In this document: piece after piece, positions 1 to 39,671 of the stretch
Layout of the letters: every line of letters begins with the position of its first letter
Position numbering within the stretch: position 1 is the stretch's first letter
From: Bacillota bacterium
Lineage (GTDB): Bacteria; Bacillota; Limnochordia; DTU087
Length of the DNA stretch: 39,671 bases
Direction of reading: 5' to 3'
NCBI GenBank assembly: GCA_012727675.1
Contig: JAAYGR010000052.1
Coordinates: 1 to 39,671 of the forward strand
The notes under the pieces: generated by a model
The model's database searches: none
Told to the model about the DNA's origin: nothing
What the model saw: the letters and a program-made list of their open reading frames with translations, nothing else
Made by a program: the position numbers and the translations under genes

Positions 1-126
1 CAGCAGCCCCCGACTGGGCGTCAGCGGCCACCACCAGAGACTTCATCGATGTGCCAGTGACGGATTTTTAGGCCCGTCTTCGAAAACGGGTGTATCGACT
101 AGGATACTGCGCCACCTATCTCATTT
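1..126 (-). ncRNA. Candidate 5' part of OLE (ornate large extremophilic) RNA, truncated by window edge
   Basis: Non-coding stretch directly downstream of ispA in an xseA-xseB-ispA operon, with its own TTGAGC-N17-TATAAT promoter; hairpins GTATC/GATAC (92-107) and CCCGT/ACGGG (73-90). OLE genes sit in this syntenic position. Sequence match to the family not verified. Confidence 0.55.
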
Positions 127-132
127 GTAATA

Positions 133-161
133 ATTATAGCACAATCTCCAAGCCTGCTCAA
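133..161 (-). promoter_or_regulatory. Sigma-A-type promoter (TTGAGC-N17-TATAAT) driving the leader/ncRNA at the left edge
   Basis: Minus strand -35 TTGAGC (161-156), 17-nt spacer, -10 TATAAT (138-133). Confidence 0.65.
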
Positions 162-220
162 GAAAGCCCCAGAGCCCCGTTGGGCTGCTGATGGAGGTCA
201 ACGGGCAGGTGGTAGTCCCG

Positions 221-1153
221 CTAGTAGTCCCGCTGGACTATATATTCTGCTAGACTACCCAGGATTTCACTGCCTGCAAGACCGGCCACGGCCTCCTTGG
301 CTTCCTCCATAGCTCTAGCGGCTAAAGTCCGGGCCCCTTCCACTCCGTATAGGGAGACATATGTGACTTTTCCCTGTTCCGCATCGCTGCCGACTCTCTT
401 ACCAAGTTTGGCCTCGTCTCCCACCACATCCAGGATATCATCGGTGATCTGGAAGCAGAGGCCGAAGCAGTCGGCATAGCGGGTTACCGCTTCAAGCTCT
501 TCCTCGCTAGCTCCACCCAGCAGTGCTCCACACCGAACCACCGCCCGAAACAAGGCACCGGTCTTGTGGGTATGGATATACCTTAAAGTCTCCTCAGGTA
601 TCTCCTTGCCTTCTGATTCTAAATCCACCGCTTGTCCACCGATTAGGCCCCGGCTGCCCCCAGCTTGGGCCATCTCCCTGATAATGTTTACCACCACTTC
701 CACCGGAACACCTAGATCCGCCAGCCGACCCAGCAAGGCAAAGCTTTCCGTCAATAGGGCATCACCGGCCAGTACTGCCACTGCTTCACCGAAAACCTTG
801 TGGTTAGAGGGTTTTCCCCGGCGAAAATCATCATCATCCATACAGGGCAGATCATCATGAATCAGCGAATATGCGTGGAGCATCTCCACTGCAGCCGCTA
901 GCCGGTAAGCTGCAGGCAGCACCTGGTGAAGGCGGTCCTTAGCTGCTATCTTTGCCGATGCCACTGCCAAAAGCCCCCGCAGCCGCTTTCCGCCCCCTAG
1001 GGTGCTGTACCTCATTGCCTGATGCAGCTTTTCGGGATAGGCTGTATCAGGCGGCAGGCAATCTTCCAACTCCCTTTCAATGGCCGGCAGATGCTCTGCC
1101 ATAAACTTCGCTAGTGTCATAGGCTTAGACTCCTTCATCATCAGCTTCCACAT
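221..1153 (-). CDS. ispA: Farnesyl/geranylgeranyl diphosphate synthase (polyprenyl synthetase)
   Basis: GGGKRLRG, LIHDDLPCMDDDDFRRGKP (first Asp-rich motif), FQITDDILD (second Asp-rich motif); next to xseB. Confidence 0.95.
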   Translation of the reverse strand: MWKLMMKESKPMTLAKFMAEHLPAIERELEDCLPPDTAYPEKLHQAMRYSTLGGGKRLRGLLAVASAKIAAKDRLHQVLPAAYRLAAAVEMLHAYSLIHDDLPCMDDDDFRRGKPSNHKVFGEAVAVLAGDALLTESFALLGRLADLGVPVEVVVNIIREMAQAGGSRGLIGGQAVDLESEGKEIPEETLRYIHTHKTGALFRAVVRCGALLGGASEEELEAVTRYADCFGLCFQITDDILDVVGDEAKLGKRVGSDAEQGKVTYVSLYGVEGARTLAARAMEEAKEAVAGLAGSEILGSLAEYIVQRDY

Positions 1154-1382
1154 TTAACGGGAGGGTGCAGGGCTCACCCTCTTCGTTGATTACCAGCTTA
1201 GCAATGCGAGCTTCAGCTGCGTCTAATTGCTTGGAGCACCGGCGAACCAGCTGAACTCCTTCTTCGAAGAGAGTAAGCGAATCCTCTAGTGAGACATCTC
1301 CCTGCTCCAGTTCTCTAATAATCTGCTCCAATCGGCCAAAATTTTCCTCAAAGGTCTTCTTTTCATCCACCTTAATCGACAC
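1125..1382 (-). CDS. xseB: Exodeoxyribonuclease VII small subunit
   Basis: FEENFGRLEQIIRELEQGDVSLEDSLTLFEEGVQLVRRC is typical XseB; overlaps xseA. Confidence 0.95.
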   Translation of the reverse strand: MSIKVDEKKTFEENFGRLEQIIRELEQGDVSLEDSLTLFEEGVQLVRRCSKQLDAAEARIAKLVINEEGEPCTLPLNVEADDEGV

Positions 1383-2679
1383 CTACTTCCCCAACTCCAG
1401 GTTCTCTCTCCCGCTGCTCGGCACTTCCTGGATGAACCTCTTCCACCTTTGTTATCAGGCTGCCATCCTGCAGCAAGACCTCCACTTCTTGACCTATCTC
1501 CCCTTGGGTCGCTGAGACTATTGGTCTACCGGTCTTCCCATCCCGGGCAATGGCGTATCCTCTACCCAGCACCGAAAGTGGGCTCAGGCTGTCAAGGCGT
1601 TGTGCCGCCAGCTGCAGCTCCCGCCTTTCCCTAGTAATCTTGCGCTCAACAGCCTGCTGCATCCTCAGGACGAGCTCATCCAGGCGCTGGCGCCTTTGTC
1701 TAACTGTATCGACGGGGTTGTAGCCCTTCAGTATCCGTTCCAAATGGCCCAACTGCTCCCGCTTTCGGGATGTATACTGCAGCCAGGTCTGCCGCAGCCG
1801 CACCTCTAGATCACGTAAACCGGCAAGGAGTTCGGCAGCCACCGGCACTGCCAGCTCCGCAGCCCCGGAGGGAGTCGGAGCCCTAAGATCTGCTGCGAAA
1901 TCGCAGATGGTAAAATCGGTTTCATGGCCCACCGCTGAAATAACAGGAACTGGACTAGCAGCCACCGTCCTGGCCACAATCTCTTCATTGAAGGGCCAAA
2001 GGTCTTCTATGGACCCGCCGCCCCGTCCAACAATGATTACATCAACATCGCCCCAACGGGCCAGTGCCTCTAGGCCGGCAGCGATGCTGGCTGCCGCCCC
2101 TTTACCCTGCACCAAGGCAGGGGCAACTAGTATTTCTACACTGGGCATGCGCCGATGTAAGATGCTGATGATATCCCTGATGGCAGCTCCAGTGGGAGAT
2201 GTCACGACCCCTATTCTCCTGGGCAGGAAAGGGATGGGTCTTTTTCTTGCCTCATCAAACAGCCCTTCGGCTTTGAGCTTCTCCTTAAGCTGCTCAAAGG
2301 CAAGATGCAGGTCTCCTACACCCCGGGGTTCCATGAACTGCACATAAAGCTGATACACTCCACCGGCCTCGTAGATACCAATGGAGCCTGTAGCATATAC
2401 CTCCAGGCCGTCCTGGGGACTAAACCGCAGGCGGCTGGTGAAGCTCCGGAACATGACGCACTTGATGCTGCTTGAGGCATCCTTGAGCACAAAATACATA
2501 TGACCCGAGCTGTGGTGCTTAAAGTTGGATATCTCACCACACACGGTGACATATTGAAATAACGGCTCATCTTCTAGATACCGTTTCAGCAAACGGGTAA
2601 TGTCCGTAACAGAATATACCGGAGGACCTGATGTCACCGGCTCCATTTTTCCAAATGACATTTGCGACATTGACTTCAC
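1372..2679 (-). CDS. xseA: Exodeoxyribonuclease VII large subunit
   Basis: GEISNFKHHSSGHMYFVLKD, GRGGGSIEDLWPFNEE, SAVGHETDFTICDFAADLRAPTPSGAAE. Confidence 0.97.
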   Translation of the reverse strand: MKSMSQMSFGKMEPVTSGPPVYSVTDITRLLKRYLEDEPLFQYVTVCGEISNFKHHSSGHMYFVLKDASSSIKCVMFRSFTSRLRFSPQDGLEVYATGSIGIYEAGGVYQLYVQFMEPRGVGDLHLAFEQLKEKLKAEGLFDEARKRPIPFLPRRIGVVTSPTGAAIRDIISILHRRMPSVEILVAPALVQGKGAAASIAAGLEALARWGDVDVIIVGRGGGSIEDLWPFNEEIVARTVAASPVPVISAVGHETDFTICDFAADLRAPTPSGAAELAVPVAAELLAGLRDLEVRLRQTWLQYTSRKREQLGHLERILKGYNPVDTVRQRRQRLDELVLRMQQAVERKITRERRELQLAAQRLDSLSPLSVLGRGYAIARDGKTGRPIVSATQGEIGQEVEVLLQDGSLITKVEEVHPGSAEQREREPGVGEVGVD

Positions 2680-2732
2680 CAGCTAATCCCTTCTCCGTAA
2701 AAAGACTATTCCCTGCCCATATCTGTCAATGG

Positions 2733-2768
2733 AAAAAGGGTCGGCCCATGATCCGCGATGCCGACCCC
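2733..2768 (-). terminator. Intrinsic terminator between the 52-aa membrane protein gene and xseA
   Basis: Minus strand GGGTCGGC-loop-GCCGACCC followed by TTTTTCC. Confidence 0.7.
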
Positions 2769-2798
2769 AACCCAAAAAATTCCAGACGAGCACCCGCC

Positions 2799-2957
2799 TT
2801 AGTTGGCAGCCTCGCCGGTATCTTCCCCCCGCTTAGCCCAAAGTTCAGCAAGGTAACCGACGATCAGCCCGACGATGACCCAAAGCCAATATCCCGGAGC
2901 GACAAAATGTCCTACTAAGAGGCCGATTATGGCACCGATGAGCAGTTTCCACCACAT
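2799..2957 (-). CDS. Small (52 aa) membrane protein, below the ORF track cutoff
   Basis: Translation MWWKLLIGAIIGLLVGHFVAPGYWLWVIVGLIVGYLAELWAKRGEDTGEAAN; two hydrophobic segments; GGGGAGG SD about 10 nt upstream; terminator downstream. Confidence 0.7.
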   Translation of the reverse strand: MWWKLLIGAIIGLLVGHFVAPGYWLWVIVGLIVGYLAELWAKRGEDTGEAAN

Positions 2958-3045
2958 TATGCATAAACCTCCCCTACCGTTTGCCCCGACATCCCTGCAT
3001 TCAGTAGGAGTCTATGCACTGCTGTCTCAGTTAATAACTGAATCT

Positions 3046-4059
3046 TTATCCTTGCCCCAGCCTAGCTGCCTGCTGAAGGGTCCGCCATCGGCCGTAGGCA
3101 GCAACTCCAACTGCATTATCGCTGCTTAGGCGGCTGGGAGCAAAGTTGATGCTGATACCGGCCCTATCCAGCTCCTGGGAAAGATACTGCCGCAAGTACT
3201 GATTGGCTGCAACGCCCCCGACCATGAGCACTATACTCAATCCCGAAGCTTCCGCTGCAGCCTTGATCATCTTGGCAGCACTCTCCGCTATGCACATCTC
3301 AACTCCCTGGGCTACACCCGCCGGATGGGCACCGGCCTCCAGCAGCCGCTGCGCGGCAGTCTCAGAGCCGGAGAAATTCACATTGATTCCCTTGACGGAA
3401 ACAGCTAAAGGGACAGGCTCTATCCCCTGCTCCCGCCCTGTCTGGGCCAGTTTCTCCAATTGGGGACCGGCAGGGAAGGATAACCCAAGCTTGACACCGA
3501 TGCGGTCAATCAGCTGACCGGCGTGAATATCAAGGCTGCCGCCCAAGATTTCGATCCTAAAGCCTTCACCATCTTCTCCGCCGGACTCATCCAACCGTAC
3601 AGACACCACCTCAGTGGTGCCGCCGGAAAGATGGACTGCCAAGAAGTCTCGCTCCAACGGCATCCCACTTTTACCCATAGAAAACAACCCTGCCCAGATG
3701 TGCCCTGCTTGGTGACTGGTTAGGTATAAGGGTACATCCCAAGCCAAGGCTAGGGCTCGGGCCATTCCTTCTCCCGTTTTGAAGACCGGCATGTAGGAAC
3801 CGGCAGCAGACCTTGGCTTGCTGCTGACTGCCACCCCGGTGATATCCTCCCGGGGAAGCACTTCGCTTAGGAGCTGGGGAAGATTTCTTACATGCTGAAA
3901 AACCGCCTCAGCCTGGCGCAGGCCCCTCTTACCCTGGGGCACCTCCAACAGCAGACGGCGGTCAGCCAAAAGCTCTCTACCAGCAATGAGTGCCACTGAG
4001 GTTGTATAGCAGCTGGTATCAATACCAAGTATGACAGGATGTCTAGCTTCGCGCTGCAA
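3046..4059 (-). CDS. TsaD/Kae1-family (glycoprotease) paralog
   Basis: ILGIDTSCYTTSVALI, HQAGHIWAGL (HxxxH), LAVHLSGGTTEV, SSDNAVGVAAYG; divergent from canonical TsaD. Confidence 0.8.
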   Translation of the reverse strand: MQREARHPVILGIDTSCYTTSVALIAGRELLADRRLLLEVPQGKRGLRQAEAVFQHVRNLPQLLSEVLPREDITGVAVSSKPRSAAGSYMPVFKTGEGMARALALAWDVPLYLTSHQAGHIWAGLFSMGKSGMPLERDFLAVHLSGGTTEVVSVRLDESGGEDGEGFRIEILGGSLDIHAGQLIDRIGVKLGLSFPAGPQLEKLAQTGREQGIEPVPLAVSVKGINVNFSGSETAAQRLLEAGAHPAGVAQGVEMCIAESAAKMIKAAAEASGLSIVLMVGGVAANQYLRQYLSQELDRAGISINFAPSRLSSDNAVGVAAYGRWRTLQQAARLGQG

Positions 4060-4067
4060 CAGTTCTT

Positions 4068-4499
4068 CTACCCTTCGCTATCGTCTTCATCGTCGTTAAG
4101 ATTCCGCTCCCGTACAAAACGGCCGAGGATTCCGTTAACAAACCGGCCGGAATCATCATTGGCAAAGGTCTTGGCTATCTCTACAGCCTCGTTGATGGTC
4201 ACTCCCACTGGGACATCTTCTAGGTGCATCAGCTCAAAGATTGCCATCCTGAGTATGTTCCGTTCGACGTTACCCAAACGTCTTATGTCCCAGTCAAAGG
4301 AATGCTCAGCAATGAGCCCATCGATGAGCTCGAGATTAGCCAACACCCCGGTTACCAATTCACGGCAGAATCTCTCGCCGGCATCGTTCAAATCATTGAG
4401 GGTAACTACGTAGGCCACGGCATCTTCTGTTTCAGCTTTTCCAACATCGATCTGGAAAAGTGCTTGTAAAGCTGCCTCCCTTGCTTTTCTCCTTTGCAT
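4068..4499 (-). CDS. nusB: Transcription antitermination factor NusB
   Basis: RRKAREAALQALFQIDVG, NVERNILRMAIFELMHLEDVPVGVTINEAVEIAKTFANDDSGRFVNGILG. Confidence 0.97.
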   Translation of the reverse strand: MQRRKAREAALQALFQIDVGKAETEDAVAYVVTLNDLNDAGERFCRELVTGVLANLELIDGLIAEHSFDWDIRRLGNVERNILRMAIFELMHLEDVPVGVTINEAVEIAKTFANDDSGRFVNGILGRFVRERNLNDDEDDSEG

Positions 4500-4538
4500 A
4501 ATCTCACTCTCTATACAATCTGCATAGTCACTTTACTG

Positions 4539-4784
4539 TTACCGCCTTCTAGACGTAAAGAAGCCGGCAACCAAATTGCTCAAGCCGCCCCCTTGATCTG
4601 CACTGGCTCCCACCATGTAACCCACAACCAGACACAGGAGTAGAAAGACGGCCTTGAAAAACCCGTATTCCAGGGTCAGCCAGCCCAGCAGTATTCCAGC
4701 GGCCGTACCCAAGATCTTGCCTTTGTTAGCTATGAGCCATGCCAACAGGTCATCTTGGCGTCCATCCACAGTACCACACCCCAT
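4539..4784 (-). CDS. DUF2273-family small membrane protein
   Basis: Short two-TM protein directly downstream of amaP/asp23, as is usual for DUF2273. Confidence 0.8.
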   Translation of the reverse strand: MGCGTVDGRQDDLLAWLIANKGKILGTAAGILLGWLTLEYGFFKAVFLLLCLVVGYMVGASADQGGGLSNLVAGFFTSRRR

Positions 4785-4808
4785 CCGCTTCTTTCCATGG
4801 TAGCCTTA

Positions 4809-5342
4809 TCAGTCGACCTTTGCCTTCGGTTCGGGGCGTACATCTCTGACTTCCACCATGACCCGGTGTACAGGACAGCCGATAGTTTCGCTGAGATAAT
4901 CCCGTATTTGGCTCTGCACCTCTGCAGCCAAGGAGGGAATGCTGCGCTCGGGCACTACCTGCACCACCACCCGTATATCCAGTCCCTCTGGAACAACTTT
5001 AATCACCGGAGAAAGGTCCCGGATGCCGGGGATTTCCCGGGCCGCCCTCTGTACCAAATTGGCAACAGCCTTCAGGGAGATTTCAACCTGACCCAGCTCT
5101 GTCTCCTGGACAATAGCCTGCTCTTCACGGCCGTTCCTGGAAAACAATGCCAGGAGATACAAGCCGCCCAGCAACAAAGCTGCCCCCAGTACAACTCCCT
5201 CAACCTGTGCATCCTGTAGGGACAAGAGCCAGGTAAATAAGGGTCTTCCCTGCCAGCCCAGCACAAAGGCAAAAAGCCCGATACCGCTGGCAAGCAAAAG
5301 AAGAGAGACCAGGAGGATTACCAATCTTTCCAGCCACTTCAC
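4809..5342 (-). CDS. amaP: Alkaline shock response membrane anchor protein AmaP
   Basis: Two N-terminal TM segments followed by an Asp23-like domain (VNLVQRAAREIPGIRDLSPVIKV); between DUF2273 and asp23. Confidence 0.85.
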   Translation of the reverse strand: MKWLERLVILLVSLLLLASGIGLFAFVLGWQGRPLFTWLLSLQDAQVEGVVLGAALLLGGLYLLALFSRNGREEQAIVQETELGQVEISLKAVANLVQRAAREIPGIRDLSPVIKVVPEGLDIRVVVQVVPERSIPSLAAEVQSQIRDYLSETIGCPVHRVMVEVRDVRPEPKAKVD

Positions 5343-5375
5343 ATCATCTGCCCCCCAACTAAAGGCTCCATTCTC

Positions 5376-5768
5376 TCACCGCACCCGGGGCTGCTCCTCC
5401 ACCCGCTCCTCTGCTTGAGGGAAATTCACGCCCTGTACGTGGACATTTACCTCCACAACTTCCAGGCCTGTCATCCCTTCGATGGCCCGCTTGACGTTTT
5501 CCTGGATCTTCCAGGCAACATCAGGAATTCGGACTCCGTACTCCACCACCACAAACAGGTCGATGGCAGCCTGCTCCTCCCCCACTTCCACCTTTACACC
5601 CTTGGAGAGGTTGCGCCTTCCCAGCATTTCTGCGATACCGCCGGCTAGGCCGCCGCTCATCCCGGCAACGCCCTCTACTTCCGTAGCAGCTAACCCGGCA
5701 ATGACTCCCACCACTTCATTGGCAATCCGAAGTTCTCCCAGCTCAGTTCTCTCTTTGGTCTCCGGCAT
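5376..5768 (-). CDS. Asp23/Gls24 family envelope stress response protein
   Basis: ELGELRIANEVVGVIAGLAATEVEGVAGMSGG...KGVKVEVGEEQAAIDLFVVVEYGVRIPDVAWKIQENVKRAIEGMTGLEVVEVNVHVQGV. Confidence 0.95.
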   Translation of the reverse strand: MPETKERTELGELRIANEVVGVIAGLAATEVEGVAGMSGGLAGGIAEMLGRRNLSKGVKVEVGEEQAAIDLFVVVEYGVRIPDVAWKIQENVKRAIEGMTGLEVVEVNVHVQGVNFPQAEERVEEQPRVR

Positions 5769-5836
5769 AATTCGTGGTCACCTCACTACCTAAATTCCAT
5801 CACATGGAGCACTGTTCAACATCAGCGAGTTCATAT

Positions 5837-7186
5837 TTACTTCTTTGCCATGAACTCTTCCTCAATATATTTAGTGTGAAATCTGCCGCTTCTAAACCCT
5901 TCATCCTGCAGCAGCTCCAGGTGAAACGGTATGGAAGTGGCAATGCCCTCGATCACCATTTCCGACAACGCAGCTTTCATCCGTCCAATGGCTTCATCCA
6001 GATTGCGCCCCCACGCCACCACCTTGGCAACCATGGGATCGTAGAAGGGGGATACTTCCCAGCCCTGATATATACTGCTGTCAACCCTGATCCCCATACC
6101 TCCAGGGGCGTGGTAGGCACTAATTACGCCCGGTGAGGGCATGAATCCGGCTTCGGGATTTTCAGCGTTGATGCGGCATTCAATGGCATGGCCCCGAAGT
6201 GTAATATCTTCTTGACTGAAGGATAATTTCTCTCCTGCAGCAATGCGCAGCTGCTCCTTGACCAGGTCAATACCGGTAATCATCTCAGTCACAGGATGCT
6301 CTACTTGGATGCGGGTGTTCATTTCCATAAAATAGAAATTGCCATCCTGGTCGACTAAGAACTCTACAGTACCGGTGCTGATATAGTCAACAGCCTTAGC
6401 CCCCGCTATTGCAGCCTCCCCCATAGCCTGCCGCATCTTGGGTGTGATGGCGACACACGGTGCTTCTTCTAGGATCTTCTGCTGACGGCGCTGCAGTGAA
6501 CACTCCCGCTCACCTAGGTGGATCACATTACGGTGTTTGTCGGCAACGATCTGGATCTCCACATGGCGGGGTTTGTCAATAAATTTTTCAAGATACACTT
6601 CTGCATTGCCGAAGGCAGCATCAGCCTCTGCCCTGGCAAGATTCAAGGCCCGGAGCAAGTCATCCTGACCGTAGACTACCCGCATCCCTTTGCCGCCGCC
6701 GCCGGCAGATGCTTTGACAATCACCGGATACCCTATCTCCCTGGCGATTTCAAGGGCATCCTTATCAGACTCCACCGGCCCATCACTACCGGGGATCACC
6801 GGCACACCTGCTGCCTGCATGGCCTTTTTGGCTGCTGCCTTATCCCCCATGGACTCGATGGTAGAGGGCTTTGGCCCAATAAACTCTATCCCGTGATCAT
6901 GACAAATCTCGGCGAAACGTGCCCTTTCAGCAAGGTACCCATAACCCGGGTGAATGGCCTCTGCTCCCGTAAGCAGAGCAGCGCATATAATATTAGGTAT
7001 GTTAAGATAGCTCCTTGCGGAACTAGCAGGCCCTACACATACAGCCTCATCAGCAAGTTTTACATGCAGTGCTGCCGCATCTGCTTCTGAATAGATGGCG
7101 ACTGTACGAATGCCCAGCTCCTTGCAGGCCCGGATGATTCGTACAGCGATCTCACCACGATTGGCAACCAATATTTTTGAAAACAA
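5837..7186 (-). CDS. accC: Acetyl-CoA carboxylase biotin carboxylase subunit
   Basis: MFSKILVANRGEIAVRIIRACKELGI, KASAGGGGKGMRVV, MEMNTRIQVEHPVTEMITGIDLV. Confidence 0.97.
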   Translation of the reverse strand: MFSKILVANRGEIAVRIIRACKELGIRTVAIYSEADAAALHVKLADEAVCVGPASSARSYLNIPNIICAALLTGAEAIHPGYGYLAERARFAEICHDHGIEFIGPKPSTIESMGDKAAAKKAMQAAGVPVIPGSDGPVESDKDALEIAREIGYPVIVKASAGGGGKGMRVVYGQDDLLRALNLARAEADAAFGNAEVYLEKFIDKPRHVEIQIVADKHRNVIHLGERECSLQRRQQKILEEAPCVAITPKMRQAMGEAAIAGAKAVDYISTGTVEFLVDQDGNFYFMEMNTRIQVEHPVTEMITGIDLVKEQLRIAAGEKLSFSQEDITLRGHAIECRINAENPEAGFMPSPGVISAYHAPGGMGIRVDSSIYQGWEVSPFYDPMVAKVVAWGRNLDEAIGRMKAALSEMVIEGIATSIPFHLELLQDEGFRSGRFHTKYIEEEFMAKK

Positions 7187-7223
7187 AGCATAGTCCTCCC
7201 CCAGCGGCTCACGCCAGTGTCTC

Positions 7224-7676
7224 TTAGATTTGCTCGATTACGAACAGCGGCTGGCCGTATTCCACTGGTTGGGCATTCTCCGCCAAGATCTCAACTATCC
7301 GACCGCTCACTTCCGACTCGATTTCATTCATGAGCTTCATGGCCTCAATAATACACAGGGGCTGGCCGACTTCAACTATACTGCCTACCTCAACATATGG
7401 CTCGGCATCGGGTGCAGGGGCCCGATAAAAGGTGCCCACCATCGGTGCTTCGATGGTGACAAGGCCCTCTGCTGCCTTATGGGCTACTTCCTGTCCTCTG
7501 TTAGTGTCCCCATCGGTTAATTGGGCGGTTTCTGCTCCAGGTCCCAGAACAGCTGAACCTGAACCCGGGGCGGCTTTCTTTAGAACAAGTCGGGAACCGT
7601 TATCCTCCCAGATCAGCTCCACCAAGTCACTGTCTTGTACTGCTTGGATCAGCAACTGTACATCTTCTATTTTCAC
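7224..7676 (-). CDS. accB: Acetyl-CoA carboxylase biotin carboxyl carrier protein
   Basis: Biotinylation motif [18 protein letters not shown]; start chosen at GTG (VKIEDVQLL); ORF track extends to 7739. Confidence 0.93.
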
Positions 7677-7866
7677 AGGCAACAACCATCCTTTTCCAAC
7701 CGGAACTAGCCCACCTTTACTCGTTAGCTTTCCCATCAACTACCAACTGATACCTACCCCTGTCGGCCGGTTAGAGAAAGCCATGGGAGACCATATGCCG
7801 TTCACATTTCACTTCTAGGTTTTTGTTTCCATTCCTGCTTCCGGCTGCAAAAAGCGGATTAGCCCT

Positions 7867-8673
7867 TTAGCTGCGCTGATCTATGATCCTGATCTTCTCC
7901 AGGGACATGCCGGTGATGCCGCTCACAGTATCTCCGATGCGGGCAGCTTCTTCTTCTGTCAGGACAGTATCAACTATCACTGTAACCCCACTCTCACCCA
8001 ATACCACAACAGCATCGGGCAGTCCCTGGGCCATCAGCAGCCCTTCCAACTCCATTTCCACCTCTGAACCAGCCATTATATTTAACAGCCGTTCCTGGGC
8101 AGCTATCCTCTGCTCTTCAGAGCTGGCTGAATCGGTAATAATCCCCTGCAGCGTTTCCAGCTGCCTAGACCGGCTCCGATCCCTTTCCCATCGGAATTCT
8201 GAGAAGCTGTCCCGCCTGCTCAAAGGCTGTACAGATACACTCAAGGTTCCTGTGGTGGGTACAGCCAAGGTGAAGTCTTCTCCGTAGATTGGATTGGCAG
8301 GCAGATACTCATCGACAAGTTCGCTGCCCACGATGGTAAACTGTCCATTCCCGCCAGGATCTGGTGCAGAATCAGCGCTCAAGTCAAGCCCCAGGCTTTC
8401 TACAGGTTCCGCCAGTTCCTCAGGGCCCAATTCCGGCTCCTGAATCCCACCCTCGGGACCTTCGTCCATCCTGTCAATATCCGGCGCCTTCTTCCCATTC
8501 TCCGCCGGTTCGCCTCCCTTACCCGGCATCCATTTGGGCCAAAGGACAATGCCGCCGCTGGGCAGATTGCTATCTAAGTCAAGGCTGTTCCATGCCAGCC
8601 ACAGCAGGCAAGCCGCTGCTAAAATGATCAGCAGTCCCCTGAGCAATGTCTTGCCTGAGATTACGTAGAACAC
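7867..8673 (-). CDS. spoIIIAH: Stage III sporulation protein AH
   Basis: Single N-terminal TM; C-terminal YscJ/FliF-like region (SGVTVIVDTVLTEEEAARIGDTVSGITGMSLEKIRIIDQ); last gene of spoIIIA operon. Confidence 0.9.
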   Translation of the reverse strand: MFYVISGKTLLRGLLIILAAACLLWLAWNSLDLDSNLPSGGIVLWPKWMPGKGGEPAENGKKAPDIDRMDEGPEGGIQEPELGPEELAEPVESLGLDLSADSAPDPGGNGQFTIVGSELVDEYLPANPIYGEDFTLAVPTTGTLSVSVQPLSRRDSFSEFRWERDRSRSRQLETLQGIITDSASSEEQRIAAQERLLNIMAGSEVEMELEGLLMAQGLPDAVVVLGESGVTVIVDTVLTEEEAARIGDTVSGITGMSLEKIRIIDQRS

Positions 8674-8689
8674 AGCATTACCCCCCCAA

Positions 8690-9364
8690 TCACTTTTTCC
8701 TAGGTACCACCGTTACCCGGTGGGACGGAATATCTATCGCGGTTTCCACCGCCCGGCTGATGAGCAGCCTGATGCCGGGGTCTTTAGCCCCATCGGCTAC
8801 CACCAAGACTCCGGCCACGACAGGCCGATGCTCAGCCAGGATTATGGGTGAGTCTCCTCTCTGCCCTTCCCTCAGGATCACCACCTTTTCGTTCCACCGC
8901 TGAGAGACAACCCGGCGCTTGCCACCCTGGGTATCTGTCTCTTCTGTCACCGTCTCATCTCCATTTACATCCTGGGCAAGCTCCAGGCGGCTGCCGGTAC
9001 TAAAGGTGACCATCACCTCGACACTGCCGACTCCCTCAATTCTGGACAAAATCGCTGCCAGTTTCCGCTCAATTTCTTCCTCATAGTTGGAGCTGGAGGC
9101 AGATCTGCCGCCTAAAGCCGGTTCGGCATCCCCATTGAGGCTATCGCTGCTGCTCAACGGAGAAGTCACAGGGGAGGCTCCCCTTTGGCTGGTGACCTGA
9201 AGCATCAGGGCTGCCGCCAAGATCAAGATTAAGAGGAAACCGGTGAACCTGCGCTGTTGGTCGGTGAGGGGAACCCCGCTCCTTTCCGTTTTTTCAGGCC
9301 ACCATTTGTCCCACAAATCCCGCAGCTGCATAGAGCATCTCCCCCTATCCTGCAATACTGACAA
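8690..9364 (-). CDS. spoIIIAG: Stage III sporulation protein AG
   Basis: EEEIERKLAAILSRIEGVGSVEVMVTFSTG, RPVVAGVLVVADGAKDPGIRLLISRAVETAIDIPSHRVTVVP. Confidence 0.92.
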   Translation of the reverse strand: MSVLQDRGRCSMQLRDLWDKWWPEKTERSGVPLTDQQRRFTGFLLILILAAALMLQVTSQRGASPVTSPLSSSDSLNGDAEPALGGRSASSSNYEEEIERKLAAILSRIEGVGSVEVMVTFSTGSRLELAQDVNGDETVTEETDTQGGKRRVVSQRWNEKVVILREGQRGDSPIILAEHRPVVAGVLVVADGAKDPGIRLLISRAVETAIDIPSHRVTVVPRKK

Positions 9365-9980
9365 TAACCGCCTCCGGCTCTATGCCGTAAAAATCAGCTA
9401 CTAAGCTCTTCACCCGCCAAGTCAAGGAATCCTGAGGGAAGCTGCTAAACCCATCTTGTCGGGGCGATTCCCCCATGATCAACACAGGCGCCACCGGCTC
9501 AATCAGCCGGGTGCCCAACCCATTTTCACCGGAAGATGCCCCCTCGGCCAAATACAGGTGGACAACCACCCGCTCAAGACCCCCACCCACACCTATCTGG
9601 GCGGCTACCTGGGCATCCTTCACCCCCGGCAAGAGGCTTAGCAATGAGCTTAACTGCTTGTTTGTTTGATTTACCATCTGTTCTTTCATAATGCCGCTCC
9701 CCTTCTCTACTAAGCGTTCTGCCTGCTCCTGCAGCTGATCTAATTCTAGCATTCCACCTTGTCCGGTCCGTAAAGCATGATGGAGTCTTAGGCCAGCTGA
9801 AGTGGAACCGATATTGACTAGAATGCCGGAACCAGTCAAAGGCTGGAGCATGAGAGTAACCAAAAGAAGACCGATTACCAGCCGGACAAACTTTCTGATC
9901 TCTTGATGGGGCACCAGCATGAGAAACAGCCCGCTGATCATGAGAAAGCCGATGAGTTCCTTGATCCACTGGAGCACCAC
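9345..9980 (-). CDS. spoIIIAF: Stage III sporulation protein AF
   Basis: IKELIGFLMISGLFLMLVPHQEIRKFVRLVIGLLLVTLMLQPL; position between AG and AE. Confidence 0.9.
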   Translation of the reverse strand: MVLQWIKELIGFLMISGLFLMLVPHQEIRKFVRLVIGLLLVTLMLQPLTGSGILVNIGSTSAGLRLHHALRTGQGGMLELDQLQEQAERLVEKGSGIMKEQMVNQTNKQLSSLLSLLPGVKDAQVAAQIGVGGGLERVVVHLYLAEGASSGENGLGTRLIEPVAPVLIMGESPRQDGFSSFPQDSLTWRVKSLVADFYGIEPEAVIVSIAG

Positions 9981-9987
9981 AGCTCAC

Positions 9988-11151
9988 CTACCGAAGCACT
10001 GCTGTCAAGTTGCCCATTCCCACCATCAACGTAATAGTCAAAAAGAAAACCAAGGCAGCTGTCAGCACTGCCACAAATACAACAGTTAATATATTGCCGC
10101 AGCTGGCCATGGCAGATACCAAGCGGGAATCACTGATGGGCTCGATCACGGCGGTAACGATGCGGTAGATAAACACCAGGGCAAGGATCTTAACTAGTGG
10201 AAAGGCCGCGATGAGCAAGATTCCGCTTAGACCCAATACGCCCAGGCCGTTCTTAATCAAAAGAGACCCTCCCACAGCAACATCCAAGGCCTGGGCAAAG
10301 GTATTGCCGAGAATCGGCATAATCTTGCCCCCGAGATACTTGGCCGCCCGCATGGTTACACCATCTGCCACCGGTGCCAGCATGCCCCTGGCTGTAACTA
10401 CCGCTGCAAAGGCGACAAAGGCTGTCCCCAAAAGCAGGCCCGCTGCCCGTTCAGCTAGAGCCGCTAACCGCTTAATAGGAAACTCGTGGAATAGATTGCC
10501 GGCAATCCCCAGGACAACGGCTACCCGCAGCAGAGGGAAAATCACCTGCTGGATCAGCATACCCATTAAACCTACTGTGACAACTAGAATTGGATGCATC
10601 AATGCCGCTGATGTTACGCCTCCCACCGCGGCTAGTGTAGTTGAAAGCAGGGGAAGCAGGGCGTACATCAGGGAGGTCATGGCATCGATGGCTCCCGCCC
10701 CAGCAGCCGCCGCAACTTGAAAACTATTGAGGCTTAGATGCAGCAACACCAAAAGGCAGCAGGCTACAGAGACATCGATGCTGTCAGAGCTGAGAAAGGA
10801 GACTTGCAGATTCTGCAGCAAGGCCCCCATGACAGCCAAAACTAAAAGCCCAGTCAACAGGCGAACATTAGCTACCACTTCCCGAAATAAGTATTGAAAC
10901 AGCTCTTGTACCAGTGTGGCCCAGTCTATTCCCTTTCCCCCGAGGATGATCTCTCTCAGGTTCAAGGAAGGCAGCTGGGCCTTTAGACCTTCATCGATGG
11001 AGGCCAAGGTCCGTTGGATTTCCCCGGTATCCAGCTCACCCAGCTGGGCCTCTACCACCTTCTCTAGGGCAGAATTGAGACTGGAGGCCTGGGCGTATGC
11101 GAGAGTTGAAATAATTAATACCAGCAGAAAAGCGGCAGTCAGCTTCTGCAC
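9988..11151 (-). CDS. spoIIIAE: Stage III sporulation protein AE
   Basis: Multi-TM protein; GAIDAMTSLMYALLPLLSTTLAAVGGVTSAALMHPI; operon position. Confidence 0.93.
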   Translation of the reverse strand: MQKLTAAFLLVLIISTLAYAQASSLNSALEKVVEAQLGELDTGEIQRTLASIDEGLKAQLPSLNLREIILGGKGIDWATLVQELFQYLFREVVANVRLLTGLLVLAVMGALLQNLQVSFLSSDSIDVSVACCLLVLLHLSLNSFQVAAAAGAGAIDAMTSLMYALLPLLSTTLAAVGGVTSAALMHPILVVTVGLMGMLIQQVIFPLLRVAVVLGIAGNLFHEFPIKRLAALAERAAGLLLGTAFVAFAAVVTARGMLAPVADGVTMRAAKYLGGKIMPILGNTFAQALDVAVGGSLLIKNGLGVLGLSGILLIAAFPLVKILALVFIYRIVTAVIEPISDSRLVSAMASCGNILTVVFVAVLTAALVFFLTITLMVGMGNLTAVLR

Positions 11152-11163
11152 CCAGCTCCCCTC

Positions 11164-11553
11164 CTAAGGCAAAAGATTTACCAGTGTCTCCACCACTCCC
11201 ACGACAATTGGCAGAGCGATTATCATCATCACCAGCTTGCCGGCAAATTCAACCACCATGGCCAAGCTCTCCTCCCCGGCATCTTTGCAGATTTGGGAAC
11301 CGAAGGCAGTAATGTAGGCAGCCGCCAGGGTCCGGAGCAGGACATCAAAATATCCCCCCGACACCCCTGCCCCTTGGCCCAGCTGGTAGAATACATGAAT
11401 CATATCCCTCATGGGGTTAAGTACCCGCAGCAGGATAATCACCGTAAACAAAACGGCCAATACTGCAGCATATTCTGGATAGCTGGAGCGGAGATTGACT
11501 TGGAGGAAAGACAGGATCAGGGCAGCCACCACCACCGGCACGATTTCAGACAC
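11164..11553 (-). CDS. spoIIIAD: Stage III sporulation protein AD
   Basis: Multi-TM; RTLAAAYITAFGSQICKDAGEESLAMVVEFAGKLVMMIIALPI. Confidence 0.93.
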   Translation of the reverse strand: MSEIVPVVVAALILSFLQVNLRSSYPEYAAVLAVLFTVIILLRVLNPMRDMIHVFYQLGQGAGVSGGYFDVLLRTLAAAYITAFGSQICKDAGEESLAMVVEFAGKLVMMIIALPIVVGVVETLVNLLP

Positions 11554-11567
11554 TAATGCTCCCTCCG

Positions 11568-11765
11568 TTAGTACCAGCGAAATACGCTTTCTACCTGTTC
11601 AAACAGCTGCGCAATGAGCTGAATGAGCCAAAGAAGAACAATAACCACGCCGGCCAGGCTCAACATATGGGCCTGTTCCTTCCGATCTGCCTGCTGCAAA
11701 AATATGTTGAGGATGGCAATCAGGATCCCGACACCGGCTATGCGGTAGATCAAGCTTAAGTCCAC
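11568..11765 (-). CDS. spoIIIAC: Stage III sporulation protein AC
   Basis: VDLSLIYRIAGVGILIAILNIFLQQADRKEQAHMLSLAGVVIVLLWLIQLI; GTG start after GGGAGGGGAAAGGGG; ORF track extends to 11786. Confidence 0.9.
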   Translation of the reverse strand: MDLSLIYRIAGVGILIAILNIFLQQADRKEQAHMLSLAGVVIVLLWLIQLIAQLFEQVESVFRWY

Positions 11766-11843
11766 TGCCCCTTTCCCCTCCCACAAGTTCAGTCAGTTTG
11801 TCCATAAGCTGCGTCTCGGCACGGCAAATCAGCCGCCTGCCCG

Positions 11844-12374
11844 TCAAGCCATAATAAGCACCAAGGCCCCTCCTGCTGCCCATCCCAATGCGCTGTAAAG
11901 GCGAACCAGCTGCTCCTCGGCCCTTTGGGCCTCTGCTTCCTGTTGGCTCAGGGCATTCCGGGCAAGGCGCAGGTGCCGGGACTGGTCCTCCCGATGGGAA
12001 ATCCCTAGATTATCCCCGAGATCCAGCAAGATCTGCTCATCATCCCGGGTCAAGACCAGGTACTCTCTAGCCTTGAGCACCGCCTGCCTCCATGCCTCTT
12101 GAATGGACAAATCCCCAAGGAGAAGCAGCTCTGCAGCATCTGCAAACAAGCGGTTTACCGGCGGTGCTGTCAGGCGGCCCAGCTCCTGGAGCGCCTCCGG
12201 CAAGAAGGTCATGCTGCAGCTGATCTCAGTTTCCAGCCGGCTGAGGGCGGCTTGGAGGCTCCGGAGCTGACGGGGTCTTTCCCTGATAGACCCGCTGAGA
12301 ATCCAGCCGGCCGCTCCGCTAGCGCCGATGATAATCAAACACAGGCTCAACCGAAGGAAGAACAAGCCGGTCAC
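11844..12374 (-). CDS. spoIIIAB: Stage III sporulation protein AB
   Basis: GWILSGSIRERPRQLRSLQAALSRLETEISCSMTFLPEAL; operon position. Confidence 0.92.
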   Translation of the reverse strand: MTGLFFLRLSLCLIIIGASGAAGWILSGSIRERPRQLRSLQAALSRLETEISCSMTFLPEALQELGRLTAPPVNRLFADAAELLLLGDLSIQEAWRQAVLKAREYLVLTRDDEQILLDLGDNLGISHREDQSRHLRLARNALSQQEAEAQRAEEQLVRLYSALGWAAGGALVLIMA

Positions 12375-12427
12375 CCCATCTTCTAGTGAATTCTATTGGG
12401 ATAGGTTTCCATTTATGCCAAGTTCCG

Positions 12428-13372
12428 CTAGAGCACCTGCACCTTCTCTACAGTGCCGGGGCCCTTCCGGCGGCTGAGAATCACCAGTCTCCGAAAGACA
12501 CGGTTTTCCGCCAGGAGCCTACCCCCCGGCCGCTTCTGCACAGACTCCCAGGAGTCCCCGTGGATGCTGGCTAAGACAGCAATACCAGCGGCCGCTGCCT
12601 CAACCACTGCCGATGCATCCTCCGCTGTCCCCAGTTCATCGGTCACCAGCACATCTGGAGCCAAAGCCCGTATAGCAACTAGAGTTCCCTCCACTTTAGG
12701 GTAGCCGTCTAGTACATCGGTACAGGGACCGCAGTCGGTTTGGGGCTCACCATGCCAGACTGCTCCGATCTCGCTTCGCTCATCGACAATGGCCACAGTA
12801 TGGCGGAGCCAGCTTCCCGGCTTTCCCCAAGACAGCTGGCGGGCAATATCCCGGATCAAGGTGGTCTTACCGCAGCCGGGGGGTGAAACCACCAGGGTCG
12901 ACTGAAACCTGCCTTCACCGTTTATAAGAGTGGGGAGAATCGGAGATGCTGCCTCCATCACCTCCCGGGCAAGCCTGATGTTAAGCTGCCCCAGATCCCG
13001 AACAGCCTGGAGACGGCCTTGTTCCACATAGCCGCTGCCCACTATCCCCACCCGGTGACCGCCGGGTAAAGTCAAGAAACCCTGTACCAGCTTATCCTCA
13101 ACCATGTAGACAGAAGAACGGGTCATGAGCTGCAAAGTAAGGCGGCAGTCTTGTCCGCTCACTTGGTAACCCTTTAGCGGGTCCAGCTCAGGCCTTCCAG
13201 TTGGGGATATAAACACTGCGCCGGAGTTTGTCACCAAGGCCAAGGGACGCCCCTGACGGATCCGGATCTCCAAGGTTTCTTCCTGGAGGCTTTCCGGTAC
13301 CTTCCCCAAAATCTCCCGGAGGGGACTGGCTGTATACTTCAGCACTTGCTGGAAACCAACTCTCTCCTTCAA
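12428..13372 (-). CDS. spoIIIAA: Stage III sporulation protein AA (ATPase)
   Basis: Walker A VVSPPGCGKTTLIRDIAR, VAIVDERSEIGA, DVLVTDELGTAEDASAVVEAAAAGIAVLASIHG. Confidence 0.95.
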   Translation of the reverse strand: MKERVGFQQVLKYTASPLREILGKVPESLQEETLEIRIRQGRPLALVTNSGAVFISPTGRPELDPLKGYQVSGQDCRLTLQLMTRSSVYMVEDKLVQGFLTLPGGHRVGIVGSGYVEQGRLQAVRDLGQLNIRLAREVMEAASPILPTLINGEGRFQSTLVVSPPGCGKTTLIRDIARQLSWGKPGSWLRHTVAIVDERSEIGAVWHGEPQTDCGPCTDVLDGYPKVEGTLVAIRALAPDVLVTDELGTAEDASAVVEAAAAGIAVLASIHGDSWESVQKRPGGRLLAENRVFRRLVILSRRKGPGTVEKVQVL

Positions 13373-13429
13373 TGGAACTCCCCCTTGTCCATTTATATGG
13401 CCCCAGGGACTAAAGTAGAAGATGGAAAT

Positions 13430-13469
13430 AAAAAAAGACTGTTTCCTGACCCAACGGCCGGAAACAGTC
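13430..13469 (-). terminator. Intrinsic terminator downstream of the CD1247-type gene
   Basis: Minus strand GACTGTTTCC-loop-GGAAACAGTC followed by seven T. Confidence 0.85.
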
Positions 13470-13505
13470 CTATGTCCTATGGATATGCTTATCTGCCGCA
13501 GTTAC

Positions 13506-13946
13506 TTACTCTTCATCTTCATCGTCTTCATCTTCATAGTCCAATAAGTCATCAAAGTCCTGGAAGTTCTCTCCCTGATACACCACTCCGCCGCATTCCG
13601 GGCAGGTAATCTGTACATCGTCATCATAAAGGAAACCTTGCTCAAAGGTCACCGGCTCCCCGCATTCTGGACACTCGATTTCCACCCAATCATCATCATC
13701 GTCATCAGCGTCGGCATAGACCTCATCCTCAAGATCCATGAGGTCGCTGTCAATGGCCTCTACATACTCGGTCAGCTCATCCTGGTTGGCGCTCAAAGCA
13801 TTGATGGCCACAGCCATATCATCGAGGATGTCCAATAGCTGATCCCAAAGGATACCGTCACCTGGATCTTTACCGTACAGATTTCCCCCCTCCAGCAATC
13901 CCCGCAGATACGCAATCTTTTCCTTTGCAGTCTTCACCAGCAGCAC
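13506..13946 (-). CDS. CD1247 N-terminal domain-type protein with double-CPEC zinc ribbon and acidic tracts
   Basis: KTAKEKIAYLRGLLEGGNLYGKDPGDGILWDQLLDILDDMA; ECPECGEPVTFEQ...ITCPECGGVVY; Asp-rich linkers. Confidence 0.75.
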   Translation of the reverse strand: MLLVKTAKEKIAYLRGLLEGGNLYGKDPGDGILWDQLLDILDDMAVAINALSANQDELTEYVEAIDSDLMDLEDEVYADADDDDDDWVEIECPECGEPVTFEQGFLYDDDVQITCPECGGVVYQGENFQDFDDLLDYEDEDDEDEE

Positions 13947-14015
13947 TCCCTTTGGTTGAGATTCCGGTGTTGGCTAGACACCTCGCCACCGATTGCCAGC
14001 CAGTATAGTCTACCA

Positions 14016-14573
14016 CTAAGCCCGGGACAAGTATTCGCCGGTGCGGGTATCGATCTTGAGCACATCTCCCTCTTCGATAAACAGCGGTACTTGGACGACC
14101 AAACCAGTCTCCAGAGTGGCTGGCTTAGTGCCGCCGGTAGCTGTATCTCCTTTGAACCCAGGCTCAGTATGGGTTACCACCAGTTCTACAGCTGTGGGAA
14201 GATCGATGCCGATGGCTTCTCCTTCATAGAACTGAATACCGATAGTCATGTTTTCCTTTAAATAGTGAACGGCGTCTGCCAGGGCGCTGACGGGCAGACT
14301 GATCTGTTCATAGGTCTCGGTGTCCATGAAATGGTACTCATCACCGGAGCTGTAAAGATACTGCATTTCCTTTGTCTCGATCCGGGCCCGGGCTACCCTT
14401 TCTCCAGCCCGGAAAGTTCTTTCTGCCACAGCTCCGGTTCGGATATTCTTGAGCTTTGTCCTGACAAAAGCTGCTCCCTTACCTGGTTTTACGTGAAGAA
14501 ACTCAACTACACTCCAAATTTCCCCATCTATCTCCAAAGTTAATCCTGTTCTAAGGTCATTTACCGAAATCAT
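14016..14573 (-). CDS. efp: Elongation factor P
   Basis: [47 protein letters not shown]. Confidence 0.98.
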
Positions 14574-14615
14574 TGCGCTCCTCCTTCTTGCACAAGCAAA
14601 TACTTCTCGCTGGGT

Positions 14616-15719
14616 CTATTCACTGCCAAGTTCCACTAGATCCTTGGTGCTCTGGGTGAGAATCCGGCAGCCCGTCTCTGTTACCACTACCAAGTCCTCG
14701 ATCCTCACACCGCCAAAACCGGGAATATAGATTCCAGGCTCAACTGTAACCACCATTCCCGGCTGCAGAACAGTTTCTGCCTTTGGAGCCAGACGGGGAT
14801 CCTCGTGGATAGCAAGTCCCACGCTGTGGCCAAGTCCGTGACCGAAGTTCTCGCCGTAACCGGCATCGCTAATCAGTCCCCGGGCAACTGCATCTATCTC
14901 TTTACCGGTCTTGCCGGCCTTTACAGCAGCAACTGCCGCCAACTGGGCATCCAGTACAATATTATACAAAGTGCGGGTCCGCTGACAAGCTTTTCCGATA
15001 ACAACTGTCCTGGTCATATCACTGCAGTACCCGTTAACCCGGGCACCAAAGTCCATTACTACCAGATCTCCCTCCTGTAAGGGGCGGTCGCTGGGAACAG
15101 CGTGGGGAAGGGCTCCATTGGGACCGCTGGCCAAGATAATATTAAAGGCCAGACCTTCGGCACCTTTCCTACGCATGAGGAACTCAAGCTCAAGGGCCAG
15201 CTCCTTTTCTGTCACCCCGGGCCGCATCTGGGGCAAAAGCTCTGCCCATGCCTCATCACTGATGGCAGCAGCTCTTGCTATAGAAGCAATCTCCTCATCG
15301 GATTTGATCATCCTAAGCTCCTCCACCAATCCGGGAGCCGGTACCCACTCAATTTCCTTCAGCTGCTCCTGCCACCTGGTATATTGATCATATGTAACAA
15401 TATCGCTTTCAAACCCAACCCTGCGGCAGCCGTTTTCTTCTAGGACTTCCTTCACCGTTGAAAGATAATCTTCATAACGCCGCACCTCAAACTCCGGCGC
15501 CTGGGCCGTTGCCTGCTCTATATAGCGAAAATCCGTAATCAAAACTGCTGCATCCTGGGAAATCAACAAAGTTGCTGCCGATCCGGTGAAACCGCTTAGA
15601 TATCGGCGGTTGGCTGCTCCCAAAACCAACATTGCATCAAGGTCTTTTTCCTGCAGCTTCTTCCGCAAATTCATCAGTGTCTGCATTTTCCTGCCTACCC
15701 AGCCCGGATAGGCTCTCAC
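14616..15719 (-). CDS. Xaa-Pro aminopeptidase (M24B family)
   Basis: VMDFGARVNGYCSDMTRTVVIG, GHGLGHSVGLAIHEDPRL, VVTVEPGIYIPGFGGVRIEDLVVVTE; located between efp and aroQ. Confidence 0.93.
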   Translation of the reverse strand: MRAYPGWVGRKMQTLMNLRKKLQEKDLDAMLVLGAANRRYLSGFTGSAATLLISQDAAVLITDFRYIEQATAQAPEFEVRRYEDYLSTVKEVLEENGCRRVGFESDIVTYDQYTRWQEQLKEIEWVPAPGLVEELRMIKSDEEIASIARAAAISDEAWAELLPQMRPGVTEKELALELEFLMRRKGAEGLAFNIILASGPNGALPHAVPSDRPLQEGDLVVMDFGARVNGYCSDMTRTVVIGKACQRTRTLYNIVLDAQLAAVAAVKAGKTGKEIDAVARGLISDAGYGENFGHGLGHSVGLAIHEDPRLAPKAETVLQPGMVVTVEPGIYIPGFGGVRIEDLVVVTETGCRILTQSTKDLVELGSE

Positions 15720-15755
15720 TCCCTTCCATCATCAGGCTGTCTAGTTCTAATTTGT

Positions 15756-16205
15756 CTAAGCTTCCTTCTTTCTCCTGCGGATAATGCCGACCAGCCCCCG
15801 CAGCCCCAAGAGGTAGCTTTCGGCCCCGAAGCCCACCACCTGGCCGCTGCACACCGGAGCTGTCACCGACCGGTGGCGGAAAGATTCCCGCTGGTGGATA
15901 TTGGATATATGTACCTCCACCACAGGCAGGTCAACGGCAGCAATAGCATCCCTAATGGCATAACTGTAGTGGGTGTAGGCTGCTGGATTGAACAGGATAC
16001 CGTCAAACCCATCCCGGCAGGCCTGGATACAGTCTACCAGTTCCCCTTCGTGGTTGCTTTGAAAAAACTCCACCCGACAGCCAAGTTCTTCACCCAAGGC
16101 TTCTAGGGCAGCCTCAATATCAGCCAGAGTGTTGCTTCCGTAGACACCGGGTTCCCGGCTCCCTAGAAGATTCAGATTGGGGCCGTTGATCACCTTGATT
16201 TTCAC
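15756..16205 (-). CDS. aroQ: Type II 3-dehydroquinate dehydratase
   Basis: [56 protein letters not shown]. Confidence 0.97.
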
Positions 16206-17896
16206 TCGAGCCCACCCCCCGCTTGGATCTCTAGGGCAGAGGTCAGCTCATCTTCCCCGACAACCTCCCCCACCTTGGCCTTGCCTAAGGTTTCCAAGAG
16301 AACAAAACGAAGCTTCCCAGATCTGACCTTCTTATCAAATTTGCAGGCTTCTACCACCGCAGAAATAGAAAGGCCCTCCACCTTGGTGGGCAGTCCCCAC
16401 TTCTTGATCAGGTCGATTATCCTTTCAGTTTCGGACCGGCTCAAGTATCCTCTCCTGTAGGAGAGAATAGCCGCTGTTACCATGCCGATGGCCACTGCTT
16501 CACCATGGGTATACTGCCCATACCCCACTGTTTTCTCCACTGCATGCCCCACGGTATGGCCGAAATTCAAGATCTCTCTGTACCCAGTCTCCTTGGTATC
16601 TGCCGCCACTACCTGGGCCTTCAGTTTGCAGGCAGCCTTCACCCAGTGGATCAGCACGGTCGAAGATACCGCCGAGGCTGTGTCAGAAAAAACATTGGCC
16701 TCCAGTTCGGAAACAAGCTTTTCATCGGCTATAAACCCGCACTTGATGATCTCAGCCATACCCGTCAAGATTTCCCGGTAAGGGAGCGTCCCCAGTGTCG
16801 CCAGGTCTGCTGCCACCATGACCGGCTGGTAAAAGGCACCGATCAAATTCTTGCCTCTGGGGTGGTTTACGCCGACCTTGCCGCCGACGGAACTATCCAC
16901 CTGGGCCAGAAGAGTGGTAGGTACCTGCACCAGCTTCACGCCCCGCATGTAGGTAGCCGCGGCAAAACCGGCGATATCTCCTACAACCCCACCACCCAGG
17001 GCAATGATGCCGGAACGGCGGTCGAGCCCGGCCTGAAAAGCCGCTTCGTAGATAGACTCCACAGTCTCCAGGGTCTTGTACTCCTCCCCATCGGGTATCA
17101 CAGCTATATCCCACTTCAGCCCGGCAGAAGTAAGGGATGCTGCAACCTCATCCTGGTAAAGGGCCAGCACCGTCGGATTGGAAACAACCAGAACGTGCTC
17201 TAAGCCGGCTTCGCTCCTTATGCGCTCTCCCAAATTCCTGAGGATCCCCCGACCAAAGTGGATCTGGTACGGGCCTTCGGCAACATCCACCGGCAGGTGC
17301 TCAACCTTCCAGGCTCCCTGGTGATAATCGCCCTCCTTGGCAGCGATCCCCTCCCACCAGGCGGCAACTGCTTCAACAACCGTCTCCGGTGGGTTAGATG
17401 CATCCACAACCAAGTCGCACATGCTGTAGGCTGGGCGCCGTTCAGCGGCCAGCCGGACCCACTTGGCCATACCCTCTTCTGCCATGGCCTCCGGATCATC
17501 GGCAGCTGCCTCCGATGCTTTGACTAGGGGCCTAGTCCCGTCAAAGCTAAGCCGCTGGGATGCGGTGCCGGCATCAACAGCCAGCCACACCACCGGGTGG
17601 TCCTGAAGCAAGCTGAGGTTTTCCTCCCTGGTTACCACTCCTCCGCCAGTAGCGATTACCTGGTTTGTTCGGTGGAGAACCTTTTGAAGGATGGCTGTTT
17701 CTAAAGTTCGGAAGCGGGCTTCTCCGCATTCCTCAAATAGCTGTCTAATGGTAACGTCGGCTTCCTTTTCGATCTCGTGATCCAGATCGATAAACTCCAT
17801 GCCCAGCCTTCCTGCTAAAGCTCGTCCCACTGTGGTTTTCCCTGCACCCATCATTCCCGTCAATACTAAATTTGCATGTCCCATTGCTTCCTCCAA
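16202..17896 (-). CDS. aroKB: Bifunctional shikimate kinase / 3-dehydroquinate synthase
   Basis: N-terminal shikimate kinase ([33 protein letters not shown]) continuous with C-terminal DHQ synthase ([58 protein letters not shown]). Confidence 0.95.
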
Positions 17897-17911
17897 TTCT
17901 CCTTCAGCCTC

Positions 17912-19165
17912 TCAAGGATGGGGGAGAGGTCCGGGGCAGAGTGAGATAAGGTGGGAACGGTACCTCTCCTCAATCTCTTCCAGACTGTCTCCGCCAAACT
18001 TCTCCAAGAAGGCCAAAGACAACACCCACGCCACCATGGCTTCACCTACCACAGCAGCGGCAGGCACCGCGCAGACATCGGATCGCTCTACCCCAGCAGC
18101 TACAGGTTCTAGGTTCTTTAGATCTACCGAATAGAGCGGCTCATACAGTGTCGGTATTGGCTTCATAGCCGCCTGAACCACAATTGGCGAACCGTTGCTG
18201 ATGCCTCCTTCGATCCCGCCCGCCCGGTTGGTCCTCCGGTAGAAACCCCCGGCAGTCAGCCACAACTTATCCTGCCAGCAAAAAGCATCGCCCCTGCCGG
18301 ATTCTGGACCATCTGGAGTGCCGGATTCATAGAAAATCTCGTCATGAACTTGAGAACCCGGCCGCAGGGCTGCTTCCACACCTATACCTACTTCAACTGC
18401 CTTAATGGCAGGAATAGACATTAAAGCCTGGGCCAGCTGTCCATCTAAGCGGCGGTCCCAGTGGACGTGGCTGCCAAGGCCGGCGGGCACCGGCCAAGCC
18501 ATCACTTGGAAAACTCCGCCTAAAGAATCCCCCGCTGCCTTGGCTGCCTCAATCTCAGCGATCATGGCTTGAGCTGCCCCAAGGTCAGCACAGCGAACCG
18601 GAGAGCCTTCGGCCAGCTCTCTTATTCGATCCGGATCATCCGGAAGCTCCCTGGCTTTAGCTGAACCAATCTGAATCACATGGGAGAAAACCTCAATGGC
18701 AAAGTGGTCAAGCAGTCTCCGGGCCACCGCTCCCACCGCAACCCGCATGGCCGTCTCCCTAGCACTTGCCCGCTCCAGGATATTTCTGGCATCCCCGGTT
18801 CTGTACTTCAGCATACCGGCAAGGTCGGCATGCCCCGGCCGGGGCCGGGTAACTTCACCGGACTTGGGTGGAGACGCAGGCTTAGAAATGGACATAACCT
18901 CCTGCCAGTTCTGCCAGTCCCGGTTGGACACTTCCAGGGCGATGGGAGTGCCTAGGGTTCTACCCCAGCGAACTCCCGAGACAATCCGGACAGTATCTTT
19001 CTCTATCTGCATTCTGCCGCCCCGGCCGTACCCTTGCTGCCTCCGGGCAAGATCCCGATTGATGTCTTCTTCAGACAAAGGCAAACCCGCGGGAATTCCT
19101 TCAATGATCCCAACTAGGCCCTGTCCATGGGACTCTCCAGCAGTCAAAAACCGCAGCACCATCAC
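17912..19165 (-). CDS. aroC: Chorismate synthase
   Basis: [56 protein letters not shown]. Confidence 0.97.
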
Positions 19166-19172
19166 CTTCTAC

Positions 19173-20513
19173 CTACTCTCCACTGACGGTAATTCCTTCC
19201 ACAACCAAGCTGGGAGACCCTACAGACCCGTAGAAGCGGAGATCGCTTCCCACAGCAACTAAGCGCTTCAGAAAATCGATGAGATTCCCAGCGATGGCAA
19301 TTCCCCGCACCGGCCGGACAGGTCTTCCATTTTCAATCCAAAGACCGCCAGCCCCCACTGAAAACTCACCGGAAATGGGATTGGCTGTGTGCATACCCAT
19401 CACGCTGGTAACATATAACCCCCGGCCGATTTGGCCCATCAGTTCTCCCTGGGACAGCTTCCCGGCGGGGATATAGAAGTTGCGGATGCCGGAGGTCAAG
19501 GCACCCCTAAAGGAGGGCCTTACCCCATTGCCGGTGGACTCAACTCCATCCTTGGCGGCACTGTAGGTGTTATACAAATATGTCTTAAGGACTCCTTGTT
19601 CCAGCACAGTGGTATCCCGGGAGGGCACTCCCTCATCATCCACCGGGGCAGTACCTATCCCCTGCGGCAGCAAACCGCTGTCGATCAAGGTCAGCTCCTT
19701 CGAGCCAACTGCTTCCCCCAGCTTGCCGGCAAACACCGACTTACCCTTCTGCACCGCCTCGGCAGTCAAAGCCGGCCCCAAAACTTCAAGGAATTCAGCA
19801 GCCACATCTGGTGCCAGAATAAGGGGCACCCGGCAGGTTGCCAAAGAACCGGCCCCCAGCATTTCAACTGCCCTGGCTGCCGCTTCCCGGCCGACACGAA
19901 CGGGATCGAGATCTTCAAAGCTCCGGGAAAAATCATAGGTCCAGCCGGTTTCAGCCTGACCTTCTTCCTCGGCTACCACCATCAGGCTAGTTGAACAGTA
20001 GCCCCCCTGGTAGCCCACATCAACTCCCCGAGAGTTAGCAATACCGATCTCATAGACTCCATCTCCATAACTTGCCTGCCGCACCTTGGTTACCCGGACA
20101 TCATATCCACGGGCTGCATCCTCTACTTTCTTAGCAAAATCGATCTTAACATCAACCGGTAGCTGCGCCAGCTTCGGATCCAGGAGAGCCATGGGCTCCA
20201 CGGGCTTCGGATCAGGAAGCCTATTGAACTCATCGGCAGCAGAACTCTGGGCATTGGCCGCAGCCAACTGCACTGCATCTCTCAAGCTTTCCCGGTCCAG
20301 ACGGGTAGTAAAGGCCATCCCCAGCCTGCCCCGGTCTATCACCCGAATCCCGACACCGGTCTGACTTGCTTCCCGGAGGGTCTCCACTTGACCATCGGTG
20401 ACCTCCACCCGCAGGGAACGCTGCTTGATGGTGTATACCTCCACCTCCTGCCGGGAACTTTCGGCAAGCCTCACTACCGATCGGGCTAGATCTTGCATTT
20501 CTAGTGTCATCAC
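19173..20513 (-). CDS. tldE: TldE/PmbA-family protein (metalloprotease subunit, lacks HExxxH)
   Basis: YNTYSAAKDGVESTGNG, GELMGQIGRGLYVTSVMGMHTANPISGEFSVGAGGLWIENG; adjacent to tldD. Confidence 0.9.
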   Translation of the reverse strand: MMTLEMQDLARSVVRLAESSRQEVEVYTIKQRSLRVEVTDGQVETLREASQTGVGIRVIDRGRLGMAFTTRLDRESLRDAVQLAAANAQSSAADEFNRLPDPKPVEPMALLDPKLAQLPVDVKIDFAKKVEDAARGYDVRVTKVRQASYGDGVYEIGIANSRGVDVGYQGGYCSTSLMVVAEEEGQAETGWTYDFSRSFEDLDPVRVGREAAARAVEMLGAGSLATCRVPLILAPDVAAEFLEVLGPALTAEAVQKGKSVFAGKLGEAVGSKELTLIDSGLLPQGIGTAPVDDEGVPSRDTTVLEQGVLKTYLYNTYSAAKDGVESTGNGVRPSFRGALTSGIRNFYIPAGKLSQGELMGQIGRGLYVTSVMGMHTANPISGEFSVGAGGLWIENGRPVRPVRGIAIAGNLIDFLKRLVAVGSDLRFYGSVGSPSLVVEGITVSGE

Positions 20514-21907
20514 TGGTCCTCCTCCATGATGCCTCCAACCACTAGTTCCGGAATCCGAATGGTGGGCTGAGCATCACTGACCGGAGCCCCCTGGCCGTCT
20601 TTGCCGCAAAGACCGATGGCAAAGCCCAGATCCCCACCGACACGGTCGATCATGGCAAGGGCCTTGGGTCCATTGCCGGTGAGTGTTGCACCCCGCACCG
20701 GCTCTCCGATCTCCCCACCGCTGATTAAATAACCATCGGAAACCTCAAAGACAAAATCGCCATTGGCAGTATTTACCTGGCCGCCTCCCATGCGGGTGAC
20801 AAGCAGCCCCCGCTCTGTGTCCCGGATAATATCCTGGGGATCATCTCGGCCGGGAAGAATGAGGGTATTGGTCATCCTGGGAATGGGCTTGTGCTGATAA
20901 GATTCCCGGCGGCCGTTCCCGGTAGGAGCAACATTGTCCTTCCTAGCCGTTAGATAATCGTACATATACCCAACCAGTATACCGTTTTCGATCAGAACCG
21001 TGCGCTGACCCTCAGTCCCCTCATCATCAAAACGGAAACTACCGAACTTCCCTGGAAGGGTGGCATCATCCACCACGGTGACTAAGGGTGATGCTACCTG
21101 CTGACCCATTTTGCCGGCATAGACGGAGATCCCCTTCTGCACAAGATCGGCCTCCAGGCCGTGGCCGCATGCCTCATGGACCATGGTTCCCCCGGCCTCA
21201 CCAGCAATCACCACCGGCATCCTTCCGGCAGGAGCTGGCCTTGCCCCAAGCATCCTGACTGCCCGGCGGGCAGCCCTTAAAGCCAGCTCTTCTGGGTTCT
21301 GCTGCTGGAAAAGCTCAAAACCAATTACTCCGCCCAGAGACTCATAGCCTGTTTGAATTTTGTCATCCTCTATGGCAATGACATTCACCGAAAGATTGGT
21401 GCGGATCCGTTCATCCTCCACCCAGCTGCCGGCACTGTTGGCGATGATCACCCGTTGGGAAATATCCCGATAGGATACAGTCACCTGCCTCACCTTAGGG
21501 TCGGCTGCCCTCGCAGTCCGGTTGACCCTCTCCACTACCCCAACCTTCTTGGCGATGGCCACCGTTTCCGGGGAAATGGCAATGGGCAGTTGGAAGGAGG
21601 GGTGGCGCTGCCGAAGATCTACGGTCACATCGCCCTCCTGCTGCCTAGCAGCCGCTGCGGCAATCCGGGCAGCCTCCTTAAGGCCATCCAAGGATAAGTC
21701 ATTGGTATAGGCATAAGCAGTTGTCTCTCCGGTAATCACCCGGATCCCAGCTCCGGCATCGATTCCAGCTGTCACCCTTTCGATCCGGTCCTGTTCACAA
21801 AAAATCTGTGCCGTGTAGGCCTCCTCGATGAATATATCAGCATAATCGCTGCCTGTCCGGCTGGCAACGGCCAAGACCACAGCTAATTTGTCCCTATCTA
21901 TGTGCAA
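20510..21907 (-). CDS. tldD: TldD-family metalloprotease
   Basis: MVHEACGHGLEADLVQKG (HExxxH), GRRESYQHKPIPRMTNTLI, GGQVNTANGDFVFEVSDGYLI. Confidence 0.93.
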   Translation of the reverse strand: MHIDRDKLAVVLAVASRTGSDYADIFIEEAYTAQIFCEQDRIERVTAGIDAGAGIRVITGETTAYAYTNDLSLDGLKEAARIAAAAARQQEGDVTVDLRQRHPSFQLPIAISPETVAIAKKVGVVERVNRTARAADPKVRQVTVSYRDISQRVIIANSAGSWVEDERIRTNLSVNVIAIEDDKIQTGYESLGGVIGFELFQQQNPEELALRAARRAVRMLGARPAPAGRMPVVIAGEAGGTMVHEACGHGLEADLVQKGISVYAGKMGQQVASPLVTVVDDATLPGKFGSFRFDDEGTEGQRTVLIENGILVGYMYDYLTARKDNVAPTGNGRRESYQHKPIPRMTNTLILPGRDDPQDIIRDTERGLLVTRMGGGQVNTANGDFVFEVSDGYLISGGEIGEPVRGATLTGNGPKALAMIDRVGGDLGFAIGLCGKDGQGAPVSDAQPTIRIPELVVGGIMEEDQ

Positions 21908-22064
21908 ATGGCTCCCTCCTTAGAAACCTTCTTCACCTATGTTCCTTTTTGGTTCGCTAGCACTTGGGGTTTCTCCTCCATTTTCTTCATCTCTCTCTTT
22001 TCGAACCTGAATAAAGGGACTACTCCTTGCCCTGAATAAACCGGGGGTTCTTACCCCAAACAGC

Positions 22065-22104
22065 AAAAAAACCGGTAGTGCCCGACCATGGCCGGACCTA
22101 CCGG
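22065..22104 (-). terminator. Intrinsic terminator downstream of yqeG
   Basis: Minus strand CCGGTA...TACCGG stem with inner CCGGCCATGGTCGG, followed by seven T. Confidence 0.8.
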
Positions 22105-22119
22105 AAAACCTTCTCCCAC

Positions 22120-22665
22120 CTACCCTCTAGACTTGGCTAACCGTCGTCTGGCCGCGCTCTCACTAATATAGCCTTTCCGGCAGAGTCGACGGATAATCCG
22201 CCGTTCGACTAGGCGCATGAGCTTGGTTGCCTTAAGTTCTTCTGTAGCCACTGGATCGATTAAAATAGTGTACAAGGCCATGCGGTTGCCGCCCAGGATG
22301 TCGGTGAACATCTGATCTCCGATGACCACCGTTTCCCGGGGCTGGGTTTTCAAGAGCCTCATAGCCTGGCGGAAAGGTTTCTTGCGGGGTTTAATTGCAC
22401 TGGCAACTGCTGGAACACCTAAGGCAGCAGCTATTTTTTCTACCCTCTCCTTTAAGGCATTGGATGTAAGACACAAGCGAAAACCCATTTCCTGAGCCCG
22501 TTTCACCCAAATGATTGTATCCTGATCAAGGGTGTCGCCGGCCCAGGGAAGAAGCGTATTATCAATATCCAAGATTATGCCTCTGTAGCCTTTTTGCCAA
22601 AGCTCGTCCAGATCAACATCAAACAAAGATCCCAGACATTCGTCGGGACAGAAAATCTTGATCAT
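22120..22665 (-). CDS. YqeG-family HAD-type phosphatase
   Basis: RGIILDIDNTLLPW, LTSNALKERVEKIAAALGV, KPFRQAMRLLKTQPRETVVIGDQMFTDILGGNRMAL; start at MIKIFCPDE, since the longer ORF overlaps sigK. Confidence 0.88.
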   Translation of the reverse strand: MIKIFCPDECLGSLFDVDLDELWQKGYRGIILDIDNTLLPWAGDTLDQDTIIWVKRAQEMGFRLCLTSNALKERVEKIAAALGVPAVASAIKPRKKPFRQAMRLLKTQPRETVVIGDQMFTDILGGNRMALYTILIDPVATEELKATKLMRLVERRIIRRLCRKGYISESAARRRLAKSRG

Positions 22666-22789
22666 GAAACTGTTATGCCTCCCATGTCTCCTAGACTGGG
22701 ATCTGCGGCGGCTTGTTCCCTTAAGCTTGCGGAAGGCACCGCCCCATCCCCTTACCCAAAGAGCCCCCAACATCGACCCTGGGAGCTGC

Positions 22790-23500
22790 CTAGCTGTGCA
22801 CCTGCTCCGACAACATTTCCTGTTGAAGCTTGGTAATAGCCCGCTTTTCGATGCGGGAAACATATGAACGGGATATGCCAAGCTTCCTGGAGATCTCCCG
22901 CTGAGTCTTGCGAATCCCATCAATTAACCCGTACCGGAGTTCCAGCACTTTCTTTTCCCGGGGCCCAAGGCCTGTGAGCATCTCCCGCAGCCGCTCCTGT
23001 TCCACCGAAAGCTCTACCCGCTCCAGAACTTCATCGGGATCTGTCCCTAAGATGTCAATTAATGTGATCTCATTGCCTTCCTTATCTGCACCGATGGCAT
23101 CATAAAGCAGTACATCATTGCGGCTCTTCTTGGTTGAACGAAGATGCATCAGAATCTCATTTTCAATACAGCGGGCAGCATATGTCGCCAGCCTGGTCTT
23201 TTGGGTTACATCAAAGGTATTAATCGCTTTAATCAGTCCAATGGTGCCGATGGAAATCAAATCATCGGTTTCTTCCCCAGTGTTCTCAAACTTCTTCACA
23301 ATATGGGCCACCAACCGCAGGTTTCGTTCTACCAGGATATTGCGGGCCTCGCCATCTCCATCTTGGAGCTTGGCCAAAAGCTCCGCCTCTTCCTTCTCCG
23401 AAAGCGGCATTGGGAAGGCATTGCTGTTGGTTACATAGGAAATGAGAAAAGTGAGCCCCTGCAGGAACAACCCAGCTATCGCCGTAAGCAGCGAAATCAA
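22790..23500 (-). CDS. sigK: RNA polymerase sporulation sigma factor SigK (pro-sigma-K)
   Basis: NLRLVAHIVKKFENTGEETDDLISIGTIGLIKAINTFD, LIDGIRKTQREISRKLGISRSYVSRIEKRAITKL; hydrophobic N-terminal pro-sequence; uninterrupted; TTG start after GGGGGTGG. Confidence 0.93.
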   Translation of the reverse strand: MISLLTAIAGLFLQGLTFLISYVTNSNAFPMPLSEKEEAELLAKLQDGDGEARNILVERNLRLVAHIVKKFENTGEETDDLISIGTIGLIKAINTFDVTQKTRLATYAARCIENEILMHLRSTKKSRNDVLLYDAIGADKEGNEITLIDILGTDPDEVLERVELSVEQERLREMLTGLGPREKKVLELRYGLIDGIRKTQREISRKLGISRSYVSRIEKRAITKLQQEMLSEQVHS

Positions 23501-23537
23501 CGTGAGGCCACCCCCAACCGAAATTTGGAGTCTTTGT

Positions 23538-23567
23538 TATTCTATGTGGCTCCTTGGGATTCGTGCC
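23538..23567 (-). promoter_or_regulatory. Possible sigma-K/sigma-E-type promoter upstream of sigK
   Basis: Minus strand CATAGAATA matches CATANNNTA -10, with GGCACG 15 nt upstream as possible -35. Confidence 0.4.
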
Positions 23568-23588
23568 TGTTCCATCTGCTGGATATGA

Positions 23589-24806
23589 TCAATCCTCCGA
23601 CCTGCGGCGAAGCAGTGAATACCGGGGCGCTTCTGCCGGCAGCTCCATAAGAACTATGTGATTGGCATGGCTCTCATCCACGGAATTTCCCTCTTCATCC
23701 AGCATCTTCTCCAGGGTAAACTCAATGCAGGACTCTCTGGGCCTGACCAGCTCCAGCTTATCTCCCAACCTGATACGATTGCGCACTGCGATCCTACTGA
23801 CTCCACCTGCGGTTTCCTCCACCATCCCAACAAAACTATAGCTGCGGACATAGCCGCCGCTTTCGTAGGACTGGGCATCAGGCCCCGGAGGGCCGAAATA
23901 GAAGCCGGTAGTGTAAGGCCGATGGCTGATCTTGTCTAACTCCTCCAGCCACTCGGGCTTTACAGAAAATCCCTCGGGATCAGCATGATAGGCATCTAGA
24001 GCCTGCCGGTAAGCCCAAACCACAGTGGCGACATAATAGACACTTTTCATCCGACCCTCGATTTTCAGACTATCAATGCCCGCCGCAGCAAGCTCCGGCA
24101 AATGGGGAAGCATGTTGAGATCCTTGGAATTCAGGATATAACTTCCCCGATCATCCTCAAAAATCTGGAAGTACTGCCCCGGCCTTTTTTCTTCGACTAA
24201 AGCATAACGCCAGCGGCAGCTCTGGGCACAGTCTCCCCGGTTGGCATCCCGTCCGGTCATATAGTTGGACAAAAGGCACCTGCCCGAATAGGAGATGCAC
24301 ATCGCCCCGTGGACAAAGGCCTCCAGCTCCACACTAACCCGGCGGCGGATCTCGCTGATCTCATCTAGGGATAATTCCCTGGCCAGGATCACACGGCTAA
24401 CACCCATGTCCTCCCAGAATTTAACAGCCTGCCAGTTTGTTAGGCTTCCCTGGGTGGAGAAATGGAGTTCTAATCCAGGAGCCGCCTTCTTCGCTGCTAG
24501 ATAGACCGCCGGATCAGAGAAAATCACCGCATCGGCACCCATTTCGTCCAAAGCAGCCAAATACTCCTGAAGGCCGGCTAGCTGCTCATTGTGAAGCAGG
24601 CTGTTCACAGCCACATAAACCCGAACCCCGGCCCGGTGGGCATAGTCTAGTAGACTCTCCAGCTCCGGAAGGGAAAAATTACCAGCTCCGGCCCGAAGGC
24701 TGTACTCAGTTCCCCCGACATAGACGGCATCAGCACCGTAGGCTATGGCAACCTCCGCTTTTTCCCGATTTCCTGCAGGAGCCAAGAGCTCCATTTTCCT
24801 TGTCAA
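23589..24806 (-). CDS. Peptidase U32 family protein (TrhP/YrrO/RlhA-like RNA hydroxylase family)
   Basis: ELLAPAGNREKAEVAIAYGADAVYVGG, SGRCLLSNYMTGRDANRGDCAQSCRWRY, SLKIEGRMKSVYYVA. Confidence 0.9.
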   Translation of the reverse strand: MTRKMELLAPAGNREKAEVAIAYGADAVYVGGTEYSLRAGAGNFSLPELESLLDYAHRAGVRVYVAVNSLLHNEQLAGLQEYLAALDEMGADAVIFSDPAVYLAAKKAAPGLELHFSTQGSLTNWQAVKFWEDMGVSRVILARELSLDEISEIRRRVSVELEAFVHGAMCISYSGRCLLSNYMTGRDANRGDCAQSCRWRYALVEEKRPGQYFQIFEDDRGSYILNSKDLNMLPHLPELAAAGIDSLKIEGRMKSVYYVATVVWAYRQALDAYHADPEGFSVKPEWLEELDKISHRPYTTGFYFGPPGPDAQSYESGGYVRSYSFVGMVEETAGGVSRIAVRNRIRLGDKLELVRPRESCIEFTLEKMLDEEGNSVDESHANHIVLMELPAEAPRYSLLRRRSED

Positions 24807-24841
24807 TCTATCACCCTCTACTATCCGCAGTCCCCAAGGAC

Positions 24842-25918
24842 TTAGTATCCGTAGCGGGCCCGGGCCTGCCTGTGCTGCTGAAAGGTTCTGCTGAACGCGT
24901 GGGTACCGTCGCCCTTAGCTACAAAGTACAGGTAATCTACATCTGCCGGTTCCAGGGCGGCCTTAATTGAGTTTAGCCCAGGAGATGCGATGGGACCGGG
25001 CGGGAGTCCCTTGTACTTATACGTATTGTAAGGGGAATCTGTGGCCAGATCCGAGTAGTACAGCTTTCTCGATTCCTGCAAGATAAACTGCACCGTGGGA
25101 TCCGATTGGAGCGGCATATCAATCCGCAGCCGATTCCAAAACACAGCAGAAACTATGGGGGCCTCCCGGGCCACCATTACTTCCTTTTCAATAATTGACG
25201 CCAAGGTGACAATATCATGCCAGGTAAAACCTGCCGGCAGTGATGCTGTCTCCTTCAGCGGCTCCACCACCTGGACAAACCGATGAACCATCCGCTTGAT
25301 GATCTCTTCCTCCGGCTGATTGCGGACGAAGAAATAGGTATCAGGAAACAGATACCCCTCGAGGCTCCGGGTCGGCTTTTCTATAGGAGGGTTGTCCCCG
25401 TAGATAAGGCTGTCATCCCTAGCTAGGGTGAGAAAGCGCTCCTTGTCCACCAGACCCTGGGCGGCCAACCGATCTGCAACGGCATCTAAAGTCAGTCCCT
25501 CAGGGATTGTGACTCTAACCGTAGCCACCTGCCCTGCTTCCAGATGCTCCATCACCTTCAATAGGTCCATACCGGGGCTTAATTGATAATCCCCGGCCTT
25601 TAGACTCTGCTCCAATCCCATCAGCCGAACTGCCGCATTGAAGGCCCTCTGGCTGCGGATGATGCCCTCTTGTCTCAAGAGTTCCGCTATATCGCTTCCT
25701 GAAGCACCCGGTGAGATGTGGATAATGGATGCAGCGGCCAGCTTTGCATTCTCCGGCGGCAAGATCGCCCGGCTGGCGGCAACAGCCCCAACTAAAACCA
25801 ATACTAACCCTATACAGAAAAGCCGACCCAGTATGTGCAAACTTGACTGCCAAAGGCCGGTCAAATTGTGTGCCGTCATCCAGGCAGGCCGAAAGCGTCC
25901 TTCCAGTCTGCTCATCAT
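24842..25918 (-). CDS. mltG: Endolytic murein transglycosylase MltG
   Basis: IIEKEVMVAREAPIVSAVFWNRLRIDMPLQSDPTVQF, PYNTYKYKGLPPGPIASPGLNSIKAALEPADVDYLYFVAKGDGTHAFS. Confidence 0.95.
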   Translation of the reverse strand: MMSRLEGRFRPAWMTAHNLTGLWQSSLHILGRLFCIGLVLVLVGAVAASRAILPPENAKLAAASIIHISPGASGSDIAELLRQEGIIRSQRAFNAAVRLMGLEQSLKAGDYQLSPGMDLLKVMEHLEAGQVATVRVTIPEGLTLDAVADRLAAQGLVDKERFLTLARDDSLIYGDNPPIEKPTRSLEGYLFPDTYFFVRNQPEEEIIKRMVHRFVQVVEPLKETASLPAGFTWHDIVTLASIIEKEVMVAREAPIVSAVFWNRLRIDMPLQSDPTVQFILQESRKLYYSDLATDSPYNTYKYKGLPPGPIASPGLNSIKAALEPADVDYLYFVAKGDGTHAFSRTFQQHRQARARYGY

Positions 25919-25953
25919 CTACCTCCATATTGAGAAGTACAGTGTCTCCCCAT

Positions 25954-25982
25954 ATTATAAGCCCCAAGTGGCCCTTTGGCAA
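25954..25982 (-). promoter_or_regulatory. Sigma-A-type promoter for mltG (TTGCCA-N17-TATAAT)
   Basis: Minus strand -35 TTGCCA (25982-25977), 17-nt spacer, -10 TATAAT (25959-25954). Confidence 0.6.
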
Positions 25983-26009
25983 AGCCGACGGGACTCAAGC
26001 CGCTGGGCA

Positions 26010-26255
26010 TTAATCATCTTCATCTAGGGCTTCGAGAATCTCACTTACCTTCTCAAACTCTTCATCGTCAATGGAGATCAGCACATCCTGGCCTTCGCTG
26101 TCCTTTTCAACTCTCAGCACTACAACTCCCTCTTCTGGATCTTCATGGGGAAGCAAAACTGCGTATATCCCCTCTTCGATCTCTACAATTTCCAGAAGGA
26201 CAAATTCGTGTTCTTCACCAGCTTCATCTACTAAAGTGATGATATTTTCTTCCAC
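26010..26255 (-). CDS. DUF1292 family protein (YrzB-like)
   Basis: VEENIITLVDEAGEEHEFVLLEIVEIEEGIYAVLLPHEDPEEGVVVLRVE; GTG start inferred; between mltG and ruvX. Confidence 0.88.
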   Translation of the reverse strand: MEENIITLVDEAGEEHEFVLLEIVEIEEGIYAVLLPHEDPEEGVVVLRVEKDSEGQDVLISIDDEEFEKVSEILEALDEDD

Positions 26256-26323
26256 AAAAGCGGCGGTGTATCCCCGCCTTGCCCCCTCTCTGTACAGCCT
26301 GCGGCTGGTATACAAGACCGATT

Positions 26324-26773
26324 CTAATCTTCACTTTCCCAATCTGCCCAAAGGGGCTTCTTGCTTTCCAAGCTGTCGAGATAGTTCTGCAAGATAATGA
26401 CCGCAGCTATCTGGTCAATGATCTGACGCCGGCGTTTCCTGCTCACATCTGCCTCCAGCAGTATCTGCTCTGCCGAGACTGTTGTAAACCATTCATCCCA
26501 ATAAATAACCGGCAGACCCAAAGTCTTTTCTATCTTATTCCCCTCCGCCTGCATTCTTACCGCTTCAGGTCCCAATTCTCCCGTACTCCGGCGGGGAAGT
26601 CCAATCACCACCTTCTCCACACAGTACTTGTCGGCCAGCTCCTGTAGAGCCTGGATATCTTTATCCCAGACGCTGCGGCGGATCACCGTTACTCCTTGGG
26701 CAGTAAGCCCCAGGGGGTCACTGACCGCCACACCGATGGTCTTAGTGCCAATATCTAGACCCATGATTCGCAT
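26324..26773 (-). CDS. ruvX: Holliday junction resolvase RuvX (YqgF)
   Basis: MRIMGLDIGTKTIGVAVSDPLGLTAQGV, VVIGLPRRSTGELGPEA, YWDEWFTTVSAEQ. Confidence 0.95.
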   Translation of the reverse strand: MRIMGLDIGTKTIGVAVSDPLGLTAQGVTVIRRSVWDKDIQALQELADKYCVEKVVIGLPRRSTGELGPEAVRMQAEGNKIEKTLGLPVIYWDEWFTTVSAEQILLEADVSRKRRRQIIDQIAAVIILQNYLDSLESKKPLWADWESED

Positions 26774-27727
26774 TTATATCACCTTAATGGCAAACTCCGG
26801 ACAGTGGGCCCCACAGTAGCCGCAGAGAGCACAGCGGGAGGGGTCTGCCTCAGCCTTGCCGTTTTTTAATGCCATGGCCTTTGATGAGCACCTTTCTACA
26901 CAACGGCCGCAGCCAATACACCAATCCTCCACATGCAGGCGCCGGGGCACTGCTTTGGCTGCCGCCCGCAGACAGTCCGGTACCCTCCGGCCCTCAAAGA
27001 GGCACACATTCATTTCCACCTCTGCCCTGTTTCTCATACCAACAGCAATGGATGCCAACTCCTCCATCTGGAGTAGATACCCAAAGGCTTCATCTAACCT
27101 GTTAAGGAGGTGTCCGCCGCCTAAAGGCTTCATGGCATATATGCCCTTTCCGCACTGGGCAGCAAACCGAATGGCTGCCTCCATTTCATCCCTGGTTCCA
27201 TCGGCGATACCGACACCGGTGCAGTTAATGAGGGGGCTGATCACATCGAATTCAGGAACCAAAGCAGCAGCCCTAACCCCCTGGATGTAATGGGTAGAGA
27301 TCCCCACAGCCCGCACCAGCCCCTTCTCTTTGGCCTTGAGCAGGTACTCTACAGCCTCCCAGTGGCCCTGGATGGTAAGCATGCTTTCTTGTTCATGGAG
27401 AAGGAAAATATCGATGTAATCCCTCCCCAGCTCCCATAGGGCTTCTTCCAGGGCTGCCTTCATGCCGGCGGCATCATAGGCATAACTCTTGGTAGCTATA
27501 ATAACCTCATTACGACCTGAATACAACTGCAGCGCCCCGGCAATGGGTGGGTAGACCCTGTAAAACTGACTTGTATCGATAAAATTCACCCCGAGCTCCA
27601 ATGCCCTAAGGATCACCTCTGCCCCCGCCTCTACAGGCAAGTTCAGCTGCAGCGGACCAATAGTAAGGGCGCCTAGGCATAACCTGGAAACCCGGATACC
27701 CGTGGCGCCCAATAACCTATACTCCAA
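26774..27727 (-). CDS. Aldo/keto reductase with C-terminal 2x[4Fe-4S] ferredoxin domain
   Basis: RLLGATGIRVSRLCLGALTIG, GVNFIDTSQFY, HEQESM; CIGCGRCVERCSSKAMALKNG and CALCGYCGAHCPEFAI; TTG start 27727 after AAAGGAG. Confidence 0.88.
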   Translation of the reverse strand: MEYRLLGATGIRVSRLCLGALTIGPLQLNLPVEAGAEVILRALELGVNFIDTSQFYRVYPPIAGALQLYSGRNEVIIATKSYAYDAAGMKAALEEALWELGRDYIDIFLLHEQESMLTIQGHWEAVEYLLKAKEKGLVRAVGISTHYIQGVRAAALVPEFDVISPLINCTGVGIADGTRDEMEAAIRFAAQCGKGIYAMKPLGGGHLLNRLDEAFGYLLQMEELASIAVGMRNRAEVEMNVCLFEGRRVPDCLRAAAKAVPRRLHVEDWCIGCGRCVERCSSKAMALKNGKAEADPSRCALCGYCGAHCPEFAIKVI

Positions 27728-27755
27728 TTGACTGCTTGCTCCTTTCACCGGCGAG

Positions 27756-29393
27756 TTACGGCTGGCCTCCGGCCAGAACCGTCTCCGGCGCTGTGACCTC
27801 AACTTTAATCCAATGGGCAAGCCGCGGCAAGTGGCCGACATCAGCTGGTTCGATGACGATGGAGGCCGCATCTAGCACCTTGGCCATCTCATCTACTTCA
27901 CGGCGTTCAAGTCCCGCAAACAGCGCCGCTAACTGCGCCTCCGGCAGCCGCCTGTGAACCGGCGCCGCAACTTCCCCTGTCAGCACAATATTACCATCTC
28001 CAACGGCTGCCGACAACTGCTCGATTTCAAACTTGGGCTGGAAGAGTACTAGATCCTCCGGCAGCCGTGCCTCCAGTTCCTGCCGCAAAAGCTGTCCCAA
28101 TTCCTGCCTGCGGAAGGATTGTCCTAGGGCCCGGAAGCGGGCCGTCACCTTCACCGTCTCGGCCTCTTGGCCGGCCTCGGCATCCGGTTGAGAACTCTCT
28201 TTCTCCAGCTGTACCGACTCTAGAATAAGGACTGTTCCTTCCCCGTCAGCCTTGGCTTGAAGGATTTCCACTGCCCTCAGGCCTGCCTGCCTTCTGCAGG
28301 TAGCCTCAGCCCGTTCAATATCGCCTGAAGTTACCTGGGTCTGCTGCATACTACTGCCGCCCCTAAGGGGCTCAGGATTCCGCACAGCAAGCCGCTCCTG
28401 GAAGGAGCTGTCGGCAAAAAACCGCACCCGACCCTCTGCCACATTTCCTTCTTCACCGGGCTCTAGTGCCGTAATGGTAACCTCCTTCTGCCCCGCCCGG
28501 ACCCCCGTGGCTACATCAAGAAAATACTCGGTACTGCGGCCCGGCACCACCACCGGAGCATCGGTCTCAAAGACTATTCCTTCACCGGTGGTAAGGCGGG
28601 TCCCCTTGGGAACCTCCACCGGCTCATCCCCTTCATTGATAAATACCACCGTCCCCCTAGCAGGAGCTGTGCCGAGAGTCTCCCTCCCGGTAGCCGACAC
28701 CACCGCTTCGGTCTCAATCACTGCACTGACTGGATATAGAGGGAGCACAGGCCGATCCTCAGGAGCTGCCGTACCGCTTTTTGTCACCCCCAAGAGTTCA
28801 AAACCCTGACGGTACACCAAGACCTCAGGGGTCACAACTATCCTGACTTTTGGAACATAGAGGTAATACAAAAGTCCAATTGCTAGAGCGGCTATCACCA
28901 AAACCACCAGCTGCTGGCCTGCAAATACCCTGTTCCGGGTCCCGGCCAATGAGAAGGAGCCGCCGGCTGCATCTTTCCCTGCTTCTTTAGAGACGGTTAC
29001 GCCCTCCTGAATTGGTTCTAGCGCTCTATACAGCTCATATTCATTGGTGTAGCAGTCGATTTCCACTTCCTCCGCCAGCGCCTTGACAATGGAATCATCG
29101 CTGATGATCACCACACGGCGTTCGAGTTCAGCGGCGTACTGCTTCAGAAGCCTCAAATTAACTGGGTTTTTCAGTACAGTGGATTGGGCGTGATCGACAA
29201 AAACGGCCAGAGGATCTTGTGACGTGCGCAGGGCTGCAATCAAGGTCTGAAGCTCATCGGCAGGCTCTATTCGATAGAGTGGTCTTTCTTCAAAGCCCAG
29301 TTTACCCACCCCCCCAACTGCGTGGGTCAATTTCCGGCGGAAAACCTCATCCCGTCCGGGTGTGGGTTCCCGCGCGCTCCATGTAGTTTTCAA
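27756..29393 (-). CDS. Membrane-anchored protein with baseplate J/gp47-like domain
   Basis: Rossmann-like N-terminus, one TM (QLVVLVIAALAIGLLYYLYV), then GTVVFINEGDEPVEVPKGTRLTTGEGIVFETDAPVVVPGRS...ITALEPGEEGNVAEG. N-terminal start uncertain (overlaps ireB). Confidence 0.7.
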   Translation of the reverse strand: MKTTWSAREPTPGRDEVFRRKLTHAVGGVGKLGFEERPLYRIEPADELQTLIAALRTSQDPLAVFVDHAQSTVLKNPVNLRLLKQYAAELERRVVIISDDSIVKALAEEVEIDCYTNEYELYRALEPIQEGVTVSKEAGKDAAGGSFSLAGTRNRVFAGQQLVVLVIAALAIGLLYYLYVPKVRIVVTPEVLVYRQGFELLGVTKSGTAAPEDRPVLPLYPVSAVIETEAVVSATGRETLGTAPARGTVVFINEGDEPVEVPKGTRLTTGEGIVFETDAPVVVPGRSTEYFLDVATGVRAGQKEVTITALEPGEEGNVAEGRVRFFADSSFQERLAVRNPEPLRGGSSMQQTQVTSGDIERAEATCRRQAGLRAVEILQAKADGEGTVLILESVQLEKESSQPDAEAGQEAETVKVTARFRALGQSFRRQELGQLLRQELEARLPEDLVLFQPKFEIEQLSAAVGDGNIVLTGEVAAPVHRRLPEAQLAALFAGLERREVDEMAKVLDAASIVIEPADVGHLPRLAHWIKVEVTAPETVLAGGQP

Positions 29394-29622
29394 CTAATTC
29401 AGAGAGAAGCTCGTCCCTTTCCACAGTCCGGATCAGCGTCCGGGCTTCTCGGTGGGATGTGATATATGTGGGGTCTCCCGACATCAAATAGCCTACCAAT
29501 TGGGCAACGGGATCATACCCTCTTTCATCCAAGGCGGCAAAAACCCGTGTGAGCACCATGGCCGCCCGGGAGCGAGAAGGTCCATAGTTGTACAAGGTTG
29601 TTTCGTCCCGGAGTCTATCCAC
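29347..29622 (-). CDS. ireB: IreB family regulatory phosphoprotein (DUF965/YrzL)
   Basis: VFAALDERGYDPVAQLVGYLMSGDPTYITSHREARTLIRTVERDELLSELVENYM; GTG start after AGGGGGTG. Confidence 0.92.
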   Translation of the reverse strand: MDRLRDETTLYNYGPSRSRAAMVLTRVFAALDERGYDPVAQLVGYLMSGDPTYITSHREARTLIRTVERDELLSELVENYMERAGTHTRTG

Positions 29623-29692
29623 ATGAACACCCCCTGGTTTATCCACCTCACCTTGCATATTCTGGAATTTATGTAACTTTCCTGCCCATCAC

Positions 29693-29724
29693 AAAAAAAC
29701 AAGCGGGACGCCAAACGCCCCGCT
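29693..29724 (-). terminator. Intrinsic terminator downstream of alaS
   Basis: Minus strand AGCGGG-loop-CCCGCT followed by G and seven T. Confidence 0.85.
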
Positions 29725-29756
29725 CATCGATATAAATCCTAATTCTAACACTAAGT

Positions 29757-32405
29757 CTACTGAACCGCTGCCAGCTGCTTCTTAATGCTTTCTACCGCCA
29801 ACTCTAAAGCAGCATCGATCTTGGCCGGCTCCCTGCCGCCGGCTTGGGCCATATCGGGCCTGCCGCCGCCTCCGCCGCCGGCAGCCTGGGCTGCCACCTT
29901 GACTATATCTCCAGCTTTAATGCCCTGTTTGACGATATCCGGAGTCACCATGGCCAGGAATAGGGCCTTATCTTCAAAGGCGGAACCCAGGAGAATGACC
30001 CCACTTCCCAGCTTCTCCCGCAAGCGATCGCCAAGGGTTCGAAGGCCTGCAGCATCCAAACCCTCTACTTTAGCCGACAATACCTTGAGCCCAGCTATTT
30101 CTTCAGCCTGCTGCAGCAGCTCATCACTCTGGGCGGCAGCCAGCTTGGCCTTCAACCGTTCGAGCTCCCGGGCCAGTTCCCGGTTTTCCTGCAGCAGCTT
30201 ATCGATGCGTTCCGGCAGCTCAGCAGTGGTAGTCTGAAGCTTTTCAGCTGCCTGGTGGAGCACTGCCTCTTGGGCAGCAATATGTTTAACAGCTGCTTTA
30301 CCGGTCAAAGCTTCGATGCGGCGGACACCAGCTGCCACAGCTCCTTCGCTGATGATCTTGAAAATCCCCAGGTCTCCGGTGCGGCGCACATGGGTGCCGC
30401 CGCACAGCTCCCTGCTGTAGTCCCCTACACTGATGACCCGCACCCGATCCTCGTACTTCTCATCAAACAGTGCAATGGCTCCATCTGCCCGGGCTTCATC
30501 AAGGCTCATTTCCTCCACTGTAACTTCCAGATTCTCCCGGATCCGATCATTTACCAGCTTCTCTACCCGGTCCAGTTCTTCTCTGGTGAGTGCACTGAGG
30601 TGTGTAAAGTCAAAACGGAGGCGATCCGGCTCTACCAAAGAACCTGCCTGGTTGACGTGTTCACCCAGCACCTCTTTCAAGGCTTTGTGGAGCAGATGGG
30701 TTGCTGTATGGTGACAGGCAGCTCCATCCCGATTCCGCTGATAGACTGTAGCCATCACGGTGTCTCCCGCCTGCACCAGTCCTGAAGTCACCCGGCCCTT
30801 GTGGATGATGAGACCCTCCACTGGAGACTCAACCCCCGTGATCTCAAGGGCTCCCTTACCGCCGGTCACTGTGCCGGTATCGGCAACCTGACCGCCGCCC
30901 TCGGCATAGAAGGGCGTCTTGGCTAGGACCAGCTCAATCTCCTGGCCCATTTCCGCCTCGTCGGCAAGCTGTCCATCAACCAGCAAAGCTTCAATTATGG
31001 TCTCAACTTCCAGCTGGTCATATCCTACAAACTGGCTGGTATATTGTTTCGCCAGTTCAACGTATACGCTGTCATCTTCACTGCCCAAGTAGCCTGTTTG
31101 TCCCCGGGCGGCTCTGGCCCGCTGCCTTTGTTCCTCCATCCGCTGGGCAAACTCCGCCTCATCTACCTCCATGCCCTCCTCTGCCAAGATCTCTTTGGTC
31201 AGCTCCAGGGGAAAGCCGTAGGTATCATACAGGCGGAAGGCATCGTCGCCGGACAACCGGTTCTGGTTCTGTGCCTCTAAGTTTTCCATGAGGTCCTTTA
31301 GCATCCTGAGGCCCTGATCTAAAGTTGCCTGGAATCTCTCTTCTTCCTTGCGGATAACCTCCAGGATATAATCCCGACGCTGGATCAGTTCAGGATATGC
31401 GTCTCCCATGGTATCCATAACTGCCTGGGCTATCTCCGGCAAGAAGATATCCCTGATGCCCAAGAGCCGGCCGTAGCGAACTGCCCGCCTGAGTAAGCGC
31501 CTCAGGACATATCCCCGGCCTTCGTTGCTCGGCAGGACACCGTCTGACACCAGGAAAGTAACGCTCCGGGTGTGATCGGCAATAACCCTAAGTGCTACCT
31601 CTACAGCCTCAGGTTCGTCATCTGCTTCAACAAGGTTAGCCACTGCATCCATGACAGATCTGAGGGCATCGGTCTCGAAAATGCTGTTTACACCTTGGAG
31701 GATAGCAGCTGCCCGATCAAGTCCCATTCCTGTGTCGATCCCGGTCTGTTCCAAAGGCACTAAGTTGCCGGCTTCATCTTGGTGGTACTGGATAAACACC
31801 AGATTCCAAAACTCCAAGTACCTCTCGCAGTCACATCCGGGCTTGCAGTCCGGTGATCCGCAGCCGTATTCAGGACCCCGGTCAAGGTGAAGCTCTGAGC
31901 AGGGACCGCAGGGTCCTACTCCAATTTCCCAGAAATTATCCTCCCGGCCTAACCGCACGATGCGGTCCTTGGGAACACCAATCTCCTCATTCCAAATCTG
32001 GAAGGCTTCATCATCATCGAGATAAATGGTTACCCACAGGCGGTCAACAGGCAGTTCCAGATGTTTCGTTGTAAACTCCCAAGCCCAGTGGATAGCTTCC
32101 CGCTTAAAATAGTCGCCGAAGGAGAAGTTCCCCAACATTTCGAAGAATGTCCCATGGCGATCGGTCTTGCCGACATTATCGATATCTGCCGTACGCAGGC
32201 AGCGCTGGCAGGTGGTAATTCTCTTAGACGGCGGCTTCTCTTTTCCCAAAAAATACGGCTTAAAGGGCACCATACCGGCACCTGTCAAAAGCAGTGTCGG
32301 ATCCCCGTGGGGGATCAGCGAAGCACTGGGCAGCCGCCTATGGCCCTTACCCTCAAAAAATTGCAGAAACATCTCCCGCAGTTCACTTACGCTCATGTAT
32401 TTCAT
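29757..32405 (-). CDS. alaS: Alanyl-tRNA synthetase
   Basis: LREMFLQFFEGKGHRRLPSASLIPHGDPTLLLTGAGMVPFKPYFLG, HHTATHLLHKAL, ELCGGTHVRRTGDLGIFKI, AAGGGGGGRPDMAQAGG. Confidence 0.98.
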   Translation of the reverse strand: MKYMSVSELREMFLQFFEGKGHRRLPSASLIPHGDPTLLLTGAGMVPFKPYFLGKEKPPSKRITTCQRCLRTADIDNVGKTDRHGTFFEMLGNFSFGDYFKREAIHWAWEFTTKHLELPVDRLWVTIYLDDDEAFQIWNEEIGVPKDRIVRLGREDNFWEIGVGPCGPCSELHLDRGPEYGCGSPDCKPGCDCERYLEFWNLVFIQYHQDEAGNLVPLEQTGIDTGMGLDRAAAILQGVNSIFETDALRSVMDAVANLVEADDEPEAVEVALRVIADHTRSVTFLVSDGVLPSNEGRGYVLRRLLRRAVRYGRLLGIRDIFLPEIAQAVMDTMGDAYPELIQRRDYILEVIRKEEERFQATLDQGLRMLKDLMENLEAQNQNRLSGDDAFRLYDTYGFPLELTKEILAEEGMEVDEAEFAQRMEEQRQRARAARGQTGYLGSEDDSVYVELAKQYTSQFVGYDQLEVETIIEALLVDGQLADEAEMGQEIELVLAKTPFYAEGGGQVADTGTVTGGKGALEITGVESPVEGLIIHKGRVTSGLVQAGDTVMATVYQRNRDGAACHHTATHLLHKALKEVLGEHVNQAGSLVEPDRLRFDFTHLSALTREELDRVEKLVNDRIRENLEVTVEEMSLDEARADGAIALFDEKYEDRVRVISVGDYSRELCGGTHVRRTGDLGIFKIISEGAVAAGVRRIEALTGKAAVKHIAAQEAVLHQAAEKLQTTTAELPERIDKLLQENRELARELERLKAKLAAAQSDELLQQAEEIAGLKVLSAKVEGLDAAGLRTLGDRLREKLGSGVILLGSAFEDKALFLAMVTPDIVKQGIKAGDIVKVAAQAAGGGGGGRPDMAQAGGREPAKIDAALELAVESIKKQLAAVQ

Positions 32406-32545
32406 CCATTATGGGCGGTGTCCGAGGCTGAATTATCCGAACAAAAAAAGCCGCCCGCTCCCTCCCTTACGCCCTGTGCCGTGCACAGTGAGCAGACTCG
32501 CCTTAAAATCAGGGCCTCCGCCTCCATTTTGGCGATAGTCCCCAT
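32402..32545 (-). CDS. Candidate 47-aa leader ORF upstream of and overlapping alaS (ATGA)
   Basis: MGTIAKMEAEALILRRVCSLCTAQGVREGAGGFFCSDNSASDTAHNG*; 7 Ala codons; stop TGA overlaps alaS ATG; no clear SD. Confidence 0.35.
   Translation of the reverse strand: MGTIAKMEAEALILRRVCSLCTAQGVREGAGGFFCSDNSASDTAHNG
32443..32497 (-). promoter_or_regulatory. Candidate attenuator/terminator hairpin in the alaS leader, overlapping a G-quadruplex motif
   Basis: Minus strand GTCTGCTC (32497-32490) pairs with GAGCGGGC (32460-32453), inner hairpin CTGTGC-ACG-GCACAG, then GGC and T7. G-tracts GGG-N5-GGG-N1-GGG-N3-GGG at 32474-32454. Confidence 0.4.
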
Positions 32546-32558
32546 TATTTACAGGATT

Positions 32559-32587
32559 ATCATAACTAAGCAGCATCCTTTTGTCAA
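32559..32587 (-). promoter_or_regulatory. Near-consensus sigma-A promoter for alaS (TTGACA-N17-TATGAT)
   Basis: Minus strand -35 TTGACA (32587-32582), 17-nt spacer, -10 TATGAT (32564-32559). Confidence 0.75.
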
Positions 32588-33606
32588 CCGGAGACCCTTA
32601 ACACACGGCCTATAAAGGAAAGGACTACCCTAAGGGCAGCAGCTGCAGGCACAGCCAGCAAGACGCCGCCAACTCCAAATAAGTTGCCCCCTGCCATAAG
32701 GGCAAAGATGGTTACAACAGGATGCAGCCCTACCCTAACTCCCAAGATACGGGGTGATAGGATCACAGCTTCCAATTGATTAACAGCAGTAAAAAGCAAA
32801 GCAACCCAGACGGCCTTCCACGGCGAATCTAGAAAAGCAAACATCACCGCGGGTATACCCCCAAGGACCGGCCCCAGGTAAGGGATTAGATCAAAGATAC
32901 CTGCAATAAGTCCCAGCAAGACAGCAAACTGGACATCCAGCAAGACCAAGCCCAGGGTAATCAATACTCCTACTATGAGGGAAATTGTCAGCCTGCCCAG
33001 GACAAAGCCGGTCAATACGCCGTCGATCTCCTGGATAAGCAGGACAAAGGCCGGCCGGAAAGAATCGGGAATGGCCTCCACCCACCGCTGGCCGATAGCA
33101 TCCCAATCCAGCAGAATGTAATAAGCCAAAACCGGTGCCAGTGTAAACCACAGGAGTTTGGAAAAAATCCCCACCAAAAAATCAACCAATTGGCGGGCAA
33201 ACTGCTGGATCAACTGCTCCGACCGCTGGATCATGTTATTGATGGCTTCCTGGAGGTTCACCGGCAGAGGCAGCCGCTTCAGGTCACCGACGGCACCCCG
33301 GGTAAGATCCTCGATCTTGTTGGTCTGCCTCGGCAAGCGGGCCAGCACTTGATTGAGCTCCGCGATCAAACTGGGGATAAAGGCATAGAACAAAATGCTG
33401 ACCACCACAGCAAACCCCAGGTAGACCAAAATAATAGCGGCCGCCCGGGGCACTTGACGTTCCTCCAGTTTTCTTACCAAGGGGTTGGCCAGGTAAGCTA
33501 TTGCCGCCCCCAGGATGAATGGGGCTAGAATTCCCCTCACGGCGTAAAGGAAAAGCAAGGCGATAGCAAGGCCCACCCCGTACAAGACGTACCTGAGTTG
33601 GAGCAT
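32584..33606 (-). CDS. AI-2E family transporter (YrrI/PerM-like permease)
   Basis: GAAIAYLANPLVRKLEERQVPRAAAIILVYL, FDLIPYLGPVLGGIPAVMFAFLDSPWKAVWVALLFTAVNQLEAVILSPRILG. Confidence 0.93.
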   Translation of the reverse strand: MLQLRYVLYGVGLAIALLFLYAVRGILAPFILGAAIAYLANPLVRKLEERQVPRAAAIILVYLGFAVVVSILFYAFIPSLIAELNQVLARLPRQTNKIEDLTRGAVGDLKRLPLPVNLQEAINNMIQRSEQLIQQFARQLVDFLVGIFSKLLWFTLAPVLAYYILLDWDAIGQRWVEAIPDSFRPAFVLLIQEIDGVLTGFVLGRLTISLIVGVLITLGLVLLDVQFAVLLGLIAGIFDLIPYLGPVLGGIPAVMFAFLDSPWKAVWVALLFTAVNQLEAVILSPRILGVRVGLHPVVTIFALMAGGNLFGVGGVLLAVPAAAALRVVLSFIGRVLRVSG

Positions 33607-33615
33607 ACCGCTTTG

Positions 33616-33858
33616 TTAGTCCCTCATCGAGCGCCAGCCAGCCCTGGCCATTCCCCTGCCCGCCTGCCAGGAGGAACCCATTCTGTGGGCCTTATCCCGC
33701 AGAGCGGTAATAGTGCGCTGTGCTGACTGCCGAACCTGGCGGTCTTTCTCCATGAGCATCCTTTCTGTGGCGCTGTCTGTCTTCAGCATCCAGTAAGCGC
33801 CCACAGCAGCACCGACTAGCCCACCGTAAATCAGACCCCTGATAAAGCGAGAATTCAT
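33616..33858 (-). CDS. Small YtxH-like membrane protein
   Basis: RGLIYGGLVGAAVGAYWML followed by a charged helix; SD AAGGAGGAG upstream. Confidence 0.55.
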   Translation of the reverse strand: MNSRFIRGLIYGGLVGAAVGAYWMLKTDSATERMLMEKDRQVRQSAQRTITALRDKAHRMGSSWQAGRGMARAGWRSMRD

Positions 33859-34001
33859 TACATTCTCCTCCTTGTGTGCAGCCTACCCTGAAGGTGACGC
33901 TGCAGTGGAACCACCGCAAACTAAACCAATGGGATGTTCTCTATCACCCAAAAGTAGTATGTCCGATTTAGCAGCGGCCCATAGAAGGAACAACTGCACA
34001 C

Positions 34002-35102
34002 CTAGGGAGAAAAAGACACTTTCTGCTGGATAACTCCTCCGCCGACCACCACATCTCCCTGATACCAAACAACCGCCTGACCCGGCGTAACGGCCCGCTG
34101 GGGCTCATGGAAAACGGTGATTACCCTGCCCGCTTCTCCAGGCCGAATCACCGCCTTAGCTGGACGATAATTGTACCGGATTTTAGCCTCAACCTCCAGC
34201 TCATCCTTTAAATCCGGGATGGCTATCCAGTTGACCAGTCCAGCTTCCAGCCCTTCAGCGAAGACATCCCGGTTTCTGCCTACCACCACACGGTTGTTTT
34301 CTGCATCAAGTTCAACTACATACAGCGGGTCAGGGCTGGAGATGCCCAGTCCTTTCCGCTGACCGATGGTATAAAACGCAATACCCTCATGGCGTCCCAG
34401 CACATTGCCCTCTGAATCTACGATATCCCCAGGCCGGCGGCTTTCAGGGGCATTCTCCCGCAGAAACTGGCGGTAATCATTGTTGGGAACGAAGCAGATC
34501 TCCTGGCTGTCAGGCTTACTGGCAACATCCAGCCCCAACCGGGCGGCCATCTCCCGGACTTCAGTCTTGCGATATTCTCCCAGGGGAAAGAGGGTATGGG
34601 CCAGCTGTTCTTGAGTCATACCATAAAGGGCATACGTCTGGTCCTTACTCTCATCTCTCCCCCGCCGGAGAATGTATCTGCCTGACCCTCGGTCCATCTC
34701 TATCCTGGCATAGTGGCCGGTGGCCACATAATCTGCATCAAGCTGCTGGGCCTTTCGCCAAAGGGAGCCAAACTTTATCTCCTGATTGCACAAGATACAG
34801 GGATTGGGGGTTCTGCCCTCCAAGTACTCCTGGGTAAAGGGTTCAATCACGGCTTCGGCAAAGGCTTCCTGCAAATTGACGACATAATAGGGAATATCCA
34901 GCTGGGCGGCTACCCTCCGGGCATCCTCGACAGCGTACAAGGAGCAGCAGCCCCCTTCAATGGTCTCCTGACCGGGCTGCCAGATCTGCATGGTGATTCC
35001 AATAACATCATAGCCTTGTTCCTTCAGCAAAGCAGCAGCCACTGAGCTGTCGACACCGCCGCTCATGGCGACTATAACCCTTTTCTTCTTGGAATTAGCC
35101 AT
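34002..35102 (-). CDS. mnmA: tRNA 2-thiouridine(34) synthase MnmA
   Basis: [66 protein letters not shown]; start at MANSKKKR. Confidence 0.97.
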
Positions 35103-35484
35103 TATTGTCCTCGGCACCCTTTTGCTTAGCCAGATAATCGTCGATTGCCTTCCGCAGGGCATCTGCCGCTAGATTAGAACAGTGCATCTTTACCGGCGGC
35201 AGTCCATCCAGGGCTTCAGCCACCGCAGTATTGCTGATCTGCAAAGCCTCTTCTATTGTCTTGCCCTTCACCAGTTCTGTGATCATGCTGCTGGTGGCAA
35301 TGGCGGCACCGCATCCGAAGGTCTTAAAGCGGGCATCGACGATGCGGCCGTCTTCAACCTTAATCCACAGTTTCATTATGTCCCCGCAGACTGCATTTCC
35401 TTCAGTACCGACACCGTCGGCATCGGGTATCTCCCCTACATTACGGGGATTGGTAAAGTGGTCCATTACCTTTTCACTGTACAT
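35095..35484 (-). CDS. iscU: Iron-sulfur cluster scaffold protein IscU/NifU-like
   Basis: [74 protein letters not shown]. Confidence 0.95.
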
Positions 35485-35517
35485 GGCGCTGAGCTCCCCC
35501 TCCCAAAGTCTGTGTAT

Positions 35518-36699
35518 TTAATGTGTTTTGCAGAATGCATCGGCATCGTACAGGGGCGACATCTGCCGCAGCCTGTCTACAATCCCAGGTAGAGCCTCCA
35601 GCACGTTATCTATGTCTGCGGCCGACGTACCCCTGCCCAAGGTTAGCCTTAAGGACCCATGGGCAATCTCATGGGGCAAGCCCAAAGCTAGCAATACATG
35701 GGATGGTTCTAGGGAACCTGACGTACAGGCTGAGCCGCTGGAGGCAGCGATCCCCTGCATATCTAAATTAAGTAAAAGGGACTCTCCCTCAATAAACTCA
35801 AAACATACGTTAACATTACCGGGCAGCCGCTTCTTCGGATGTCCATTGAGCCGGGTGTGGGGTATGCTTTCCATTATGCCTGTGATCAACTTATCCCGGA
35901 GCTCCTGCTGCCGCTCAATCTCCTTGTCCATTTCCGAAGCAGCCAACACCAAGGCCTCGGCCATCCCCACAATTCCCGCCACATTCTCTGTCCCCGCCCT
36001 GCGGTTGTGCTCCTGGGCACCGCCGTGGATCAAAGGATCCAGCCTGACCCCCCGGCGCACATACAAAGCACCGACACCCTTGGGACCGTAAAATTTGTGG
36101 GCAGACAGGCTCAAAAGGTCAACCCCCAGCTCTTGGACATTAACCGGGATATGGCCCACTGTCTGCACCGCATCGGTGTGGAACAGGATCTTCCGCTCCT
36201 TGAGGATCTTGCTGATCTCAGCAATGGGCTGGATAGTGCCGATCTCATTGTTGGCGTGCATGATACTCACCAAAATCGTCTCCGGGGTCAAAGCCGCGGC
36301 TACCGCGGATGGATCCACCAAGCCATATGAGTCAACCGGCAGCACGGTAATTCTAAAACCGTGTTTCTCCAGATACCGGCACGTGTTGTATACCGCGTGG
36401 TGTTCGATGGCCGATGTAATTATGTGGTTGCCCCGGTCTCTCAGGGCGAAGGCTGCGCCCTTTATGGCCAAATTGTCTGCCTCGGAGCCTCCTGATGTGA
36501 AAATGATCTCCCTGGGTGATGCTCCCAGAATCGTCGCGATTCTATCCCGGGCCCGGTCTAGAGCCTTCCGGGCTTCCCTGCCTTCTCCATAGATGCTGGA
36601 TGGGTTGCCGTACTCTCCCTTGAGGAAGGGCAGCATCGCCTCCAGAACCTCCGGGCGCATTGGTGTCGTCGATGCGTGGTCTAAGTATATCCGATTCAC
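35518..36699 (-). CDS. iscS: Cysteine desulfurase (NifS/IscS family)
   Basis: [75 protein letters not shown] start after AGGGGGTG. Confidence 0.96.
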
Positions 36700-36716
36700 T
36701 TCTACACCCCCTGGTG

Positions 36717-37172
36717 TCAACAATGGCCTTTGCCGGAATCATCTGGGGCGGCATCCTGCGGCACTTCTTTGCACAAATCTGCTAAGCTGGTGGAATCTAG
36801 AACTTCGATCATGCTGTCCCGGAGCCTTTCCCAAACGCCCCGGGTAGGACAAGAAGCATGGCGCTCGCAATCGGCCTCAGCATCTAGATCAACACAGCTC
36901 ACCGGTGCTATTGGTCCTTCAAGTGCCCGGATCACATCTCCCACGCTGATTGCCTCCGGAGACCGAGCCAGCTCATATCCACCCCTGGCTCCCCGGACAC
37001 CCCTCACCAACCCTGCTTTTCGTAATGTGCCCATCAACTGCTCCAGGTAATTCTCCGAAAGGGCCTGCTTCTCCGCCACCACCTTAAGTGGTACCGGACC
37101 TTGGCCGTGGGCCATTGCCAGTTCATACATAGCCCTAATCCCATAACCGCCTTTGGTAGAAATTCGCAATAC
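36717..37172 (-). CDS. Rrf2 family transcriptional regulator (IscR/CymR-like)
   Basis: [70 protein letters not shown]; three Cys in C-terminal region. Confidence 0.93.
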
Positions 37173-37189
37173 GCTGCTACCCCCTAAGC

Positions 37190-37216
37190 TAATTCCGACC
37201 AACTTACTAGGAATTA
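37190..37216 (-). promoter_or_regulatory. Probable Rrf2-family operator
   Basis: Perfect inverted repeat TAATTCC-N13-GGAATTA just downstream of the iscR -10, resembling CymR/IscR-type boxes. Confidence 0.65.
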
Positions 37217-37223
37217 CAAACAC

Positions 37224-37252
37224 ATAATAGCACTCGGTTTAGGGAGTGTCAA
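37224..37252 (-). promoter_or_regulatory. Sigma-A promoter of the iscR-iscS-iscU-mnmA operon (TTGACA-N17-TATTAT)
   Basis: Minus strand -35 TTGACA (37252-37247), 17-nt spacer, -10 TATTAT (37229-37224). Confidence 0.75.
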
Positions 37253-37269
37253 TATGTTTTTTGGGTGAT

Positions 37270-38631
37270 TTATCTGTCCTGCTGTTCTTTTTCCTTAGAC
37301 CCGCTGGATCCTTCCTTCCCCCGGCAAGCGGGCCACCTCTCCATTAGCTTTTCCTCAAACCCCTCATTGGAGGGCTCGTAAAACCTTGCATCTTTAATGT
37401 CATCTGGTAAGTACTGCTGCTCCACCCAATGATGGGGAAAATCATGGGGATAGAGATAGCCGATGCCGTGGCCCAAGACCTCTGCCCCGGCATAATGGGC
37501 ATCCCGCAGGTGCTTTGGAGGCGGTAGGTTGCCGGTCTTTTCCACCATTTCATACGCCCGGGCAATCCCCATATAGGCGGAGTTGCTCTTAGGCGCAGTA
37601 GCTAAATACACAGCAGCCTGGGACAGGATAATCTTGGCCTCCGGCATCCCCACCCGTTCCGCGGCCTGGGCTGCCGCATTGGCCACCACCAATGCCTGGG
37701 GATCAGCCATACCGATATCTTCAGCGGCTGCTATCACCAGCCGCCTGGCGATAAAGCGAAAATCTTCTCCCCCCATCAGCATTCTCGCCATCCAGTACAA
37801 AGCTGCCTGGGGATCGGAACCCCTGATGCTCTTAATCAAACAGGAGACCATGTCGTAGTGAGCATCACCGGCCCGGTCATAGCCGATAATCCTTGTCTGC
37901 AAAACCTCCTTAAGAAGGCTGCGGTCAACGAGCCGCACCCCTTCGCTGTCCTGCTCAGCCATCTGAACCGCCAGCTCCAGACTGTTCAAGGCAACCCTGG
38001 CATCACCGTCGGCAGCTTCGGCAAGGTATAGCAGCTCATTTTCATCCATCTGCACTTGGTATTGCCCTAGACCTCGGGCTTCATCCTTCAATGCCCGCCG
38101 CAGAATCCGCATGATACTTTCAGTGGACAAAGGCTCCAGCTGCACCACCCGGGAACGGGACAAAAGGGCTCTGTTGATTGTAAAAAAGGGGTTTTCAGTA
38201 GTTGCCCCGATAAGTACCAAAAGCCCTTCCTCCACAAAGGGCAGAAGGGCATCCTGCTGTGCTTTGTTGAAACGGTGAATCTCATCTAGAAAGAGCTTAG
38301 TCCCCTGACCGTAGAGCCGGCGCCGCTCTTCTGCTTCCTCAACCACTGTCCTAATATCTTTAACCGTTGCCATTACGGCATTGAGCCGGACAAAGTAGGA
38401 CTTGGTCATGTTAGCAATTACCGAGGCCAAGGCCGTCTTCCCGGTCCCGGGAGGGCCGTATAAAATCAAGGATTGGAGCTGATCCTGTAGAATAGCCCGG
38501 CGCAAAAAGCTCCCGTGACCCAGGATTTTCTCCTGCCCTTCAAACTCATCCAAAGTACGGGGCCGCATCCGCACAGCCAGGGGAGCCCTCTGCCTTATGA
38601 TTTCCCGGCTTGCATGTTCAAAAAGGTCCAA
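37270..38631 (-). CDS. rarA: Replication-associated recombination protein A (RarA/MgsA ATPase)
   Basis: LAVRMRPRTLDEFEGQEKILG, LILYGPPGTGKTALASVIA, LFLDEIHRFNKAQQDALLPFVEEG, GATTENPFFTINRALLSRSRV. Confidence 0.96.
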   Translation of the reverse strand: MDLFEHASREIIRQRAPLAVRMRPRTLDEFEGQEKILGHGSFLRRAILQDQLQSLILYGPPGTGKTALASVIANMTKSYFVRLNAVMATVKDIRTVVEEAEERRRLYGQGTKLFLDEIHRFNKAQQDALLPFVEEGLLVLIGATTENPFFTINRALLSRSRVVQLEPLSTESIMRILRRALKDEARGLGQYQVQMDENELLYLAEAADGDARVALNSLELAVQMAEQDSEGVRLVDRSLLKEVLQTRIIGYDRAGDAHYDMVSCLIKSIRGSDPQAALYWMARMLMGGEDFRFIARRLVIAAAEDIGMADPQALVVANAAAQAAERVGMPEAKIILSQAAVYLATAPKSNSAYMGIARAYEMVEKTGNLPPPKHLRDAHYAGAEVLGHGIGYLYPHDFPHHWVEQQYLPDDIKDARFYEPSNEGFEEKLMERWPACRGKEGSSGSKEKEQQDR

Positions 38632-38664
38632 TCTTTTTCCTCCCCTCTGCCGTTATGGCCTGCC

Positions 38665-39405
38665 CTAAAGGCATGAACCCCGTTCCAAAAGATCTCTAAC
38701 CACTACACTTGCGGCAATCAGCCCGGCTACCGGCGGGACAAAGGCGATGCTGCCCGGCGGCTGCCTATTTGGTGAGCCCTTCCCTTCATCATCACCGACA
38801 CCCTCCGGCGGCCTTTGGGGAAGCTCAGGGGAAAAGACCACCTTTACGCCCTTGGTTATGCCCAAGTCCCGCAGGCCTTTCCTCACCACCCGGGCCAGGG
38901 GGTCGTTGTATGTTTCAGAGATATCTACAACCTGAAAAGCCGCGGGGTCCAGTTTCCTGCCGGCGCCCATGACAGAGATGATGGGAATGCCCCGAGATAC
39001 ACACCCGCTGATTAGGCCAACCTTAGACCGCACCGAGTCGATGGCATCGATGACATAATCAAAATCTTCATTCAAGAACTCACCTTCCCGTTCCGGTTGA
39101 AAAAACTCACGGCTTATTTCCACCCGGCAGTCGGGATTGATGTCTCTGATCCTCGCCTCCATTACATCAACCTTGTAGAGCCCTACAGTGCTGGAGAGTG
39201 CATGGAGCTGCCGGTTGATATTAGTCACATCAACCCGGTCAAAATCCACCATAGTCAAGGACCCTATCCCCGACCGGGCTAGGGCCTCTGCTGCAAAAGA
39301 CCCTACCCCTCCAATACCAAAAACCGCGACCTTAGAAGCTGCTAAGACCGCTAGGCCCTGTTTTCCGATCAAGAGCTCTGTCCGAGCGAATCTATGGGGC
39401 ATCAT
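38665..39405 (-). CDS. tcdA: tRNA threonylcarbamoyladenosine dehydratase (TcdA, E1-like)
   Basis: RFARTELLIGKQGLAVLAASKVAVFGIGGVGSFAAEALARSGIGSLTMVDFDRVDVTNINRQLHAL, GAGRKLDPAAFQVVDISETYNDPLARVVRKGLR. Confidence 0.95.
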   Translation of the reverse strand: MMPHRFARTELLIGKQGLAVLAASKVAVFGIGGVGSFAAEALARSGIGSLTMVDFDRVDVTNINRQLHALSSTVGLYKVDVMEARIRDINPDCRVEISREFFQPEREGEFLNEDFDYVIDAIDSVRSKVGLISGCVSRGIPIISVMGAGRKLDPAAFQVVDISETYNDPLARVVRKGLRDLGITKGVKVVFSPELPQRPPEGVGDDEGKGSPNRQPPGSIAFVPPVAGLIAASVVVRDLLERGSCL

Positions 39406-39444
39406 TATCCGGCATCCTTTGCTAGATCTTTAGTAAATATAGAT

Positions 39445-39497
39445 AAGGCTAGGCTTTCCACCCGCCAGTTTACCTGACTGATGCAAACCCTAGCCTT
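39445..39497 (-). terminator. Possible terminator after the 6S-like RNA
   Basis: Minus strand AAGGCTAGG ... CCTAGCCTT stem followed by AT-rich ATCTATATTTACT. Confidence 0.5.
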
Positions 39498-39671
39498 GAA
39501 AACCCCACCATGCCGCTATTTTCCTGACCGTTAATGAACCTGCACTTGGCAGGTGGGTGCCCTCCTGATTGCTTTGTGTGTCCTCCCGCAGAGGCTTACA
39601 CGCCACAACCAGAGTCCAGGCTCCCTATGTTATGGTGTTGGCTCATAACATAGTCAGATTGACCACGCACA
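39498..39671 (-). ncRNA. ssrS: Candidate 6S RNA, 5' end probably beyond window edge
   Basis: Non-coding segment upstream of tcdA, the position of 6S-1/bsrA in B. subtilis (aspS-6S-tcdA-rarA). Contains 10-bp hairpin CTATGTTATG/CATAACATAG (39653-39625), terminal hairpin GTGTaaGCCTCtgcgGGAGGacACAC, and CACCCACCTG...GCAGGTTCA resembling the 3' part of E. coli 6S. Confidence 0.55.

Follow-up and report, generated by a model that had tools for sequence, protein, structure and literature searches.

The window analysed here, a stretch of 39,671 nucleotides that forms the entire contig JAAYGR010000052.1 (C215) of a 319-contig Bacillota genome (G000; Limnochordia, DTU087; assembly GCA_012727675.1), almost certainly opens with the 5′ quarter of a full-length-type OLE RNA gene, which is preceded by its own promoter, would give rise to the RNA of a ribonucleoprotein and was split by the assembly. 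Membership of Rfam family RF01071, synteny, conservation of the promoter across relatives, the genes of three partner proteins and the signature of an assembly break were all observed, and the locus is in these respects an ordinary full-length OLE of a known kind. Indeed, a published survey retrieved 2,822 OLE hits in Bacillota (PMC11332333), and the OLE locus of this genome is probably already among them.

A comparison of the whole window with Rfam (cmscan) yielded two matches, OLE RNA and 6S RNA. The former covers window positions 131 to 1 on the minus strand, with 114.6 bits and an E-value of 1.5e-29 over model positions 1-132, the gathering score of 50 bits being used as the membership cut-off for both parts of the gene. 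This alignment is clean from model position 1, and its 3′ end is cut by the window edge; the remainder occupies bases 1-487 of C144, a different contig from this genome, which starts at its first base with model positions 138-616 (343.3 bits). The first-pass annotation had proposed an OLE gene directly after ispA, on the basis of structured sequence past a promoter that lacked a convincing open reading frame: the covariance match confirms this proposal within the window, and extension of the locus onto the second contig recovers the rest of the RNA.

The surroundings of the gene are those expected for OLE. Immediately upstream lies ispA, encoding farnesyl diphosphate synthase (221..1153, minus strand; NF045485, E 4.4e-105; PF00348, E 1.8e-60), the stop codon of which (223-221) is located where it had first been placed. 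It is preceded on the same strand by xseB and xseA, which encode the small (1125..1382; TIGR01280, E 2e-22) and large (1372..2679; TIGR00237, E 4.5e-148) subunits of exodeoxyribonuclease VII. On the other side, oapA and dxs had been predicted to come next, and both are found on C144: an oapA-like gene directly past OLE (547-1176), followed by dxs (1182-3092; TIGR00204). The order across the two contigs thus reads xseA-xseB-ispA-OLE-oapA-dxs-tlyA-nadK-argR-recN-spoIVB-spo0A, where tlyA, nadK (NAD kinase), argR, recN, spoIVB and spo0A were named from their translations rather than by profile search, and the window side also holds nusB, AmaP, accC and spoIIIAE. Between nusB and xseA, a TsaD/Kae1-like protein (window 3046-4059, minus strand) scores 154.8 bits against a TsaD cut-off of 207.8 bits and is probably a paralogue.

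The same-strand promoter noticed at the outset was located at 133..161 (minus strand) by pattern scans. It consists of a −35 element TTGAGC (161-156), a 17-nt spacer, a TG extension and a −10 element TATAAT (138-133), agrees with 10 of the 12 consensus letters and predicts a transcription start near position 126. It is the sole match of the TTGAGC-N17-TATAAT type in the window, where 0.02 would be expected by chance in such a scan. Its position is also kept in relatives. In a comparison of the sequences upstream of 56 distinct loci, TG and TATAAT precede a conserved GCAGTAT by 22 nt throughout the genus of the window and by 21-25 nt in the majority of the other class members; the −35 element shows moderate conservation outside the family. 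For 55% of the 56 loci, the best candidate at the expected distance was a perfect TATAAT, versus a mean of 1.5% in shuffles; the 56 include a false anchor (L052), which lies outside OLE and counts against the promoter. This near-fixed position supports the view that the predicted promoter is real, and its conservation across the class serves as supporting evidence that OLE has a promoter of its own. An OLE promoter was reportedly described in Halalkalibacterium halodurans by Ko and Altman in 2007, so that one was to be expected here.

One alternative is that OLE is a processed piece of a long ispA-dxs operon transcript, with the TATAAT being there by chance. Such a reading draws on the polycistronic transcription of the H. 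halodurans cluster (PMC12265935), but an extended −10 element with a conserved distance to GCAGTAT (22 nt in the genus, 21-25 nt in most of the class) speaks against a chance occurrence, as does the precedent of H. halodurans itself, where OLE is reported to lie within a large operon and to have its own promoter too (PMC9723947). We therefore consider this alternative improbable, bearing in mind that operon transcription and a dedicated promoter can coexist.

The division of the gene between two contigs is in all likelihood an artefact of the assembly, namely a break in a de Bruijn graph with k=127. In another species of the same genus (G002, downstream contig JAAYHH010000203.1), contigs end at exactly the same two OLE bases. 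The window and its G002 counterpart are identical over exactly 127 terminal nucleotides and then diverge; the two downstream contigs are likewise identical over exactly 127 nt at their ends, so that this signature marks each of the four OLE contig ends. Comparison with the intact gene of genus mates, which reads ...GGGGGCTGCTG-CTGGG-GGTTAAG..., indicates that 5 nt are absent between C215 and C144. Assemblers of the de Bruijn type run with k=127 break wherever a stretch longer than k is identical in two co-assembled genomes, and the cut at window base 1 would accordingly result from a stretch of 259 nt (127+5+127) identical in the two species, which the assembler left unresolved. Between these sister species, identity is 98-99% for OLE and 88-90% for ispA, oapA and dxs. 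From the 127-nt signature we infer that both genomes were assembled together, and the missing 5 nt, the synteny and the matching ends point to C215 and C144 being adjacent. In the data themselves, OLE in this organism is carried by two contigs, with 5 nt missing and 127-nt shared ends.

The other end of the window tells the same story. A 6S RNA (RF00013, 39498-39671, minus strand, 86.7 bits) has its 5′ end cut by the contig end, and the terminal stretch shared with the sister species is again exactly 127 nt, which attributes this cut to the same k=127 break as in OLE.

A true interruption of OLE in the organism, for instance through insertion of a mobile element at window base 1, was considered since contigs of two species of the genus stop at the same OLE base. 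This explanation is very unlikely: it was rejected because of the exact 127-nt ends shared with the counterparts at the four OLE contig ends and at the 6S contig end, and it is further contradicted by the intact gene in three other genus mates and by contig ends free of mobile-element sequence. OLE also holds contig ends in three further genomes (G037, G019 and G044), and it may be a general breakpoint of metagenome assemblies.

Finally, the first-pass annotation had named an in-frame ATG within the putative RNA as a potential start of a real protein. This frame (MKSLVVAADAQSGAA..., 1..46, minus strand) lies within an OLE helix and is, judging from its conservation pattern, RNA structure rather than a gene. 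It amounts to 18 codons, with a TAA at codon 19, still inside OLE, in 41 of 47 distinct sequences; internal stops occur in three distant relatives, and others have no ATG. Minor letters number 57 at the first codon position, 93 at the second and 80 at the third, and hence there is no synonymous excess at third positions. A protein gene past ispA starting at this ATG, to which the open frame up to the window edge and the retention of ATG and frame length in most relatives might lend some credit, can practically be dismissed, as the frame stops at codon 19 in relatives, shows no coding signature and has conserved letters that are those of the OLE model.

Genes for oapA, OapB and OapC appear to be present in the genome. 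The oapA product matches CNNM weakly (E 0.0014, short of the Pfam cut-off), which can be set beside the weak homology described between OapA and the CNNM domain of MpfA (PMC11332333); searches returned no PDB relative by sequence and no NCBIfam match for it. Among nine genomes tested, an oapA-like protein was found in all four that contain OLE and in none of the five that lack it. As a Pfam search for KOW domains retrieved ribosomal L24 and NusG only, OapB was located through its genomic position: the 92-aa protein encoded between map and infA has as its best PDB match 7k9b, OLE-associated protein B (E 2.5e-8). The OapC candidate is an L7Ae-like protein encoded between rpoC and rpsL, with best PDB matches to the YbxF-type structures 3v7e and 4lck (E 6e-14), YbxF being the same protein as OapC (PMC9723947). 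All three partners that are essential in Halalkalibacterium would thus be encoded in this genome.

The locus closely resembles the OLE-OapA-OapB-OapC system of H. halodurans: the covariance match spans model positions 1-132 and 138-616, ispA, oapA and dxs are neighbours, OLE has its own promoter (predicted here), and orthologues of OapB and OapC are found in the genome. The presence of one MpfA-type protein differs from H. halodurans as described, and no other substantive difference was found. With OLE variants 1 and 2 (TANB77 and RF39 clades), this RNA has the conserved core in common; unlike them, it aligns over model positions 138-616 on C144 without a large deletion, which, together with the presence of OapB and OapC, assigns it to the full-length type rather than to either variant.

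OLE was detected in 56 of 61 genomes (the genome under study and 60 relatives) and in none of 14 control genomes. MpfA-type proteins have been described as anticorrelated with OLE (PMC11332333), and this anticorrelation recurs in the class, even inside one genus. Each of the five genomes that lack OLE (G016, G025, G028, G030 and G031) carries two to three CorC/HlyC-domain matches, whereas just 5 of the 56 genomes with OLE have at least two (Fisher p 4e-5, uncorrected for relatedness). Since the five fall in two families, the independent events may be as few as two. Within genus g12, two species without OLE have two CorC/HlyC matches each, and three species with OLE have none. In the class, and once within one genus, loss of OLE and OapA may have gone along with the acquisition of additional MpfA-type Mg2+ exporters, a scenario for which we regard the chances as even. 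If true, the proposal that MpfA functionally replaces OLE could be studied in a natural experiment.

Two genomes deserve further mention. The MpfA-type protein of the genome under study (L074 343-1764, contig C240), which matches the PaeA and CorC models with scores under their cut-offs, occurs alongside OLE and is an exception to the published anticorrelation. In G051, two different contigs (C8 and C52) each hold a complete OLE match, the two scores being 477.9 and 472.4 bits, and a CorC/HlyC-domain match lies about 2 kb from OLE on C52; the two copies could reflect a duplication or a mixed bin.

As regards function, the OLE ribonucleoprotein is described as membrane-associated with OapA and as supporting growth under alcohol, cold and Mg2+ stress (PMC11332333), and cryo-electron microscopy has revealed that the OLE of Clostridium acetobutylicum forms a dimer (PMC12286853). 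By analogy with H. halodurans, the sigma-70-type extended −10 promoter at 161-133 would start a noncoding transcript of about 600 nt, which would then fold and assemble with membrane-located OapA and with OapB and OapC, and the resulting ribonucleoprotein would support growth under these same stresses. Transcription, complex formation and a stress role are what we infer from this analogy for the present organism, and family membership makes the ribonucleoprotein role the most likely one.

As this locus illustrates, the identity of OLE (and of 6S RNA) between sister species breaks metagenome assemblies; given that such breaks are driven by identity, OLE fragments at contig ends should not be discarded but traced to the contig that holds the rest. 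Among structured bacterial RNAs that lack a known biochemical function, OLE ranks with the largest, and to our knowledge no biochemical activity has been attributed to it in any organism. For this reason each well-placed locus aids comparative work, and the present one adds a dedicated OLE promoter that appears to be conserved across an entire class.
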